Positions 1-64,000 of a DNA stretch of 64,000 bases are shown here, piece after piece. The stretch is from NCBI GenBank assembly GCA_014695255.1, contig JACJNX010000046.1, forward strand, positions 62,001 to 126,000, written 5' to 3'. Each line of letters starts with the position of its first letter. Position 1 is the first letter of the stretch. Source of the stretch: Cyanobacteria bacterium FACHB-63 (GTDB lineage: Bacteria > Cyanobacteriota > Cyanobacteriia > Leptolyngbyales > Leptolyngbyaceae). A program made the translations under genes and the position numbers. The notes under the pieces were generated by a model. It made no database searches, had not been told where the DNA came from, and saw nothing but the letters and a program-made list of their open reading frames with translations.

Positions 1-867
1 GGGCGAGCCGCGATCGCGCTTGGTGATCCGATCGGACATCCAGAGGACTTGAAAGAAGCGATCGTCTCTTTTCAGCAGTTTTGTAATCAGAACGATTGGT
101 TTCCCACATTCTACGAAGTTCTGCCGGATACTTTGCCGCTGTATCAAACGCTTGGATATCGCTGGGCACAAATTGGCGAAGAAGCAATTATTGATTTGCA
201 TACGTTCAACCTTAAAGGCAAAGCAAATCAAGACTTTAGAACCGCAGTGAATAAGCTCACGAAAGCAGGCTATCGGCTGCAAGTGTACGAGCCACCGATC
301 GATGATGGATTAATCACGCGCTTAAACCCCGTGAGTGATGAGTGGCTGCAATCGAAGCAAGGATCGGAAAAGCAATTTTCGATCGGCTGGTTCGATCGTG
401 AGTACCTCAGCGGTTGTCATATCGCGGTGATTTACGATGCACACGGAAAAATTATTGCTTTCTCGAATCTGCTTTCTGGGTACAACCGCAAAGAAGTCAC
501 CGTAGATCTGATGCGGCATCGCAATGATGCGGAAAAAGGCACAATGGACTTTTTATTTGCCTCGATGCTGCAACACTTTCAGCAAGCGGGATACGATAGC
601 TTCAATTTCAGCTTGTCGCCATTGGCAGGGGTAGGTGAGACTTCTGACTCTTTGCGGGTTGAGAAGGGCTTACACTACTTTTTCGAGCATCTCAATCAGT
701 TCTACAACTTCAAAGGACTGCATCAATTCAAAGAGAAGTTTCGACCACGCTGGGAGCCTCGCTATTTGGTCTATCCGAGTCTAACGGTACTGCCCGATAT
801 TGCGATGGGACTGGTTCGAGCCGATTCGGGCGATCGGCTCTTCGACTACTTGAAATCTGATAGCTGA
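1..867 (+). CDS. DUF2156 / MprF C-terminal domain protein (phosphatidylglycerol lysyltransferase-like), 5' end outside window
   Basis: The frame is open from base 1, so the start lies outside the window. The visible part (about 288 residues) matches the C-terminal GNAT-like catalytic domain of MprF/LpiA enzymes, which transfer an amino acid from aminoacyl-tRNA to phosphatidylglycerol. Supporting motifs are ALGDPIG near the beginning, VTVDLMRHRNDAEKGTMDFL in the middle, and FYNFKGLHQFKEKF followed by WEPRYLVYP near the end, all typical of the family. MprF also has an N-terminal flippase of many membrane helices; whether it is present here cannot be seen. Stand-alone DUF2156 proteins also exist, so the substrate is inferred rather than shown. 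Confidence 0.82.
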   Translation, partial: GRAAIALGDPIGHPEDLKEAIVSFQQFCNQNDWFPTFYEVLPDTLPLYQTLGYRWAQIGEEAIIDLHTFNLKGKANQDFRTAVNKLTKAGYRLQVYEPPIDDGLITRLNPVSDEWLQSKQGSEKQFSIGWFDREYLSGCHIAVIYDAHGKIIAFSNLLSGYNRKEVTVDLMRHRNDAEKGTMDFLFASMLQHFQQAGYDSFNFSLSPLAGVGETSDSLRVEKGLHYFFEHLNQFYNFKGLHQFKEKFRPRWEPRYLVYPSLTVLPDIAMGLVRADSGDRLFDYLKSDS

Positions 868-917
868 GCGTTATTCATCACCACGCCTGATAGAATTACG
901 AAACGTAAAGCAGAGTG

Positions 918-1430
918 ATGATGAACGATCGTATGCAAATGTTGCGAGTCTTTTTCGCGCTGATTTTGGCGCTCATGGTGCTAATCGGCTTGCCAGAAAC
1001 GGTTCAAGCTGCGAGTTCTGGTGCGATTCGAGCGATCGATGATGTGAAAGCCGTGACCAAAGATTACTCTGGACAGAACTTGATTCGAGCCGAGTTTAGC
1101 AATGCTCGACTCTCAGGCAGCAACTTTAGCGGTGCAGATTTGCGCGGCGCTGTGTTTAGCGGTTCGGACTTGAGCAAATCGAATTGGCAAGGAGCCGATT
1201 TTGATAATGGCATTGCTTATCTCACCGACTTATCGGGCGCAAATCTACGCGATGCGGTTTTGACTTCTGCAATGATGATCGGATCTGTATTCAAGGGCGC
1301 ATCAATCACCGGAGCAGATTTTAGCGAAGCTGTGTTGGATCGATCGCAAGTGGTTGAACTCTGTAAAACCGCAAGCGGCGTGAATCCGAAAACTGGGGTC
1401 AGCACTCGCGACTCGCTGGAGTGTCCATAG
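918..1430 (+). CDS. secreted pentapeptide-repeat protein
   Basis: About 170 residues. An N-terminal hydrophobic segment ([18 protein letters not shown]) ending in VQA-A looks like a signal peptide, so the product is probably exported to periplasm or thylakoid lumen. The rest has A(D/N)LXX repeats such as [17 protein letters not shown] and [13 protein letters not shown], which fold as a right-handed beta-helix. A conserved C-terminal tail has two cysteines (ELCKTASG and LECP). It resembles lumenal pentapeptide proteins common in cyanobacteria, whose biochemical role is unknown. Start: GTG 915, ATG 918 and ATG 921 are consecutive; 918 is chosen as the first ATG. Confidence 0.8.
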
Positions 1431-1490
1431 CGCCCGCAATTTCCGAACAGGTGATCTATCCTGAGAGCAGATCTGTTATCGCTCATCCTC

Positions 1491-1820
1491 ATGCTGAAAT
1501 CCATTCTTGCGGCAAGCGTTCTGTTCAGCGCTTTGCCTACTGTGAGTCTTGCAGCTCCATCTCAGTCGATTAACGCTCAAAACACACCACAACCGACTAC
1601 TGAGCAGATTTACCAAGCCTGTACCCAAGATCGCGCAGAGACATTGCCGAATCCGTTTGTCGATGTTTCTTCAAATCATTGGGCGTATAAAGCGGTGTTA
1701 TCGATGCACTATTGTGGTGCCTTTCGTCGTGCGGCTCCGAGAAGCCTATTTGAGCGCACTCAGCCCACCCCGACAACACCGCAATCGACAATACCGCAAT
1801 CGACAATACCGCAATCTTAG
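1491..1820 (+). CDS. small secreted protein with SLH-like segment
   Basis: 109 residues with an N-terminal signal peptide (LKSILAASVLFSALPTVSLAA). The middle segment NPFVDVSSNHWAYKAVLSM is like the start of an S-layer homology domain, but only one partial repeat is present, so it is not a complete SLH anchor. The C-terminus is a tandem TIPQS repeat encoded by a 15-bp DNA repeat at about 1780-1818, which may vary in copy number between strains. Two cysteines (QACTQ, HYCGAF) could form a disulphide. Function unknown. Confidence 0.6.
   Translation: MLKSILAASVLFSALPTVSLAAPSQSINAQNTPQPTTEQIYQACTQDRAETLPNPFVDVSSNHWAYKAVLSMHYCGAFRRAAPRSLFERTQPTPTTPQSTIPQSTIPQS
1777..1818 (+). repeat. 15-bp in-frame tandem repeat
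   Basis: The unit ACCGCAATCGACAAT is repeated about 2.7 times at the 3' end of the preceding gene and encodes TIPQS. The period is a multiple of three, so copy-number changes would keep the frame. Confidence 0.75.
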
Positions 1821-1836
1821 ATTGCTATAGGTTCTG

Positions 1837-1907
1837 GAGGAGCGAGACCAAAATTCTTGCTCCTCTAAAGTATCGGGGTCGATCGCACCTGACCCCGATA
1901 CTTTAGA
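1837..1907. other. two abutting strong hairpins between genes
   Basis: The first hairpin has a 10-bp stem (1837-1846 with 1856-1865, one G-U pair). The second is a perfect 17-bp stem (1864-1880 with 1891-1907) around a 10-base loop containing GATCGC. Neither is followed by a T-run. They lie between a + strand gene ending at 1820 and the next + strand start at 1972, so they may end or process the upstream transcript or lie in the leader of the downstream gene. Confidence 0.7.
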
Positions 1908-1971
1908 ATCAAAGCTATTCTTGATTGAATTGATCCCCGGCTTGCTTGAGGGACATCTATCTACATCGCTT

Positions 1972-3501
1972 ATGCAAACGTCTCGTGAATCGTCCCGCAA
2001 GTTTCCGCAGCCGCTCGATCGAGTTGCGATCGGGTTAATGCTCGTTCTGATTGTGCTGATCGGAGTTTTGCTGCTCAGCGGCGATCGTAGCGCTCCTAGA
2101 ATCAGAGAGTTTAACTGGGACGGGAAACAGATCGGAGCCGACGATCGCGCCTTTTTGCTGGCGTTTAGTCGTCCGATGGATCATCCCAGCGTTGAGCAAA
2201 ACCTCAAGATTCAGCCAGATTTGAAAGGAAGAATTAGCTGGGCTGGACGACGGATGGCTTACACGCTCGATCAGCCTGCCCCGTATGGCACAGAATTTAC
2301 AGTCTCGCTCACGAATGCTCGCGATCGCTTCAGTAAAGAGGGTGCAAATCGCGGAATTCTGAGAGACTTTCAGGCAAAATTCAAGAGCCGCGATCGTGCC
2401 TTTGCGTTTATTGGAGCCGAAGGAAACGAAGCAGGACGGCTGATTCTCTACAATTTAACGCAGCAAGATAAAAAAATTCTTACACCGGAAAATCTAGCGG
2501 TGATGGACTTCAAAGCCTATCCGCAAAGCGACAGAATTTTGTTCAGTGCCGTTGAACGAACCAACCCGCCGCAATCTTTAGCAGAACAAAAGCTCTTCAC
2601 AGTCACAACTGGAATTCAAATTAACGATCCGGCTGATCTAGGTGCTCCTTCGGCTCCGACTGCCTCTGCTTCTCCAACCCAACCCGGACAAATTACCCAA
2701 ATTCTCGACAATCGCGACTACCAAAACCTCAGATTTGACTTATCTCAAGATGGTCGAACGATCGTCGTACAACGCCTCAGTCGTCGCGATCCCAACGATG
2801 CAGGAGCCTGGCTGCTGCGAGATGGTCAACCCGCAAACCCGATCAGCAATCAACAAACCGGCGGCGATTTTCTGATCACGCCGGATGGCAGTTCGATCGC
2901 GGTGGCTCAAGGGCAAGGACTCGCGATTTTGCCCTTGCAGCCGAACGCTGAGCAAGACCAAACCCAACCGCTCGACTTCTTACCGAAATTTGGCACGGTG
3001 CTAAATTTCTCCCCGGATGGAACGGCGGCAGTGATGGTGAAATTTAACACCGACTACACGCGATCGATGTTCCTCGTCTCGCAAGGGGTACAGAAAGAAA
3101 TTCTCAAAATTTCAGGCTCGATTGTCAGCGCCAACTTTGATCCAAATAATCAAGTGCTGTATTGCTTGTTAACGAATCTGATTCCGGGCAATACGTTTCA
3201 AGAACAGCCTTATCTTGCGGCGATCGACCTCAAGGCAGCGCGGGAAGGAAAGCCGATGGAGCAGACTCTACGCCCATTAGTGTTGTTGCCTAACCAGCGA
3301 GAAATTCAGATTGATTTAGCTCCCGATGGCAAGGCGTTGATTTTTGATCAAACGCAGGCAGACGATCGTGCCAAATCTGAAGTGAGTCAGGCTTTATCAG
3401 GAAGTAAGCTGTGGCTGCTGCCGCTCAAAGGGGATCTCAGCGCCAAAGCTCAGCCAGAAGAATTGCCCTTCCGGGGTCTGCACCCACGATGGTTGCCCTA
3501 G
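1972..3501 (+). CDS. membrane-anchored Ig-like/beta-propeller protein
   Basis: 509 residues from ATG 1972; a TTG at 1921 would add 17 residues with no visible ribosome site. One transmembrane helix (VAIGLMLVLIVLIGVLLLSG) near the N-terminus suggests a type II anchor with a periplasmic body. Residues about 45-125 (DRAFLLAFSRPMDH, YTLDQPAPYGTEFTVSL) resemble a bacterial Ig-like (Big_5) domain. The remainder has repeated beta-strand units of the WD40/TolB-like type (DFLITPDGSSIAVAQG, GTVLNFSPDGTAAVMVKF, IQIDLAPDGKALIFDQ), separated by a Pro/Ser/Thr-rich linker near residue 235. No catalytic motif is seen; a scaffold or sensor role is a guess. Confidence 0.7.
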   Translation: MQTSRESSRKFPQPLDRVAIGLMLVLIVLIGVLLLSGDRSAPRIREFNWDGKQIGADDRAFLLAFSRPMDHPSVEQNLKIQPDLKGRISWAGRRMAYTLDQPAPYGTEFTVSLTNARDRFSKEGANRGILRDFQAKFKSRDRAFAFIGAEGNEAGRLILYNLTQQDKKILTPENLAVMDFKAYPQSDRILFSAVERTNPPQSLAEQKLFTVTTGIQINDPADLGAPSAPTASASPTQPGQITQILDNRDYQNLRFDLSQDGRTIVVQRLSRRDPNDAGAWLLRDGQPANPISNQQTGGDFLITPDGSSIAVAQGQGLAILPLQPNAEQDQTQPLDFLPKFGTVLNFSPDGTAAVMVKFNTDYTRSMFLVSQGVQKEILKISGSIVSANFDPNNQVLYCLLTNLIPGNTFQEQPYLAAIDLKAAREGKPMEQTLRPLVLLPNQREIQIDLAPDGKALIFDQTQADDRAKSEVSQALSGSKLWLLPLKGDLSAKAQPEELPFRGLHPRWLP

Positions 3502-3551
3502 TTTGCGTTACTTTAATAAAGAACATCTTTTGATAGCGCGATCGCCCTTAC

Positions 3552-4367
3552 ATGAACATTCTGAGCAATCTTCTTCCGACTCCCAAGCCTGCCAAAAACC
3601 GTCGTGGGATTGAAATTAAATCCGATCGCGAAATCGAAATCATGCGGCAAGCTTCGCGCATCGTTGCAACCGTTCTGAAAGAAATCTCAGAAATGGTCGA
3701 ACCGGGTATGACAACCTGGGATCTCGATGTTCATGCAGAAAAGCGAATCCGCGAAATGGGCGCAACTCCAAGCTTTAAGGGCTATCACGGGTTTCCGGCT
3801 TCGATTTGTTCGAGTATTAACCAAGAAGTTGTGCATGGAATTCCGAATAAGAAAAAGGTGATTCGGACGGGCGATGTTCTCAAGGTTGATACTGGAGCAT
3901 TTTTTGAAGGATTCCACGGGGATTCCTGCATTACGATCGCAGTCGGTCAAGTCGTCCCAGATGCGGCAAAACTGATTCATGTTGCAGAGCAAGCTCTCTA
4001 TAAAGGGATTGAGCAAGTCCGGGCGGGTGCATTTCTGCTCGATTTAGCAGGTGCTATCCAGGATTATGTCGAATCGAACGGCTTCAAGGTTGTGGAGGAC
4101 TTCACCGGACACGGCGTAGGGCGCAATCTGCATGAAGAACCTTCTGTGTTCAATTTCAGAACCTATCAAATGCCGAATGTGAAATTGAGAGCGGGGATGA
4201 CGTTGGCGATCGAGCCGATTGTCAACGCTGGATCAAAAAATACGCGAATTTTGCCCGATCGCTGGACAGCCGTAACTGTAGATCGATCGCTCTCCGCGCA
4301 GTTTGAGCACACGGTTTTGGTGACAGAAACTGGATATGAAATTTTGACCGATCGCGGCTTGGTTTAG
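3552..4367 (+). CDS. map: methionine aminopeptidase type I (copy 1)
   Basis: 271 residues. It removes the initiator methionine from nascent proteins in the cytoplasm. The five metal ligands of the family are all visible: D113 (KVDTG), D124 (HGDSC), H187 (GHGVG), E221 (AIEP) and E252 (FEH), together with substrate-contacting H95 (VVHGIP). There is no N-terminal zinc-finger extension, only a short basic leader ([18 protein letters not shown]), so this is a type Ia/c-like enzyme. A second complete copy lies at 55020-55835 on the other strand. The two differ clearly in sequence, so they are old paralogues rather than a recent duplication. Confidence 0.95.
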
Positions 4368-4448
4368 CGCGATCGCTGAATGCGATACATTCATCCTGCC
4401 AGAGTTTTAATAGAATCAGGAGTATCATCTATGGCGATTGATTCTTGA

Positions 4449-6134
4449 ATGCTTGACTCTGGCACTTTTACACCCCAATCACACCCTGCGTCGGACAGCC
4501 TACGTCCGCGCTCGATCCGTCCAATCGGCACGTATGCGCTTTATGGCTTAGCGGTCTGGCGCGATCGGTTCGTGGCGCTAGATACGATCCGGGGTTTTTT
4601 ACTGCAAATTAATCCCCGGAACGATAACACGATCGTTCTCAACTCTTGCCACACTGACCAGTTTATCGATGCAAAAGGCTTTGCGATCTGGGAAGAAACA
4701 ATCTGGTTTACCAAAGACAACAGCGTTTACTTTTGCACGTTTGAGCAATTTGAGCCGCAACTGTTTACGACTCTGCCCTACGATATCGATGGTGTCGGCG
4801 TTTGGGAATCTACGATTTATGTGACTTCTCAGAAGTTAGGCTATGTCCTAATTTACGAGCGCAACACAAAGCGCAAAATCACGCAGTTTCCACTGCCTGG
4901 AGTGGGTGTGACCAACCTGACGGTGCGGGGCGAAGAGTTGTGGCTGTGCGATCGTACCGAAGAGACGGTGTATTGTCTCGATCGTGCGACCGGAGAGCTT
5001 CAGTTTAGTATGCTGACTCCGTTTGAAAATCCAACCGCGATCGCTTTTTTGCATAATCCCAACACAGATCAATCAACGCTGTATGTCTCGTATGCAGGAG
5101 AAGAAGCTTATATTCGCGATAATCCAAATGCTGATCCGAATTTAGAGTTAACGTATCGCGATCGTACTTTTATTCATCCACTTTATTTTCGTTATTATCC
5201 CGATGAGCGCTATACGCTCTCGAACGGATATTTAATTGAAATGACGTATGTTGAGGAATTACTGCCGCTCGATGAAGTAGAAATCCAGAATTTAGAATGG
5301 CGAATTGCATTACCCGCAGAGACGCATCGACAAAAGATTCGCAGCGTTGAAGCGATCGGTCTTCCGTTTACCGAAGACGTGCAGGAAGGGCAACGAGTTG
5401 CTGTGTTTAACTTCGATTCGCTCAAGTCTCAGGAGCGACATATCTTCGGCTGGAAAGCGCTATTAGAGGTACGAGGCATCAAGTATCGATTCGACTTTGA
5501 AGCGGTCGAGAATGCTCCCGACTTGAGCGCAGAGCTTCGTGATCGCTATCTGGTGGATGATGATGAGTTAGCAATGGATACGCCTACGATTCAGCAAGCG
5601 GCAAGAGAAGCGATCGGCACCGAAACGAACATCCTTCGCAAGATGCTGAAAATTCGCAATTATGTCTACGATCGCTTGTCTTACGGCATTAAACCTCACA
5701 TTGATTCTCCCGATGTTGTGCTTGAACGCGGGATTGGTTCCTGTGGTGAATACGTTGGTGTGCTGTTAGCATTGGCGCGGTTGAATGGAATTGCCTGTCG
5801 GACTGTAGGACGATATAAATGTCCGGCGTTTGCCGATCGTCAGAATGTACCGCTTGAACCCGACTACAATCACGTTTGGATCGAGTTTTACATTCCCGGT
5901 TACGGCTGGCTACCAATGGAATCGAACCCCGATGACATTGTTGAGCGAGGACCCTACCCAACCCGATTTTTTATGGGCTTGCCCTGGTATCACGCGGAAA
6001 TTGGGAAAGGGATTTCGTTTGAATCGCTTAGATCTCAAGGAAAGCCGCTAGGGGATTTGATGGATATCTCGATCGGCGATCTTGCCCTGAATCACATCCG
6101 GTTTATGATCCTCGAAGAGTTGCCACCGCCATAA
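4449..6134 (+). CDS. transglutaminase-like domain protein with N-terminal propeller-like region
   Basis: 561 residues. The C-terminal part carries the transglutaminase-like cysteine-protease triad in its usual contexts: Cys in GIGSCGEYVGVLLALARLNG, His in NHVWIEFYIPGYGWLPME and the following Asp in SNPDDIVERG. Residues about 20-250 contain repeated strands (YALYGLAVWRDRFVALD, LWLCDRTEETVYCLDR) like an NHL/SMP-30 beta-propeller. No signal peptide is obvious. Such proteins act as peptidases or amidases in bacteria, but the substrate is unknown. It stands alone between map and a small membrane protein. Confidence 0.8.
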   Translation: MLDSGTFTPQSHPASDSLRPRSIRPIGTYALYGLAVWRDRFVALDTIRGFLLQINPRNDNTIVLNSCHTDQFIDAKGFAIWEETIWFTKDNSVYFCTFEQFEPQLFTTLPYDIDGVGVWESTIYVTSQKLGYVLIYERNTKRKITQFPLPGVGVTNLTVRGEELWLCDRTEETVYCLDRATGELQFSMLTPFENPTAIAFLHNPNTDQSTLYVSYAGEEAYIRDNPNADPNLELTYRDRTFIHPLYFRYYPDERYTLSNGYLIEMTYVEELLPLDEVEIQNLEWRIALPAETHRQKIRSVEAIGLPFTEDVQEGQRVAVFNFDSLKSQERHIFGWKALLEVRGIKYRFDFEAVENAPDLSAELRDRYLVDDDELAMDTPTIQQAAREAIGTETNILRKMLKIRNYVYDRLSYGIKPHIDSPDVVLERGIGSCGEYVGVLLALARLNGIACRTVGRYKCPAFADRQNVPLEPDYNHVWIEFYIPGYGWLPMESNPDDIVERGPYPTRFFMGLPWYHAEIGKGISFESLRSQGKPLGDLMDISIGDLALNHIRFMILEELPPP

Positions 6135-6206
6135 TTGAGGGGTGACGATCGGATCTGCATCGTTTGGGCTAGAGTAATTAGATTCAATCATTCGAGCGAT
6201 TGAGGA

Positions 6207-6491
6207 ATGGAGCTTCTATTACTTGCAGGTTCGATCGTCATCACAGTTCTAGTCTTTTTCTGGCTTATTCGAGTGATCAGAGCCACGCTGAAAACTGCGT
6301 TATTGATTGCTGCGATCGTGTTTGCACTGCAATTTTTTGGCATTGGGGGCGATCGGATCTTCTCCGAACTTCGCAAAATCTTTGGCTATCTCTGGCGCTT
6401 TGTTCCGGGACAGCAATCTTTTAATGTTGATCAGGTCATGTATCAAGTTGCACACATTGCTCATGCTGCTTTCAGGCAACTTTCAAACTGA
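6207..6491 (+). CDS. small membrane protein of unknown function
   Basis: 94 residues with two closely spaced hydrophobic segments at the N-terminus (LLLLAGSIVITVLVFFWLI and TALLIAAIVFALQFFGIGG), followed by a soluble tail rich in aromatic residues. A GAGGA motif lies immediately before the ATG. The reading frame is uninterrupted and has genuine membrane-protein character, but no family is recognised. Confidence 0.55.
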   Translation: MELLLLAGSIVITVLVFFWLIRVIRATLKTALLIAAIVFALQFFGIGGDRIFSELRKIFGYLWRFVPGQQSFNVDQVMYQVAHIAHAAFRQLSN

Positions 6492-6624
6492 TAATTGCGC
6501 TCAGTTCAGCAGCAAAATGAATGTGTGATTAATTTTTAGAAGAAAAATCGCATTGCTCTCAACTTCAGAGTAGTAAGTATAATCGCAGTGGTTCTTCACA
6601 GCCTGTAACAAAAGGCACTAGCTC

Positions 6625-7362
6625 ATGCTGAAAAACGCAGCGATCGCGACTCTGATTCTTTCAAGTACCGCTCTAGCAGCGACCTTACCTGCTCACGCTC
6701 TAACACTCGTTGAATACACCTTTGAAACCAATGTTGTGACTCCTGCTACCGTTAGCACTGATGTTACAGCCAGCGACTTTGGAGTGACTGGTATTACTCC
6801 AGCCTCAGCATCATCACCAACAGGATTTAACGCTGGAAATCCGGGTCGAGCGATTAATTATCAAGCTTGGGGAACAACCTCGACGATCGATTTAGGCAAG
6901 TTTTATAGCTTCGATATCACGCCGAATAGCGGCAGAAGCATGAGCCTTAACACGCTGACCTTTGATGCACAACGATCAGGAACAACAGGACCACAGACGA
7001 TTGAGGTTCGCTCCAGTCTGGATAACTATGCAACAGGCTTACCGTTCACCTTGCCTACTGCCACGACAACCGCAACCGCAAATGGAACTTTCACTGGTTA
7101 TACAGTCTCTCTCTCATCACCGTCCTTTCAAAATTTAACTAATCCAGTCATCTTCAGAATTTATGGGTACGGTGCAACTGCTGCAGGCGGAACACTGAGA
7201 CTGGATGATGTCATCCTAGATGGTTCCACTCAAGCAGCAGTTCCCGTTCCTTTTGGTTTTACTCCTGTCTGGGGAGTTGCTGTAAATGGAGTCGTGTTTG
7301 GATTGCGAAAACTGAGAAATAGACAGTTGAGAAGCACTTCTGAGAGTAGTGTTAAAGCTTAG
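6625..7362 (+). CDS. exported protein with C-terminal PEP-CTERM-like sorting signal
   Basis: 245 residues. A signal peptide (AAIATLILSSTALAATLPAHA) is followed by a Thr/Ser-rich beta-strand domain (EYTFETN, DLGKFYSFDITPNSGRS, LRLDDVILDG) like those of extracellular adhesion-type proteins. The C-terminus has the layout of exosortase-type signals: a VPVPFGFTP motif, a hydrophobic stretch (VWGVAVNGVVFGL) and a basic cluster (RKLRNRQLR). The motif resembles cyanobacterial PEP/PFE-CTERM variants rather than the classical form. A 25-residue tail follows the basic cluster, which is longer than usual. The matching exosortase is not in this window. Confidence 0.7.
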   Translation: MLKNAAIATLILSSTALAATLPAHALTLVEYTFETNVVTPATVSTDVTASDFGVTGITPASASSPTGFNAGNPGRAINYQAWGTTSTIDLGKFYSFDITPNSGRSMSLNTLTFDAQRSGTTGPQTIEVRSSLDNYATGLPFTLPTATTTATANGTFTGYTVSLSSPSFQNLTNPVIFRIYGYGATAAGGTLRLDDVILDGSTQAAVPVPFGFTPVWGVAVNGVVFGLRKLRNRQLRSTSESSVKA

Positions 7363-7415
7363 ACCCAGCGCTAGTAGGTTTGAATGGCGCGATCGCCAGA
7401 ACGATCGCTCCATCC

Positions 7416-8189
7416 CTAATACCCGCCCAACTTACCGCGCCGCTTGGTTTCCCGCTCCGACCAGCGAAAGAGAAAAAGACCGATCGCAAAGTAAATCGCG
7501 CCATTCAAAAATGCGGCTCCCAACGCAATCCAATCTACTCCCGCCTGCCGTGCCATCAAATCCCGAATCACCCCTGCACCCGTTGTCATCGGGATTGCAT
7601 AGCCTAAAAGTCGTTGCCATCCTGTCCAAGTTTCTGTCGGAATCGTCAACACAAACAGCAATGAGAAGTTTAGAATTCCAGCAATTTGTTGAACGGTTTT
7701 GAAAATTAGCGTCAGACTCGCGATCGCGAATGCAAGCCCATACGCACCTAGAATAACCGTAATTAATGGCAAAATTATCACGGGCGAAAATGTAAGCCAT
7801 CGCCCAGTTAACGCCATAATAATCAGTAATACAAACGTAATCAAAATCAATTGAAACATTAGATCAGAGACAGCTCTTAACAACAAGATATTTCTAATCT
7901 TGAACGGCGAAATGAATAGCTGTTCCAATGTTCCAACTTGCGCTTCTCGCTGTATGCTGGCATTCACGCCATTCATAATAAAGATGATGAGCGACCACAA
8001 AATATAGCCAACAATCACACTATCTAAGCGATCGCCGAATCGAACATTTCCCCCTGCAATATATCCAACACTAAGAAACAATCCGTAAAACGTCACGGTT
8101 AACGCAACGATTCCGCCGAAAAGCTCATGTGCATAACGCTTGTATTGAATCCAACTCCACTTCAGTTGGGCAACGAATAACTCAAACAT
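7416..8189 (-). CDS. ABC-2 type transporter permease
   Basis: 257 residues with about six transmembrane segments and the layout of ABC-2 exporters (DrrB/NodJ type): a cytoplasmic N-terminus, a conserved segment NGVNASIQREAQVGTLEQLFISPF, then a long hydrophobic half ending in RWSERETKRRGKLGGY. It pairs with the ATPase encoded just upstream: the ATPase stop codon (8190-8192) directly abuts this ATG (8187-8189), so the two are almost certainly cotranscribed and translationally coupled. The exported substrate (drug, lipid or polysaccharide) cannot be told. Confidence 0.85.
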   Translation of the reverse strand: MFELFVAQLKWSWIQYKRYAHELFGGIVALTVTFYGLFLSVGYIAGGNVRFGDRLDSVIVGYILWSLIIFIMNGVNASIQREAQVGTLEQLFISPFKIRNILLLRAVSDLMFQLILITFVLLIIMALTGRWLTFSPVIILPLITVILGAYGLAFAIASLTLIFKTVQQIAGILNFSLLFVLTIPTETWTGWQRLLGYAIPMTTGAGVIRDLMARQAGVDWIALGAAFLNGAIYFAIGLFLFRWSERETKRRGKLGGY

Positions 8190-9098
8190 TTATTTTTTCA
8201 CCAATTTGAGAAACACATCGACTAAATTTGCTTGATCTTTTTCCATCCGCACGATCGAGAACGGCTTCAAAATTTCCAGCGCGTGATACAGCCATTCAGT
8301 CTGACGAACATAAACCGTTTTGCCTTCAATCACCGCATCGATCGCGCTTAATTTGCTAATGCGATCGTCGTCTAATTCCTGCTCTAATTCAATTCGATAT
8401 GAATCGCCGGAAAACTGCTGAATGAGCGTCTCGGTTCTTTCTTGTGCGACAAGTTCGCCTTCCTTGATAATTGCAACGCGATCAGACAGTTCTTCAGCAA
8501 TATCAAGCTGGTGAGTGGTTAATAAAATTCCTCGTCCCTCTGCCGCAATCTCTCGCACTAACCGCTTCACCGTCTGAGTCGCTTCTACATCTAGCCCCAA
8601 AGTCGGTTCATCCAGCAGAAGTAACTGCGGTTCGTGAATCAACGCAACAGCGATCGCCAACTTTTGCTGCATTCCGCGTGAGAGATTTTGAACGATCGTC
8701 GTTCGCTTCGGCATCAGTTCAAATCGCTCTAGTAAAGCCTTAGCTCTCTGTCGCGCCACGTACCCGCTTAATCCCCGCAGCACCCCAAAATACTCTAAAT
8801 TCTCCTCCGGAGTCAGCCGCCAGTAAACATTCCGATTGCCTTCGAGAACAGCGCCAACCGATTTAAGCGCGATCGACTGGCGATGCGGATCTCGTCCAGC
8901 GATTTTGACCTGTCCGCGATCGGGCAGAATCAACCCCGCAATCATTTTGATCGTCGTTGTTTTTCCGGCTCCATTTGCGCCCAGAAACGCCAAGACTTCA
9001 CCCGCACCGATATTAAAAGAGACATTTCTTACGGCTTCAACAGTCTTTCCGCCACTCTGATATGTCTTTTGTAATTGCTCAACTTCTAGAACTTGCAT
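8190..9098 (-). CDS. ABC transporter ATP-binding protein (ABC-2 exporter type)
   Basis: 302 residues from the ATG at 9098; a GTG at 9110 would add four residues. All nucleotide-binding motifs are intact: Walker A GANGAGKTTT, signature LSRGMQQKLAIA, Walker B LLLLDEPTLGLD and the H-loop TTHQLD. The C-terminal 80 residues after IIKEGELVAQ form the extra domain seen in DrrA-like exporters. It is the first gene of a two-gene operon with the permease at 7416-8189. The opposite-strand bilin lyase gene starts about 200 bp away, so both promoters share this gap. Confidence 0.88.
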   Translation of the reverse strand: MQVLEVEQLQKTYQSGGKTVEAVRNVSFNIGAGEVLAFLGANGAGKTTTIKMIAGLILPDRGQVKIAGRDPHRQSIALKSVGAVLEGNRNVYWRLTPEENLEYFGVLRGLSGYVARQRAKALLERFELMPKRTTIVQNLSRGMQQKLAIAVALIHEPQLLLLDEPTLGLDVEATQTVKRLVREIAAEGRGILLTTHQLDIAEELSDRVAIIKEGELVAQERTETLIQQFSGDSYRIELEQELDDDRISKLSAIDAVIEGKTVYVRQTEWLYHALEILKPFSIVRMEKDQANLVDVFLKLVKK

Positions 9099-9303
9099 CA
9101 ACTTGCACACGCGACACTCTTATCTGTCTTGATCATGACAGACTTATTCCTCTATCGGGGGTCTATTGCTGACCTACCCATTTCTGAGTATATTAAGATT
9201 TGTGAATTTAGGCTTGATTAAATCTAACGGAAGTGGTGCAACTTCCGAATCAAAGCATATAAGTGCTGTAGCTACTATCTACTCTCTCGAAGGAGCGGTG
9301 TTT

Positions 9304-9840
9304 GTGACTGTATCTGTACTTTCCTCCACAACGGATGATCAGTTGATCGAAGCGTTTTTTCAACAATCCGAAGGGCAATGGCGATCGGAGCGCCGCTACT
9401 ACACCTTGCCCGATGGTGAAGTGAAAGAAATGGTCAGCATGATCACGATTCGCTTTTTACCGCAGGGAGCGCCCGAACTGGTCGAGCTGGCTCATCTGCA
9501 CGGACTCGAAGACGAAACCGCCATGACCTGCGGTGCAGCCGTCACCTGGGATAGTGAAAACACTGTTTCCGGGCGGACAGAATCGAAAGGCTCGACGTTA
9601 TTTGGCGTGATTGGCTCAGTGTTGTATCGCGATCGTGGATTCGCAACCACGAAACCCATCACCGCAGGGTTTTACTTCACCAATCCTGATACGCTCTGCC
9701 TCAGAACCGAATACAAAGGCTCGGTGTTTGAAGAAGAACTTAAGCTTGTTGGCAGTAAATACCGCACTCGACAAACGATCATTTCCCGCGCTGGCGAACA
9801 GCAAATGATCGGACAATACCTCGAAAAGCGCATTGCTTAA
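9304..9840 (+). CDS. CpcS/CpeS-family phycobiliprotein lyase
   Basis: 178 residues. The lipocalin-like CpcS/CpeS/CpcU enzymes attach phycocyanobilin or a related bilin to cysteines of phycobiliproteins. Family features are the N-terminal FFQQSEGQWRSERRYYTL, CGAAVTWDSEN in the centre, GSTLFGVIG, then RDRGFATTKPITAGFYF, LCLRTEYKG and YRTRQTIISR. The start is taken as GTG 9304 because AGGAG at 9291-9295 stands 8 bases before it; an upstream TTG (9166) would add 46 residues with no family match. Which lyase subtype (S, U, V) it is cannot be decided without alignment. Confidence 0.8.
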   Translation: MTVSVLSSTTDDQLIEAFFQQSEGQWRSERRYYTLPDGEVKEMVSMITIRFLPQGAPELVELAHLHGLEDETAMTCGAAVTWDSENTVSGRTESKGSTLFGVIGSVLYRDRGFATTKPITAGFYFTNPDTLCLRTEYKGSVFEEELKLVGSKYRTRQTIISRAGEQQMIGQYLEKRIA

Positions 9841-9974
9841 GGCGTTTAGCAGGGTGGGGAATTTTTTCTCGCCTTTTGTGTCAGCAAGCTGCATAAAGCG
9901 CGATCGTTCCTCCTACTGAGTGAGTGTAGAGGATGAAACACCTCACAACACACACTCAAACAAGGAAACCGATT

Positions 9975-10601
9975 ATGAAACTCGTTCAATTCTCTGGCGC
10001 TCTGGTTCTCGCTTCGACTCTGTTTGCTGGAATGATGCCCGCTCGCGCAAACGATGCTCTATTCGGCAAAATGGCAGACGGAATTCAGTGCAGCACGGCT
10101 GATGTTTCATTGGGCAATAACACCCAAAACGACATTCATCGCCAGAGTTCTTCACACCAAGCCTCCAATTCCAACAGCAGCGGCGCATGGGGCAATGCCT
10201 CAGACAGCCAATCAAGCCGCAGAACGCAGAACGCTGGTGGTGGCGGAGGAATCAGCGTGTTCGGAGTGAGCATTAGCGGTTCCGGTGGTTCGCAAAGCAG
10301 CCAACAAAGCCAAGCAAGCAGTTCTAGCGCTTACGGTCGCAACGGCAGCGCTCACAGTTCGAGCCGATCGACCAGTTCTTCATTCAGCGATCGCAGTTCT
10401 TCGACCGTCGTTCAGGGTGAGGTGAGGGACTGTAACTCTAACAACGCTGCCCGTGCAGATGTGATCACGACGCTGGATTCAAACCGTACCGCCGAGAGAA
10501 TGAACTCAGATAACAATAAAACAGCCATTGAGTTGTTCAATTCCCAGCGTCGAGCAGGTCAGGTCAACAACCTGATTCAATGGTATACACCGCAACGCTA
10601 A
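9975..10601 (+). CDS. secreted serine-rich low-complexity protein
   Basis: 208 residues from ATG 9975, preceded by AAGGA eight bases upstream. A clear signal peptide (KLVQFSGALVLASTLFAGMMPARAND) is followed by a Ser/Gln/Asn/Gly-rich core (for example SSHQASNSNSSGAWGNAS and GSAHSSSRSTSSSF) with a Gly stretch GGGGGISVFGVSISGSGG, ending in a more ordinary domain (RADVITTLDSNRTAERMNSDNN). Two cysteines (QCSTAD, RDCNSN) flank the low-complexity region and may form a disulphide. No family recognised; a surface or matrix role is only a guess. Confidence 0.7.
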   Translation: MKLVQFSGALVLASTLFAGMMPARANDALFGKMADGIQCSTADVSLGNNTQNDIHRQSSSHQASNSNSSGAWGNASDSQSSRRTQNAGGGGGISVFGVSISGSGGSQSSQQSQASSSSAYGRNGSAHSSSRSTSSSFSDRSSSTVVQGEVRDCNSNNAARADVITTLDSNRTAERMNSDNNKTAIELFNSQRRAGQVNNLIQWYTPQR

Positions 10602-10621
10602 TCAATTTGAACTAAGGGTTG

Positions 10622-10648
10622 AGGGGTGCAAGACGCGCCCCTTTTTTG
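10622..10648 (+). terminator. Rho-independent terminator after the Ser-rich gene
   Basis: A 7-bp stem (GGGGTGC with GCGCCCC, one G-U) and a 5-base loop are followed by TTTTTT, about 20 bases after the stop at 10601. Confidence 0.85.
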
Positions 10649-10696
10649 TGGGTATTTTTTGTGGGTATTGATGTCTAAACGCGGTTACTGACGCGC

Positions 10697-12610
10697 TTAA
10701 GGTCGATCGAAATCCGATGGAGGACGGAAGCGCTCAACCGGGACATCTTGCAACGCTTGAGACATGAAATCTCGCCAGATTGGAGCAACAAACGTGCCTC
10801 CAGTTGCCCCGCCTCCCAGAGTTGTATAGTCATCATTTCCGACCCAGACCGCTGTGGAAAGCTGAGGTACGTAGCCGACAAACCAGATATCGCGCTCTGA
10901 AGACGTGGTTCCGGTTTTACCCGCTGCGGGGCGACCAATCTGTGCGGCTGTTCCAGTTCCGCGTGTGATCACGCCCTGAAGCGTATCGTTGAGTGCCGCA
11001 GATGCCCAGGGATCAAGAACCAGTCTCGGTTTTGGTGTGTTATCTAAGATGACGTTGCCGCTACTATCGGTCACTTGTGCAATTAAAGTGGCTTCTGAGT
11101 ACCAACCGTTGTTTGCGAAAGCAGCGTAAGAGCTTGCCATTTCTAGCGGAGTCAGGTCAACGGCTCCCAAGGGCAGCGAAATCACAGGGTTCATCGGGCT
11201 TTTGATGCCAATGCTGCGGCAAATTTCGACGATTTTGTTGAGACCCACTTCCTGTCCAAGCTTCACGGCTGGAACGTTCCGCGATTGCTCTAGAGCGCGT
11301 CTCATCGTCATTGCTCCCCCGAAGCTACGATCGTAGTTCTGAGGGTAGTACATATCATAGCCATCGGGATATCCTACCGGAGCATCGAGAATCGTTGAGT
11401 CTGGTGCATATTTACCCGACGCATAAGCGGCATAGTAGACAAACGGCTTAAATGCTGATCCCGGTTGCCGCAGCGCTTGAATCGCGCGGTTGAATTGGCT
11501 CTTCTTCGCATTCACACCCCCAACCATCGCTTTCACAAACTGCGTCCGGGGATCAACCGAGACGATCGACAACTGATCCGCACCGACTCCTTGAGCATTC
11601 AGCGCGGCAAGCGATCGCCGCGCTGTATCTTCAGCAATGCGCTGCATTCGAGAGTCGATCGTCGTTTGAATCCGCATTCCGCCCTTGAGGACTGCATCTC
11701 GCCCGAATTTGCGCGTCAGTTCTTGCACCACCGCATCGGTGACATACGGCATTTGACTGGTCTGAAACGAGGTAATTCTACCGAGCTTGATCGGATATTT
11801 GCGGGCGGTAGCTTCTTCAGATGCCGTGATCCAACCGAGTTCTCGCATTCGATTCAGCACGTCTGCTTGACGCGCTTTTGCCGCCTTCATATCCGCAAAT
11901 GGACTGAGAGCTTCGGGCGACTGAATCAGCCCTGCCATCATTGCCGATTCTGCTAAACTCAGATTCGCTGCGTCTTTGTTGAAATAGCTTCTAGCAGCAG
12001 TCTGCGCTCCATAGGTGTTGTGTCCCCAATAAACCTGATTCAGATACATTTCAAGAATCTGGTCTTTTTTGAAAATCTGCTCGATTCGCAGTGCTAAGAC
12101 GGCTTCAGCAACTTTGCGGCTGAGGGCGCGTTTGGGTGAAAGAAACAGGTTCTTCACAAGCTGCATCGTCACCGTAGAACCGCCTTCAACGGTGCGCCCG
12201 GTCGTAAAGTTAGCAACTGTTGCCCGTCCAATCGCGCCTACATTGACACCGCTATGCGAGTAAAAATAGCTGTCTTCGATCGCAAGCACTGCTCGCTTGA
12301 GATGCGGAGAAATGCTGTTGAGCGGCACGACTTCCCGGTTTGCCTCACCGTGAATACTGGCGAGCTGTTTGCCTTTGATGTCGTAGATGTGCGTTGTTTC
12401 GCTAGGTTTGTAGGCACGCAACGATCGTACATCTGGCAAATTACGAAAACTAATCGCGAGTCCGACAAGACCGCCTGCAACGACTGAACTCGACAGCATC
12501 GTAATTGCAAGCAGCGTTCCGCCCGTCACTTTGCCCACCGACTGGAAAAATTCCTTCGTGGTTTCGGGTCGTTGTTGCTGCTGCTTTTGTCTAAGGGTAT
12601 TGGACGACAC
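10697..12610 (-). CDS. class A penicillin-binding protein (bifunctional glycosyltransferase/transpeptidase)
   Basis: 637 residues starting at GTG 12610. A cytoplasmic Gln-rich leader and one membrane anchor (TGGTLLAITMLSSSVVAGGLVGLA) precede a GT51 peptidoglycan glycosyltransferase domain with EDSYFYSHSGVN and GGSTVTMQLVKNLFLSPKR. The transpeptidase domain carries the SxxK motif in RQPGSAFKPFVYYAA, SRN in LEQSRNVPAVK and KTGTT in AAGKTGTTSSERD. The enzyme polymerises and cross-links peptidoglycan in the periplasm. It is of PBP1A/2C type, one of several that cyanobacteria carry. It is divergent from tyrS with a gap of about 260 bp. Confidence 0.93.
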   Translation of the reverse strand: MSSNTLRQKQQQQRPETTKEFFQSVGKVTGGTLLAITMLSSSVVAGGLVGLAISFRNLPDVRSLRAYKPSETTHIYDIKGKQLASIHGEANREVVPLNSISPHLKRAVLAIEDSYFYSHSGVNVGAIGRATVANFTTGRTVEGGSTVTMQLVKNLFLSPKRALSRKVAEAVLALRIEQIFKKDQILEMYLNQVYWGHNTYGAQTAARSYFNKDAANLSLAESAMMAGLIQSPEALSPFADMKAAKARQADVLNRMRELGWITASEEATARKYPIKLGRITSFQTSQMPYVTDAVVQELTRKFGRDAVLKGGMRIQTTIDSRMQRIAEDTARRSLAALNAQGVGADQLSIVSVDPRTQFVKAMVGGVNAKKSQFNRAIQALRQPGSAFKPFVYYAAYASGKYAPDSTILDAPVGYPDGYDMYYPQNYDRSFGGAMTMRRALEQSRNVPAVKLGQEVGLNKIVEICRSIGIKSPMNPVISLPLGAVDLTPLEMASSYAAFANNGWYSEATLIAQVTDSSGNVILDNTPKPRLVLDPWASAALNDTLQGVITRGTGTAAQIGRPAAGKTGTTSSERDIWFVGYVPQLSTAVWVGNDDYTTLGGGATGGTFVAPIWRDFMSQALQDVPVERFRPPSDFDRP

Positions 12611-12869
12611 GGCAAACTCTCTTTCAGTTAAAGAATCAGTTAAAGAAGTAGGGCATGAGAAAGGATTCAGAGATTGGAAGAAAATTCCGTTAGACCTTGA
12701 ATCGTTAAGGCAATTTCCGGGATGAGGTGAAACAACTTTAGTAGGATAATTGAGACTCGGGCAAATGGAGCAAATCGATCGAGCAAGATTGTCTAGTCGT
12801 GCGAATTCGATTTAGGTCAAAATAGGAAGCCGTTGTTTAGATTGTTGATTTTTCTCAAAAGTATAAAGT

Positions 12870-14078
12870 ATGCCTCATTCTCTTGACTGGCTATTCCGGG
12901 GCACGACCGAGATTTTCCCGGATCAGCCGGATTCGGATCAGCCAACTGAAAATTTACGGGTGCGATTGGAGAAGAGCGCTCGTCCGTTGCGGATTAAGTT
13001 TGGCATTGATCCAACAGGAACCGATATTCATTTGGGTCATAGTACCATTTACCGCAAGCTGCGGCAGTTTCAGGATGCTGGACATACAGCAGTGCTGTTG
13101 ATTGGAGATTTTACCGCGAGAATTGGCGACCCGACAGGGAAATCCGAGGTGCGAAAGCAATTGACCGAAGAAGAAGTGAAGGCAAATGCCACCACTTACC
13201 TGAAGCAGTTGCGCCCGATTCTGGATTTTGAGACACCAGGGCGGTTAGAGATCCGCTACAACTCGGAATGGCTTTCTAAGCTGGATTTAAGCAAGATTCT
13301 CGAATTGCTGGCAACGATGACAGTCGGGCAAATGCTGGCGAAAGAAGGCTTTGCAGAGCGCTACAAGCAAGGCACAGCGATTTATCTGCACGAATTTTTA
13401 TACCCCTTGATGCAGGGTTACGATTCGGTCGCGCTGGAAGCTGATGTCGAACTGGGTGGAACTGATCAGAAGTTCAATCTGGCAGTCGGACGGGATTTAC
13501 AGCGTCATTTTGGGCAGACTCCGCAGTTTGGATTGCTGATGCCGATTTTGCCAGGCTTAGATGGCGTTCAGAAAATGTCTAAGTCTTTGGGAAACTATGT
13601 CGGATTGTCGGAAGATCCGCTCAGTATGTACTCGAAATTAGAGAAAGTTCCAGACAACGCGATCGCACAATATTTCGAGCTTCTGACCGATTTACCGCTC
13701 GATCAACTGCCGGAGAAACCCCGCGATCGTCAAAAACTTCTGGCGCTGAATGTGGTGAGCCAGTATCACGGCAAAGAACGTGCTGTAGAGGCACAAAACG
13801 CGGCATTGAGCCTGGTTCAAGGGGCAGGAACCGAGAGTGATTCAGTTCCGGAGTTTTCGCTGTCTGGGGTGCAATTTCCGGCGAAACTGTTTTATCTCGT
13901 GAGTGCAGCGGGTCTGTGTAAAAGCAGTTCCGAAGCGCGGCGACAGATTCAAGGCGGGGCGGTGAAACTCGACGGTGAAAAAATGAGCGAGGTCGATCGC
14001 TTATTTGAGTCACCCGAAGCACTCAACGGCAAAGTGCTACAACTCGGTAAAAGTAAATTCGTTCGGTTTGTGCCATGA
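12870..14078 (+). CDS. tyrS: tyrosyl-tRNA synthetase
   Basis: 402 residues. Class I synthetase charging tRNA-Tyr. The HIGH signature is HLGHS at residues 54-58 and the KMSKS loop is QKMSKSLGN near residue 235. The C-terminal 60 residues ([31 protein letters not shown]) are an S4 RNA-binding domain. The length and the [15 protein letters not shown] context fit the TyrRS subfamily found in many Gram-negatives and cyanobacteria (TyrZ-like). The stop codon overlaps the pyrF start by four bases (ATGA at 14075), which suggests translational coupling. Confidence 0.95.
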
Positions 14079-14779
14079 ACGATCGCATTATTGTTCCATT
14101 AGATGTGTCGTCGGAAGAAGCAGCGATCGCGCTCATCGATAAGCTGCCCAAAGTGACGTTTTGGAAAGTCGGCTTAGAACTCTTTGTTAGCAGTGGATCG
14201 AACATTCTGAAGATTCTAAAGCAGCGCGAGAAACGAATTTTTCTCGATCTGAAGTTCCACGACATTCCGAATACGGTGGCGGGCGCTTGTGCGGCGGCGG
14301 CTCGATTTGGTGTGGATTTGATTACGATTCATGCGACCGCCGGGAAAACTGCGTTAGAGCAGGCACAACGGGCGATCGAGTCAAATACTCCAGAGGGTGC
14401 TACGCCGTCGAAGCTGATTGCGATTACGGTGTTGACGAGTTTGTCAGCGCGATCGCTGGCATTTGAGTTGAAAATCCCGCTTGAACTGCCAGAGTATGCG
14501 TTAGAAATGGCGCTCTTGGCAAAAGAAAGCGGGTTATCGGGAGCAGTGTGTTCACCGCATGAAGTCGCGCAACTGCGGCAGGTTTGCGGCGATGAGTTTG
14601 TGTTGGTGTGTCCGGGAGTGCGTCCGACTTGGGCGGCGGCGGGAGATCAACAGCGAATTATGACTCCGAAAGCGGCGATCGCAGCAGGGGCAACCTATTT
14701 GGTGATTGGGCGACCGATTACGGCGGCGGATGATCCGGTAGGGGCGTTCGATCGAATTTGTGAGGAACTTGCAGAATGA
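14075..14779 (+). CDS. pyrF: orotidine 5'-phosphate decarboxylase
   Basis: 234 residues. Catalyses the last step of UMP synthesis. The catalytic Lys-Asp network is seen in [15 protein letters not shown] (residues about 57-70), with an N-terminal [11 protein letters not shown] and the phosphate-binding end [20 protein letters not shown]. Length is normal for the family. It is the second gene of a tyrS-pyrF pair, overlapping by four bases. Confidence 0.95.
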
Positions 14780-14979
14780 TACGCTCTACGGACTCCAAGG
14801 CGACGTATATCGAAATACCCTGATTTCTCCTGGCCGTGTTGTCCTTATGGACGAGACAGAGGAGACTTTAACGCAGTTTATCTCGAGCGTAGGGAGGATA
14901 CTTCTGTTTCGCAATGCCTGGTAACCTACCCCGTAATCTTGGTAGTCTTAGCTACCGTTTAATATTAAGGGGAAGATTT

Positions 14980-15375
14980 ATGGTTAACAATACAAGTGAC
15001 TCATCTGATCGGGTTGATAGAGATACCTACGATCGCGGCATTGTTCCAGCCGAAACAGCCGCCCGCAAGGAGCGAGAAGGTGAGCAATTCAAAACAACGC
15101 CGACCGAAGCACGAGAAGCGAGTGCCACAACGGATGATCAAACCGATGCGGAGAGCATCAAAATGACGGATGGATATACCGTTGATCAAGAAGGCTTGCT
15201 GAACAACTATGCTATTGAGCCTGAAATGTACTACGAAGTGCCGGGAGATGCGCGGCAAGCTGAAGAGGAGGCAAAGGCAGAGCGGGCTGAAGAACTGCAC
15301 GACATCAATCAAGATGAAACAGGATCTTTAACGATGGATGGTGACCAGCGCGGAAAAGGATCAGGGATGATCTAA
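14980..15375 (+). CDS. small acidic hydrophilic protein, unknown function
   Basis: 131 residues from ATG 14980, which has AAGGGGA about six bases upstream; a start at 14914 would add 22 residues. The protein has no membrane segment, is rich in Asp, Glu, Thr and Ala, and is probably largely disordered (for example TPTEAREASATTDDQTD and QAEEEAKAERAEELHDINQ). One hydrophobic block (EGLLNNYAIEPEMYYEVPG) may be the only ordered part. The composition is reminiscent of small stress-related proteins, but no family is recognised. A strong terminator follows. Confidence 0.65.
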   Translation: MVNNTSDSSDRVDRDTYDRGIVPAETAARKEREGEQFKTTPTEAREASATTDDQTDAESIKMTDGYTVDQEGLLNNYAIEPEMYYEVPGDARQAEEEAKAERAEELHDINQDETGSLTMDGDQRGKGSGMI

Positions 15376-15403
15376 TTCTGGGAACTTCTGCAATGCAGAT
15401 TCT

Positions 15404-15441
15404 CGTCGATCGTGGTTCAAACTACGATCGACGTTTTATTT
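15404..15441 (+). terminator. strong Rho-independent terminator
   Basis: A perfect 10-bp stem (15404-15413 with 15424-15433), which can extend inward by three more pairs, is followed by TTTTATTT. It separates the acidic protein gene from the next start at 15461. Confidence 0.88.
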
Positions 15442-15460
15442 CTAAGGTTTCTCAATAACG

Positions 15461-15982
15461 ATGCAGCGAATTATTGTTCTTGGCGTTGCGATCGCCAATC
15501 TCCTCCCGATTTCCCCAGTTCATGCGGCCCGGATCGCCTGCCCGACCGATGTGGAACCGATGGTAAAAGCGATGCTGCCGGAACTACCGGGATACGCCAA
15601 TCGCATTGCGGCGCGATCGCGCCTTGGTACCATTCGTTCACCAAGAAGCTCAGTCCTGCTAGCCGGACGACCTGAATTTGAGCCGCTACCGTTGAACAGC
15701 CAGCGACCCGTTGATCCGACACTCAAGCAAGCCTTTATCACAACGTTGGGACGTGAATTCGTCAGCGGTAAAGGAATTGAACTGCAACAATTTCACTGGC
15801 TATTTCTCACCCGAACTTCAGAAGGTTGGCAACTCGCACTGATGTTTACTCGAATCGGTACGACTGTCCCCAACCAGCCAATTACCCCGCCTAGAGAAAG
15901 CCGTGACGGAGTGATTGGGCAAGCGGTTCAATTGTGGCTACGGGATTGCAATGTTCGAGGAATTCGAGTTCGTAATCAGTGA
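15461..15982 (+). CDS. secreted protein of unknown function
   Basis: 173 residues with a signal peptide (QRIIVLGVAIANLLPISPVHAAR). The mature part has two cysteines (IACPTD near the start, RDCNVRG near the end) that could pair. It includes ordered segments such as KGIELQQFHWLFLTRTSEGWQLALMFTRIG, consistent with a small beta-sandwich domain. No family is recognised. It is convergent with nei, with about 50 bp between their ends. Confidence 0.6.
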   Translation: MQRIIVLGVAIANLLPISPVHAARIACPTDVEPMVKAMLPELPGYANRIAARSRLGTIRSPRSSVLLAGRPEFEPLPLNSQRPVDPTLKQAFITTLGREFVSGKGIELQQFHWLFLTRTSEGWQLALMFTRIGTTVPNQPITPPRESRDGVIGQAVQLWLRDCNVRGIRVRNQ

Positions 15983-16032
15983 GCGACAAACTTCTCAAGT
16001 CCCTTGCTTTGATTAAAGGGTAATGCAACGTC

Positions 16033-16857
16033 TCAAGACTTTGCTTGGCAATGAGGACAGTAGTACAATCGCCGTCCTGCAAGAATTTCTTTCACAATCA
16101 AAGCTCCACAGACAAAGCAGGGACGATTCTCTCGATTAAACACATAATGCCGATAGTCACTTCGCCTTTGTCCTTGGGCTTTTAATTGCATGGCAAAGGT
16201 TAAATCATTGGTGATGCCCTTTGTTTGATAAGACTGTTGTGTGACGGTTAGAACAGCTTGTGCTAGTGCATGAATTTGATCGTCAGAACAATCGATCGGA
16301 CGCAACACCGGATACACTCGCGCTACAAATAAAATTTCACTGCGAAGATAGTTTCCTAATCCACCCAGAAAATGTTGATCCAACAATAGAATTGGTAGCT
16401 GTCGGCGATAAAACCGTTTGTCTCGAAACCTTGCTTCAACCTGTTCGACGGTCACGGCTTCGTCTAATACATCAAGTTCAATCCGACTTAAAAATGGATG
16501 CGTCGCTAACTCGGATTGTTGTAGCACTTCAATCTCAGAGGCACTGTACAGCAATGCAGACTTCTGAGCATTGTGAATCGCTAAGCGTAACTGTCGATTG
16601 GTCTGTGGATAAGAATGATGACGGCGAACATACCAGCGACCATAAAGCTGATTGTGACTGTAGATATAAAGCTGATTGCTGAAGCAAATTACCATACCTT
16701 TCCCACGAGTCCGCACTGCTGTCACACACTGCCCAATCAACTGAGATTCGTAGGGCTTCAATCGCTCAAACGCAAAGAAGATTTCCGTCACTCGTCGATC
16801 GACCAGCGCTGCTGCAATTTGGTCAGCCGAAGTGCGAATTTCAGGACCTTCAGGCAT
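16033..16857 (-). CDS. nei: endonuclease VIII (Nei) DNA glycosylase/AP lyase
   Basis: 274 residues. Removes oxidised pyrimidines and cleaves the resulting abasic site. The mature N-terminus PEGPE provides the catalytic proline and glutamate of the Fpg/Nei fold; the SHNQLYGRW and FSNQLYIY segments favour Nei over MutM. The C-terminal zinc finger is complete, with Cys247 and Cys250 (CFVC) and Cys267 and Cys270 (CPHC), and the DNA-contacting arginine is in AGRRLYY. The start codon is 22 bp from the divergent PHP gene, so the two promoters overlap. Confidence 0.9.
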   Translation of the reverse strand: MPEGPEIRTSADQIAAALVDRRVTEIFFAFERLKPYESQLIGQCVTAVRTRGKGMVICFSNQLYIYSHNQLYGRWYVRRHHSYPQTNRQLRLAIHNAQKSALLYSASEIEVLQQSELATHPFLSRIELDVLDEAVTVEQVEARFRDKRFYRRQLPILLLDQHFLGGLGNYLRSEILFVARVYPVLRPIDCSDDQIHALAQAVLTVTQQSYQTKGITNDLTFAMQLKAQGQRRSDYRHYVFNRENRPCFVCGALIVKEILAGRRLYYCPHCQAKS

Positions 16858-16879
16858 TGGGGTGCGCTAAATTAGAGGT

Positions 16880-17713
16880 ATGTTAGAACTACATTGTCAC
16901 ACAACTTACTCAGACGGAATGCTGAGTCCGACCGAACTCGTGGAGATAGCGATCGAGTCCGGTGTGCGTGCGCTTGCGATTACCGATCACGATACGGTTT
17001 CCGGGTGGGATGAAGCGATTGCGGCGGCTCCTCCAGAACTCGAAATCGTCCCCGGTCTCGAATTAAGTACCGTTTGGCGCGATCGTTCTCTGCATATTTT
17101 GGGCTTTTATCCGGATCGCGATCGGCTTGTTCCGCCGTTGAGCGAACGCATTGAAGGACGAAAACGCCGCGCTCAAGAAATGATCGATAAACTTGCGGCA
17201 CTGGGATATGAGATCGAGCTTCCCCAGATGGGTGAGGGCATGGCTCCGGGTCGTCCGCATATTGCCTCTGCCTTAGTCAGAGCAGGTCATGTGGAATCGA
17301 CACGAGAAGCCTTCGATCGCTTTTTAGCCGATGATCGCCCCGCCTTTGTGCAATACGAGAAATTTAGCGCGATCGAAGGCATTCAATTGCTGCGGGAGTG
17401 TGGTGCAGTTCCGATTTGGGCACATCCGTTCCTGTTTCGAGGCGCACCCGTCAAAGAAGTTTTACCGCAACTGGTCGAAGCGGGATTGATGGGGCTGGAA
17501 GTCTATCATCCAAGTCATACCCTTTGGCAGGCAGAGCGGCTCAAAGACATGTGCGCTCAGTACGGACTGTTGATGAGCGGGGGCAGCGATTTTCATGGCA
17601 CTCCTGCGGATAGCAAGCCAGATGAATATCGATCGCTCAACAGCTTAAAGGTGTCGATCGATCTACTAGAGCCGATCAAAGAGGCGGCGAACAAACTTAA
17701 GGGAATTTCTTAG
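16880..17713 (+). CDS. PHP-domain phosphoesterase (RNase AM / TrpH-like)
   Basis: 277 residues, all one PHP domain. Metal-binding motifs: LHCHTTYSDG (residues 3-12), ITDHDTVSGWDEA, PGLELSTVW, the mid-protein PGRPHIASALV, PIWAHPFLF and the C-terminal GGSDFHG. The arrangement matches the YciV/TrpH group, whose E. coli member is a 5'-3' exoribonuclease that matures rRNA 5' ends and also acts on 3',5'-bisphosphonucleotides. The activity here is inferred from the family. A terminator follows at 17777. Confidence 0.85.
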   Translation: MLELHCHTTYSDGMLSPTELVEIAIESGVRALAITDHDTVSGWDEAIAAAPPELEIVPGLELSTVWRDRSLHILGFYPDRDRLVPPLSERIEGRKRRAQEMIDKLAALGYEIELPQMGEGMAPGRPHIASALVRAGHVESTREAFDRFLADDRPAFVQYEKFSAIEGIQLLRECGAVPIWAHPFLFRGAPVKEVLPQLVEAGLMGLEVYHPSHTLWQAERLKDMCAQYGLLMSGGSDFHGTPADSKPDEYRSLNSLKVSIDLLEPIKEAANKLKGIS

Positions 17714-17776
17714 ATTTCTCCGGATGAGTTCCAGAAGACTCGAATACGGTGATTGGTAGATGCACCCTGATGATTT

Positions 17777-17807
17777 AACCTCCGATGTTAAAGTCGGAGG
17801 TTTTTTT
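17777..17807 (+). terminator. Rho-independent terminator
   Basis: A stem of about 9 bp (AACCTCCGA with TCGGAGGTT), with a T7 run overlapping the 3' edge. It lies between the convergent PHP and slt genes and mainly serves the + strand. Confidence 0.88.
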
Positions 17808-17874
17808 GTTTTTTGAAGATTCTCTGCATCAATAATCGCGACCGGAAATTCTGCTAGGAACCCGCGATCGTCCG

Positions 17875-20091
17875 TCAGTTTCCTTTGGGATGATCTTTTG
17901 CCACCTGTGCGACTCGTTGAGAAATCTCTGGATTATAGAGTCTTAGATAGTTCCAATAGTTACCTAACACAGACTTTACATATCCTCTCGTTTCAGAATA
18001 AGGAATCGCTTCGACAAATTCATCTGGATCTTGTGATTTCGCTTTACTCACCCATCCTGCCACTGCACCGGGTCCTGCATTGTAGCTAGCCACGGCTAAC
18101 ATCGAATTGTTGTCGTACTGCAAGTGTGTATAGTCTAGATACCAAGTTCCAAACTTGATATTTGTTTCAGGATCAGCAAGTTTGAACTGTTTAACTTTGA
18201 TGTTATTTGCAATGTATTCGCCTGTTTCGGGCATCACTTGCATTAATCCAACTGCACCCACACTAGATTTGATGTCTGGTTCAAAGCGCGATTCTTGTCG
18301 AATCAAAGCCGTTACTAACATCGGATTAAGTTGGCGCTGCTGTGACCAATTCTCGATCGTTTCTACATAAGGGAACGGATAAAGCGCTTGCCAGTACCCG
18401 ATCTGCTTTCTTAGCTCCTGATATTGGGCTTTATCTTCCGGCTTTTCACGATCGCGCAAACTTCCGACCATATAAAGCCCGTCGAGATTTTCCCCAACGC
18501 CCAAGCGCATCACACCATCGGTGAATTGTTCTGCGATCGAGGGTTGCACTCGATTCTGAAATTCGATCTGCCAATGTGACCAAGCATCGCGCTCTTGACC
18601 GAGTTGATAAAGTTCCTTGAGTGCGGGTGAACCTGCCGGAAGTTCTGGACGAGCAAGTGGCTTTTGCACTTGGGGATTCATCGATCGCACGGTGTTAAAG
18701 TCGCCGACCTTCCAACCGAGCATTGCTGCCGATCGCCAAGCGTAATAGGATTCTGGATGTTCGCTCAGGACTTTTTGAAACAGTTTTGCCGCTTGATCAT
18801 TGTTGCCGATTCGTTGCGCCCATTTTCCTGCCCAGAAGCCTGCTTCTGCCGCAATCTCGCTGGTGGAATTGTTGGTTAATACAGGTTCTGCCCACTGTTT
18901 TGCAAGCTTGATGTTTCCAGCTTTGGCGCTTTGTTGAGCGTAGTCCCAGCGCATCTCAGCCGCAGCATCCGAATTAGCATGTTGAGTCAGAACTAACTGC
19001 CGCATTTGTGCCGCCGTTTTAGTGCTTTTCATCTTGTCGAGCAGTTTCGACTTTTCGACTAAAGCCTCTGGCGCACGATCGGGGAAGTTTTGAATCACTT
19101 GATCGAGATAGGCGATCGCAGTTGGGGGAGTATCGGCTAATGCGGCTAATCGCGTCAACGCTAACCCTGCCTCCGGAGACTTGGGAAACTGCTGCACCAT
19201 TTGACGATAGCGTTCAACGGCTCCGGGTCTGCCGCTTAGATGCAGCCCTCGCGCCGATCGATATGCGGTCAGTGGAGTTTGAGGAGCGCGAGCATAGGCG
19301 ATCGCGCCTTTATCGTAAACTTGGTTCTCCCAGTAACCGAATGCGATCGCTTCCCAATCTTGTGGCTGTAATTGAGTGCCATACTGCGAAACGAGTTTAT
19401 CCAGTAGCTCAGTGTATCCATTGCTGCTTGTGCCGTATTTGGCAACAATTAGCAGTAAGGGAAGCTGCTTCGGATTCTGCTTAAGGCGAGTTTTGGCGAT
19501 TTCGATCGATCTTGGATGCGATGGAAATTGGGCTAACGCTTGATCCCAATATTGAGAATCTTTACGCCCTAAAGTGAAGAGGGCTTCTGCCGTAGCGGGT
19601 TCTTTGGGAAACTGTTTAACGACCGCTTGCAAGGTTTGCGCCGCTTCTTTCTGTTTGCCTGCAATTTCATACGCTTGGGCGCGTTTCATCCCAATTTGCG
19701 CCGCTAAAGCCGGATAGCTTTTCTCTAGATCTTTCAGTTGCTCTAGTGCTTTTTCACCTTGACCCTGAGCGATCAAATCGGTTGCCAATAAATACCGGGC
19801 ACGATCGCGCTCTAAAGTCGAACTAGCGCTTTGTGTCGCCTGCTTGAGCGCCCCAGCTCGCTCCGTCGCCGATTTTGTCACCAGTGGGCTAATCACCTGA
19901 CTCGGAGTTCCAATGCCACCCGATGCGGGAGCCGTTACTGACTGTAGCGAATTAACAACATTCGAGGGCACTTGCGAGACTTGCTGAAGTTTTTCGATCG
20001 GGATCAACGCACCCGCCGCGATGCCGATCGCTCCAACTCCAGTCGCTAGCACTAACCAAAACTTCCGCGCTTGAAACAGTGGCTTTCGCAT
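17875..20091 (-). CDS. slt: soluble lytic murein transglycosylase-like protein
   Basis: 738 residues. An N-terminal hydrophobic anchor or signal (FWLVLATGVGAIGIAAGALIP) is followed by a long alpha-superhelical region of TPR-like repeats (about residues 80-480, e.g. EALFTLGRKDSQYWDQALAQF), then the SLT catalytic domain from about residue 590. The catalytic glutamate is in ALIRQESRFEP, with the supporting GAVGLMQVMPETG, YNAGPGAV and the C-terminal IPYSETRGYVKSVLGNY typical of Slt70. It cleaves peptidoglycan glycan strands to form anhydromuropeptides during wall turnover. It is divergent from pepA. Confidence 0.92.
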   Translation of the reverse strand: MRKPLFQARKFWLVLATGVGAIGIAAGALIPIEKLQQVSQVPSNVVNSLQSVTAPASGGIGTPSQVISPLVTKSATERAGALKQATQSASSTLERDRARYLLATDLIAQGQGEKALEQLKDLEKSYPALAAQIGMKRAQAYEIAGKQKEAAQTLQAVVKQFPKEPATAEALFTLGRKDSQYWDQALAQFPSHPRSIEIAKTRLKQNPKQLPLLLIVAKYGTSSNGYTELLDKLVSQYGTQLQPQDWEAIAFGYWENQVYDKGAIAYARAPQTPLTAYRSARGLHLSGRPGAVERYRQMVQQFPKSPEAGLALTRLAALADTPPTAIAYLDQVIQNFPDRAPEALVEKSKLLDKMKSTKTAAQMRQLVLTQHANSDAAAEMRWDYAQQSAKAGNIKLAKQWAEPVLTNNSTSEIAAEAGFWAGKWAQRIGNNDQAAKLFQKVLSEHPESYYAWRSAAMLGWKVGDFNTVRSMNPQVQKPLARPELPAGSPALKELYQLGQERDAWSHWQIEFQNRVQPSIAEQFTDGVMRLGVGENLDGLYMVGSLRDREKPEDKAQYQELRKQIGYWQALYPFPYVETIENWSQQRQLNPMLVTALIRQESRFEPDIKSSVGAVGLMQVMPETGEYIANNIKVKQFKLADPETNIKFGTWYLDYTHLQYDNNSMLAVASYNAGPGAVAGWVSKAKSQDPDEFVEAIPYSETRGYVKSVLGNYWNYLRLYNPEISQRVAQVAKDHPKGN

Positions 20092-20323
20092 TGGAAAATC
20101 CAGAAAGAAGGGGCAAACTGTAAGCAGTTATAGCAAAGTTTTAATGATTCTGAAGCAATCAATTCAGCGAGGAGTGCGGAGATAGAGGCAAAGCTGCATC
20201 ATCTTTTGCAAAGGGAATAACGCCACCCGCCAGAAAATCGCTCCCGACTCTCGCCTCCCGACTCCCCACTTTTGATCGATACTGGAAAACAGACGTTAGA
20301 ACCCACTCTTAAGGGCGATTGGC

Positions 20324-21787
20324 ATGAATTTAACAGTCACGGGAACTCCCCTGCTCGAATGGTCAGGTGATGGCTTGGCGATCGGGCTATTTGAAGGCGC
20401 AGAATTGTCGAGCGATGTGGCAGCGCTTGACCAGAAATTATCCGGTGCGATCGCAGAATTAATCGCAGATGCTGAGTTCAAAGGCAAATCCGGCAGTACG
20501 GCATCGACTCGAATTGCAGGCAGCCCGATTCGGAAACTCCTCTTAGTAGGATTGGGTAAATCAGAGGCGTTCAATCCCGAAGCATTGCGGCGATCAGGTG
20601 CTGCGGCTGCCAAGTTAGCCAAGCGCGAACGCTGCAAAACGCTCGGTGTTACCCTTCCCCTTTGGAATGACGATGCAGCGGTAACTACCCAAGCGATCGT
20701 CGAAGGCATCGAACTGGGGCTTTACAAAGATGTGCGCTTTAAGTCAGAACCCGATGAAAACGGCAAGATCGACGCGATCGAACTGCTCGGTTTAGCCGGA
20801 CAAGAAGCGGCAATCGAAAAGGCTCGTCAAATCTGCTCTGGTGTATTTCTAGCGCGTGAACTGGTAGCGGCTCCAGCAAATTACGTCACTCCGGTCACAA
20901 TGGCAGAAACCGCACTGGCGATCGCGAATGAATACGGCTTAGAAATTCAAATCCTTGAAAAAGAAGATTGCGAAAAGCTGGGAATGGGCGCTTTTCTGGG
21001 TGTTGCTCAAGCGTCTGACCTGCCGCCGAAGTTCATTCACATCACCTACAAAACGCAAGGAACCCCGCGCAAGAAAGTGGCGATCATTGGTAAAGGTCTC
21101 ACGTTCGATTCCGGTGGCTTGAACATCAAAGGTGCGGGGAGCGGCATCGAAATGATGAAGACCGATATGGGGGGCGCGGGTGCAACCTTTGGAGCCGTTA
21201 AAGCGATCGCGCAACTGAAACCCGATGTCGAGGTGCATTTTATCTCGGCGGTGACGGAAAACATGATCAGTGGTCGAGCGATTCACCCCGGAGACATTCT
21301 CACGGCATCGAATGGCAAGACGATTGAAATCAACAACACTGATGCGGAGGGACGCTTAACGCTCGCCGATGCGTTGGTTTATGCAGAGAAATTGGGGGTA
21401 GATGCGATCGTCGATCTGGCAACGCTTACCGGAGCTTGTGTGATTGCGTTAGGCGATAACATTGCAGGCTTGTGGAGTCCGAACGATGAACTTGCCGATC
21501 AACTCCTGAAAGCAAGTGAGCAGTCAGGCGAAAAACTCTGGCGGATGCCGATGGAAGAGAAGTACTTTGAAAGTATGAAATCGGGCATTGCGGATATGAA
21601 GAACACCGGAGCGCGGGCAGGTGGCGCAATTTCAGCCGCACTGTTTCTCAAGCAGTATGTCAAAGAGACTGCTTGGGCGCACCTAGATGTGGCAGGTCCA
21701 GTTTGGACAGATAAAGAGAATGGCTACAACGGCTCAGGCGCAACAGGTTACGGTGTCAGACTCCTGGTAGATTGGGTGCTGAGCTAG
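20324..21787 (+). CDS. pepA: leucyl aminopeptidase (M17)
   Basis: 487 residues. Cytosolic zinc/manganese aminopeptidase that forms hexamers. The C-terminal catalytic domain has the M17 motifs: [15 protein letters not shown] (Lys and Asp ligands), [10 protein letters not shown], and the signature [14 protein letters not shown] that holds Asp/Glu ligands and the catalytic arginine. The N-terminal 150 residues are the macro-like regulatory domain. Length is normal. It may also bind DNA as in E. coli, but nothing here shows that. Confidence 0.95.
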
Positions 21788-22043
21788 GTTTAAAGCTCTG
21801 TAATTTGGGGATGTGCTCCCCTGAAAGCTAAACGGCGTTTGTCAGATCCGTTCCCGTGAGTCTGTCAACTGATTTGTGTGGGCGACGTGAAAGGTACGAA
21901 TTAAGGTGAGTACATTTTCATGTCGCACACAAACTAATTGCCAATCCTGCTTGCCTGATCGAATCTTCTTAATGCACTCTTCATGTCTGAAAAGTCTCCC
22001 AGAGCAAAATGCTAGAGTGTGAGACAGTTGACCCATCTGCCGT

Positions 22044-22790
22044 ATGTCGAAAAATCTCTTCACGACTTCAGAGCCATCCTCTACACCGATCGCAATTTCT
22101 CCAAATTCGCCCGTCGTGGGTTGGGGCATTGTCGCGATCGCGCTTGGACTTGCGATCGCGAGTCAATCGCTTCGTAAAAAACAGCATCAACCCGCACTCA
22201 ATCCCTATCAGCCTCTCCCTTTCACTCAACCGATGCAATGGCTCGGCTACGGCAAACAACTTGAAAACGCGAAAAATCTCGAAGGCGCGATCGCGGTTTA
22301 CGAGCAAGGCTTAAAACAATATCCGAACGATTTTCGACTGTGGCACGAACGCGGCTTAGCACTCGCAAAACATCAGCGCTTTGAAGCAGCCCTTGAAAGT
22401 TACGATCGCGCCTTCACGCTGCGCCCAGATTATCGAGATTTAGCGCACGAACGAGGCGATACGCTCCTACAGCTTGAACGGTACGAAGAAGCGATCGCAT
22501 CCCTTGATCAATATCTGCGATATGAACCGAATAGCGCTCATGTCTTAGCCGATCGTGGATATGCCTTGCATCAATTAGGGCGGTATGAAGAAGCGTTACG
22601 ATTATTAAACCAGGCAATCGATCGTGCATTCAACGATGCAAATTCACTTAACTATGCGCGGTACTATCAAATCGAATGCCTGCGAAAGCTGGGACAATTC
22701 AACGCAGCCCTACAAGCCTGTGAAGCCGCGATTAAGCAGAACCCTCAATTTCAAGCTCAGTACAAAGCAATTCAAGCTGAACTCGCGTAG
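22044..22790 (+). CDS. membrane-anchored TPR protein
   Basis: 248 residues. A single transmembrane helix (VVGWGIVAIALGLAIAS) after a short Ser/Pro leader is followed by five or so TPR units: AKNLEGAIAVYEQGLKQYPN, QRFEAALESYDRAFTLRPD, ERYEEAIASLDQYLRYEPN, GRYEEALRLLNQAIDRA and GQFNAALQACEAAIKQNP. TPR domains bind proteins; the partner is unknown. The gap before it (21788-22043) holds no convincing gene. A relic of uppP follows immediately at 22799. Confidence 0.8.
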   Translation: MSKNLFTTSEPSSTPIAISPNSPVVGWGIVAIALGLAIASQSLRKKQHQPALNPYQPLPFTQPMQWLGYGKQLENAKNLEGAIAVYEQGLKQYPNDFRLWHERGLALAKHQRFEAALESYDRAFTLRPDYRDLAHERGDTLLQLERYEEAIASLDQYLRYEPNSAHVLADRGYALHQLGRYEEALRLLNQAIDRAFNDANSLNYARYYQIECLRKLGQFNAALQACEAAIKQNPQFQAQYKAIQAELA

Positions 22791-22798
22791 ATGAGATT

Positions 22799-22930
22799 CG
22801 TTTATTTCTAATCGCAGCAATTTACAGACTGTTGCGCTATTTGGAGAAGCGATCGACTTGGATTTTTGTTTGGTATCGTTTAGGGATGGGAGCCTTGCTG
22901 GGAATCAGCGCTGGGTTTCTCAGAAATTAA
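22799..22930 (+). pseudogene. uppP: C-terminal remnant of undecaprenyl-diphosphatase (uppP/bacA)
   Basis: A 43-codon in-frame stretch reads LLRYLEKRSTWIFVWYRLG then MGALLGISAGFLRN and a stop. This matches the last transmembrane part of UppP enzymes, whose C-termini typically read RYL..HSTWVF.WYRLGLG followed by a hydrophobic tail. No start codon or upstream UppP body exists; the frame runs back into the 3' end of the TPR gene. It looks like the leftover of a deleted or displaced uppP copy. The identification rests on memory of the family motif, not on an alignment. Confidence 0.6.
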
Positions 22931-22949
22931 CGTGAACGAATGATGGCTC

Positions 22950-24053
22950 ATGACAAAGCAAGTTCTCATTCTCGGTGGCACGGGTCGAGTCGGCAGTAAA
23001 GTGGCAGCAGATCTGATTGCTCATACCGATGCAGAGATTACGATCGCTGGACGCAATTTACTTACAGGCGCACAGGTCAGTCAGCAACTGGGAGAACGAG
23101 TCAAATTTAGCGCGATCGATTTATCTGCGGCTGCGGTGTTAAAGGGTGCGATCGCGCAGTCAGATTTGGTAATTCACTGTGCGGGTCCGTTTCACTACCG
23201 GAATGCAAGCGTGCTGCAAATCTGTATTGATCAAGGTGTTAACTACATTGATGTCAGTGATCATCCTTCTTTCACTCGCAAAGCGCTGGCGTTTCGATCG
23301 AATGCTGAATCTGCTGACGTTACTGCAATTATTAACACAGGTATTTTCCCAGGTATTTCCAATAGCATGGTGCGACGTGATGTCGAACAGTTAGATCATG
23401 CAGAAAAAATTCATTTAAGTTATGTAGTTGCAGGTTCTGGTGGGGCGGGTATTACCGTGATGCGAACTACGTTTCTCGGATTGCAGCGACCGTTTGAGGC
23501 GTGGATCGGCGGAGACTGGCAAATGGTGAAGCCGTACAGCGATCGCGAAGTGGTCGAGTTTCCGCAATACGGTAAGGTCGGTGTTTACTGGTTTGATATG
23601 CCCGAAGCCTTCACGCTGCCGGATACCTTTCCGGTGAAAACGGTAATTACTAAGTTTGCAACGGTGCCCACGTTTTATAACTATCTCACCTGGAGTGTGG
23701 CGCGTTGGTGGCATCCAAGATTACTGCAAACGAAAGCAGTGATTGAATTTTTGTCTCATGTCAGCCACTTTATGACGGATGTTACCGATCGCGTTAGCGG
23801 AATTGGGGTAGCGATTCGATCGGAAGTCACCGGAGAAAAAGATGGTCGATCGGTGCGCTGTGTTTCAACCATGACGCATCCTGATACCGCAGTTTCCGCT
23901 GGAATTGGCACAGGCACAGTCGCGGAAATGCTGTTATCTGGTGAGTTGAAAAAACCGGGAGTTTGGGCGATCGAGCAAGCACTCCCGACAGAATTGTTCG
24001 AGCGAGCGATGCAAAATCGAGGAATCGAAATTCATCAGCAATTAATGGAGTAA
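22950..24053 (+). CDS. saccharopine dehydrogenase-family NAD(P)-binding oxidoreductase
   Basis: 367 residues. The N-terminal Rossmann fold has GGTGRVGSKVAADL at residues 9-22 and the acidic/arginine segment ITIAGRN, which favours NADP. The continuing motifs DLVIHCAGPFHYRN, GVNYIDVSDHPSF and INTGIFPGISNSMV match saccharopine dehydrogenase-like proteins in cyanobacteria and plants. The substrate is not known; these are not necessarily lysine-pathway enzymes. The 3' end overlaps the convergent tlyA gene by 12 bp. Confidence 0.82.
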   Translation: MTKQVLILGGTGRVGSKVAADLIAHTDAEITIAGRNLLTGAQVSQQLGERVKFSAIDLSAAAVLKGAIAQSDLVIHCAGPFHYRNASVLQICIDQGVNYIDVSDHPSFTRKALAFRSNAESADVTAIINTGIFPGISNSMVRRDVEQLDHAEKIHLSYVVAGSGGAGITVMRTTFLGLQRPFEAWIGGDWQMVKPYSDREVVEFPQYGKVGVYWFDMPEAFTLPDTFPVKTVITKFATVPTFYNYLTWSVARWWHPRLLQTKAVIEFLSHVSHFMTDVTDRVSGIGVAIRSEVTGEKDGRSVRCVSTMTHPDTAVSAGIGTGTVAEMLLSGELKKPGVWAIEQALPTELFERAMQNRGIEIHQQLME

Positions 24054-24857
24054 CGCTTTCTGAGCCGCTTGCACGGACTGTTTGACCTGCTCAGAATCTG
24101 GTGCTGTCGTTGTGGGTTCAGTTCTCAGCCAGAGCAAAAATTCAATGTTTCCCGCAGGACCTAACAGCGGAGACCAAGTCAATCCTTGATATTGCCAACC
24201 GATCGATCGTGCACTTTCTAACACCTGCACGATCGCGCCTGTTTGATCTTTGATGTCGCGCACTACACCTTTTTTGCCAATGAGATCGCGCCCCACCTCA
24301 AACTGAGGTTTTACCAGCAAAATCGCCTCTTTTGGCGACTGTAAAAGCTCCCACAGTGCAGGCAGAACTTTAGTCAGCGAAATAAATGAAACATCAACAA
24401 CGCCCAAATCAGGCATCGGTTGATCATTGGTGTACAACTCTTCCGGCTTCAGATGTCGAATATTCGTCCGCTCTCGCAACACGACACGCGGATCTTGACG
24501 CAAACTCCACGCCACTTGTCCGTAACCCACGTCAATTCCATAAACTTGTTTTGCCCCCGATTGCAGCAAGCAATCGGTAAAGCCACCCGTCGAGATGCCG
24601 CCATCAAGACAGAGACGATCGCTCACTTCAATCTGAAATTCCTGCAAGGCTTTACTAAGTTTTTCACCGCCCCGCGAGACAAACGGTGATTTCGCTCGAA
24701 TGTCGATCGTGGCATCGATCGCGACTTCAGTTCCAGGCTTATCAATCACTTGTTGATCCACTCGCACTTCGCCTGCCTGAATCAGTCGCTGTGCTTGTTG
24801 GCGCGAAGAGCAAAGCTCGCGATCGACTAAAAGTGTATCAAGCCGTTGTTTAGGCAT
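24042..24857 (-). CDS. tlyA: TlyA-family rRNA 2'-O-methyltransferase / hemolysin-like protein
   Basis: 271 residues. An N-terminal S4 RNA-binding domain (RLDTLLVDRELCSSRQQAQRL, VRVDQQVIDKPG) is joined to an FtsJ-like methyltransferase domain (LCLDGGISTGGFTDCLLQSG as the S-adenosylmethionine site, then DVSFISLTKVLPAL and LVKPQFEVGR). TlyA of mycobacteria methylates ribose in 16S and 23S rRNA; the older name hemolysin is misleading. Its end overlaps the + strand oxidoreductase gene by 12 bp. Confidence 0.9.
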   Translation of the reverse strand: MPKQRLDTLLVDRELCSSRQQAQRLIQAGEVRVDQQVIDKPGTEVAIDATIDIRAKSPFVSRGGEKLSKALQEFQIEVSDRLCLDGGISTGGFTDCLLQSGAKQVYGIDVGYGQVAWSLRQDPRVVLRERTNIRHLKPEELYTNDQPMPDLGVVDVSFISLTKVLPALWELLQSPKEAILLVKPQFEVGRDLIGKKGVVRDIKDQTGAIVQVLESARSIGWQYQGLTWSPLLGPAGNIEFLLWLRTEPTTTAPDSEQVKQSVQAAQKALLH

Positions 24858-25480
24858 TCCAATGTAGATCTAGCAGTGTGCTGTTATTATCGCTCGATCC
24901 CTGCTTTAAGTGATAAACCGGACTAGGGTGTTTATCTCCTCACTTTATTCCGGGGCGAGTCAGCAATAAATTGAGCCGATGCGTCGAACTCACGTTTGAT
25001 TAATACAGGATTGACTCAAATTCATTGGCTTTGATCAGTTTTTGTATTCCAGACTACTCTATGAAGAATATTCTTCTGAATTCAACTTAAATTGATCAGG
25101 TTTTCTGACTCGTTTCCGTAATATTTCGGAGAAACGATCAGAACTTTAAATCGGTTCAAAATACCACGGCAATTCTTCGGATCTAATTTCTAAAATAGGC
25201 TAATCTAGCTGTGCATCTCCGTGGAATTCCTAGTAGCTTACTTAAGCAAAAACCGACTACTATACTGCCTTAGCACCCTATCCCTTCTTCCGTACTGCCA
25301 CTGAAATTCAGCAAAAAAACGGACGTATTTCAATTCATAAACAAAGACGGGATAAAGCTCATAAAAAACAATGGAAAATATCCAGATTTGCTGCAAAAAA
25401 ACCAATTACTTCGATTAAAGTAGGTTGCAGTTGAGCATAGCTACATTCAGACCAATTGAAGACCCCAGCGTGATCTAAAA
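24858..25480. other. 623-bp AT-rich intergenic region before the sigma factor gene
   Basis: No coding frame, tRNA or recognised ncRNA is visible. The tract is clearly more AT-rich than its neighbours. It contains a GAAGAATATTCTTC palindrome near 25072, a short hairpin around 25107-25133 (CGTTTC...GAAACG) and a possible promoter at 25261. Such a long leader suggests extensive regulation of the downstream sigma gene. Confidence 0.6.
25238..25266 (+). promoter_or_regulatory. candidate promoter of the sigma factor gene
   Basis: TATACT at 25261-25266 is a good -10 element (5 of 6). TTACTT lies 17 bases upstream as a weak -35. Transcription from here would give a leader of about 205 bases before ATG 25481. 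Prediction only. Confidence 0.35.
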
Positions 25481-26470
25481 ATGGCAACCAAATTACCCAC
25501 TGACTCTTTCCCGATCGACTCAGTTGTAACCGAAAGCGATATCGATTTTTCTGAACTCGCATCGCTCGAAAACGAAGATCTTTCACCCGAAGGTTTGGCA
25601 AAATCGCTGAAGGGAAAAGCCAGCGAATATCTAGGATTGTCCGATGATTCGGTTGGAATGTTTTTGAGGGAAATGGCAAGATATCCGCTGCTGACTCAAG
25701 CCCAAGAAATCGAGTTGGCGCGAGAAATTACCAAAGGTGGAATGGTTGGAGAACGAGCAAAGCGAAAATTAGTTCGAGCCAATTTGCGCCTAGTCGTGTC
25801 TATTGCCAAAAAGTATCTCAATCGGGGCGTTCCTTTCTTAGATTTGATTCAAGAAGGAGCAATGGGCTTAATGAGAGCCGCAGAAAAATTTGACTACGAA
25901 CGCGGCTACAAGTTTTCAACCTATGCGTACTGGTGGATTCGCCAAGGAATTACCCGCGCCATTGCATCTCAATCTAGAACGGTTCGCTTGCCCGTTCACA
26001 TGGTCGAAAAGCTGAATCAAGTCCGCAAAGTGCGTCAACTGCTATCTCAAGAACTCGGTCGTAAACCGACAAAGAAAGAGCTAGCGGGTGCGCTCGATAT
26101 GGACGAGGATAAGTTAGAGCAGGTTCTAGACGTGAGCCAGCGCACCTTATCGCTTCATGCCTGGGTGGGACGCGATGAAGATACGGAACTGATGCAACTA
26201 ATCGAAGATGCGGATAATGTTGCGCCAAATGATAATTTAGACCACAAGCTCTTGACCGATCGACTCAACTCCGTGCTGGATCACCTCAGCGATCGGGAGC
26301 GCGAAATCATCAAACTGCGGTTTGGTCTCACCGATGGTCAACACTATACCTTGAGTGAGATTGGTCAGCTTTACGATCTCTCGCGTGAGCGAGTGCGGCA
26401 GATTCAGGCAAAAGCGATGAGAAAGCTGCGTCATCCTCGTCGCCAAGCCTTGCTGAAAGATTGGATGTGA
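25481..26470 (+). CDS. group 2 RNA polymerase sigma factor (SigB/C/D-like)
   Basis: 329 residues. It has regions 1.2 to 4.2 of sigma70: [17 protein letters not shown] (1.2), the region 2 core [35 protein letters not shown] and [24 protein letters not shown] (2.3-2.4), region 3, and region 4.2 [29 protein letters not shown]. The short acidic leader and the absence of a long region 1.1 mark it as a group 2, non-essential factor used in cyanobacteria for nutrient, light or stress responses. Which paralogue it is cannot be assigned by eye. Confidence 0.9.
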
Positions 26471-26491
26471 TTAAAGCTTGTCGGTTGCTAT

Positions 26492-26529
26492 CAGCGATTC
26501 GTCTTCTTAGATGAGTCGCTGTTTTTTTT
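26492..26529 (+). terminator. Rho-independent terminator of the sigma factor gene
   Basis: A 12-bp stem with two G-U pairs (26492-26503 with 26510-26521) and a 6-base loop are followed by eight T, 22 bases after the stop. Confidence 0.92.
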
Positions 26530-26737
26530 ATTAACTTTTTTTACGTTAACTAACCTGAAAGAGTCTATGAAGCTACATTTCGTCTTGCATCAGAGCAAAA
26601 GAAGTATAAAATCCATTTTTGACTCAGTAAGCGTTCAAACCCAGGGTTCTACTAAATTTATTCGGTTAGTCCTTGCGGTAGAGGACTGTGAGATGTACGA
26701 ATCATTACACTCTTAGTCACATCAATTATTCCGTCCC

Positions 26738-27145
26738 ATGCTGTCTAGTGAGTGCAAAGTGTTGCGTGTTCTAATTGTCGATGATCATGAACTGACCCGT
26801 TTTAGCCTGAAGTTGGCACTCCAACGTCAGGAAGGAATCGAGCTAGTGGGTCTCGCTAGTAACGGACAAGAAGCCGTTGAAATGGCGAATCGTCATTGTC
26901 CAGACGTAATTGTTTTGGATTTGCAGATGCCTGTGATGGATGGGCTGAGCGCCTCAACTCAAATTAAGAGCGCTCATCCAAATATCAAAATTTTGGCGTA
27001 TTCTTCGCTCGAAGATCCCCAGACTGAGGTGATGCTGCAAACGGCGAAAGTCGATGCGTTTTGCAAGAAGGAAACCACGGTTCAAGATCTGATTGCGATC
27101 GTCAATGAACTTGGAGAACAAGCGAACCGCCCCCGCAGCTTCTAG
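26738..27145 (+). CDS. single-domain response regulator (receiver only)
   Basis: 135 residues, a complete CheY-like receiver with no output domain. Key residues: the acidic pair in LIVDDHELTR, the phospho-acceptor Asp in VIVLDLQMPVMDG, the Thr/Ser position in LAYSS and the Lys in FCKKET. The sequence is NarL-like (DHELTRFSLKLAL, IVGLASNGQEAVE type), suggesting it derives from a NarL regulator that lost its HTH. No histidine kinase is nearby. The last four bases overlap the convergent permease gene. Confidence 0.88.
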   Translation: MLSSECKVLRVLIVDDHELTRFSLKLALQRQEGIELVGLASNGQEAVEMANRHCPDVIVLDLQMPVMDGLSASTQIKSAHPNIKILAYSSLEDPQTEVMLQTAKVDAFCKKETTVQDLIAIVNELGEQANRPRSF

Positions 27146-28413
27146 CGAATCCAAAGATAAGTTAGCAGCAGTGTGATTGCAGTGATCGGAACTCCGAAGC
27201 GCAGATGTTCTAGAAACGAGAGGCGATAGCCCAGGCGAGCGACGGCTTCGACCATAATTAGGTTGGCAACTGATCCGAAAATGGAGAGGTTGCCTGCGAG
27301 TGTGGAAGCTGCCGCAAGCCGCAACCACGATTCTGTATCAGATGGCTGAATCAATGGGTGAATTAATAGAACGGCTGGCACATTTGAGACGAGATTGGAA
27401 AGAAGGGCTGTAATGGTCAGGAGCTTTTCGGGCGTGTCGATCGCGCTTGTGAAGGGTGCCGTTAAGTTCAATTGCTGAGTCGCTTTGGTCAGAATAAACA
27501 ATCCCGAAAACATCACGAGCAAATTCCAGTCGATCGGCTGAAGTAAGCGATCGGGTCTAATCCGCCGGGAAATTAGCAGTAAGCTTGCCGCAATTAGAGC
27601 CGTTTCCGCTAGCGGAAATCCCAAGATAAATGCGACAAACAATCCTGCGGTAATCAGAACCGACTTGATTAATAAAGGTTTGAAAATCTGCGGTTTTGGC
27701 AGCGAAACCGATTGAAGCGGAACTCGTGATCGCACTTCTGGATACAGCAGCCAAATCAATCCGATTTGGCTCACTAGACCGACGACCGCGATCGGCAGAA
27801 GCGATCGGGCAAATTCCAGATAGCCAATTTTTGAGAACGATCCGATCAGAATATTCTGCGGATTGCCGCTTAACGTGGCGACTGAGCCGATATTGGTTGC
27901 GCCCGCCATTGCCAAAAGATAAGGAATCGGATTCAGTCCGAGAGTGCGCGTCAAATTAAGAATCAACGGTGTGAAAATCAGCGCGATCGTATCGTTCAGA
28001 ACGATCGCAGACAGAACGCCACTGGCGATCGTCAACATCACCATTAATCCGAACGGACTGCGCGTGAACCGAAGCAATTGTGCGATTGCAAGCTGAAAAA
28101 ATCCTGCCGCACTCAGACTTGCATTCACAATCATCATGCTGAGTAGAAACACGATCGTCTCAGTATCGATCGCGTCCCAAGCTTGCCTCAGCGTCAAAAC
28201 ATTCAGCGCCACTAAAAATCCCGCCCCAACTAGCGCGATCGCAGCCCGATTCATGCGTAGCCCTGGTAAATATCCCAGAGCTAGCCCAAAATAGGCAATC
28301 ACCAGCACAACATACTCTAACCGAATGACGGTTTTTCCCCCTTCTTCAGACAGTTTCCCCCCCACGACAACCCCAATAGAATTTGAGATTATAAAAGCAT
28401 GAGAGAAAGGCAC
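27142..28413 (-). CDS. SLC13/ArsB-NhaD superfamily anion permease
   Basis: Up to 423 residues with about 11-12 transmembrane segments. Family motifs are the NDTIALIFTPLIL segment (residues about 135-147 of the longest frame), the GATNIGSVATLSGNPQNILIG segment and the C-terminal NLVSNVPAVLLIHPLI with a second NxxxxxP repeat, typical of the ion transporter superfamily. Substrate may be dicarboxylate, arsenite or Na+/H+. The start is uncertain: the longest frame begins with GTG 28413, only five bases from the divergent DUF1232 start, so a start nearer 28350 is more likely; no clear ATG exists there. Confidence 0.82.
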   Translation of the reverse strand: MPFSHAFIISNSIGVVVGGKLSEEGGKTVIRLEYVVLVIAYFGLALGYLPGLRMNRAAIALVGAGFLVALNVLTLRQAWDAIDTETIVFLLSMMIVNASLSAAGFFQLAIAQLLRFTRSPFGLMVMLTIASGVLSAIVLNDTIALIFTPLILNLTRTLGLNPIPYLLAMAGATNIGSVATLSGNPQNILIGSFSKIGYLEFARSLLPIAVVGLVSQIGLIWLLYPEVRSRVPLQSVSLPKPQIFKPLLIKSVLITAGLFVAFILGFPLAETALIAASLLLISRRIRPDRLLQPIDWNLLVMFSGLFILTKATQQLNLTAPFTSAIDTPEKLLTITALLSNLVSNVPAVLLIHPLIQPSDTESWLRLAAASTLAGNLSIFGSVANLIMVEAVARLGYRLSFLEHLRFGVPITAITLLLTYLWIR

Positions 28414-28418
28414 AACTT

Positions 28419-28703
28419 ATGAAATTCTACGACTGGTATCGCAATCTCGTTCGCAACTCTAAATACCGTTGGTTAGTCATTGCTGGGACTCTGCTTTATT
28501 TATTCAGCCCGATCGACCTTTTGCCCGACTTTATTCCGCTAATCGGACAGATTGACGATACGGTGGTTTTAGGGCTTCTGGTTGCTGAAGTCTCTTCGAT
28601 GCTGATGGATCGCCTCAAAGCACAGAAAGAAACAACCAACGCCGCCGTGGACGGCAAGCCGACTGAAGCAGCCGTTGATGTCGAAGCGACAACCGTTCGA
28701 TAA
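28419..28703 (+). CDS. DUF1232 (YkvA-like) small membrane protein
   Basis: 94 residues. The DUF1232 core is visible: KYRWLVIAGTLLYLFSPIDLLPDFIP followed by GQIDDTVVLGLLVAEVSSML, with a short hydrophilic tail rich in Ala, Val and Thr. It is a predicted membrane-associated protein of unknown function. A terminator follows, so it is probably monocistronic. Confidence 0.85.
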   Translation: MKFYDWYRNLVRNSKYRWLVIAGTLLYLFSPIDLLPDFIPLIGQIDDTVVLGLLVAEVSSMLMDRLKAQKETTNAAVDGKPTEAAVDVEATTVR

Positions 28704-28727
28704 TTTTCAATCAATTGAATAATCTCT

Positions 28728-28754
28728 AGAGGTGCGAGAAATCGCGCCTCTTTT
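28728..28754 (+). terminator. Rho-independent terminator
   Basis: A 10-bp stem with one G-U pair (28728-28737 with 28742-28751) and a GAAA tetraloop end in TTTT. Confidence 0.82.
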
Positions 28755-28808
28755 GCTATAGTTTCTCGAATCAATCTAGAATGGGGGTCTGAGTTTATTT
28801 TGTCGCCC

Positions 28809-30161
28809 ATGACTGCTTCTCGTCGCTATCACATCACCACGTTCGGCTGCCAAATGAACAAAGCAGACTCCGAGCGCATGGCTGGAATTCTAGAAACAAT
28901 GGGCTTTGAGTGGTCAGAAGAACCGAACGAAGCCGACTTGATTCTCTACAATACCTGCACAATTCGCGATAACGCCGAGCAGAAGGTTTATTCGTATCTG
29001 GGACGACAAGCACAGCGTAAACAAGAAAACCCGCATTTAACGATCGTCGTTGCCGGATGTGTGGCACAGCAAGAAGGCGAAGCATTGTTACGCCGAGTGC
29101 CAGAACTGGATCTGGTGATGGGACCTCAATACGCGAATCAGCTAGAAGATCTGCTGGAACAGGTCTTCAGCGGCAATCAAGTAGTGGCAACTGATCCGAT
29201 CCACATTGTCGAAGACATTACAAAACCTAGACGGGATAGCCAGGTTACAGCTTGGGTGAATGTCATCTACGGGTGTAACGAACGCTGTACCTACTGTGTA
29301 GTTCCAAGTGTGCGGGGAGTCGAACAGTCGCGCACCCCAGAAGCAATTCGAGCAGAGATTGAATCGTTGGCGGCACAAGGGTACAAAGAGATAACACTGT
29401 TAGGACAAAATATTGATGCGTATGGGCGAGATTTGCCGGGGTCTACTCCTGAAGGGCGGCATCTCCATACGTTGACTGATTTGCTGTACTTTGTGCATGA
29501 CGTTCCAGGCATTGATCGTATTCGATTTGCGACCAGTCACCCGCGCTATTTCACCGAACGGTTGATTCGGGCTTGCGCTGAATTGCCAAAAGTGTGTGAA
29601 CATTTCCACATTCCGTTTCAGTCCGGCGACAACGAAGTATTGAAAGCGATGGCACGCGGCTATACTCATGAGCGTTACCGCCGCATTATCGATACGATTC
29701 GTCAATATATGCCGGATGCCTCGATTAGTGCTGACGCGATCGTCGGGTTCCCTGGCGAAACCGAAGCACAATTTGAGAATACGCTGAAGCTAGTCGAGGA
29801 AATTGGCTTTGATTTGATTAATACGGCGGCTTATTCTCCACGTCCGGGAACACCTGCGGCAGTCTGGGAAAGTCAGCTTTCTGAGGAAGTCAAAGCCGAT
29901 CGACTCCAGCGCATCAACCGATTAGTGTCGCAAACGGCAGCAGAACGATCGCAGCGCTACGCCGGACGAATTGAGGAAGTCTTGGTCGAGGCGCAGAACC
30001 CGAAAAATCCGACTCAAGTGATGGGACGGACACGCGGCAATCGATTGACGTTTTTTGCAGGGTCGATCAACGAACTGCGCGGTCAACTCGTCAAAGTAAA
30101 AATTACCGAGGTGCGATCGTTTAGTTTGACGGGGCAACCCTTAATTGAAGCTCGATTGTAG
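28809..30161 (+). CDS. miaB: tRNA-2-methylthio-N6-dimethylallyladenosine synthase
   Basis: 450 residues from ATG 28809; a TTG at 28800 would add three. Radical-SAM methylthiotransferase that converts i6A37 to ms2i6A37 in tRNAs reading U-starting codons. N-terminal UPF0004 domain with cluster ligands Cys14, Cys50 and Cys84 ([36 protein letters not shown]); radical-SAM motif Cys156-x3-Cys160-x2-Cys163 (CNERCTYC); C-terminal TRAM domain from about residue 375. The gene ends three bases before a tRNA-Ser(UGA) on the opposite strand, a likely substrate. Confidence 0.95.
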
Positions 30162-30164
30162 AAA

Positions 30165-30249
30165 CGGAGAGGGTGGGATTCGAACCCACGGAACCTTTCG
30201 GTTCATTCGATTTCAAGTCGAACGCGATCGACCACTCTGCCACCTCTCC
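30165..30249 (-). tRNA. tRNA-Ser (anticodon UGA)
   Basis: An 85-nt class II tRNA on the minus strand. The 7-bp acceptor GGAGAGG/CCTCTCC, the anticodon stem TTCGA/TCGAA with loop CTTGAAA (anticodon TGA), a long variable arm with AACC/GGTT, and the T-arm GTGGG-TTCGAAT-CCCAC all form. G73 fits serine. CCA is not encoded. A36-A37-A38 is present, the recognition motif for i6A37 formation. Confidence 0.96.
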
Positions 30250-30299
30250 AGGCACTTGCCTGATTTTAACTTAGTTTGGTGCAAACACGATCGCCAAAT

Positions 30300-31070
30300 T
30301 TAAGGAAAAGCGGCTTCTGGATCAACGCCGAAAACGTAATCATAATCAAACAAGATCGCGTCCGGGTGACGAATCACAGAGAAACCAAAGCTGCTGATGA
30401 CTTCAGTTGTGAAGGTGGCGATCGCGAGTTCGATTAGCTTTTTGTCGGCGATCGTCGGAACTTGGACATAATAATCTCGCCGTGCGAAGAAGAGCTTTTC
30501 GTCTCTTGGCACAATGATTTGATTTAAGCGATGGGTTTGCTGGATGGGCTTAAGATAAAGCGTGATGAATTCTTCTTGGTTGCGTTGGAGTCGGTAGAGG
30601 CGTTCATGTTGCAGCCAACTCATTCGGAATAGCAGTTTGATGATTTCAAAGCCGAGAATGTAGTTGAAAATATGATTTCTCTCCTCGGTGCTAACCACTA
30701 CTCGCACCGCAGATTCCAGGATTAAATCGGGTTTTCTTCTCGAATCCTGAGCGGAGTGGATGTAGAACTGGCGGATATAGTTTCTTAAAACGGTTTCAGT
30801 CAATTGGGTCGTGATGCGGAATCGATCTAAATTGAGCTTAACTTTTTGTCTGATTTCATGATTTTCGATCAGTTTAGAAATGAGTCCATTCGCGGTGTAC
30901 TCATCGAGAAATTGAGCCTGAGTTGTGGGCGATGCGGCACAGAGCAGGTGACACAACGACAGCACATAGCGCCGCTGATTCCAGGGTAAATTTTCCGCCC
31001 ACAATCTTGCTTCTGGCGGTAATCTCTGCAAGATATTCTCGATCGACTCAGAGTGTAGGGGATGAGACAT
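30300..31070 (-). CDS. conserved hypothetical protein, mostly helical
   Basis: 256 residues from ATG 31070; an upstream frame to 31097 adds nine residues. Charged and predicted mainly alpha-helical, with no membrane segment (FRITTQLTETVLRNYIRQFY, ILGFEIIKLLFRMSWLQHERLYRLQ, then FITLYLKPIQQTHRLNQIIV). The C-terminus VIRHPDAILFDYDYVFGVDPEAAFP is compact. No catalytic motif or family is recognised with confidence. It is probably a cyanobacterial conserved protein. Confidence 0.65.
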   Translation of the reverse strand: MSHPLHSESIENILQRLPPEARLWAENLPWNQRRYVLSLCHLLCAASPTTQAQFLDEYTANGLISKLIENHEIRQKVKLNLDRFRITTQLTETVLRNYIRQFYIHSAQDSRRKPDLILESAVRVVVSTEERNHIFNYILGFEIIKLLFRMSWLQHERLYRLQRNQEEFITLYLKPIQQTHRLNQIIVPRDEKLFFARRDYYVQVPTIADKKLIELAIATFTTEVISSFGFSVIRHPDAILFDYDYVFGVDPEAAFP

Positions 31071-31242
31071 GGCGCGATCGCTGGAAATAAAGCACACTGG
31101 CTTAGAGTGCCCAATTTAAGCGATACAGCAGCAGTCTGATGTCATCATCTAGGTAGAGACGTGAATCATTCTGTTGATGGAATAGTTTCAGACGTAGGAT
31201 TGCTAACCTTAACTTATTGAATCCGAATAGGAAGTTATTAAT

Positions 31243-31515
31243 ATGAATCTTTTAGCATGGATTGTTTTAGGTCTAATCGCAGGTGCGATCGCGAAAGCAA
31301 TTGATCCCGGTGCTCGCGGTGGCGGAATTTTAGGCACTTTGCTTTTAGGAATTGTGGGTGCACTGGTGGGAGGTAGTTTGTATACCCTGTTGACCACAGG
31401 GACGCTAGCAATTACCTCGGCTGGTTTAAGCTTAGGCGGCATTATCGTGGCTGTGCTCGGCGCGATCATTTTCTCGTTCATCTGGAATCGCGTCGCTGGA
31501 CGGGGTGCAATCTAA
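31243..31515 (+). CDS. GlsB/YeaQ/YmgE-family membrane protein
   Basis: 90 residues, three hydrophobic helices with many glycines: AWIVLGLIAGAIAKAIDPG, ARGGGILGTLLLGIVGALVGG and LSLGGIIVAVLGAIIFSFIW. This is the transglycosylase-associated protein family, a small inner-membrane protein induced by general stress in other bacteria; its biochemical role is not known. A large hairpin follows. Confidence 0.9.
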   Translation: MNLLAWIVLGLIAGAIAKAIDPGARGGGILGTLLLGIVGALVGGSLYTLLTTGTLAITSAGLSLGGIIVAVLGAIIFSFIWNRVAGRGAI

Positions 31516-31550
31516 GTTTGCGTTTGATTAAATTTGTTTTCTAGGCTGAG

Positions 31551-31590
31551 ATTGCCCGTAGCTTTGCACCCGCGAGCTTACGGGCAATTT
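31551..31590 (+). terminator. terminator hairpin after the GlsB-like gene
   Basis: A perfect 10-bp stem (31551-31560 with 31579-31588) with an internal AGCT pairing, followed only by TTT; a weak U-tract. Confidence 0.6.
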
Positions 31591-31789
31591 AGCGTCTGTG
31601 CCCTGTTTGACTCCTTTACGCAGGCGAGGGTCAGGAATTTGTTTTAATGGGTCTATGAGGGTCGTGGACTGTTACTTTGCACTTAACTTTTCAGTCCATT
31701 CTTGTTTTCCTCAGCCTGTATGAAATCATCCTGCTTCTCCTACGGGGAGTAGAGGATGAATGTCTGGGCGAATTCTAAAGAGGCAAATC

Positions 31790-34321
31790 ATGGACGTTTT
31801 AGAGCGGGTGGAATGGCTGCGGCAGCGAACAGAATTCTCCACACTGTCATCGGACGCATTGCAGGCGATCGCGCAACAAGTTGAAGAACAGCACATTCAA
31901 GAAAACCGCCGCATTGGACTCGAAGACACGCAGCCCGAAGCACTTTACATTCTGTATGATGGGCATCTTGAGCGGTATCGCACCAGTAAAACGGGCTTGG
32001 CAAACGTCACGAGCTTAATTTCAGGGGCGATCGTCTATCTTAAAGAACTGTTGCTTGATCGCAAGGCAGAAGAAACCACAATTACCCTGAATGACTGCGT
32101 GATCTGGACAATTCCACGGGAGTCATTCAAAGCGATCACCCAACAGTTCCCCGAAATTGCTCAAGGCGTTTCGCAACAGCTTGCCACGCAGTTAGAGGAA
32201 GTGTCTTCGCAGCTTGCTTATGAGCGGGAGCAACAGATCGCCTTGCGTCCTTATCTTGTTCCAAAAGTTAAACGCGGCATTGTGGGAACCAGTCGCTATG
32301 CAGTGCGATTGCGGCAAGACATTAAAAAAGCAGCCAGCGCTCGGGGTTCTGTCTTGATCTTTGGAGAACCGGGACTGGAAAAAGACAACACTGCGGCATT
32401 GATTCATTTTGGATCGAGCGATCGTAAAGAGCCATTAATCAAAGTCAACTGCAACATGCTGCAACCTGGCGGTGCAGAAATATTTGGGCGAACGGGTAAG
32501 CCTGGATTGCTCGATTGGATTGGGCGCGGCACCATTATGCTGAACAATCTCGAAGATATTGCGCCAGAGTTTGAAGAAAAGTTAGTGCAGCTTTTGAAGA
32601 CTGGGAAGTTTACGCCGATCGTCCGCGAAGGAGAACCGGAGCCAGAAGCCCGATCATTTGAAGCGAGGCTGCTCATGACTTCTGAGAAGATTCTGCCGCG
32701 ATTGGAAAAATGTAAGCTGATCACTCATGTGATCAAGGTGCCACCCCTGCGAGTCAGAAAAGCGGATATTGCCGTTCAAGCAGAGTATTACCTGAGTTTG
32801 ATTGCTCGATCGCGCGGCATCTCTAAGCCCAAGATTACACCCGAAGCGTTACGCCGACTCCAAGGTTATGACTTTCCTGGAAATCATGTCGAACTTGAAA
32901 GCTTACTGGGGCGGGCAATTACTCAAGCAGAAGGCGCAGAACTCACCGAAGAGGTGTTCTGGGCAGCAGGCAATAAAAATCGCCGATTTCGGGTCAATCT
33001 GCTTAATGCTTATCCCAAGTTGCGGCAGTTCCTCAGAAGTTCCTGGTGGCCAGATCGGATCAATTACGGCTTTACTTTGGGAGTTTTTGCCGTTGTCGTC
33101 ACCGTGTTGATGGTGGCACCGCAGAGTCGCGATCGTAATTTCGCTCTGAATCTATTCTGGGCGTGGTGGTGGATGCTGATTCTGGTTGCATTCCCCTTTG
33201 TCGGACGGCTTTGGTGTGCGGTTTGTCCGTTTATGATTTACGGTGAACTGGCGCAAAAGATTTCTCTCTGGCTCTATCCGCGTAAGCTACAACCTTGGCC
33301 CAGACAAGCGGCTGAGAAGTGGGGTGGCTGGTTTCTGTTTGGTATGTTCACACTGATTCTACTGTGGGAAGAACTGTGGAACTTAGAAAACACGGCTTAT
33401 CTGTCGGGCTATTTATTGCTGTTGATTACGGCTGGAGCCGTTATCTTTTCTGTGTTGTTTGAGCGGCGATTTTGGTGTCGATATCTCTGTCCGATCGGCG
33501 GCATGAATGGCTTATTTGCTAAGCTCGCCATGATTGAACTCCGGGCACAGCAAGGAATTTGTTCTGCAACTTGTACGACCTATCAGTGCTACAAAGGCGG
33601 ACCGCAAAAAGGCGAAGGCATGGAAACTGGAGGCTGTCCTATCTATTCACATCCAGCACAGCTTCGGGATAATCGCGATTGTGTGTTGTGTATGACCTGC
33701 CTGAAAGCTTGTCCTCATCGATCGGTCGAACTGAACCTGCGTCCACCGGGAATAGAGCTATGGACGACCCATCAACCGACTTATCCTGAGGTTTGCTTAT
33801 TGTTTCTGCTGTTTGGAGCGGTGTTTTTGCATCGGCTTCCTGCAATTCAACAACTACTGGGTATCAATCTCCATCTTGAGCAATTTAGCTATCACGCGAT
33901 CGTCTCGATTCTTGCTTTGATGTTGCCCGGAGCCGTTGCACTGTTGTTTGATCGCCTGATGAGACTGTTCAATCGACGATCGCGCCCTTTTCTTGAACTC
34001 GCGTATGGTTATCTTCCGCTGGTTTTAGGTGCGAGTTTAGCGTACTACTTACACTTGGGACTCAACGAAGCAGGACGCATTCTTCCAGTGACGGTTGCAA
34101 CCTTTGGCGGTAGCACAGAACTAATGGCAGCTTTACCGATCGCAGTCGCTCATCCTGCTGTGATTGAATTCTTGCAAGCTGTCACGATCGTCGGATCATT
34201 TTGGCTGAGTGTCTTTCTAACGCAGAAAATTGCTCGACAACCGATTCGATCGCTTCTCCTGCAACATAGTGCGATGGTGCTTCTCGGATCATTGTTATGG
34301 CGATTAATTGTTGTTGCCTAG
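31790..34321 (+). CDS. three-part fusion: cyclic-nucleotide-binding-like domain, degenerate sigma54-activator-like AAA+ domain, membrane polyferredoxin (NapH/NosR-like)
   Basis: 843 residues from ATG 31790, which has AAAGAGG six bases upstream; an ATG at 31760 would add ten. Residues 1-140 resemble a cNMP-binding domain (FSTLSSDALQAIAQQ, LYILYDGHLERYR). Residues 160-395 follow the fold of NtrC-type AAA+ domains, but the Walker A position reads GEPGLEKDN, the GAFTGA loop is missing (IFGRTGKPGLLDWIGRG) and Walker B reads TIMLNNLED. Residues 420-843 hold about nine membrane helices with cysteine clusters at 476/479, 563/567, 591/595/600, 616 and 631/634/637/641 (CVLCMTCLKACP), i.e. [4Fe-4S] sites. 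Likely a membrane redox protein with a sensory head; cyanobacteria lack sigma54, so it is not a sigma54 activator. Confidence 0.8.
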   Translation: MDVLERVEWLRQRTEFSTLSSDALQAIAQQVEEQHIQENRRIGLEDTQPEALYILYDGHLERYRTSKTGLANVTSLISGAIVYLKELLLDRKAEETTITLNDCVIWTIPRESFKAITQQFPEIAQGVSQQLATQLEEVSSQLAYEREQQIALRPYLVPKVKRGIVGTSRYAVRLRQDIKKAASARGSVLIFGEPGLEKDNTAALIHFGSSDRKEPLIKVNCNMLQPGGAEIFGRTGKPGLLDWIGRGTIMLNNLEDIAPEFEEKLVQLLKTGKFTPIVREGEPEPEARSFEARLLMTSEKILPRLEKCKLITHVIKVPPLRVRKADIAVQAEYYLSLIARSRGISKPKITPEALRRLQGYDFPGNHVELESLLGRAITQAEGAELTEEVFWAAGNKNRRFRVNLLNAYPKLRQFLRSSWWPDRINYGFTLGVFAVVVTVLMVAPQSRDRNFALNLFWAWWWMLILVAFPFVGRLWCAVCPFMIYGELAQKISLWLYPRKLQPWPRQAAEKWGGWFLFGMFTLILLWEELWNLENTAYLSGYLLLLITAGAVIFSVLFERRFWCRYLCPIGGMNGLFAKLAMIELRAQQGICSATCTTYQCYKGGPQKGEGMETGGCPIYSHPAQLRDNRDCVLCMTCLKACPHRSVELNLRPPGIELWTTHQPTYPEVCLLFLLFGAVFLHRLPAIQQLLGINLHLEQFSYHAIVSILALMLPGAVALLFDRLMRLFNRRSRPFLELAYGYLPLVLGASLAYYLHLGLNEAGRILPVTVATFGGSTELMAALPIAVAHPAVIEFLQAVTIVGSFWLSVFLTQKIARQPIRSLLLQHSAMVLLGSLLWRLIVVA

Positions 34322-34354
34322 AGGCTTGATAGTCAAAGTATCAATAATTTTACA

Positions 34355-34389
34355 AAGTCTATCTTTGGATAGGTTGCAAAGATAGACTT
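34355..34389. terminator. perfect 13-bp hairpin after the polyferredoxin fusion
   Basis: AAGTCTATCTTTG (34355-34367) pairs perfectly with 34377-34389 across a 9-base loop. It lies 34 bases after the stop. There is no T-run, so termination strength is uncertain. Confidence 0.6.
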
Positions 34390-34471
34390 ATGCTGGAATA
34401 TTAACCAATCAAAGAATTTCTCCTGTACAATTAGTACCCATCCATTCGATGTTGAACACATCACCATAGAT

Positions 34472-35119
34472 ATGGGCAACCCAATTACTCCTGTGCAAAA
34501 CGTCACTGCTCCTCGATCTGCAAAGCGCAGCCGAACTACAGCAAAGCCACCGTCAGTCGGGCGACTTCTACTGCACTTTGCACAACGACATCCCTTCATC
34601 TGCTTGTTTGCGGTTTGGAGTTCCTTCCTGTTTTTTGGCTGGTTAGCGATCTCCGGATTAACTTACACCAATCCAGCCCCCTTAGAAATCGTAGAATCGC
34701 CGCAGCCTGTTGCAGAGTCACCCGCTAATTCTGCTGACCCCAGCAGTGCCATTGGCTTACTTGCGATCGTCGTTGCTACTTGTGCAACCAGTTCTGTCTT
34801 GATTTCTCGTCGCTTGCGTCCGGCGAAGCAGACATCTCGACGCATCATCAAGCGGCAAGTTGCCCTCAGTCCTACCTCCGATCGCCGAGCAAGCCGATCG
34901 CAGCAATCGTCTCGGAGTCGTCAATCAAACGGTCAGCCGATCGCGACTTTGAAATCTGCAAGCCCTGCACAATATGCTGCTACTGCCGCCAAAACTTCGA
35001 CTCGTTCCCCAGCCCCCACACTCTTGTTAGACAAGAATCCCTTGAAGTCAAATCAGCAGCCTAGCCTTGCGGAAAGGCTTGATATTCGGCAACAAGAACG
35101 TACCTCTAAACGGAGCTAA
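34472..35119 (+). CDS. membrane protein with basic Ser/Arg-rich tail, unknown function
   Basis: 215 residues with two hydrophobic helices: FICLFAVWSSFLFFGWLAISGL near residue 50 and SSAIGLLAIVVATCATSSVLI near residue 95. The C-terminal 100 residues are strongly basic, rich in Ser, Arg and Gln (SRRLRPAKQTSRRIIKRQ, SRSQQSSRSRQSNG), probably disordered and cytoplasmic. Resembles poorly described cyanobacterial membrane proteins; no family assigned. Confidence 0.65.
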   Translation: MGNPITPVQNVTAPRSAKRSRTTAKPPSVGRLLLHFAQRHPFICLFAVWSSFLFFGWLAISGLTYTNPAPLEIVESPQPVAESPANSADPSSAIGLLAIVVATCATSSVLISRRLRPAKQTSRRIIKRQVALSPTSDRRASRSQQSSRSRQSNGQPIATLKSASPAQYAATAAKTSTRSPAPTLLLDKNPLKSNQQPSLAERLDIRQQERTSKRS

Positions 35120-35218
35120 TCAAACCGATAAACCATCCTTTCGGATTATTTCAGGCGGGGGAGGAAGTTCGCGTCCGTAACTTATACGCTTGGGGAGCAA
35201 TGTTTACGATAAGTAACA

Positions 35219-36139
35219 ATGAAAACATCACTGAAGCGTTTAGTTACTGGATTATCTGTAGTTGGATTAAGCGTCAGCGTTGCTCTGCCCTCAATGGCAC
35301 AAAGTAAACCTACGCCCAACGCTGAAACCACTCCCGCAAATACTCCCCAAACACCTGCTCCAACCAATCGCGACGCTGACATTCCTCCAGTTGGGGGTCA
35401 ACAACCAGGTCAGTCTTCTGGCGATCAAAACGACACCGTTACGCCGGTTGGGGGTCAATCTGGTCAAAATACCCCTGGAAGCATCACCAATCCTGAGCGT
35501 TCTGGAGATTCAGGTACGACCACCGCTCCTGGTTTGCCCAACAATCAAAGCGTTCCTGGCACCGTTGCTCCGGCAAACCGTCCTGAAGTTAACAATACTC
35601 CGACCAATAGCAGCCCGACCGGCACAACCCCGACCGGCAACACGAACTCCGCATCTACCGGTTCGTCTGATCAGTCTATCGATCAAATCGTTCGCACCAG
35701 CCCTTCGTTTGAATTGTTCAATGCGCTGCTGCGCGTAGCTGACTCGAACGGAGCATTCTCCTCTAACCTCAGTGGTGATGTCACCGTCTTTGCTCCGACC
35801 GATGAAGCCCTTGCTGCAATTCCTCCGGCAACCTTCAAAGCATTAGTTCAACCGGAAAACCGCGCCCTGCTGACTCAAGTGCTGCAAAATCACATTGTCA
35901 AAGGCAAAGTTTCTTCTAGCGATCTGGCAGCAAAACAAGTGCAATCGCTGGGTGGCAATCCGATCGCGGCTCAAGGTAGCAACGGAATGCTGATGATCGG
36001 AAACGCACAAGTCGTTGGCGCAGACATCGCTGCAAGCAATGGGACGATTCATGCAATCAATCAAGTCATTCTCCCCGCAAGCCTGCAAGGAAAGTTGACT
36101 AGCTTGGCTCCTACAGCAATGCCGATGGCGCAACCCTAG
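35219..36139 (+). CDS. secreted fasciclin (FAS1) domain protein
   Basis: 306 residues. A signal peptide (LVTGLSVVGLSVSVALPSMAQ) leads to a Pro/Thr/Gly/Asn-rich low-complexity linker of about 120 residues (repeats such as PVGGQ and PTGTTPTGNTN). One FAS1 domain follows at about residues 155-295, with the two conserved boxes VTVFAPTDEALAAIPP and GTIHAINQVILPASL. FAS1 domains mediate cell-surface adhesion. The linker suggests a stalk holding the domain away from the membrane. Confidence 0.9.
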   Translation: MKTSLKRLVTGLSVVGLSVSVALPSMAQSKPTPNAETTPANTPQTPAPTNRDADIPPVGGQQPGQSSGDQNDTVTPVGGQSGQNTPGSITNPERSGDSGTTTAPGLPNNQSVPGTVAPANRPEVNNTPTNSSPTGTTPTGNTNSASTGSSDQSIDQIVRTSPSFELFNALLRVADSNGAFSSNLSGDVTVFAPTDEALAAIPPATFKALVQPENRALLTQVLQNHIVKGKVSSSDLAAKQVQSLGGNPIAAQGSNGMLMIGNAQVVGADIAASNGTIHAINQVILPASLQGKLTSLAPTAMPMAQP

Positions 36140-36148
36140 AGGATTTGC

Positions 36149-36169
36149 AGGGATGCAACGGGCATCCCT
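36149..36169. terminator. hairpin between convergent genes
   Basis: A perfect 8-bp stem AGGGATGC/GCATCCCT with loop AACGG sits between a + gene ending at 36139 and a - gene ending at 36179. Symmetrical position suggests a shared terminator; no U-tract is present. Confidence 0.5.
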
Positions 36170-36178
36170 CAGACTCTG

Positions 36179-36940
36179 TTAGCGCGTTAAAAACAGTTGC
36201 AACAGTCCGCCGACCACGTTGATCAGGGTTTGCCCAAAGCCGCCGCCCGATCGCGCTTTCGGCGGATTTTTTAAGGTTTGGGCAAGCGTTGTTGCAGATT
36301 TGGCGCTGCTGGCATCCCCTTGCTGCGTGAATAACGCTGCCGCCTGTTCCGAATCTTGAATTGCACCTTTTTCGTCTCCGAGTTCGAGTCGAGCCATCGC
36401 CCGACCAATCATGGCTGGAGCCGAATCAGGTTTGCGAACCAGGACTTGATTGAAGTTCTCGATCGCGCGTTCATATTGTTTGCGTTTGCCCGCCTCCATT
36501 GCCATCTGGTAAAACATTTCGGAACTTCCCGCAGTGGCGGGTAGCCCGATCGCGCCTTGAATCAGCGCCATTTCGATCTGTGTTCCGGTGAGGTCTGCGC
36601 CGACGAGGTACGATCGAGTTAAATCCGTGCCTTGTAAGTTGGCGCTAGTCAATTTCGCGCCTGCAAGATTTGCGCCGCTTAGGGTTGCACCCGCCAGATT
36701 TGCCCCGGCGAGATTGGCTCCGGCAAGGTTGGCTTGACTGAGATTTGCCCCGGCGAGATTGGCTCCCGCGAGATTTGCACCCGACAATTGAGCCAGCACC
36801 AGCCCTGAGCTGGTTAACTCGCAGTTCGGGCATTGTTTCGTTGCCAGCAGTTGGCGCACATGGTCGAGATTTTCAGCCTGAGCCGGGAGCATGATGCCGA
36901 TCGACATCAGCGCAGCCATCGATAAATTTGTCCGCATCAT
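36179..36940 (-). CDS. exported pentapeptide-repeat protein with C-terminal TPR-like region
   Basis: 253 residues from ATG 36940; the longest frame reaches 36985, but the later start leaves a normal signal peptide (RTNLSMAALMSIGIMLPAQA). Next comes a CPNCELTSSG entry motif, then about 15 A(N/T)LXG pentapeptides (residues about 50-125), encoded by near-identical 15-bp DNA repeats at about 36640-36790. The second half has TPR-like helices (QYERAIENFNQVLVRKPDSAPA, GDEKGAIQDSEQAAALF) and ends in a hydrophobic tail (LINVVGGLLQLFLTR). The combination suggests a periplasmic or lumenal scaffold. Confidence 0.8.
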   Translation of the reverse strand: MMRTNLSMAALMSIGIMLPAQAENLDHVRQLLATKQCPNCELTSSGLVLAQLSGANLAGANLAGANLSQANLAGANLAGANLAGATLSGANLAGAKLTSANLQGTDLTRSYLVGADLTGTQIEMALIQGAIGLPATAGSSEMFYQMAMEAGKRKQYERAIENFNQVLVRKPDSAPAMIGRAMARLELGDEKGAIQDSEQAAALFTQQGDASSAKSATTLAQTLKNPPKARSGGGFGQTLINVVGGLLQLFLTR

Positions 36941-37071
36941 ATACAGGAACCTTAACCGGGAAGGGTGAGCAGGAAAATACTTCATACTACTGTCTCGTTG
37001 CGGTTGCGACGATCTTTTTGATGTTCAGGCTGAGTATTCCTGAATTGGAGGCAAAAATCTAAAATAGAGGC

Positions 37072-37311
37072 ATGGCTAAAAAACAAAAATTTCCTCATCT
37101 GGTCGGATCAAAGTGGACAGCGCAGGAAGAAACCTGGGGCTGGCGGCACTTTCAGGTCGTTAATCGCAAAAATGAGGGCGAATGGGTCTTTGCGGAAGTG
37201 GTGGCAGCGTGCGATCCGTCGGTGCGGTTTTGGATGAATGCGAAATTATTCAAAGACCGATCGCAGTGGCAAGCGGGCTGGAAATCCCTCGACGAGCAAG
37301 AGGAAGCGTGA
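37072..37311 (+). CDS. TIGR02450-family Trp-rich small protein
   Basis: 79 residues with six tryptophans. The pattern GSKWTAQEETWGWRHFQV, NEGEWVFAEVVAACD, VRFWMN and SQWQAGWKSLDE is that of the small Trp-rich family found mainly in cyanobacteria and some proteobacteria. Function unknown. Confidence 0.85.
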   Translation: MAKKQKFPHLVGSKWTAQEETWGWRHFQVVNRKNEGEWVFAEVVAACDPSVRFWMNAKLFKDRSQWQAGWKSLDEQEEA

Positions 37312-37383
37312 AAGATGATTTTGCGAGAGGGAAAGCAGTGTCTATGATATTAGACATCCTTCTGATTTAGCCCCTTCGGATTC

Positions 37384-39798
37384 ATGGCAACGCTTCCCGG
37401 ATTAAGCGATCGACAAGTGCGTGAGCGTGTCTCATCAGGTGAGACCAATAATGTTAAGCTGCCGACGAGTCGATCGTATGCACGAATTTTTCAAGAGAAT
37501 TTATTAACGTTTGTCAATGCCGTTTTCTTTGCGATTAGCGGTGTTTTCATTTTGCTGCGTCGTCCGAGTGATGCCATTTTCGTTGCTGTCGTAATTTTCA
37601 GCGGCGTGGTGATCGGGATTGTGCAGGAGATTTGGGCAAAGCAGAAACTCGATGAGATTGCGCTGTTGTCTCGTCCCCACGCGACGGTGATTCGCAACGG
37701 TGAAGAAATCAATATTGATCCCAGTGAAATCGTGCTGGGAGATACGCTGGTGCTGCGTCCGGGGGATCAGGTATTGGTCGATGGGGAAATCGTTGGAGCA
37801 GGACGAGTTGAAGTCGATGAATCGCTGCTCACCGGAGAATCGGATCTGATTGTCAAGGTTGCGGGCAAGCCTGTGTATTCAGGCAGTTTCTGTGCGAGTG
37901 GAAGCGCCTGTTATGAAGCGCAGAAAGTCGGAATCGATACAGTCGCTTATCAGTTAACGATGGGAGCGCGAGAGTTTCGCCAAGTTTATACGCCGTTGCA
38001 GGCGGAGATTAATTTAATTATTCGGATTCTATTGCTGCTGGCATCGTTTTTATGGCTGCTGATTGGGATCAGTTTTGTGAGTCGATCGCAGACCTTAAAC
38101 GAAGTGGTGCAACGTGCTGCCGTGATCGCGGGTCTGATTCCTGCGGGATTAATTTTAGCAATCACGCTGTCCTATGCGATGGGTTCAATTCGGATGTTGG
38201 GGCAGAACGTTTTGATTCAGCAAACGAATGCCGTCGAATCGTTGAGCAATGTTGATGTGTTGTGTTTGGACAAAACTGGAACGTTGACAACGAATCAAAT
38301 TGAACTGTATTCGCTGCATCCGATCGCTTGTTCAGAACCGGAACTACGATCGCGTTTAGGTGACTTTGCCGCCAGCACCCAAGCCAGAAACCGCACCAGT
38401 GAATCCGTTCTGATTGCCTGTGGTGGATACGATAAACCGATCCGCAGCGAAATTCCTTTCTCTTCAGCGCGAAAATGGAGCGCGATCGAGTTTGCCGATC
38501 AGCCAGGGACTTACGTTCTGGGCGCACCGGAAATTCTGATGAAAGCGACAACTTTAGATGAGGAGAGTTTGGATTACGTCGATCGCCAAGTGAATCACGG
38601 CTATCGCGTGGTGTTGTTTGCTTATACACCGGAGTCGATCGCAGACTCTACACTGCCCGAATTGACTCCGCTTGGAATTCTTTGTTTTTCTGATCAACTC
38701 CGACCTTCTGCCCGTGAAACGCTGCAAGGATTCGTCAAAGCAGGAATTACGCTAAAAATTATTTCCGGTGATAATCCTCAAACGGTTGCAGCCTTGGCAA
38801 AGCAAGCGGATTTTAGCGATGATATTCGATTGATTTCAGGTGCAGAACTAGCGCAGATGGACGAAGCGCAATTTGTGCAAGCGGCTCGAAATTACAATGT
38901 GTTCGGACGAATTACACCGCAGCAAAAAGCCCAACTGGTTCGGAGTTTACGCAAATCGGGTCACTATGTCGCGATGACCGGAGACGGCGTAAACGATGTA
39001 TTGTCGCTCAAGCAAGCAAATCTTGGGATTGCGATGGAGAGCGGCAGTAAGGCAACTCGCAGCATTGCCGATATTGTGTTGCTGAAGGATTCATTTGAAG
39101 CATTGCCGCATACGTTTTTAGAAGGACAACGCATTCAAAATGGCATTCGCGATGTCATTAAATTATTTATGGTGAGGCTGTGCTGCGTGGCGTTGCTAAT
39201 TTTTGCGATTGCCATTGTTTCCGATAGTTTTCCGCTGTTGAACAAACATAGCGCGATCGTGACTTTGATCGGTGTCGGAATTCCCACCACGTTTATTCCG
39301 ATTTGGGCACAACCCGGAGAACTACAAAAACGCAGTTTAGTGCGATCGATGCTGCATTTCGTCGTTCCTGCTACGATCACAATTACGTTGGTGTCGCTCA
39401 CCGTGTACCTATTTTATTTAGTGAGTGCTGTTTTGGATCTGCCTCCAAATGTTGGACTTGCTGAGATCGAATTTAATATTCCTCGGACTGCATTAGTCAC
39501 CATCTTAGTGTTTTGCGAACTGTTGCTGATTCCGTTTCTCAAGCCACCCACAAACGCTTGGACAGGCGGAGAACCGTTAAGCGGCGACTGGCGATATACG
39601 ATCGTTGCCGTTGCCCTACTCGTTGTCTATTTGCTGATTCTCGCAATCCCGCCGTTGCGGGTGTTTTTTGAACTTTCTCCGCTGAGTTTACAAGATTGCT
39701 TGTTTTTGGGTTTGGTTGCGATAGAGTGGGCATTAATTCTGAGATTGTCGTGGCGGACTCGGTTTCTTGATCGCTTTTTAGGCGTTGATTTGGAGTAG
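37384..39798 (+). CDS. P-type cation-transporting ATPase (CtpE/PMCA-like)
   Basis: 804 residues. Actuator motif LLTGES (148-153), phosphorylation site with Asp296 in CLDKTGTLTT, and the hinge MTGDGVNDVLSLKQ. About ten membrane helices. The M4 ion-site segment reads GLIPAGLILAI (250-260), unlike the PEGL of P2A calcium pumps, matching CtpE-type proteins reported to take part in calcium uptake. The nucleotide-binding domain is short. No regulatory N-terminus or heavy-metal domain. Substrate is inferred only; calcium or another divalent cation are both possible. It is followed five bases later by an unknown gene, probably in one transcript. Confidence 0.88.
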   Translation: MATLPGLSDRQVRERVSSGETNNVKLPTSRSYARIFQENLLTFVNAVFFAISGVFILLRRPSDAIFVAVVIFSGVVIGIVQEIWAKQKLDEIALLSRPHATVIRNGEEINIDPSEIVLGDTLVLRPGDQVLVDGEIVGAGRVEVDESLLTGESDLIVKVAGKPVYSGSFCASGSACYEAQKVGIDTVAYQLTMGAREFRQVYTPLQAEINLIIRILLLLASFLWLLIGISFVSRSQTLNEVVQRAAVIAGLIPAGLILAITLSYAMGSIRMLGQNVLIQQTNAVESLSNVDVLCLDKTGTLTTNQIELYSLHPIACSEPELRSRLGDFAASTQARNRTSESVLIACGGYDKPIRSEIPFSSARKWSAIEFADQPGTYVLGAPEILMKATTLDEESLDYVDRQVNHGYRVVLFAYTPESIADSTLPELTPLGILCFSDQLRPSARETLQGFVKAGITLKIISGDNPQTVAALAKQADFSDDIRLISGAELAQMDEAQFVQAARNYNVFGRITPQQKAQLVRSLRKSGHYVAMTGDGVNDVLSLKQANLGIAMESGSKATRSIADIVLLKDSFEALPHTFLEGQRIQNGIRDVIKLFMVRLCCVALLIFAIAIVSDSFPLLNKHSAIVTLIGVGIPTTFIPIWAQPGELQKRSLVRSMLHFVVPATITITLVSLTVYLFYLVSAVLDLPPNVGLAEIEFNIPRTALVTILVFCELLLIPFLKPPTNAWTGGEPLSGDWRYTIVAVALLVVYLLILAIPPLRVFFELSPLSLQDCLFLGLVAIEWALILRLSWRTRFLDRFLGVDLE

Positions 39799-39803
39799 GA
39801 ACA

Positions 39804-40418
39804 ATGAGAGAACTCCCTTCTAGAATTCCGCAATACAAAGTTTCAATTTGGGAAACGCTTGCCGTGGTGCTGGGTGCGATCGCCACGTTAGGAGTCGGTT
39901 TAACCGGACTCGGATTAAAATTTCTCAGCAACGCCGCGACCCCGCAACGCGCAGAAGCGATCGCCAGCAATATCATGACCTATTCCCTACCCGGAGGCTC
40001 TCAGGGTCTGCTGGGTGTGAATATCGCAGGCGCAAAAGTTGCCCTTGTTGCCAGTGAAGGCGATGAACCCGACATTCAACTTTTGATGGCGCGGGTTCCA
40101 GTAGATCAAGAATCAGGACGGCGACGGATCGATCGCATCTTAGACAGCATTGCGCTGGGAGCGGACGAAGAAGAACTGAAAATCAAGACGGTGCGGGCTG
40201 AGAATCGGACGCTATGCGGACAAACGACGGGAATTGCGATCCGTGAAGGATTGCTCAAGTACCCCGATTCTCCTGAGAAAGCGACTGTGATTTACCGAGC
40301 AAACGTCATTTTGGGTGATACTCGATATGTGGTGAATCTGCTGGCAAATGACGCAAATGCAGATATAGCGGGAAAAAAAGCAGACGATGTGTTTAAGTCG
40401 CTCCAGTGTCGTCCGTAA
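39804..40418 (+). CDS. single-pass membrane protein of unknown function
   Basis: 204 residues. ATG 39804 follows an AGGA and the stop of the ATPase gene (39798), so the two are likely cotranscribed. One transmembrane helix (ETLAVVLGAIATLGVGLTGLGL) near the N-terminus; the remaining 150 residues look like a soluble alpha/beta domain (KVALVASEGDEPDIQLLMARV, ATVIYRANVILGDTRYVVNLL), with Cys in RTLCGQ and LQCRP. No recognised family. Confidence 0.65.
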   Translation: MRELPSRIPQYKVSIWETLAVVLGAIATLGVGLTGLGLKFLSNAATPQRAEAIASNIMTYSLPGGSQGLLGVNIAGAKVALVASEGDEPDIQLLMARVPVDQESGRRRIDRILDSIALGADEEELKIKTVRAENRTLCGQTTGIAIREGLLKYPDSPEKATVIYRANVILGDTRYVVNLLANDANADIAGKKADDVFKSLQCRP

Positions 40419-40466
40419 AGAAATTTTTGTGACCGCTAAGATCGATCAGTCCCTTTTCACTGGTTT

Positions 40467-42197
40467 ATGGTTCGTGTTCCCCGGCTCTCGCGCAAAGTTC
40501 CTGTTTTGCTGGCGATCGCATCGTTTATGGTCGCGATCGCGATCCATTCCATTTCAGAACCGATCGCATCGGCAAAACCCAACTGGATCACAAGAAGCAA
40601 TGAAAATACAACTCTTCTAATCAAAGCTGAATCAGAATCAAACTGTACCGATCAACCCACACTCAGCGAATCGCTGCTAAAACTGGATACAACTTATCTG
40701 CAATGCTACGAGCGAAACTTAAATAACGCAGTTGCAACACTTCAGACAAAGCAAAAGCAGGAAACTGAACCATCGGTCAAACTCGATCTAGAAATTCTGA
40801 TTCAATCAGCAAACGAGGAATTGCGAGCGATTCAACTCGATCGCCGCTACCGTCTGCCTTATGTGAATTTAGCTAGAGAAATCAACCGCAGCATTGACGA
40901 TCTCAACAAGCGCGATTTAACCAAGCAATTAAAGCGAATTAGCGGAGAAAATACAACTGCGATCGCGACGCTTGCGATTCAAAGAATGCGAGAGAGCATG
41001 ACGCAACAGAACGTTTTCTTTCCTGAACGATCGCAGCTTGAAAAAGATTTAGCAAATACAGCCATTCAACTCGAACAAATCAAGCAACGTCTCGAACAAC
41101 AGAAAATCGATCAATCGAGTTATACCAAGCTCAAAGCACAATTAACCGAATATACGAACTTTGTTCGGCAAGAAGTCCTGCCCAAAGCCAGAACCAGCTT
41201 CCGCTTACCCCCCGAACTTTATGCAGCAGAACTCGCAGAACGAGGAGTCGAAATCCCGATCGATGAACTCCTGCAAAATGCCCATTCTGCCTTTGCCGCC
41301 ATTCAACAAGAAATGAACGCGCTTGCGCCACAAATCGCCAAGCAAAAAGGCTTTCAGGCAAAAGACTATCGTGACGTGATCCGTGCTCTCAAGCAGGAGC
41401 AGTTACCCAGCGATCAAATCCTGCCGCACTATCAGAAACGCCAAAAGGAAATCGAAGCCATCATTCAGCGCGAAAAATTAGTCACGCTCCCGAAACGCCC
41501 TCTAACCATTCGGCTCACCACCGAGCGCGAAAACGCAACGTTCCCCGTTCCGCAATACTACGCTCCTAAAGGTTCCAGCAAAACGGCTGGAACCTTCATC
41601 ATTCCCCTGATAAAACCAGATCCCCAACCCCGCACCTACAACGATTTCACCTATCCCGCCGTTTCTTGGACGCTCACCGCTCACGAAGGCAGACCCGGAC
41701 ACGACCTCCAATTCACCACGATTCAAGATCAAGGCATTTCTGAGGCTCGATCGAAGTTCGGCTATAACCCCGCCAATCACGAAGGCTGGGCGCTCTATGC
41801 CGAAGCGATTACCCTACCGTTCATGCCGATCGAAGGGCAGTTTATCTCTCTACAGTTTCAACTATTGCGGGCGGCGCGTGCCTTCCTAGAACCCGAACTG
41901 CATTTAGGTAAAATCTCAACGGCTGAAGCGCTGCGCGTTCTCACCGAGGATGCAGGCTACTCAAAGTTCTTCGCTCAGCAGGAAATCGATCGCTATACCG
42001 TCCGGCTTCCCGGACACGCTCCCTCTTACTTTTATGGCTATCAACGCCTGATGCAACTCCGCAAAGATGTCGAACAACAACTCGGCGAGAAATTTGACTC
42101 CCAAAAGTTTCACGACTTTATCTTGACTCAGGGATTTATGCCACAGCGATTGTTGCGTCAGGCAGTGCTAGAACAATTCATTCAAGCTAGGCGATGA
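40467..42197 (+). CDS. DUF885-family putative metallopeptidase, exported
   Basis: 576 residues. A basic N-terminus and hydrophobic segment (VPVLLAIASFMVAIAIHSI) form a signal or anchor. The C-terminal half has the family motifs HEGRPGHDLQF, a variant zinc site, and PANHEGWALYAEAITLPF, as well as GHAPSYFYGYQRLMQLR. DUF885 proteins resemble M32-type zinc carboxypeptidases; no substrate is known. The middle is helical and coiled-coil rich (IKQRLEQQKIDQSSYTKLKAQ). It is convergent with the YqgF-like gene (gap of nine bases). Confidence 0.85.
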   Translation: MVRVPRLSRKVPVLLAIASFMVAIAIHSISEPIASAKPNWITRSNENTTLLIKAESESNCTDQPTLSESLLKLDTTYLQCYERNLNNAVATLQTKQKQETEPSVKLDLEILIQSANEELRAIQLDRRYRLPYVNLAREINRSIDDLNKRDLTKQLKRISGENTTAIATLAIQRMRESMTQQNVFFPERSQLEKDLANTAIQLEQIKQRLEQQKIDQSSYTKLKAQLTEYTNFVRQEVLPKARTSFRLPPELYAAELAERGVEIPIDELLQNAHSAFAAIQQEMNALAPQIAKQKGFQAKDYRDVIRALKQEQLPSDQILPHYQKRQKEIEAIIQREKLVTLPKRPLTIRLTTERENATFPVPQYYAPKGSSKTAGTFIIPLIKPDPQPRTYNDFTYPAVSWTLTAHEGRPGHDLQFTTIQDQGISEARSKFGYNPANHEGWALYAEAITLPFMPIEGQFISLQFQLLRAARAFLEPELHLGKISTAEALRVLTEDAGYSKFFAQQEIDRYTVRLPGHAPSYFYGYQRLMQLRKDVEQQLGEKFDSQKFHDFILTQGFMPQRLLRQAVLEQFIQARR

Positions 42198-42206
42198 ATT
42201 AATCCC

Positions 42207-42623
42207 TTAGCTCACCAAGCGCTCTAAATACCGTTCGATCAGCAAAATTGCCACAATATCATCGATCGCTCTCGGCGGCGTTCGCATTCCTTGGGGGATC
42301 AATCGATTCAACCCTTTCGGCGGATAAAGCTGCCAATAGCGATCGCGAGCCTCCAAGGAACTATTGCGCTCATCCACCGTGATAATTCGCAGCGGATCAC
42401 TCAATTCACTTTCGATCTTGAGCTTCCAATCTTTCGAGGAAGTCTGATCGCCCATGATTAATAGCGAAATCGGATACCGCTCCCGCAAGCCTTGAATCGT
42501 TGCGATCGTACTTTCGGCGCTGATCACCTCATGATAGTAGAGGCGGCGATCAACCCCCATGACCGCTAATCCACACTTTTGCCGCCCTGGATCAAACCCC
42601 AGAATTGCTGGCTGTTCTGCCAT
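42207..42623 (-). CDS. YqgF/RuvX-like RNase H-fold nuclease
   Basis: 138 residues. The RNase H-like fold has the expected acidic positions: ILGFDPGRQKCGLAV (Asp11), the central ITVDERNSSLEARDRYW and the C-terminal AIDDIVAILLIERYL. YqgF removes the 5' leader of pre-16S rRNA in E. coli. The sequence is a cyanobacterial variant that differs from canonical YqgF in its middle; a separate orthodox yqgF may exist elsewhere. Confidence 0.75.
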   Translation of the reverse strand: MAEQPAILGFDPGRQKCGLAVMGVDRRLYYHEVISAESTIATIQGLRERYPISLLIMGDQTSSKDWKLKIESELSDPLRIITVDERNSSLEARDRYWQLYPPKGLNRLIPQGMRTPPRAIDDIVAILLIERYLERLVS

Positions 42624-42656
42624 GCTGCGTCTCTACTCCCCTATTCGCTGGATATG

Positions 42657-44054
42657 TTAGCTCGATGCTCTCAGCACCACTTGTCCGTTTTGAACTGCCA
42701 CTAATTCTATTTTGAGCGGTCCCGCCGTGTATGTGGTATCCGATGCGATCGCTCGCAGTTCAACCGGAGTGGGATAGCGCCGCAGTTGGTCAATGAATGA
42801 TCCTAATGTAAGCAGTTTTTCGATTTGAATGTTGTCGTTTAAAACGCCAGCGACACGGGCGCGAGTATTAGAAGCGGCAAACAGTTCTTGAATCGATCGT
42901 TGAAAGTCCGGCGCTGAAAGCTTGGAGGGATCGATCGTTTGAGCAGCGATCGTATCTCCTGCGGAAAAAACAACCCGATTGGGGACTGCACTGATGTAAA
43001 CAAACACGGGTTTGTTTTCGCCTTTGACATAATTTGCGAGGGCTTGTACCCGAACCAGATAATCTTGACCATTCCTGATTTGTTGAATCAAGCTTTCAAC
43101 TTCTGTCGTCCGAATCTGTACAACTTGCTGATCCTCGCGTCCAAGCCGCAATGCCCCAACCGCAGCCCGATTCGCAAATTGCAGGAGTTGATCGACTGCC
43201 GCTTTCGCGCCTTCCGAATTTCCCACGCGCACCACTCCAGAAGACAGCACTTGTGTTCGATAAATCGCCAGATCGCCGCTGCGAATCAGTTCGACATCCC
43301 GTTCAATTTGCTGCAAGGTCGCAGTTAGGCTTGCTCGTTGCGCTTCTAATCGCTTTAGATCCGCCTCACGCTGTGCAATTACCTGATCGCGCTCATTAAT
43401 CTCACGATCGCGCTGTTCAATCAGTTTCGTGCGCTCAGCAATCTGCTCATCCCGTTCGGCGATCTGCTGCTTGACCTGATCACGCTGCGTAATCAGGGTC
43501 TTTTGCTCGGATTGCAGTTGATCGATATCGCTGCGGAGTTTTAATGCTTGTCCAGACACAGTATCGAGTTGACGACGAGTTCGATCGCGCTGGGCTTCGG
43601 TGGTGCGGAGTTGAGCATTGGTTTCTCGTTGGCGATCGATTGAAGTTTTCAGATCTGCATTGATTCGCTTTAGCTGTTCCTCAACTTGGGCGCGCTCCGA
43701 TCGGGCTTCTGTGAGTTGTTTCTCGACTTGCGCTTTCTGAGCATCGGTCGCCTTCAGATCGGTGGCGGCTTTTTCTAAGTCGCGTCCGCGATCGCGCAGT
43801 TCGGTTTGAATCCGCCCAAAATTCAGCAGCATTTCGCGAAAGGTTTTACTTGCTAGCAGCAGCACGCCTAACGTTGAGGCAGAAATCAGCGTTCCGGTCA
43901 AAATAGTGACCACAACTGCGGTTTGCTTCGGACGAAGATTGAACAAGCTGAGCCGCGCTTTTCCCACGCGAGTTCCCAAGCGATCGCCCACTGTCGCGAT
44001 CACTCCACCCAACACCAACACCACCAGAATTAAAATCAGCCCGACATCGGACAT
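42657..44054 (-). CDS. DUF3084 membrane-anchored coiled-coil protein
   Basis: 465 residues. Two hydrophobic segments at the N-terminus (GLILILVVLVLGGVIATVGD, QTAVVVTILTGTLISASTLGVLLL) precede a coiled coil of about 170 residues made of Gln, Arg, Glu and Asp-rich heptads (VEKQLTEARSERAQVEEQL), then a compact C-terminal domain (VVQIRTTEVESLIQQIRNGQ, PVFVYISAVPNRVVFSAG). DUF3084 is largely cyanobacterial; function unknown, perhaps envelope-related. It lies between ntcA and the YqgF-like gene, all three on the minus strand. Confidence 0.85.
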   Translation of the reverse strand: MSDVGLILILVVLVLGGVIATVGDRLGTRVGKARLSLFNLRPKQTAVVVTILTGTLISASTLGVLLLASKTFREMLLNFGRIQTELRDRGRDLEKAATDLKATDAQKAQVEKQLTEARSERAQVEEQLKRINADLKTSIDRQRETNAQLRTTEAQRDRTRRQLDTVSGQALKLRSDIDQLQSEQKTLITQRDQVKQQIAERDEQIAERTKLIEQRDREINERDQVIAQREADLKRLEAQRASLTATLQQIERDVELIRSGDLAIYRTQVLSSGVVRVGNSEGAKAAVDQLLQFANRAAVGALRLGREDQQVVQIRTTEVESLIQQIRNGQDYLVRVQALANYVKGENKPVFVYISAVPNRVVFSAGDTIAAQTIDPSKLSAPDFQRSIQELFAASNTRARVAGVLNDNIQIEKLLTLGSFIDQLRRYPTPVELRAIASDTTYTAGPLKIELVAVQNGQVVLRASS

Positions 44055-44177
44055 AAGACTCCCAAGAGATCCTTAGACCAGCACTTTTACACTGGCAAGG
44101 CAATTTCAGATCCGCCTATCATTATGCCTGTTCGATTTATACTTCGGGCGGGTCTTCAAGGAAGAATTCTAATGCAC

Positions 44178-44849
44178 TTAGGTAAACTGCTGACTCAGCG
44201 TTACCGGATTGTGAACGGTGATTTTTTTCTTGTGAATTGAGATCATCTTGTCCTGCCGCAAATCTCCGAGTAAGCGCGTCACCGTCACGCGCGTCGAACC
44301 GATCGCTTCGGCGATCGCTTGATGCGAGAGTTTGAGGTCGATCATAATTCCCTCTTGCGATGGCACTCCAAAATCGCGGCAGAGGATCAGCAGAAAGCTG
44401 ACCAATCGTGATCCCATATCCCGGTGCGCCAGCGTTTCGATCATCATCTCGGTCTGCAAAATCCGCGAGGACAAGCCTTTGAGCATCAGCATCGAGAGTT
44501 CAGGGTTTTCCTTCAGCGCCTTCTCGACTTGCTCGATCGGGATCGAAAGCAACTCAACCGGGGTAAAAGCAACCGCGTGGTAAAAGCGATCGGCTCTCTG
44601 TCCGGTAATCAGCGACAGCACCCCAAATACGCTATTTTCTCTCAGCAGCGCTACCGTAATTTCTTCGCCTGCTTCGTACACCCGCGACAGTTTGACGGCA
44701 CCCTTGACTAGAAAATACACCCGTTCTGCCGGATCTCCCGGAAAGAAGATTGTTTTGCCTCGTTCAAACGTCTCAATAACGGGAGGATATGCACCTCCTC
44801 CAATCTGACGGAACATTGCTGCAAGCGGTCTATCCTTGGTCACAACCAT
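44178..44849 (-). CDS. ntcA: global nitrogen regulator NtcA
   Basis: 223 residues. CRP-family activator that binds 2-oxoglutarate and controls nitrogen assimilation genes in cyanobacteria, usually with PipX. Effector domain with [21 protein letters not shown] and [14 protein letters not shown]; long dimer helix; C-terminal [29 protein letters not shown]. Sequence and length are those of canonical NtcA. A canonical GTA-N8-TAC site lies upstream, so it probably activates its own transcription. Confidence 0.98.
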
Positions 44850-44933
44850 TTCTTTCCTTGTCGTGTCGAGTGCTGGATAAGTTTACGAGTCGGTCAGCGA
44901 TCGAGCTTTGTAAACAATTGATGACTTTAGACC

Positions 44934-44975
44934 ACTAAAACTGAGTCACCGAATGCTTTTTGTACGCTGTGCTAC
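44934..44975 (-). promoter_or_regulatory. NtcA-activated promoter of ntcA
   Basis: GTA-N8-TAC at 44962-44975 is followed on the minus strand by 22 bases and then TTTAGT (44939-44934), a 4 of 6 match to TATAAT. This is the class II NtcA promoter arrangement (box about 22 bases before the -10). It stands about 85 bases before the ntcA start. Confidence 0.75.
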
Positions 44976-45143
44976 ATTTTAGCCGTGATCCTGAAAATCT
45001 CTGCGAATTTTCCAGGTTTGGGTGGTTCTCTTCGCGACGATCGAGCCTTGATGCAAAATTTAATAGCGTTTCATTATACTGTGAAAGCAAAAGACTTAAT
45101 TGCTCTCAACACAAAATTGCTAACCTTTGGCGAAGAAGGCAGG
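44976..45143. other. gap upstream of the ntcA promoter and YdeI-like gene
   Basis: The divergent space between ntcA and the YdeI-like gene totals about 294 bp. Apart from the ntcA promoter, nothing is recognised; no good -10/-35 pair is evident for the + strand gene. Confidence 0.5.
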
Positions 45144-45753
45144 GTGAGACGCGGCAAAGTTTGAAGACCAGCTAGACCGAATTGAAGCCGTCGATCGAAC
45201 CGCATGGCGCAGTTGGCTTGAGCAAAACCATGAAAGCACGAACGCGAAGCGCAGTGCAAGCAACGGAATTTGGCTTGTTTACTACAAAGCAAAAAGCGGA
45301 AAGCCAAGCGTGACCTACAGCGAAGCGGTGAAAGAAGCGCTTTGCTTTGGCTGGATTGACAGCAAAGTCAAATCGCTCGATGACGATCGCTATATGCAGA
45401 TTTTTACACCCAGAAAGCCAAAAAGTGTTTGGTCAAAACTCAATAAGCAGTACATCGAGGAGTTAATCGAGCAAGACTTAATGACAGAGGCAGGCTTGAA
45501 GAAAATCGAAGCCGCAAAGCTCGATGGCTCTTGGACTGCCTTGGATGCGATCGAAGCCTTAATCATCCCGCCTGACTTAGTCGAAGCGCTGGAGCAAGAA
45601 ACCCTTGCAAAGCAAAATTTCCAGGCGTTTAGCAACTCAACAAAAAAAGTAATTCTCTACTGGATTGAAACCGCAAAGCGCCCTGAAACTCGACGAACTC
45701 GCATTGAAAAAACGCGACTTGCTGCGGCTCAAAATCGATCGCCGCTCAACTGA
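45144..45753 (+). CDS. YdeI/OmpD-associated family protein with damaged or shifted 5' end
   Basis: The family core EALCFGWIDSKVKSLDDDRYMQIFTPRKPKSVWSKLN is split here only for display: EALCFGWIDS, then DDDRYMQIFTPRKPKSVWS. The full homologous N-terminus (DRIEAVDRTAWRSWLEQNHE, NGIWLVYYKAKSGKPS) is encoded in the same frame from about 45166, but back to the TGA at 45145-45147 there is no ATG, GTG or TTG; the first is GTG 45310, inside the domain. A GTG at 45144, just after AGAAGG, starts MRRGKV and stops at TGA 45162; skipping one base there joins the right frame. So it is either frameshifted or uses a rare start. Function unknown, proposed stress or peptide resistance. Confidence 0.65.
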
Positions 45754-45862
45754 AAGCGAATGTTTAATATTCTGTCTAAGTTCCCAACCAACGAGTGTTC
45801 TCAAGATTTCTCGTCGTAGAAAGGTTTGATCCCGATGCCAGTTCTGTAGCTTTGGGTTCCAT

Positions 45863-47224
45863 CTAGGGATAGATTAGCTGATGTGCTAATCGATTGTGTT
45901 CCTCGATCAAAGTTGGAAGATCAATTGTAGTAATTTGTCCTTGATCAACAATCTTTCGACCATTGATAAAACTATAGTCTACGGTATTGACCTGACAGAA
46001 AATCATTGCTGCTACCGGATCATGGAGCGCCCCAGCAAATTCGGGGCGATCGAGATTGATCGCAATAAAATCGGCTGACATTCCCGGTGCTAGATAACCA
46101 ATGTCGTCGCGTCCTAAAACCTTCGCCCCTCCTAGCGTTGCCAGTTCTAGCGCCTCCCGTGCCGTCATTGCAGCAGCATCCAGTTCTCGGACTCGCGCCA
46201 TCAGAAATGCGGTTCGGGCTTCATTCAAAAGATTCGAGGTATCATTCGAGGCGGAACCATCGACTCCTAAGCCCACCGGAACATGATGATGAAGCATCTT
46301 ACGAATCGGAGCCATTCCGCTTGCAAGTCGCATATTGCTACAAGGACAATGCGCCACTCCGGTTCCAGTTTTGCCAAACTGTTGAATTGCTTTATCGTCT
46401 AGCTGCACACAATGCGCGTGCCACACATCAGAACCAACCCAACCGACTGAGGCTGCATAGTCTCCAGGAGTCATACCAAAGGTCGATAAGCTGTACTCAA
46501 CATCGGAGTTGTTCTCGGCTAAGTGAGTATGCAATCGAACACCAGGGTACGATCGTGCCATTGCCGCTGATTCTCGCATTAAGTCTTGCGTTACAGAGAA
46601 CGGAGAACAAGGCGCAAGCGTAATCCGTAACATCGAATGACGATCGTTATCATGATATTGCTCGATCAATCGTTGACTATCTTTCAGAATATCTGCTTCT
46701 TTTTCTACGACCGAATCTGGCGGCAGTCCTCCCTGACTTTCCCCAACGCTCATGCTGCCTCGACTGGCATGAAATCGCAGTCCAACCGCTTGCACTGCCT
46801 GAATCTCATCATCGAGCGTACTACCATTCGGATAGATATAGAGGTGATCGCTTGCAGTGGTACAGCCCGATCGAATTAACTCAACGGCTGCCATTTGAGC
46901 GCTGATATACACGGCTCTTGGAGTGAGATTTGCCCAGATTGGGTAAAGCGTTTGCAGCCAGTTGAACAAGTCACCGTCCTGAGCAGCAGGAACAGCACGA
47001 GTGAGCGTTTGATAGAAGTGATGATGTGTGTTGACAAGCCCCGGAAGCACCACAGATCGATCGCTCAAATCCAATACTTCATCTGCGGTTTGCGGTAGTT
47101 CTGCTGTGGTTCCAACTTGCTCGATGACATTGTCTCGGACGAGCATTGCTGCGTTGCGAATTTCTCGTCGGGTTTCATCCATTGTGACTAAAGTATGGAT
47201 GTTTTTAACAAGCAAGGTAGGCAT
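45863..47224 (-). CDS. 8-oxoguanine deaminase-like amidohydrolase
   Basis: 453 residues. Amidohydrolase superfamily, cog0402 deaminase branch. Metal ligands: HHH in PGLVNTHHHFYQT, the His in RLHTHLAEN, WHAHCVQLD and the Asp in GLGVDGSASND. The segments GCTTASDHLYIYP and LAPCSPFSVTQDL are those of 8-oxoguanine deaminases and atrazine-chlorohydrolase relatives. It would convert 8-oxoguanine to uric acid, clearing oxidised purine. Substrate is inferred; related enzymes act on isoxanthopterin or s-triazines. Confidence 0.82.
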   Translation of the reverse strand: MPTLLVKNIHTLVTMDETRREIRNAAMLVRDNVIEQVGTTAELPQTADEVLDLSDRSVVLPGLVNTHHHFYQTLTRAVPAAQDGDLFNWLQTLYPIWANLTPRAVYISAQMAAVELIRSGCTTASDHLYIYPNGSTLDDEIQAVQAVGLRFHASRGSMSVGESQGGLPPDSVVEKEADILKDSQRLIEQYHDNDRHSMLRITLAPCSPFSVTQDLMRESAAMARSYPGVRLHTHLAENNSDVEYSLSTFGMTPGDYAASVGWVGSDVWHAHCVQLDDKAIQQFGKTGTGVAHCPCSNMRLASGMAPIRKMLHHHVPVGLGVDGSASNDTSNLLNEARTAFLMARVRELDAAAMTAREALELATLGGAKVLGRDDIGYLAPGMSADFIAINLDRPEFAGALHDPVAAMIFCQVNTVDYSFINGRKIVDQGQITTIDLPTLIEEHNRLAHQLIYP

Positions 47225-47391
47225 GAGGTTCGATGAAGTTAATTGGCAGCGATTGAGCGATCGCTAACTGTTCGAGACTCACAATGCTTGAATTTCAAAC
47301 AGTTTGACTATGCTGTCATCCAGAATTACAGTCTTTTTCAAGCAGGTTCTTAATTTTTAGCAATTCTTTAGTATCTAGTAGAAAAAAGACA

Positions 47392-47784
47392 TTAATCTAG
47401 CTTGTAAACCTGTACGCTCTCCTGCTCGTTTGGGTCATTGCGCGAAACTAATGCGATCACTGCTTCCGTACTGCTTAAATTCACAGGTTGATGGGGTACT
47501 CCGTCAGGAATAAAGATGAAGTCGCCCTGTTGATTGATCACAGATTTCGATAGATTTTCACCATAAAAGGTTTGTACATTACCTTTTAATAGATAGATTG
47601 CTGTTTCGTATCCATTATGAAAATGCGGTTCGGCTTTGGCAGAAGGTGGAATCACAACAATATTCATCGAGATTCCGGTTGCGCCAGCCGTTTTGCCTGA
47701 AATACCCACATAGTTCGGCAATTTTTGAATTGTATCAGTCGTTTCTGAAGGTCTGACCGTTACAATGTCTTGATCAAAATTCAT
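47392..47784 (-). CDS. cupin-domain protein
   Basis: 130 residues, a single small cupin barrel. Motif 1: AEPHFHNGYETAIYLLKG (metal-binding His, His, Glu); motif 2: GDFIFIPDGVPHQPVN. No additional catalytic domain. Cupins can be isomerases, dioxygenases or sensors; no substrate can be given. A pair of hairpins lies upstream. Confidence 0.82.
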   Translation of the reverse strand: MNFDQDIVTVRPSETTDTIQKLPNYVGISGKTAGATGISMNIVVIPPSAKAEPHFHNGYETAIYLLKGNVQTFYGENLSKSVINQQGDFIFIPDGVPHQPVNLSSTEAVIALVSRNDPNEQESVQVYKLD

Positions 47785-47891
47785 AGTTCACCTCTTGATA
47801 AATTGAGAATTAGCAGAGGCTAAAATCTCTCAAGGTTTTGATTCTTTTATATCAAACAAACGAATTGATGCAGCTTAATTGTTTCTAATTC

Positions 47892-47987
47892 GGTACGATC
47901 GTACCAGACCGATCGTACCCATGCCCGGAACGAACACATCAATTAGTGTGTTGACGCGACATCTATCTCTTCACGAATAGATGTCGC
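47892..47987. other. two large hairpins downstream of dnaE
   Basis: The first (47892-47901 with 47910-47919) is a 10-bp inverted repeat containing CGATCG. The second (47956-47966 with 47977-47987) is a perfect 11-bp stem with a 10-base loop, 29 bases after the dnaE stop on the minus strand. Neither has a U-tract; the second could end dnaE transcripts. Confidence 0.55.
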
Positions 47988-48015
47988 AACGATCGAAGAC
48001 TCTTCAAACATCCTC

Positions 48016-51000
48016 TTAAACCAATGATGACACTCTCGCTTTGAAGCCTGCTTTCTCCAAAGCGCTCACTGTTACCTCTTCATCTTGAACACGGAACTGA
48101 GAACCAAAGCGCACAATTTGGCTGCGAGTTGAAGTTCCGACGATCGCAATCACCGAAACTTTAGCATGGTCACGATCGCCATTCTCCTGCAATACCGTTT
48201 TGAGCCGATGCCGTTCCATTGCATCATCTGCAATCCTGGGTTCAAGTTCGACCATTACCATTCGTACCTGATCGATCGGTTCCGCATCTTCAACAATGAA
48301 CTGAAACTGATCTTCATCGCGTTTATCAATCTTGCCCCAGACCATTAAACGCGCATCCGGTTCAATTAGGCTACCAATGCGATCGAAGGATTTGGGAAAC
48401 ACAACCGCTTCTGCTCGTCCTGTCAAATCTTCGATCTGAATCACTGCCATTGCATCGCCTTTCTTGGTGGTGACTCGTTTAACTGCCGTGATCATGACGA
48501 TCGCGCTGACGGTTGAACCTTCTCGACTGTTCTGTAAATTGCCTAAGCTTATCGGCGCTAACACTTTTGCCGAGTCTTGCAGTTGCTTTAAGGGATGATC
48601 AGAAATGTAGAAGCCGAGGACTTCTTTTTCGAGCCGGAGCTTTTCTTGCGAAGGATAGTCGGCAACAGTTGCACTTTTTGGAGCCGTTTCAAAGCTGCCT
48701 TTCTGAGTTGCTGCACCGAGTAAATCGAATAAGCTACCTTGTCCACTCGCTCGATCGCGTGCCCTCGATTGTGCCCAGTCCATCACCAGTTCCAGATCGT
48801 TGGCAAGTTGGTGACGATTCGGTGCGATCGAGTCAAACGCTCCACAGTGAATCAATGCTTCTAAAGCGCGTTTGTTGAGTGCGCGGGAATCGACGCGATC
48901 GCATAAATCCGCCAGGGATTTGAACTGCCCGCCTGTGTCACGAGCTTCGAGAATCGCTTCGATCGCGCTCATTCCCACGTTTCGCACCGCAGAGAGTCCA
49001 AACAGGATTGCATCTCCGGTGGGCGTGAAGTCGATGCCCGATCGATTGATATCCGGAGGTAGCACTTTGATTCCCAAACTATGACAGGTTGCAATGTAGC
49101 GCTGAACTTTGTCTTGTTCACCACTATTAATCGTTAAGATGGCTGCCATGTACTCAACGGGATAGTTCGCCTTCAGATAAGCAGTCTGAAACGTGACGTA
49201 ACCATACGCCATTGAGTGTGATTTATTGAAGCAGTATTCCGCAAACAGCACCATCTGCTCGAACAGTTCTTCGGCAACTTTGACAGAAACCCCCCGCTCT
49301 TTTGCCCCTTTGACAAACAAGGCTTGGTGTTTTTCCATCTCAGACTTTTTCTTTTTACCCATGGCTCGCCGCAACAGATCCGCTTGACCGAGCGAATAGC
49401 CTGCCATATCCTGAGCAATCTTCATGATCTGCTCTTGAAACACCATGATCCCATAGGTTTCTTTCAGAATCGGCTGAAGAATTTCATGAGCATAATCAAT
49501 CTTCTCGCGTCCGTGTTTGCGATTGATAAACTTAGGAATTAGCTTTGCATCCAGTGGACCCGGACGATAAAGCGCAAGTACCGAAGAAATGTCATCAATT
49601 CCATCCGGTTTCAGGTCACGCACAATCTGACGCATTCCAGAGGATTCAAGCTGGAAGATGCCTTCGAGTTCGCCTCTTGCTAGAAGCTTGTAGACTTCTG
49701 GATCATCAAGCGGCAAGCTATCTAAATCGAGTTTGATGTTTTGGCTTTGTTGGATGAGCTCGATCGTTTTCTCGATCATGGTGAGATTCTTCAAGCCTAA
49801 GAAGTCCATTTTCAGCAAGCCTAGTAGCTCAATGTCTTCCATTGCATATTGAGTCACAATGCCGCCATCTTTAGTCATTTCTAAGGGCACAATCTCATCC
49901 AAGGGTTCCGAAGAAATCACGACACCTGCTGCATGAACTCCGGTCGCTTTGTTTGTGCCTTCGATCCGCATTGCCATGTCTAGCCAGCGACGGTAGGTAA
50001 TTTGCGGATTAGTGTTCGGAATGACTTGATCTTGATGGTATTTTTGGCTGAACTCTTTCGACGGTGTTTCAGTCGGAGACACCATGATTTTGAGCTTAGT
50101 GGATTTACCGCGAAACACTGGAATCTGTTTCGCCATGCGATCGGCTTCACCTAACGGAATGTTCAGCACCCGCGCTACATCTCGCAGAATCGCCTTCGAG
50201 TTCATCCGGTTGTAGGTGATGATTTGCGCGACTCGCTCTGTGCCGTACTTTTCGGTCACATATCTGATCACTTCATCCCGTCGATCAATGCAAAAATCCG
50301 TGTCTACGTCCGGCATTGATTTGCGCTCTGGATTCAAGAATCGCTCAAACAGTAAGCCGTGATGCACCGGATCAATGTTGGTAATGCCAAGCGCATAAGC
50401 AACCAATGAACCCGCCGCAGAGCCACGCCCCGGCCCTACCGGAATCTTATTGTCTCTCGCATACTTGATGTAGTCCCAAACGACCAGGAAGTAAGTCGAG
50501 AATCCCATCTGCTTGAGCATGTTCAACTCATAGATGAGACGATCGCGATAGTCCTGACTGATTTCATCTCGCGAGTCCCGCTTCTGACGCTGAATTAATC
50601 CTTCCCAAGCAAGCTTTTCAATGTAGGTATCTGCTGTAAATCCGGGTGGAATCGGATAGTCTGGCAGTCGAGGTTCGCCCCCCATTAGATTGTATTGTTC
50701 AATCTTGTTCGCGACTTCTACAGTGTTTGCGATCGCAGTTTCAACAATGTCCTGCGGCAAATGATCCCGAAAGAGCGATCGCATTTCATCTGCTGATTTC
50801 AGATACTCAGTTCCGGTGTAGCGCAGTCGCTTCTCTTCAGAAATTAACTTTCCAGTTTGAATACACAATAAAGCATCGTGAGCTTCGACATCATAGCAAG
50901 ATACATAATGCGAATCATTCGTCGCAATCAGTTTGATATCTAGTTCCTGAGCAATCTTGACAATCTCAGGATTAACAATGCGCTCCTCTAGCAATCCATG

Positions 51001-51531
51001 ATCTTGAATCTCAAGATAGTAATCATCGCCAAATTGCTCTTTGTACCAAGTCGCGATTCTTCGAGCAATTTCGGGCTTTCCTTGCAGAATTGCTTGCGGC
51101 ACTTCTCCACCGAGACAAGCGCTCGTCACAATCAAGCCTTCATGATACTCAGCGAGTAAATCTTTGTTGACACAGGGACGCGAGAAAATTCCTTTACCCT
51201 GAACGCCTTTGAGGTGCGAGATTGTGGTGAGCTTAACGAGGTTCTTATAGCCTTGTGTATTCTTCGCCAACACAACTTGATGATATTTCGGGCGGCGTTC
51301 TTGCTTCGTAATGTCACCATTGATGATGTACATCTCGTTGCCGATAATCGGCTTAATGTCTTTCCCTTGACAGGTCTTAATCAGTTCGATCGCGCCATAC
51401 ATCACCCCGTGATCCGTCAGCGCGATCGCGGGCATTCCGAGTTCAACGGCGCGATCAACCAGTTTCGACAACTGCCCCGCACCGTCAAGCAAACTGTAAT
51501 CACTGTGAATATGCAGACCGACGAAAGACAT
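48016..51531 (-). CDS. dnaE: DNA polymerase III alpha subunit, unsplit
   Basis: 1171 residues from ATG 51531; the frame extends to a GTG at 51537. PHP domain at the N-terminus ([28 protein letters not shown]), then the C-family polymerase core with [19 protein letters not shown] (catalytic aspartates) and [17 protein letters not shown], helix-hairpin-helix and OB domain ([30 protein letters not shown]). It is the replicative polymerase. In many cyanobacteria dnaE is split by an intein at [11 protein letters not shown]; here [17 protein letters not shown] runs through without interruption (junction 49233/49234, Tyr766-Cys767). Confidence 0.97.
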
Positions 51532-51554
51532 AATCACTCAACCCACGCGAAGGA

Positions 51555-52028
51555 ATGAGTCTTACAGTAACCGATCTTGAGCGCTATATCTACAAATTTT
51601 CTGAAATAATGTCCCAACTGTCCCCAGATATAGAGTCAAGCAGAATTCACACCCCGATTCACATCCCAATACCAATGTACCAAATCCAGCCGCGATCGAG
51701 CGTTGCGCCCATTACCGTTTACGCTGAAAATAGCGATTTGCAATTAGGGAATATGTCGCAGTTAATTCAAGTGATGCAAAGTATATTCGATCGTCCTCCT
51801 GTGCCGTTTAATCCGGCAAATCAAACCCTCAAAGGCTGGGCGATGTTTTGTTTACGCGATCGTGGCTTCATGGTGCAATCTGCCCAAAATGCCGATTTTG
51901 CCGTAACCACCAAAGGCGAAAAAGTTGCCTTTCGCGTGACGCAATCCGAACCGAGCGATGCTGCCACGGGTTGGATCGTAGTTGATGCCTCTGGAAAACA
52001 GGCTAGAGTCATTGCCCCTGAACCTTAA
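51555..52028 (+). CDS. hypothetical protein, divergent from dnaE
   Basis: 157 residues from ATG 51555, or 139 from ATG 51609. The N-terminal 60 residues are low in structure. The C-terminal 70 residues (GWAMFCLRDRGFMVQSAQNADFAV, KVAFRVTQSEPSDAATGWIVVDAS) look like a compact alpha/beta domain, somewhat reminiscent of restriction-endonuclease-like folds, but the similarity is too weak to name. It shares the 23-bp gap with the dnaE start. Confidence 0.55.
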   Translation: MSLTVTDLERYIYKFSEIMSQLSPDIESSRIHTPIHIPIPMYQIQPRSSVAPITVYAENSDLQLGNMSQLIQVMQSIFDRPPVPFNPANQTLKGWAMFCLRDRGFMVQSAQNADFAVTTKGEKVAFRVTQSEPSDAATGWIVVDASGKQARVIAPEP

Positions 52029-52209
52029 ATCCATGATGTTGCGATACTTTAACAATTTCCTCAGATCAGATCGCGCAACAGGAGTTCTAAGCAATCCAGC
52101 CATGGCTAGATATAACTTGAGAATTGAGCGTGAGTATATTTTCCAGGATTATGCTCGAAAATGCGCGATCGTAGGTAGATTCAAATAAAATCCCTTGTCT
52201 TGCTGCCTC

Positions 52210-52281
52210 AGTTTTCTGATTCGTTCTGTCCTGATCTGCTGGTATTTTCTCGTAATGAGAATCAGATTGAATCAGAAAACT
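52210..52281. repeat. 13-bp inverted repeat with nested hairpin
   Basis: AGTTTTCTGATTC (52210-52222) is a perfect inverted copy of 52269-52281, with 46 bases between. Inside are the CTGAT/ATCAG pair (around 52231 and 52261) and a TTCTC-GTAAT-GAGAA hairpin. It lies 25 bases before the glycosyltransferase-like start, so it may be a leader structure or the remains of a small mobile element. Confidence 0.6.
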
Positions 52282-52306
52282 CCCTAGAGCAAAAGAAAGG
52301 CTTATT

Positions 52307-54235
52307 ATGCTAGTCTTGCTACCCGCAATTTCATTAGTCTTTCTCTTTCTAACATTTCGTTCTAGAGATAATTGCTGGCGAAGTTCCTTAATATCAGCCG
52401 TGATTGTCTGGGGATTATTATTAACTGCAATTACCGAAGTTCTGAGTTTAGGTAGGCTACTAACATTAGAGTGGCTAGTAAGAGCATGGATTCTAATAGG
52501 TTCTACAATAGCATTTATCTATTTTAGAACCGCTAGAAAAAATGGAAAATATACTAACTCAGCGCTAGATTCTTCAGAGGCTAAACTACCATTACCATCA
52601 ATCTTATTGCTTTGCAGTATCGGTTTTATAATAGCGATGGTTGGTTTAGTTGCCCTAATAGCACCTCCCAATAACTGGGATTCTATGAGCTATCGGATGC
52701 CTCGCGTCGTCCACTGGATTCAAAATCATAGCGTTGCACATTACCCAACTTCTTATCTTCCGCAGCTATACCAGAAGCCTTGGTCAGAATTTACAATTAT
52801 GCACCTCCAGATTCTGAGTGGAGGAGACTATTTCGCTAATCTAGTGCAATGGTTCAGCATGATTGGTAGCGTTATTGGAGTATCACTGATAGCCAAGCAA
52901 CTCGGTGCAGATTTGCGGGGTCAGATTTCGTCTGCGGTAGTGTGTGCCACAATTCCAATGGGAATCCTTCAAGCTTCCAGTACTCAAGGAGATTATGTAG
53001 TTTCCTTCTGGTTGGTATGCTTCGTTTGTTGCGTCCTCTCAGCAGTACAAGAAAGTAAAGCCGCTGGTGTTAATTCATTTCTGACTGGAACTAGCTTAGG
53101 ATTGGCTTTCTTTGCCAAAGCAACATCCTATATTTACGCTTTTCCTTTTTTCATTTGGCTTCTAATATCCCTTGCAAAGCGGTATAAGTGGAGATTTTGG
53201 AAACCCGTTTTCAAGATAGCAGCTCTGGTTTTTCTCATCAATGTTAGTCATGAAATTCGCAATGTTGACCTATTTGGGCAGGTTCTAGCTTCAGGAAGAG
53301 AAAAATATACAAATGATATTTTTAATGCTTCTGTCTTGTTATCCAATATTATCAGAAATGTTTGCCTGCATGTTTATATGCCGATCAGGATAGGCAAAGA
53401 TCTGATTGTAGAATTGGTTCGCTTCATCCATAAATTTTTGAGCGTTTCAGTCTCTGATCCTCGGACAACGTGGCCCAACTCAGAATTTGAAGTTCCAGCA
53501 TTGGCAGATTTATTTCATGAAGATTCTGCGCCGAATACGATTCATTTATTAGCGATCGCCGGAACAGTCATTCTATTGATGAAAGAGAAGATTCTGAGAA
53601 CAGAGAAATTGACGCTTTACTTCATCTGTCTCATCAGCAATTTTTTGCTATTCTGCTTGATTCTAAAATGGCAACCCTGGCATAGCCGTCTACATTTGCC
53701 CCTTTTCGTTCTTCTGTCCGCATTTATCGGGACAATTTTGTCCAACGCTTTGGCTCATCGAATCATACAGAGTAAAGTATTCTACGCTTTGGCTTCAATT
53801 CTCATTGTGTCGTCACTTCCCTGGGTGTTCTGCAATCAAACCCGTCCTCTTGTTTCTAAGTTTGAAACAATTGCTTCACCTAACAAATACGTAAATATCT
53901 TTAATACCAGTAGAGTCGATCAATATTTCGTTAATCGCAAGTACCTCAAGAACTCTTATGTTGAAGTGGCATCGCTTATCAATGCCAGCGATTGCTCCAA
54001 AGTAGGTTTATCGATTACACGCAATGAGTGGGAGTACCCAATGTGGATGCTTCTACAGAGAGATACTCAGAAACAATATAGGATTGAGCAAGTAGATGTA
54101 GAAAATGTGTCAGCGAAGAAAAACCAGGTTTACCCTCACAAAGACTTCACTCCCTGTTCGACGATTACTGTTCAGCGCTTCAACGGTGGAAAACTTCCTG
54201 AAGACATCAAAGTTAAAGCTGAGATCGATCGCTAA
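52307..54235 (+). CDS. polytopic membrane protein, GT39/ArnT-like glycosyltransferase candidate
   Basis: 642 residues with roughly a dozen membrane helices. The first periplasmic loop holds the D-containing motif APPNNWDSMSYRMPRVVHWIQ, then PQLYQKPWSEFTIMHLQ, an arrangement like dolichyl-phosphate-mannose or undecaprenyl-phosphate-sugar dependent transferases of the GT39/GT83 type. The C-terminal 90 residues are soluble. The composition is more AT-rich than neighbours and only a few GATCGC sites occur, suggesting horizontal origin. Acceptor unknown. Confidence 0.68.
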   Translation: MLVLLPAISLVFLFLTFRSRDNCWRSSLISAVIVWGLLLTAITEVLSLGRLLTLEWLVRAWILIGSTIAFIYFRTARKNGKYTNSALDSSEAKLPLPSILLLCSIGFIIAMVGLVALIAPPNNWDSMSYRMPRVVHWIQNHSVAHYPTSYLPQLYQKPWSEFTIMHLQILSGGDYFANLVQWFSMIGSVIGVSLIAKQLGADLRGQISSAVVCATIPMGILQASSTQGDYVVSFWLVCFVCCVLSAVQESKAAGVNSFLTGTSLGLAFFAKATSYIYAFPFFIWLLISLAKRYKWRFWKPVFKIAALVFLINVSHEIRNVDLFGQVLASGREKYTNDIFNASVLLSNIIRNVCLHVYMPIRIGKDLIVELVRFIHKFLSVSVSDPRTTWPNSEFEVPALADLFHEDSAPNTIHLLAIAGTVILLMKEKILRTEKLTLYFICLISNFLLFCLILKWQPWHSRLHLPLFVLLSAFIGTILSNALAHRIIQSKVFYALASILIVSSLPWVFCNQTRPLVSKFETIASPNKYVNIFNTSRVDQYFVNRKYLKNSYVEVASLINASDCSKVGLSITRNEWEYPMWMLLQRDTQKQYRIEQVDVENVSAKKNQVYPHKDFTPCSTITVQRFNGGKLPEDIKVKAEIDR

Positions 54236-54302
54236 TCCTACAATTTCAGTGATGTGAGCGTGAGGCAAAATAAAGTGAGCGTTGTACAGCTTTGAACAGC
54301 AG

Positions 54303-54338
54303 AGCAACAGTCAGACAAAGTGCTGTCCGACTGTTGCT
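54303..54338. terminator. hairpin between convergent genes
   Basis: AGCAACAGTC (54303-54312) pairs with 54329-54338, with an inner GACA/TGTC pairing. It lies between a + strand stop (54235) and a - strand stop (54356). No U-tract on either side. Confidence 0.6.
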
Positions 54339-54355
54339 GCTCTCGAACTGACTTC

Positions 54356-54877
54356 TTAACGAACGACGACCTTTCGACGACTCCGGATCTTTTTGATCCG
54401 GCGTTTTCTTGGCAGCTCCGATGCGAGAATATCCCGCATTTCCTGCCAGAAGGGACGATCGGAATGATGCAGATCAACAAGAACGATCGCCACACTAAAC
54501 AATAAAATCGCAGTCCCCACCACAAACAGCGCCATCGATCCGGTCACAAGCCATTCCACTTCTAGAACTGTCCGCATCGCTAACGCAAGCGTACTCGATA
54601 CAAACAAAGCCAGCGCATAATACATCACTAAGATGCCGTTGTTGGCTGATTTGACGCGCTGTTGCAGATAGCGAATTTGCTTCTGTAGCATTGATAGGCG
54701 ATTGGCTCGATCAAATTGACCCAGCACTTGGAAATATTCAACATTGGTAATTTGCAGACGGTTCTCGATCACGCTTCGCCGCAGCAGTAGCCCACCTAGA
54801 ACAAACGCACAGGCAAGCAGCATCAGCACCGAATTGAGAATCAGTTGAATCAATTGGGTCGTGTCGTCTATACTCAT
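54356..54877 (-). CDS. DUF2721-like membrane protein
   Basis: 173 residues from ATG 54877, which is preceded by AGAGGTGG; the longest frame starts at 54916. The first helix (LIQLILNSVLMLLACAFVLGGLLL) and a central Arg/Gln-rich helix (FDRANRLSMLQKQIRYLQQRV) are followed by two closely spaced helices (GILVMYYALALFVSSTLALAM and WLVTGSMALFVVGTAILLFSVAIVLV), the layout of DUF2721. The end is very basic (RKRRIKKIRSRRKVVVR). Function unknown. Confidence 0.7.
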   Translation of the reverse strand: MSIDDTTQLIQLILNSVLMLLACAFVLGGLLLRRSVIENRLQITNVEYFQVLGQFDRANRLSMLQKQIRYLQQRVKSANNGILVMYYALALFVSSTLALAMRTVLEVEWLVTGSMALFVVGTAILLFSVAIVLVDLHHSDRPFWQEMRDILASELPRKRRIKKIRSRRKVVVR

Positions 54878-55019
54878 GCCACCTCTGATACTCTCTAACG
54901 ACAAAGAGGATAACACAATTTTAGTACCAGCGTACTAAATCAAAAATATCTCCAAATTTAGTGCAGACTCAATCTTTGATCTGTGTTGAATTCAACGACT
55001 TTGGTAACCCCCCGTTAAA

Positions 55020-55835
55020 CTAAGGCAGCGTCAGGATTTCATATCCATCTTCAGTTACCGCGATCGTATGCTCGAACTGTGCCGAGAGTTTCTTATCTTT
55101 GGTGATCACAGTCCAACGATCGCTTAAAAACTTCAGTTCATACGTGCCTTCATTGAGCATGGGTTCGATCGTAAACACCATTCCCGGACGCAGCTTCACC
55201 CCAGTTCCTCGCTTGCCAAAATGCGGAATCTGCGGTTCTGTGTGAAACACTCGTCCCACGCCATGCCCGACCATATCGCGCACCACTGAGAACCCATTCG
55301 CCTCAGCATATTCCTGAATCGCCGCACCAATATCCCCCACTCTTGCACCCGGTTTCACTGCCGCAATGCCGCGCATCATCGCTTCTTTTGTCACTTCGAC
55401 CAATTTTCGAGCCGTCTCCGAAGGATTTCCCACTAGAAACATCCGGGAAGTATCCCCGTGATAGCCATCGAGAATGGGAGTGACATCAATATTGATAATG
55501 TCACCGTCTTTAAGGATGTGTTTCGGACTAGGAATCCCATGACAAACCACTTCGTTAACGCTAGTGCAAATGGAACCGGGATAAGGCGGATGATTTGGAG
55601 GTGCATAACCGAGTGTGGCGCTGATTGCACCGTGTTCTTTCATCCAGCGATCGGCTTCATCATTCAATTCTTGGGTACTCACTCCCGGGTGTACGAGAGG
55701 CTCAAGATAATCCAACAACTGCGCTGCAAGCTTGCCCACCGTCCGCATTTTGTCGAGTTCCCGCTCTGAAAGCAGAACAATTCCACGATGTTGAGTTGCA
55801 GGTTTGGCAATGGACAATAAATTTTGCAGATTCAT
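55020..55835 (-). CDS. map: methionine aminopeptidase type I (copy 2)
   Basis: 271 residues from ATG 55835; the frame extends to 55859. Complete set of ligands: His99 (VVCHGIP), Asp117 (NIDVTP), Asp128 (HGDTS), His191 (GHGVGRVFHTEP), Glu224 (FTIEP) and Glu255 (FEH). Sequence is closer to the common bacterial type Ia (NHPPYPGSICTSVNEVVCHG) than copy 1 (3552-4367), which is more divergent. Cyanobacteria and plastids often carry several MetAPs. Its own transcript; divergent from a small RHH-like gene. Confidence 0.95.
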   Translation of the reverse strand: MNLQNLLSIAKPATQHRGIVLLSERELDKMRTVGKLAAQLLDYLEPLVHPGVSTQELNDEADRWMKEHGAISATLGYAPPNHPPYPGSICTSVNEVVCHGIPSPKHILKDGDIINIDVTPILDGYHGDTSRMFLVGNPSETARKLVEVTKEAMMRGIAAVKPGARVGDIGAAIQEYAEANGFSVVRDMVGHGVGRVFHTEPQIPHFGKRGTGVKLRPGMVFTIEPMLNEGTYELKFLSDRWTVITKDKKLSAQFEHTIAVTEDGYEILTLP

Positions 55836-55922
55836 AGCGCTTTCTTGCTGGCACAGCATAGCCTAGCGTAACACAGGCGGGACTGTTAGGATGCTATAGG
55901 CGATTAGAACAATATCTCAACT

Positions 55923-56108
55923 ATGGGCGGAAAAACAGACTTAGAGCGAGTGGTCGCCTATGTGCCTCCGGAGTGGAAGAAGGAGCTAGAAGCATGGGCA
56001 CAAGCAGATGAGCGATCGGTTTCTTGGCTAGTTGCAAAGTTAATTGAACGAGGATTACAGGAACGACGAGAGCAGCAAAGTTCTACAGAAGTCATAAACC
56101 TGCGTTGA
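55923..56108 (+). CDS. small CopG/RHH-like protein
   Basis: 61 residues. The pattern RVVAYVPPEWKKELEAWAQADERSVSWLVAKLI, broken here into RVVAYVPPEWKKELEAWA and ERSVSWLVAKLIERGLQ, is a ribbon-helix-helix fold: beta-strand, helix, turn, helix. Such proteins bind DNA as dimers, often as antitoxins; no toxin gene accompanies it. Its TGA overlaps a TTG at 56105 of the lnt frame. Confidence 0.7.
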   Translation: MGGKTDLERVVAYVPPEWKKELEAWAQADERSVSWLVAKLIERGLQERREQQSSTEVINLR

Positions 56109-56128
56109 ATCAGCAATTAAGTAATTTC

Positions 56129-57616
56129 ATGAAGGAACAAACAGCGTTGACGATCGCTATTCTCAGCGCTTTTCTGATGGGGCTTGCTGTTGCGCCGATT
56201 AGCTTTTGGTGGTTGGCATGGTTTGCCTTAGCTCCAGTTTGGGCGATGACCGTAAGAACGAAATCGATCAAACCCGCGATCGTGTGGGGCATTATCTATA
56301 ACGGCTTTGCGCTGCACTGGATCACAGGATTGCATCCATTGATGTGGTTGGGATTGTCGTGGATTGCGAGTGTGTCGATCGTCGCGTTTGTATGGACGTT
56401 TATTACCTTGTGGGGCGCATTCTGCACAGGAATTTGGGCATGGGGATTAGCCAGAGTTCCAAATCGTCCGATCGTGCGAGTGATTGTAGGAACAGCGCTA
56501 TGGTGCGGATTAGAACTATTGCGGCAGTGGAGTGCATTAGATTGGACATCGCTTGCTTATACACAGAGTCCGCATAACTTAGTCATTCTGCATTTGGGGC
56601 GAATTTCTGGAGCGCTGACTGTAACAGCCGCGATCGTTGCCGTCAACGGACTAATTGCAGAAGCATGGTTAGCCAAAAGTAAAAAATTCACTGCAAGCGC
56701 AATCATACTATTAGTCATTTTGCATTTAATTGGGTTTGGATTGTATCAAACGACAATCGTGCAATCTCCCCAAGCAAAGTTAACTGCAGGAATTATTCAA
56801 GGCAATGTTCCAACCCGACAAAAACTATTTGCCGAAGGATTGAGAAAAGCATTAAATGGATATTCATCGGGATATCGATCGCTTACTGATCAATCGGTTG
56901 ATTTTGTTGTCACTCCAGAAGGCGCTTTACCGTTTCTGTGGCAGGGTGAAAATGTCCGAAATGCTGTCACTCAAGCGATCTCAGAAAAACGAGTTTTAAC
57001 GTTGCTTGGAACTTTTGTGCCACAGGGAACGCGATACACTCAAAGCTTGATCGCAACTGCACCCGATGGAAGTCCGATCGCTCGCTACAACAAAATCAAA
57101 TTAGTTCCATTAGGTGAGTATTTGCCATTTGAAAAATTACTGGGTGGATTAATCGGGCGCTTATCTCCGATCGAGATGGGTATGATTCCCGGCAATTTCA
57201 ATCAGCAATTTGAAACCCCGCTTGGGCGCATGGCGATCGGTATCTGTTTTGATTCTGCATTCTCAGAAGTCTTTCGCCGTCAAGTTGCAAACAATGCAGA
57301 GTTTCTCATCACTGCATCAAACTTAGATCCCTATAGCACTGTATTGATGGCACAACATGAAGCTCATGACATTATTCGAGCGATCGAAACCGATCGTTGG
57401 GCAGTTCGAGTGACAAATACTGGATATTCAGGCATTGTTGATCCCCACGGTCGGGTGAAGTGGCGATCGCAAAACAATCAATACCAAATCCACGCAGACA
57501 CAATCTATCGTCAGCAAACACAGACTTTGTATGTGAAATGGGGGGATTGGCTAACCCCGGCATTATTAGGAGTAACCGCCGTTTTGCTGTTCTTCGTAAG
57601 CCGCAATCAACGGTAA
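56129..57616 (+). CDS. lnt: apolipoprotein N-acyltransferase
   Basis: 495 residues from ATG 56129 (a TTG at 56105 would add eight). N-terminal half: about six membrane helices (WWLAWFALAPVWAMTV and following). C-terminal half: nitrilase-fold domain with catalytic Glu in VVTPEGALPFLW, Lys in NKIKLVPLGEYLPFEK and Cys in IGICFDSAFSEVF. It N-acylates lipoproteins in the inner membrane. Its 3' end overlaps the convergent bestrophin gene by 51 bp, an unusually long overlap. Confidence 0.92.
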   Translation: MKEQTALTIAILSAFLMGLAVAPISFWWLAWFALAPVWAMTVRTKSIKPAIVWGIIYNGFALHWITGLHPLMWLGLSWIASVSIVAFVWTFITLWGAFCTGIWAWGLARVPNRPIVRVIVGTALWCGLELLRQWSALDWTSLAYTQSPHNLVILHLGRISGALTVTAAIVAVNGLIAEAWLAKSKKFTASAIILLVILHLIGFGLYQTTIVQSPQAKLTAGIIQGNVPTRQKLFAEGLRKALNGYSSGYRSLTDQSVDFVVTPEGALPFLWQGENVRNAVTQAISEKRVLTLLGTFVPQGTRYTQSLIATAPDGSPIARYNKIKLVPLGEYLPFEKLLGGLIGRLSPIEMGMIPGNFNQQFETPLGRMAIGICFDSAFSEVFRRQVANNAEFLITASNLDPYSTVLMAQHEAHDIIRAIETDRWAVRVTNTGYSGIVDPHGRVKWRSQNNQYQIHADTIYRQQTQTLYVKWGDWLTPALLGVTAVLLFFVSRNQR

Positions 57617-58510
57617 ATCTTGAGGATGATTACTCGGTCTAAGCTCTGTTAGATCTTGAATATTCTCCAGTAACGTTTCGCAAATTGCATCGAGCGGCAA
57701 ATCATTCGGGTCGCGCCCAAAAGGATTTTCGATCTCAATCCCGATCGCTTCAATTCCAAACAGCGTAAAACTAATCAGCATGACAACTGGAGGTGTCCAC
57801 CAGCCCAAACTGCCCACCATTTGAAACGGCAAAGAAAGACAGTACAGCAAAATCAACTGTTTCAAGTGAATCGCATAAGCGATCGGCATCGGTGTCTTTA
57901 AAATTCGCTCACATGCCCCCAAGCAATCCACTAGCCCATCTAATAAACGCTGCATTTCGGTAAGCTGATGAATCCTAACGCGATCGCGCTGATACTGAAG
58001 CTGCAAATAATCAGCAATCCAAAATGCAACGCTCAACGATGGATTCTGAATTCCCTGTAATCTCGCGAACTGAGCCGGCTGAACTAACGGCTTGATTTCA
58101 ACTCCAACTGGCTCTTGACGCAAATGGCATTTCATCGCCACCGAAAAAGCTACCAATAAATGCAGCGCTGCAATTTTTCCGGCTCTGTCGCTGTCCGTCA
58201 CTTCCGAGATGGCAACCCAAATCTGCCGCGCCAGATTACGAGTATCATTCACCACTTTTCCCCAAGCCTTCCGCCCTTCCCAGAAGCGCTCATACGCCGT
58301 ATTCGTGCGAAACACCAGCAGCAATCCCAGCACAATATTGGGGATCAAACTTGCCAAGGCAGGCAGCGAGACAGGTTGCCCATGCACAAAGGCGATCGTA
58401 ATCACCAACCCAAACGCACCGCAAAAGAGCGATCGCGGCAGCACTTGCAGCAACACTGACCCTTTAATTTGGAGCGCCGTTCTTAACCAGTGCTTCTTTT
58501 CAAAACTCAT
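57566..58510 (-). CDS. bestrophin-family (UPF0187) chloride channel-like protein
   Basis: 314 residues from ATG 58510; the frame extends to 58528. Family features are the N-terminal TALQIKGSVLLQVLPRSLFCG, FRTNTAYERFWEGRKAWGKVVNDTRNLARQ, central helices, and GIEIENPFGRDPNDLPLDAI near the end, the conserved NPFGxDxNDLPLD motif of bestrophins. In Synechocystis and plants, bestrophin-like proteins transport chloride or bicarbonate at the thylakoid; that role here is inferred. It overlaps lnt by 51 bp. Confidence 0.9.
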   Translation of the reverse strand: MSFEKKHWLRTALQIKGSVLLQVLPRSLFCGAFGLVITIAFVHGQPVSLPALASLIPNIVLGLLLVFRTNTAYERFWEGRKAWGKVVNDTRNLARQIWVAISEVTDSDRAGKIAALHLLVAFSVAMKCHLRQEPVGVEIKPLVQPAQFARLQGIQNPSLSVAFWIADYLQLQYQRDRVRIHQLTEMQRLLDGLVDCLGACERILKTPMPIAYAIHLKQLILLYCLSLPFQMVGSLGWWTPPVVMLISFTLFGIEAIGIEIENPFGRDPNDLPLDAICETLLENIQDLTELRPSNHPQDLPLIAAYEEQQNGGYS

Positions 58511-58678
58511 GCCAAACGATCGCCTCACAACGGCTCAATCATATTGCACTCATCGATAAATGATAAGAATTCTGTCGCACTTTGTCTGTAGAAGATCTAT
58601 AGAAGCGCTCACAAACTCCCATCGAAGTCGATACACCTGTGCAACATAATAGAAACTGAAAGACTCATGAGGTAAGTT

Positions 58679-58894
58679 ATGCCCGTCAAGAAAGGCGATA
58701 TGGTTCGTGTCATTCGCGAAAAGCTCGAAAATAGCCTCGAAGCAAAAGCCAGTGATTCGCGTTTTCCCAACTACATCTTTGAAACCAAAGGGGAAATCGT
58801 TGACCTCAAAGGCGATTATGCTTACGTCAAATTTGGTACCGTTCCCACACCAAATATCTGGTTAAGACAAGATCAGCTTGAATCTTTCAAATAG
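58679..58894 (+). CDS. ndhO: NAD(P)H-quinone oxidoreductase subunit O
   Basis: 71 residues. Peripheral subunit of the cyanobacterial NDH-1 complex in the thylakoid, used in cyclic electron flow and respiration. The sequence [21 protein letters not shown], given in parts, then [26 protein letters not shown] shown as two pieces, and [13 protein letters not shown] match NdhO over its full length. AGG lies close before the ATG. A hairpin follows the stop. Confidence 0.93.
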
Positions 58895-58913
58895 ATCCTT
58901 TAGAAAACCACAC

Positions 58914-58939
58914 CGAGTGAGAGCGATCGCCCTCACTCG
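58914..58939 (+). terminator. hairpin after ndhO
   Basis: An 8-bp stem CGAGTGAG/CTCACTCG with a loop containing GCGATCGC, 20 bases after the ndhO stop. No T-run. Confidence 0.45.
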
Positions 58940-59086
58940 CGCCACCTTTAAAGAACTGATCGCAAATCAGCCCTTAGCGGCTAGAGTATAAGCAATTCTA
59001 AAACTCCCCCGTAGAAAGAGAAGGTTTGCCGAAAAAGCAGGCAAACTGAGGTGGAGTTTGTGTTGTGTTGCTTTAGGGAACTGACC

Positions 59087-59734
59087 ATGAATCGACGCTG
59101 GCTAGGTGGTTTGGTGGGTCTAATGTGTGTTGCAACGGTTGGTTATACAGTTTCGATCGTGGCTGCAACCCCCGAAGAAGTGATCCGCCGTCCCTTCACC
59201 TGTCCAGAGCAATCCGAAGCCGAAGCAAAAAATTTTCAGGTGCTTACAGTGCGAAAATGGTCTCAAGGGCTAATCGCACTCTATCGCGGCAACTGTGAGA
59301 ACGATAGTTCCAAAACCAGTTCTCAATCGGTGTTGAGTTACCGAATCGTCAAACGTAACGGTATGGAATGGAACCTGGTAGATACCGGAAGCTACGTGAC
59401 TCAGCAACGTAAACCTGCTGCTTCCAAACCTAAAAACCTGATCGAATACAGTGTCGGACGCACGACCACCAAGGGTAAAGAGCGATATGCAGTTTTCTAT
59501 GGAGAAGTGCTATCGCCAACCGTTGCAGCCGTAGAAGTCACCTTCAACAATGGGAAAGTTTTACGCGACAACACCTTGGATGGAACGCTGCTACTCGTTG
59601 CTCCTGGAGCAACAGCCATCTGTGATGTCAGAGTGCTGGGTGTAGACAATCAAATCTTGCAGCGCGACGAACTCATCCCAATTAATACAACCGCTGTGAA
59701 CAAAACCTGTCAGCCGATTTCAGGGCAACTGTAA
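59087..59734 (+). CDS. exported protein of unknown function
   Basis: 215 residues from ATG 59087; an in-frame GTG/TTG extension to 59051 is possible. The N-terminus (WLGGLVGLMCVATVGYTVSIVAA) is a signal or anchor. The body is beta-rich, with four or five cysteines (RPFTCPEQ, YRGNCEND, TAICDVR and NKTCQP) that may form disulphides. No recognised family. It sits between ndhO and tRNA-Leu. Confidence 0.6.
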   Translation: MNRRWLGGLVGLMCVATVGYTVSIVAATPEEVIRRPFTCPEQSEAEAKNFQVLTVRKWSQGLIALYRGNCENDSSKTSSQSVLSYRIVKRNGMEWNLVDTGSYVTQQRKPAASKPKNLIEYSVGRTTTKGKERYAVFYGEVLSPTVAAVEVTFNNGKVLRDNTLDGTLLLVAPGATAICDVRVLGVDNQILQRDELIPINTTAVNKTCQPISGQL

Positions 59735-59821
59735 CGATTAGACTTTTCCAACTAATCCCGGACGATTGATAAGCAGAATGGTAGAAAAACTGTTTCTTTC
59801 GCCTCACAATTGCTGCCGATC

Positions 59822-59854
59822 AAAAATGGGCTGCTCTTGATTTCGAGCAACCCA
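59822..59854 (-). terminator. terminator of tRNA-Leu (minus strand)
   Basis: Reading the minus strand, TGGGTTGCTC (59854-59845) pairs with GAGCAGCCCA (59836-59827), with one G-U, followed by TTTTT and then G. It begins 22 bases after the tRNA 3' end. Confidence 0.85.
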
Positions 59855-59875
59855 TTGAAAGCATCTTAACCAAGA

Positions 59876-59959
59876 TGCGGAACCCGGGACTTGAACCCGG
59901 AAGTCCTTGCGAACACTAGAACCTGAATCTAGCGCGTCTACCAATTCCGCCAGTCCCGC
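59876..59959 (-). tRNA. tRNA-Leu (anticodon CAG)
   Basis: An 84-nt class II tRNA. Acceptor GCGGGAC with GTTCCGC (one G-U), D-arm GGCGGAATTGGTAGACGC, anticodon stem CTAGA/TCTAG with loop TTCAGGT (anticodon CAG), a long variable arm, the T-arm CCGGGTTCAAGTCCCGG, and A73. CCA is not encoded. Confidence 0.96.
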
Positions 59960-60171
59960 AGGGCGAAGCATTTAAGCATCGCGATCTCTGATTGTTACGC
60001 ACCTAGCTCAGAATGTCAATCTTTTGGGTAATCTGATTTTGCCAAGCGCGATCGCGCTTCTTTTCACCTGCTTCAGTAAACGGTTTAGCGTAATGCTGGA
60101 CAATTTTCGACTTTCCGGTAGAATCTAAACCAACTTTAACGTATTTAACGTAATTGTAACGATTGCAATCC

Positions 60172-60188
60172 AGGAGGATAAAGCCATT
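60172..60188 (+). promoter_or_regulatory. perfect Shine-Dalgarno before an in-frame ATT
   Basis: AGGAGG (60172-60177) stands eight bases before ATT 60186, which is in frame with murA. The TTG at 60204 is 26 bases from this site, too far for normal initiation. Confidence 0.6.
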
Positions 60189-61544
60189 ACTCTCGCTTCC
60201 AGCTTGTCTAACTCCCATTCTTCACCTGAAGAACGTCACTCCGTCCTGCATATCTGGGGTCGCCATCCCCTCAGTGGACACGTCACCATTAGCGGTGCCA
60301 AAAACTCTGCACTCGTCCTGATGGCAGGATCAATCTTATGTTCAGGCACTTGTCGATTACGCAATGTCCCTTCGCTGTTGGACATCACCCGCATCGGTGA
60401 AATTCTGTCTGCATTGGGCGTAAAAGTTTCTCACAGTCAAGGAATCTTAGATCTCGATGCCTCCGAAATCACGCAATCGAAAGCACCCTATGATTTGGTG
60501 AGCCAGCTTAGAGCCAGCTTCTTCGTTGCAGGCCCATTACTAGCACGGCTTGGAGTTGCACAGGTTCCCTTACCCGGCGGATGTTCGATCGGCGATCGAC
60601 CCGTTGATCTGCATGTCAAAGGATTGCAAGCCCTAGGCGCAGAAGTGATCATCGAACACGGAGTCGTACATGCTCGTCTTCGTGGCAATCGCAAGCGATT
60701 AACTGGAGCGCGGATTTATCTCGACTTTCCTAGCGTCGGTGCAACCGAAAACATCATGATGGCGGCAACTCTAGCCGAAGGAGAAACCATCATTGAGAAT
60801 GCAGCACAAGAGCCAGAAGTCGTGGATTTAGCGAATTTCTGCCGTGCAATGGGCGCACAAATTCGCGGTGCTGGCACAAATCGCATTGTGATCAATGGGG
60901 TGCCACAACTGCACGAAACCGAGTATTCAGTGGTTCCCGATCGCATCGAAGCCGGAACCTTTTTGCTAGCAGGCGCAATTACACGATCGGAGATTAGCTT
61001 ATCCCCAGTTGTGCCCGATCATCTGAGCGCGACGATCGCGAAACTGAGTGAAATTGGAGTGAAAGTCGCGATCGATGCGCCCGATCGCATTCGGGTACTT
61101 CCGACTGAACAATTCCGAGGAACCGACATCGAAACCCTCCCCTTTCCAGGATTTCCAACGGATCTGCAAGCCCCGTTTATGTCGCTTCTCACCTTAGCGG
61201 AAGGCGACAGCATGATCACGGAGAAGCTGTTTGAGAATCGCCTCCAGCACGTCGCAGAGCTAAATCGCATGGGAGCCGACATTCGCTTAAAAGGCAATAT
61301 TGCGATCGTGCGAGGTGTTCCCCAGTTGTCGGGTGCGCCCGTTCAAGGAACCGACTTACGTGCCTCTGCCGCCTTAGTGATTGCAGGCTTAGCAGCAAAC
61401 GGAATGACTACGGTGCGCGGACTCAATCACCTCGATCGTGGGTATGACAACATTGAGGCAAAGCTGCGCGGTTTGGGTGCGAAAATTCAGCGTGCTCAGG
61501 AAGCTGATATTCCGGCAGCTCCGGTCGAATCAAAGCTGAGTTGA
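60186..61544 (+). CDS. murA: UDP-N-acetylglucosamine 1-carboxyvinyltransferase
   Basis: 453 residues from ATT 60186, or 447 from TTG 60204. First committed step of peptidoglycan synthesis; target of fosfomycin. EPSP-synthase fold with two similar halves. The catalytic Cys is in [17 protein letters not shown], and [13 protein letters not shown] and the mid [14 protein letters not shown] are family-typical. There is no ATG at the 5' end: candidates are ATT 60186, with a perfect Shine-Dalgarno, or TTG 60204. The ATT start gives a leader of about 25 residues before [12 protein letters not shown], which fits the usual length of cyanobacterial MurA. Confidence 0.93.
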
Positions 61545-61553
61545 TTCAGTCCG

Positions 61554-61583
61554 TTTAGGGAGATGCTTTTCTGTCTCCCTAAA
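61554..61583 (+). terminator. hairpin after murA
   Basis: A perfect 10-bp stem TTTAGGGAGA/TCTCCCTAAA with a 10-base loop, nine bases after the murA stop. No T-run follows. Confidence 0.6.
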
Positions 61584-61695
61584 GCTGCAATTAAACATTG
61601 CAGAACCTTAATCGTTTCGGTGCTGAGATAGGGTGAACAGATTAAGATAAAGTCTACTGCGTGTGCAGCATTCCCCCGTTGTTTCATGGCGCGTT

Positions 61696-63306
61696 ATGAC
61701 TGGTCTCAATCCTTCTACTCATCGTCGGTTGCTAGAACTCCCCCAAATTTCCTCGGTCTGGGAAGGCGATCGACGAATCCTCACTTCTGGTGCGCCGATC
61801 GATCCGGCTTGGTCTGAATCTTCTTCAACCGAAGGAGAATGTATCCTCTGGGTGGATGGCTCTCAGGGCATGGTGCGAGCGATGGATGTCGTACCCGTTG
61901 AGACTGGGCACGAAGCGATCGTCAGAACTCTTCTGCGAGCGATGGAGCATCCCCACAATCCCGCGAAACCGGCTCGACCGCAAAAGATTGTGGTGCGCGA
62001 TCGAGAAACGCTCTTCTACCTCAGAGGCGTACTTCAAGATTTAGAAATTGTGCTGGATTATGTCCCGGAACTGCCGCTAATCGATGAGATTTTCCGGGGA
62101 TTTCAAGAGACGACGAATACTCGTCCGCCTGCAATACCGCCGCAATTTGCAGAAGAGCTACTGACAAAAGCAAATGCGCTGTGGGAGGATGCCCCCTGGT
62201 CGCTATTGCCAGATCACAAGATTCTAGAAATCGAATTAAATCGCTGGGATTTGGGCTGTGTCTACGCCTCGGTGATGGGAATGCTGGGGATGGAGTACGG
62301 CATTTTGTTGTATCGATCGCTCGATTCACTCCGGCAGTTTCGGCAGCGAGTGCTTTCTAACGAGTCAATGGAGCGCATGGAAGAGGCGTTCTTGGCGCAG
62401 GATTGCTTATTTCTGACTTACGAAACCGATGACGACGATGAGGAGTTCGATGACGATTTAGAGGCAATGCCTGACGCTCTGCTTAATCCTGTTTTTGGAA
62501 ATCTGCATCCGCTGGAAGGGATTCGATCGTTTCTTTACGAAGAAGAAGCGATGGCGTTTATCGTGGTTTTAGAAGCGTTTCATCGATTTCTCAAATCGCA
62601 TCGCCGCAAGTTGATGAACGATGAGTTCCCCGCGATTAGTAGCCGATTTAAGATTCCTTCTCCTGAAGGGGACACGATTTCGGTCAAAGTTTCAACGCTA
62701 CCGGAAGTTGCAGAAGAACTGTATGCAATGGTCGAGGACGATGAGGCGGATCTGAGTCAGATGCCGATGATTCGTGATGATCTGGTGCCGGAAAATTCCT
62801 TCTTAAGTTTGGGAGTCGTGCCCTGGGAAGTTGTGGAGGAGCTACGATCGAGCGCAACTCATGTTCAACTCGATTCTCCGACGCAAGCAGGCGATGGATT
62901 GCCGATTATTTTGATTCAGACTTCTCGCCCTAAAGCGAAGCAGATGATTGAAGAAATCGAAGCAGCGGGGGGATTGGGTGGAATTTGCTTTAATCCGGGA
63001 TCTGATCCGTTTATGGGCGATCGCTACGATATCGGCTTGCTGCAAACGCAGAATGGAGATTTGCATCTATTCGGTGAGTTTGAAGAAGACGATCCGACTC
63101 ATGCCCAAGCGCGGAAAAAGTGGGATCAGCGCTGCAAGAAAACCAAAGGAATTTGTGGGTTGCTAATTGCAAAAGGATTGACGGGAGCGAGTCGGGGCAA
63201 TCCGAGTTTGAAAGATATGATGGCGCTATATGAGGTGCGATCGCTTTCTGCTGATGATTTGAGTTTGGGCTTGCTGGAGCGAAAATTTGCCGTAGATGGG
63301 ATGTAG
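61696..63306 (+). CDS. DUF6930-like cyanobacterial protein
   Basis: 536 residues from ATG 61696 (the longest frame begins with GTG 61663). Soluble and acidic, with a run of Asp/Glu in the centre (YETDDDDEEFDDDLEAMPD). N-terminal part: GECILWVDGSQGMVRAMDVVP and RPQKIVVRDRETLFYLRGVL, repeated in style later in the protein, typical of DUF6930 proteins frequent in cyanobacteria. C-terminal part: GGLGGICFNPGSDPFMGDRYDIGLLQ. No enzyme motif recognised. It is followed three bases later by the truncated Uma2 gene. Confidence 0.7.
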   Translation: MTGLNPSTHRRLLELPQISSVWEGDRRILTSGAPIDPAWSESSSTEGECILWVDGSQGMVRAMDVVPVETGHEAIVRTLLRAMEHPHNPAKPARPQKIVVRDRETLFYLRGVLQDLEIVLDYVPELPLIDEIFRGFQETTNTRPPAIPPQFAEELLTKANALWEDAPWSLLPDHKILEIELNRWDLGCVYASVMGMLGMEYGILLYRSLDSLRQFRQRVLSNESMERMEEAFLAQDCLFLTYETDDDDEEFDDDLEAMPDALLNPVFGNLHPLEGIRSFLYEEEAMAFIVVLEAFHRFLKSHRRKLMNDEFPAISSRFKIPSPEGDTISVKVSTLPEVAEELYAMVEDDEADLSQMPMIRDDLVPENSFLSLGVVPWEVVEELRSSATHVQLDSPTQAGDGLPIILIQTSRPKAKQMIEEIEAAGGLGGICFNPGSDPFMGDRYDIGLLQTQNGDLHLFGEFEEDDPTHAQARKKWDQRCKKTKGICGLLIAKGLTGASRGNPSLKDMMALYEVRSLSADDLSLGLLERKFAVDGM

Positions 63307-63309
63307 CTT

Positions 63310-63600
63310 ATGGCTGCTGAAATCACATCGGACATCATTTACCCGGAAAGCGACGGTAAGCCGATGGCGGATAATACCAAGCAGTTTGAATGGATTGTGT
63401 TGATCAAGAAAAATCTGGATTTGTTGTTTCAGCATCATCCGAACATTTTTGTCGCTGGCGATTTGCTGTGGTATCCCGCCGAAGGCAAGCCTAATATTTG
63501 TGCTGCTCCAGATGCGATGGTCGTGTTTGGTAGACCGAAAGGCGATCCGCTTGGAGTTACGGGTGCGGCGCGGGGTGCCTATGTTCAACTGTTTAATTAG
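63310..63600 (+). CDS. truncated Uma2-family endonuclease-like protein
   Basis: 96 residues, about half of the usual 180-200. The N-terminal family motif YPESDGKPMADNTKQFEWIV and FVAGDLLWYPAEGKPNICAAPDAMVVFG are present, but after PKGDPLGVTGAARGAYVQLFN the frame stops and the second half of the nuclease core (the VVFEI.SPS region) is missing. No continuation is found in the following 400 bases. Uma2 genes are highly multiplied in cyanobacteria and often decay. It is probably a pseudogene relic expressed, if at all, with the upstream gene. Confidence 0.7.
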   Translation: MAAEITSDIIYPESDGKPMADNTKQFEWIVLIKKNLDLLFQHHPNIFVAGDLLWYPAEGKPNICAAPDAMVVFGRPKGDPLGVTGAARGAYVQLFN

Positions 63601-64000
63601 GCTTGCCTATCTGCTTTGGATGCGTTTTAGAGTCGTCGTATTTCATTTTTTTGATTCTCACTTCTGTCTTAAATGAGACTGAGTTGATGCGACGATCGCC
63701 CTCTTCTGGATCGTCTCCCGATCGCTGATGAATATTGCCAAATCGTTAAATTCTGTCTCAATTCGATCAGGAAAACTGATTTTTTGAGTACAAATGCTTA
63801 CTCAAAATTGGAAAAATCAAAAAATAATTCTCAAATCCATATAACTTAAAGGTTTCAGACGTTCACATTTTGGAAACAGCCTATAGAATGAGCAATTGAA
63901 ATTTCGAGAGAATCGGAGTTTCAGGCGATCTGAACTCTCCAACCTCGGAGTTAGCAAATCCGTCTCATTTGAGACAAAATACCCTTTCTTTAACTCATGG
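63601..64000. other. AT-rich intergenic region at the window end
   Basis: No coding frame supported. It contains a hairpin at about 63917-63938 (GAGTTTCAG paired with CTGAACTC) and a GTCTCA-TT-TGAGAC palindrome at 63962-63975. The window ends with ATGG at 63997, which may be the start of the next + strand gene, making this its leader and promoter. Confidence 0.5.

Follow-up and report, generated by a model that had tools for sequence, protein, structure and literature searches.

The window analysed here, a stretch of 64,000 nt from Cyanobacteria bacterium FACHB-63, encodes a protein of 853 aa in which a cyclic-nucleotide-binding (CNB) fold, a AAA+ domain of the sigma54-activator type and an iron-sulfur membrane module are joined in one chain. 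Its likely role is that of a redox switch and not of a gene activator, since the iron-sulfur module is joined to a stripped-down activator ATPase and one branch of the family resides in sulfide and low-oxygen islands. It is best read as a membrane polyferredoxin that would be gated by, or would signal through, a nucleotide-bound pseudo-AAA+ head. The functions suggested by its domains, those of a sigma54 activator and of a cNMP receptor, are contradicted by the protein's own sequence. Roughly two thirds of the cyanobacterial genomes surveyed carry the gene, 263 of 388 class genomes having a homologue at E <= 1e-20; at this threshold one was detected in 104 of 386 phylum genomes.

Domain architecture and distribution

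A sequence-only reading of this DNA had proposed a three-part fusion, and each part is borne out by Pfam matches over the cut-off: cNMP_binding (residues 45-129, 36.1 bits), Sigma54_activat (174-290, 46.4 bits), AAA_lid_14 (331-402, 41.8 bits) and Fer4_5 (PF12801, 40.7 bits, in two stretches). The motifs quoted in that reading were located in the open reading frame at residues 202-210 (GEPGLEKDN), 260-266 (MLNNLED), 328-337 (PPLRVRKADI) and 363-375 (ALRRLQGYDFPGN). Residues are numbered from the ATG at 31760 (Table 1). The second ATG, at residue 11, from which the earlier reading started, appears the likelier start because matches of most of the relatives listed begin at query residues 5 to 18.

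Table 1. Features of the gene, in window positions
Feature	Position	Strand	Basis
Whole gene, 853 aa	31760..34321	+	ATG to stop; likelier start ATG 31790
CNB head, residues 13-130, phosphate-binding Arg replaced	31796..32149	+	PF00027, alignments, model
Long linker helix, residues 131-170	32150..32269	+	model (helix 132-165)
AAA+ core, sigma54-activator type, residues 172-300	32273..32659	+	PF00158, structure matches
Walker A GEPGLEKDN, residues 202-210; Lys208 in 146/146 homologues	32363..32389	+	alignment
Site of missing GAFTGA loop, residues 242-251	32483..32512	+	alignment
Walker B TIMLNNLED, residues 258-266; catalytic Glu in 0/146 homologues	32531..32557	+	alignment
AAA+ lid, residues 301-402	32660..32965	+	PF25601
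TM1-TM4, residues 429-566	33044..33457	+	model; limits set by hand
CxxCP, Cys486 and Cys489, after TM2, predicted cytoplasmic	33215..33229	+	alignment, predicted topology
CxxxCP, Cys573 and Cys577, after TM4, predicted cytoplasmic	33476..33493	+	alignment, predicted topology
Ferredoxin-like segment, Cys601, 605, 610, 626, 641, 644, 647, 651	33533..33739	+	alignment, predicted topology
TM5-TM9 extension, residues 675-852	33782..34315	+	model, predicted topology

The homologues fall into three groupings, namely clade A (which includes the gene of the window), a picocyanobacterial clade and a sister clade B. Conservation was counted over 146 aligned homologues (68 from clade A, 16 picocyanobacterial and 62 from clade B), which were left from 163 once 10 sequences shorter than 600 aa and 7 near-duplicates had been removed. 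The grouping of clade A with the picocyanobacterial sequences has a support of 0.16, so that the split into a general and a sulfide form may have been preceded by another. Judging by their titles, the best 80 of 569 confirmed relatives are all cyanobacterial. The membrane protein is apparently undescribed; no description of the family was found in the literature searched, judging by listings, abstract openings and passages. The slr0593 product of Synechocystis may be a member of the family. In a passage of PMC3516471 it is tabulated as a 'cAMP binding membrane protein'.

An activator-type head without the activator's machinery

The AAA+ domain matches the structure of FleQ (6jdi; Z 25.4, rmsd 2.1, 228 aligned residues), and it shares its fold, its lid and the Walker A lysine with the bEBPs NtrC, NifA, PspF and FleQ. 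The earlier assignment to the sigma54-activator type, minus the GAFTGA loop, thus agrees with both Pfam and structure matches, and a GAFTGA-like loop is found in 0/146 homologues. The altered Walker B likewise reflects a real loss: the catalytic Glu is absent throughout, and the Asp is present in 0/68 clade A, 12/16 picocyanobacterial and 36/62 clade B sequences. The arginine-finger stretch of NifA (FREDLYYRLN) aligns with a segment that lacks a matching Arg. Walker A had been called degenerate, which is overstated. Its lysine is invariant, as is His216 (146/146), and in clade B the motif is canonical (G-K-T); the residue preceding the lysine is G in 12/68 clade A, 2/16 picocyanobacterial and 62/62 clade B sequences, and the one following it is Thr in 61 of the 62 from clade B. 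A residue other than Thr or Ser after the lysine is usual here, given that Walker A of the aligned NifA reads GESGTGKE. Judging from the alignment, the real departures are L and, chiefly, E at the fifth and sixth positions.

With GAFTGA and the Walker B Glu lost and the Walker A lysine invariant, the head is likely to bind nucleotide but not to hydrolyse it. It would be an example of an activator ATPase domain retained, it seems, solely for nucleotide binding. Unlike the bEBPs, the family is predicted to be membrane-anchored, and no helix-turn-helix (HTH) family was found in the 853 aa by Pfam search to E 1. As the sequence-only reading expected, the genome appears to lack sigma54, a search with the Sigma54_DBD profile having returned no rpoN match in it; across the phylum, 11 of 386 genomes gave matches at E <= 0.001, two of them over the cut-off. 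The loss of the loop and of the Glu, together with the want of HTH and rpoN matches, rules out a sigma54 activator.

For the CNB domain, the fold proposed earlier stands, the PF00027 match being joined by one to PKA-R (5kbf, 7.5e-7), but the label of 'cNMP-like sensor' does not. The arginine of the phosphate-binding cassette is a feature of CNB domains that bind cNMP. The position of this arginine in 5kbf and 4ev0 aligns here with Ala, followed by Glu-Glu, making a cNMP receptor unlikely, and the whole domain is absent in 5/68 clade A, 16/16 picocyanobacterial and 3/62 clade B sequences.

The iron-sulfur membrane module

The Fer4_5 match, combined with CxxCP and CxxxCP motifs following TM helices, places the C-terminal half among the Fer4_5 membrane polyferredoxins, as a predicted NapH-like iron-sulfur module. 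Its fusion to the head had been recognised earlier, and repurposing is the natural reading of it. Residues 409-853 contain 13 cysteines rather than 'about eleven', and 12 of these are conserved (eleven in 146/146 homologues and C651 in 145/146). A hydropathy scan of this half gave 11 peaks, nine of which were counted as TM helices. The predicted topology places the head on one face of the membrane, and the twelve conserved cysteines are all on that face too; the loops carry 27 K+R on the head side vs 2 on the opposite side. Electron transfer 'across the membrane', as first suggested, is therefore unsupported. The ferredoxin-like segment may hold two clusters, with a pairing of its cysteines to match; in the model its loop 601-638 has a pLDDT below 50, and the model of a clade B protein reached a mean pLDDT of 76.7 and a pTM of 0.50. 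TM1-4 and the ferredoxin-like segment form the most conserved part of the protein (mean identity 0.80 vs 0.61 for AAA and 0.38 for CNB, from 400 sampled clade A pairs), and in the TM5-TM9 extension E677, Y749, P753, E770 and Q806 are invariant in a 64-sequence alignment.

The NapH/MauN family (TIGR02163) matches residues 480-658 with 52.2 bits, covering CxxCP, CxxxCP and the ferredoxin-like segment, against a curated cut-off of 213.05 bits; our protein differs from NapH by its fused head, and the match does not reach the five TM helices predicted at the C-terminal end. NosR is distinguished by its FMN-binding domain, and no such family was found in our protein (Pfam, to E 1). Since the AAA part took up the structure searches, they say nothing about the membrane half; for that half, a sequence search of reference structures returned only weak ferredoxin matches (best E 0.053). 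Homologous modules stand alone in Deinococcus and haloarchaea, where the TM5-TM9 extension is also present; the proteins of Deinococcus and three haloarchaea showed no CNB or AAA match. Over residues 413-846 the Deinococcus protein aligns at 31%, with all 12 cysteines kept. Eight-cysteine relatives are represented by haloarchaeal forms and by a 4Fe-4S protein of Azospirillum adjoining FTR1, which we take to be FtrD-like. Metal transport genes are among the neighbours of the standalone relatives in Natronorubrum and Azospirillum.

Genomic context and candidate functions

The clade B gene lies directly upstream of cysK at 34/65 loci, vs 2/88 in the other clades. Sulfur genes are found near it at 41/65 loci vs 4/88 (20/65 vs 2/88 without counting cysK). 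For the cysK and the sulfur-gene counts alike, the gene sets were picked after viewing the clade B neighbours, the queries came from clade B loci and the counts ignore relatedness. In a further set of clade B loci, some of whose genomes overlap with the first, cysK was found in 5/10. Other sulfide or low-oxygen genes often accompany clade B. On two plasmids the gene is adjoined by cysK, psbA and a second petC, the two copies being annotated as 'nitrogen assimilation regulatory protein' and 'cyclic nucleotide-binding domain-containing protein'. The cysK link offers a way to approach the physiology in cyanobacteria that are anoxygenic or live at low oxygen. According to passages of PMC12466478, pdo, rhod, tauE and cysK2 of PCC 7002 go up under polysulfide, which would fit a sulfide role of clade B, whereas sqr is lowered, not raised, which speaks against it. 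In the main texts on Geitlerinema PCC 9228 (PMC5061849) and Phormidium pseudopriestleyi (PMC8002359), the terms cyclic nucleotide, 4Fe-4S, cysK and sigma-54 do not occur.

We tentatively propose that the protein is a polyferredoxin related to NapH and the FtrD-like protein, whose putative cytoplasmic [4Fe-4S] centres would let the quinone pool and a partner in the cytosol exchange electrons. The cytosolic regulatory head, which would descend from a sigma54-activator AAA+ domain, could act when nucleotide-bound as a non-hydrolysing conformational gate on the iron-sulfur module; the CNB domain, its cNMP signature lost, may tune this gate, with lineages lacking it retaining the remainder. Clade A would be the general form, and clade B, encoded with cysteine synthase, the form for sulfide and low oxygen. 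Taken whole, this proposal falls just short of what we would call probable.

A rather unlikely but serious competitor is that the iron-sulfur module senses redox state and the head signals to partners. A head devoid of hydrolytic and DNA-binding machinery would suit protein docking, and the conditions implied by the clade B islands should reduce the quinone pool; the protein is in any case a testable candidate for how cyanobacteria sense the redox state of the quinone pool and of sulfide. Nevertheless, NapH and FtrD-like relatives are electron carriers and are not known as sensors, and no partner gene common to all clades was found. A precedent for iron-sulfur sensing of plastoquinone in cyanobacteria is offered by CSK/Hik2 in the abstract of PMC6949291, but these are histidine kinases without a domain in common with the Pfam matches of our protein.

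It is doubtful that the protein instead serves assembly or maturation, supplying the electrons or chaperone-like push that a metal cofactor, or a complex of the photosynthetic apparatus, needs in order to be built; NosR and CcoG serve their targets in this way. The AAA+ ancestry, the broad phyletic spread and the metal transport genes near standalone relatives would fit such a role, but the missing catalytic Glu disfavours a remodelling motor and a conserved client gene was not seen nearby. Very improbable is an unusual sigma70-dependent activator resembling VpsR, which is among the sequence and fold matches, and TyrR, presumably a GAFTGA-less homologue of the same kind: both still bind DNA and work in transcription, whereas in our protein no HTH was found and nine TM helices are predicted. 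Such GAFTGA-less homologues using sigma70, with VpsR of the same AAA+ type, are known from passages of PMC3162934, and TyrR is treated in PMC1173090. Finally, a misread or decaying gene, as the altered Walker motifs and the stops or split frames in a few homologues (G257, G342) might suggest, is ruled out because homologues are so widespread among the class genomes: the 68 clade A sequences share the alterations, none of the homologues has GAFTGA intact, and frames are intact in most of the matches listed. Walker A is intact in the sister clade B, but the changes run through the whole lineage and are not sequencing errors.

The gene of the window itself has no sulfur neighbours, and no functional link was found among its neighbours. 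Boxes for NtcA (3/69 upstream of clade A vs 35/676 controls; 5/58 upstream of clade B vs 26/483) and for SyCRP, FNR and HLR1 (0/69 for clade A) are not enriched upstream. The strongest dyad upstream of clade A (14/69 vs 1/400) was rejected as a regulatory site, being mostly the coding sequence of a single-helix membrane micropeptide of ~30 aa. Its gene is divergently oriented to the family gene at many clade A loci, and its sequence was not found in the papers listed by a literature search. One might imagine this micropeptide as a second subunit, with the AAA+ domain serving a quinone-linked membrane polyferredoxin as a valve or reporter set by nucleotide, by which cyanobacteria would couple the redox state of plastoquinone and sulfide to the state of their adenylates; this we think improbable, but if true it would be a coupling hitherto unrecognised. 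Among genes of at least 60 aa within six genes of the family gene, each neighbour group is shared by 6 clade A or picocyanobacterial loci at most; for example, a gene judged by eye to be glycosyltransferase-like lies upstream in 5 loci and also in L229.

The gene and its distribution

The family gene can start at either of two ATG codons, and the second, at 31790, which the sequence-only reading had adopted, is favoured by where alignments begin in relatives. Pfam recognized cNMP_binding, Sigma54_activat, AAA_lid_14 and Fer4_5 in the window protein, in this order and each above cut-off, in agreement with the assignment of the AAA+ part to the activator type, and found no HTH. All 25 NCBIfam matches shown were sub-threshold; the head resembled NifA, NorR and others, and the tail was indeed NapH-like, as first proposed, but scored only 52 bits where the cut-off is 213. 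Homologues were detected at E <= 1e-20 in 104 of 386 phylum genomes and in 263 of 388 class genomes (126 of 160 genera), with a single copy in the genome of origin. No description of a CNB, AAA+ and membrane Fe-S combination was found in the open-access literature searched. Each domain is already known; what appears new is a membrane polyferredoxin carrying a new kind of head.

In a FastTree phylogeny of the membrane module only, clade B (62 sequences, the cysK-linked sister of the window's clade) and the picocyanobacterial clade (16) were each monophyletic with support of 1.0, monophyly of clade A (70, the window's) received only 0.345, and a node joining clade A to the picocyanobacterial sequences 0.16. 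One picocyanobacterial copy (L055, G342:C8) consists of two adjoining frames, with the AAA+ part separate from the Fe-S part, through either fission or a frameshift.

Coordinates of the features discussed (G, genome; C, contig; L, locus; G000, genome of origin)
Feature	Location	Strand	Remarks
Family ORF, window	ATG 31760 to stop 34321	+	open reading frame
Sigma54 DNA-binding-domain match	G125:C1:411956-412339	-	207-aa frame, 2.3e-16
Micropeptide	L097:7834-7923	-	single-helix, membrane
Micropeptide	L107:10566-10652	+	single-helix, membrane
Micropeptide	L218:6817-6903	-	single-helix, membrane
Micropeptide relative, own genome	G000:C68:98961-99017		unlinked to family gene
Tandem-AAA+ family member	L229:4143-7508		1121 aa; one cyanobacterial genus
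Tandem-AAA+ family member	L230:4786-8151		1121 aa; same genus
Deinococcus ficus standalone module and His-rich protein gene	L219:8042-8968 and 8965-10323		overlap by a few bases

The AAA+ and CNB head

After removal of 10 fragments and 7 near-duplicates, the alignment comprised 146 non-redundant homologues no shorter than 600 aa (68 from clade A, including the window protein, 16 picocyanobacterial and 62 from clade B). The altered Walker A noted initially is typical of clade A, where 49 of 68 sequences read GEPGLEKDN and 11 GEPGLGKDN, the rest being minor forms, but the lysine is kept in 146/146 and clade B mostly retains G-K-T (e.g. AQPGTGKTF): the preceding glycine occurs in 62/62 clade B, 12/68 clade A and 2/16 picocyanobacterial sequences, and threonine follows the lysine in 61/62 of clade B. 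Sequencing errors do not account for these changes, since GEPGLEKDN recurs in 49 clade A sequences and the frames are open in most matches listed (a few show a stop or a split frame). The Walker B glutamate is present in none of the 146 homologues and the aspartate in 0/68, 12/16 and 36/62 of clade A, picocyanobacterial and clade B sequences, respectively, while His216 is invariant (146/146). No GAFTGA-like string occurs in any of the 146, so the reported loss of this loop extends to the whole alignment. Most simply, ATP hydrolysis would have been lost before the clades split and the phosphate-gripping lysine never lost. In the predicted model of the window protein (mean pLDDT 88, pTM 0.64), the head has the usual fold of an activator AAA+ domain, with structural matches to FleQ (6jdi; Z 25.4, rmsd 2.1, 228 residues), NtrC1 (1ny6; Z 24.5) and VpsR (7v2b; Z 22.8). 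Two genomes of one genus (G398 and G404) encode a family protein with two AAA+ copies in tandem, of which the extra one reads GEAGVGKVN and LVLDHLQ; a third genome of this genus (G412) has a frame of similar length.

The cNMP-like sensor proposed for the N-terminus is borne out as a fold, CNB being detected by Pfam, but not in its cassette: aligned to the regulatory subunit of a PKA and to a CRP-type protein, it has alanine, followed by two glutamates, where these carry the arginine of the phosphate-binding cassette. The domain is also missing (fewer than 20 residues over 45-129) in 5/68 clade A, 16/16 picocyanobacterial and 3/62 clade B sequences. Sensing of cAMP or cGMP therefore appears unlikely, and a different ligand is possible.

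PF04552, the sigma54 DNA-binding domain, had no match in the genome of origin, in line with the earlier statement that cyanobacteria have no sigma54, but across 386 phylum genomes 11 matched at E <= 0.001, two of them above cut-off. One of these (G224) is weak, at 23 bits; the other (G125) stands out, sigma54 not being expected in a cyanobacterial genome. A 2011 survey states that all 29 cyanobacteria then sequenced lacked sigma54 and true activators, and that an unchecked GAFTGA is a frequent source of false positives in databases (PMC3162934).

The membrane Fe-S module and a possible nucleotide-set gate

The membrane half is cysteine-rich as anticipated, with twelve conserved cysteines: residues 486, 489, 573, 577, 601, 605, 610, 626, 641, 644 and 647 are each found in 146/146 homologues and 651 in 145/146. 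Nine TM helices were assigned by hand from the helices of the predicted model; a hydropathy scan gave 11 peaks for the membrane half, of which 576-594 and 779-797 were left out of the TM set. In this layout the loops carry 27 Lys and Arg on the head side and 2 on the opposite side, and all twelve cysteines are predicted to lie on the head's side of the membrane. Two-cluster ferredoxins follow a cysteine-pairing rule, by which 601/605/610/651 and 626/641/644/647 would each hold a cluster. Cysteines 601, 610 and 651 are jointly absent from five haloarchaeal homologues and an Azospirillum protein, whose cysteines number 8 (whether 605 or 626 is retained depends on the alignment), a count that would fit one cluster fewer. 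In Sulfurovum, one of two proteins has all twelve.

The module stands alone, with C-terminal helices, in Deinococcus ficus (31% identity over 413-846) and on haloarchaeal plasmids (~25% identity), and the cyanobacterial protein thus looks like a head joined to an older membrane module. The His-rich protein encoded beside the D. ficus module has, by eye, an apparent signal peptide, and standalone haloarchaeal and Azospirillum relatives (L227, L224, L226) lie within some kb of metal transport, DsrE/TusA or FTR1 genes.

Conservation is highest in TM1-4 and the ferredoxin (mean identity 0.80, vs 0.38 for CNB and 0.61 for AAA; 400 sampled clade A pairs). As the carrier module is the most conserved part and the head keeps its lysine without motor or transcription features, we tentatively favour a membrane polyferredoxin with a nucleotide-set gate, in which the nucleotide state of the head would gate the electron-carrying Fe-S module. 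The main rival runs in the reverse direction, a redox sensor that signals via the head, and seems to us rather unlikely. In this picture of the family protein, the clusters, the binding of a nucleotide and the coupling to quinone are inferred.

Gene neighbourhoods

Up to six genes away from the family gene, no group of genes of at least 60 aa was shared by more than 6 of the 88 clade A and picocyanobacterial loci, which include that of the window. Searching for dyads ahead of clade A genes led us to an unannotated single-helix peptide of 27-32 aa (consensus MxxxDLPNLWVPLALLGLIVLAAVFFSRS), divergent and upstream of clade A genes at 18/88 loci, plus L127, L204 and L218; in the 18, it lies at 37-381 bases (14 loci), overlaps (one) or lies at 1.2-5.3 kb (three). 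Its pattern was found neither at clade B or picocyanobacterial loci nor in the window; three copies gave no Pfam or NCBIfam match, and one searched against PDB nothing significant (best E 0.47). In G066, each of the two family genes has a copy 55-62 bases ahead of the match start. A profile matched 137/388 genomes, and the family is present in 131/137 of these vs 132/251 others, a difference inflated by shared ancestry. In six weaker-scoring genomes examined, that of origin included, the micropeptide is unlinked to the family gene and lies, by eye, between a LapA-domain-like gene and scpA. Unlinked occurrence and inflated co-occurrence count against a simple partner of the family protein.

For clade B, a scan of named genomes gave 65 loci among the best 80 of 569 relatives. 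At 34/65, cysteine synthase (cysK) is encoded downstream in the same orientation, no more than 1 kb away; at 5 of the 65, less than 200 bases of downstream sequence were visible. The gene is near 2/88 of the other loci (L066, L072) and present at 5/10 of a second clade B set, which shares some genomes with the first. Sulfur genes (cysK, rhodanese, persulfide-dioxygenase-like, SQR-like, TauE-like, ArsR, HdrB, DsrE-like group, DUF302) occur at 41/65 of these best-80 loci vs 4/88 (20/65 vs 2/88 minus cysK) and low-oxygen genes (cydA, cydB, psbA, heme oxygenase, hemN, nrdG, FeoB) at 15/65 vs 4/88, in locus counts that ignore relatedness, with a larger control sequence (1531 vs 850 kb) and with sets picked after clade B neighbours were seen and queries taken from clade B loci. 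Neighbours were named from 20 representatives searched against NCBIfam, ten of these also against Pfam; no tested representative of the heme oxygenase, TauE or DsrE-like groups matched NCBIfam, and these groups, like cydB and FeoB, were named by eye.

Clade B proteins would be placed amid sulfide, polysulfide and low oxygen, a setting in which cysteine synthase is likely a sulfide sink. In Synechococcus PCC 7002, pdo, rhod, tauE and cysK2 rise strongly under polysulfide, whereas sqr drops (PMC12466478). On plasmids of Aulosira laxa (typed conjugative) and Pseudanabaena galeata (L222, L223), a homologue that shares 38% identity with the window protein and is treated here as clade B is followed by cysK, with petC and psbA in the same stretch, possibly a mobile island for photosynthesis under sulfide and low oxygen.
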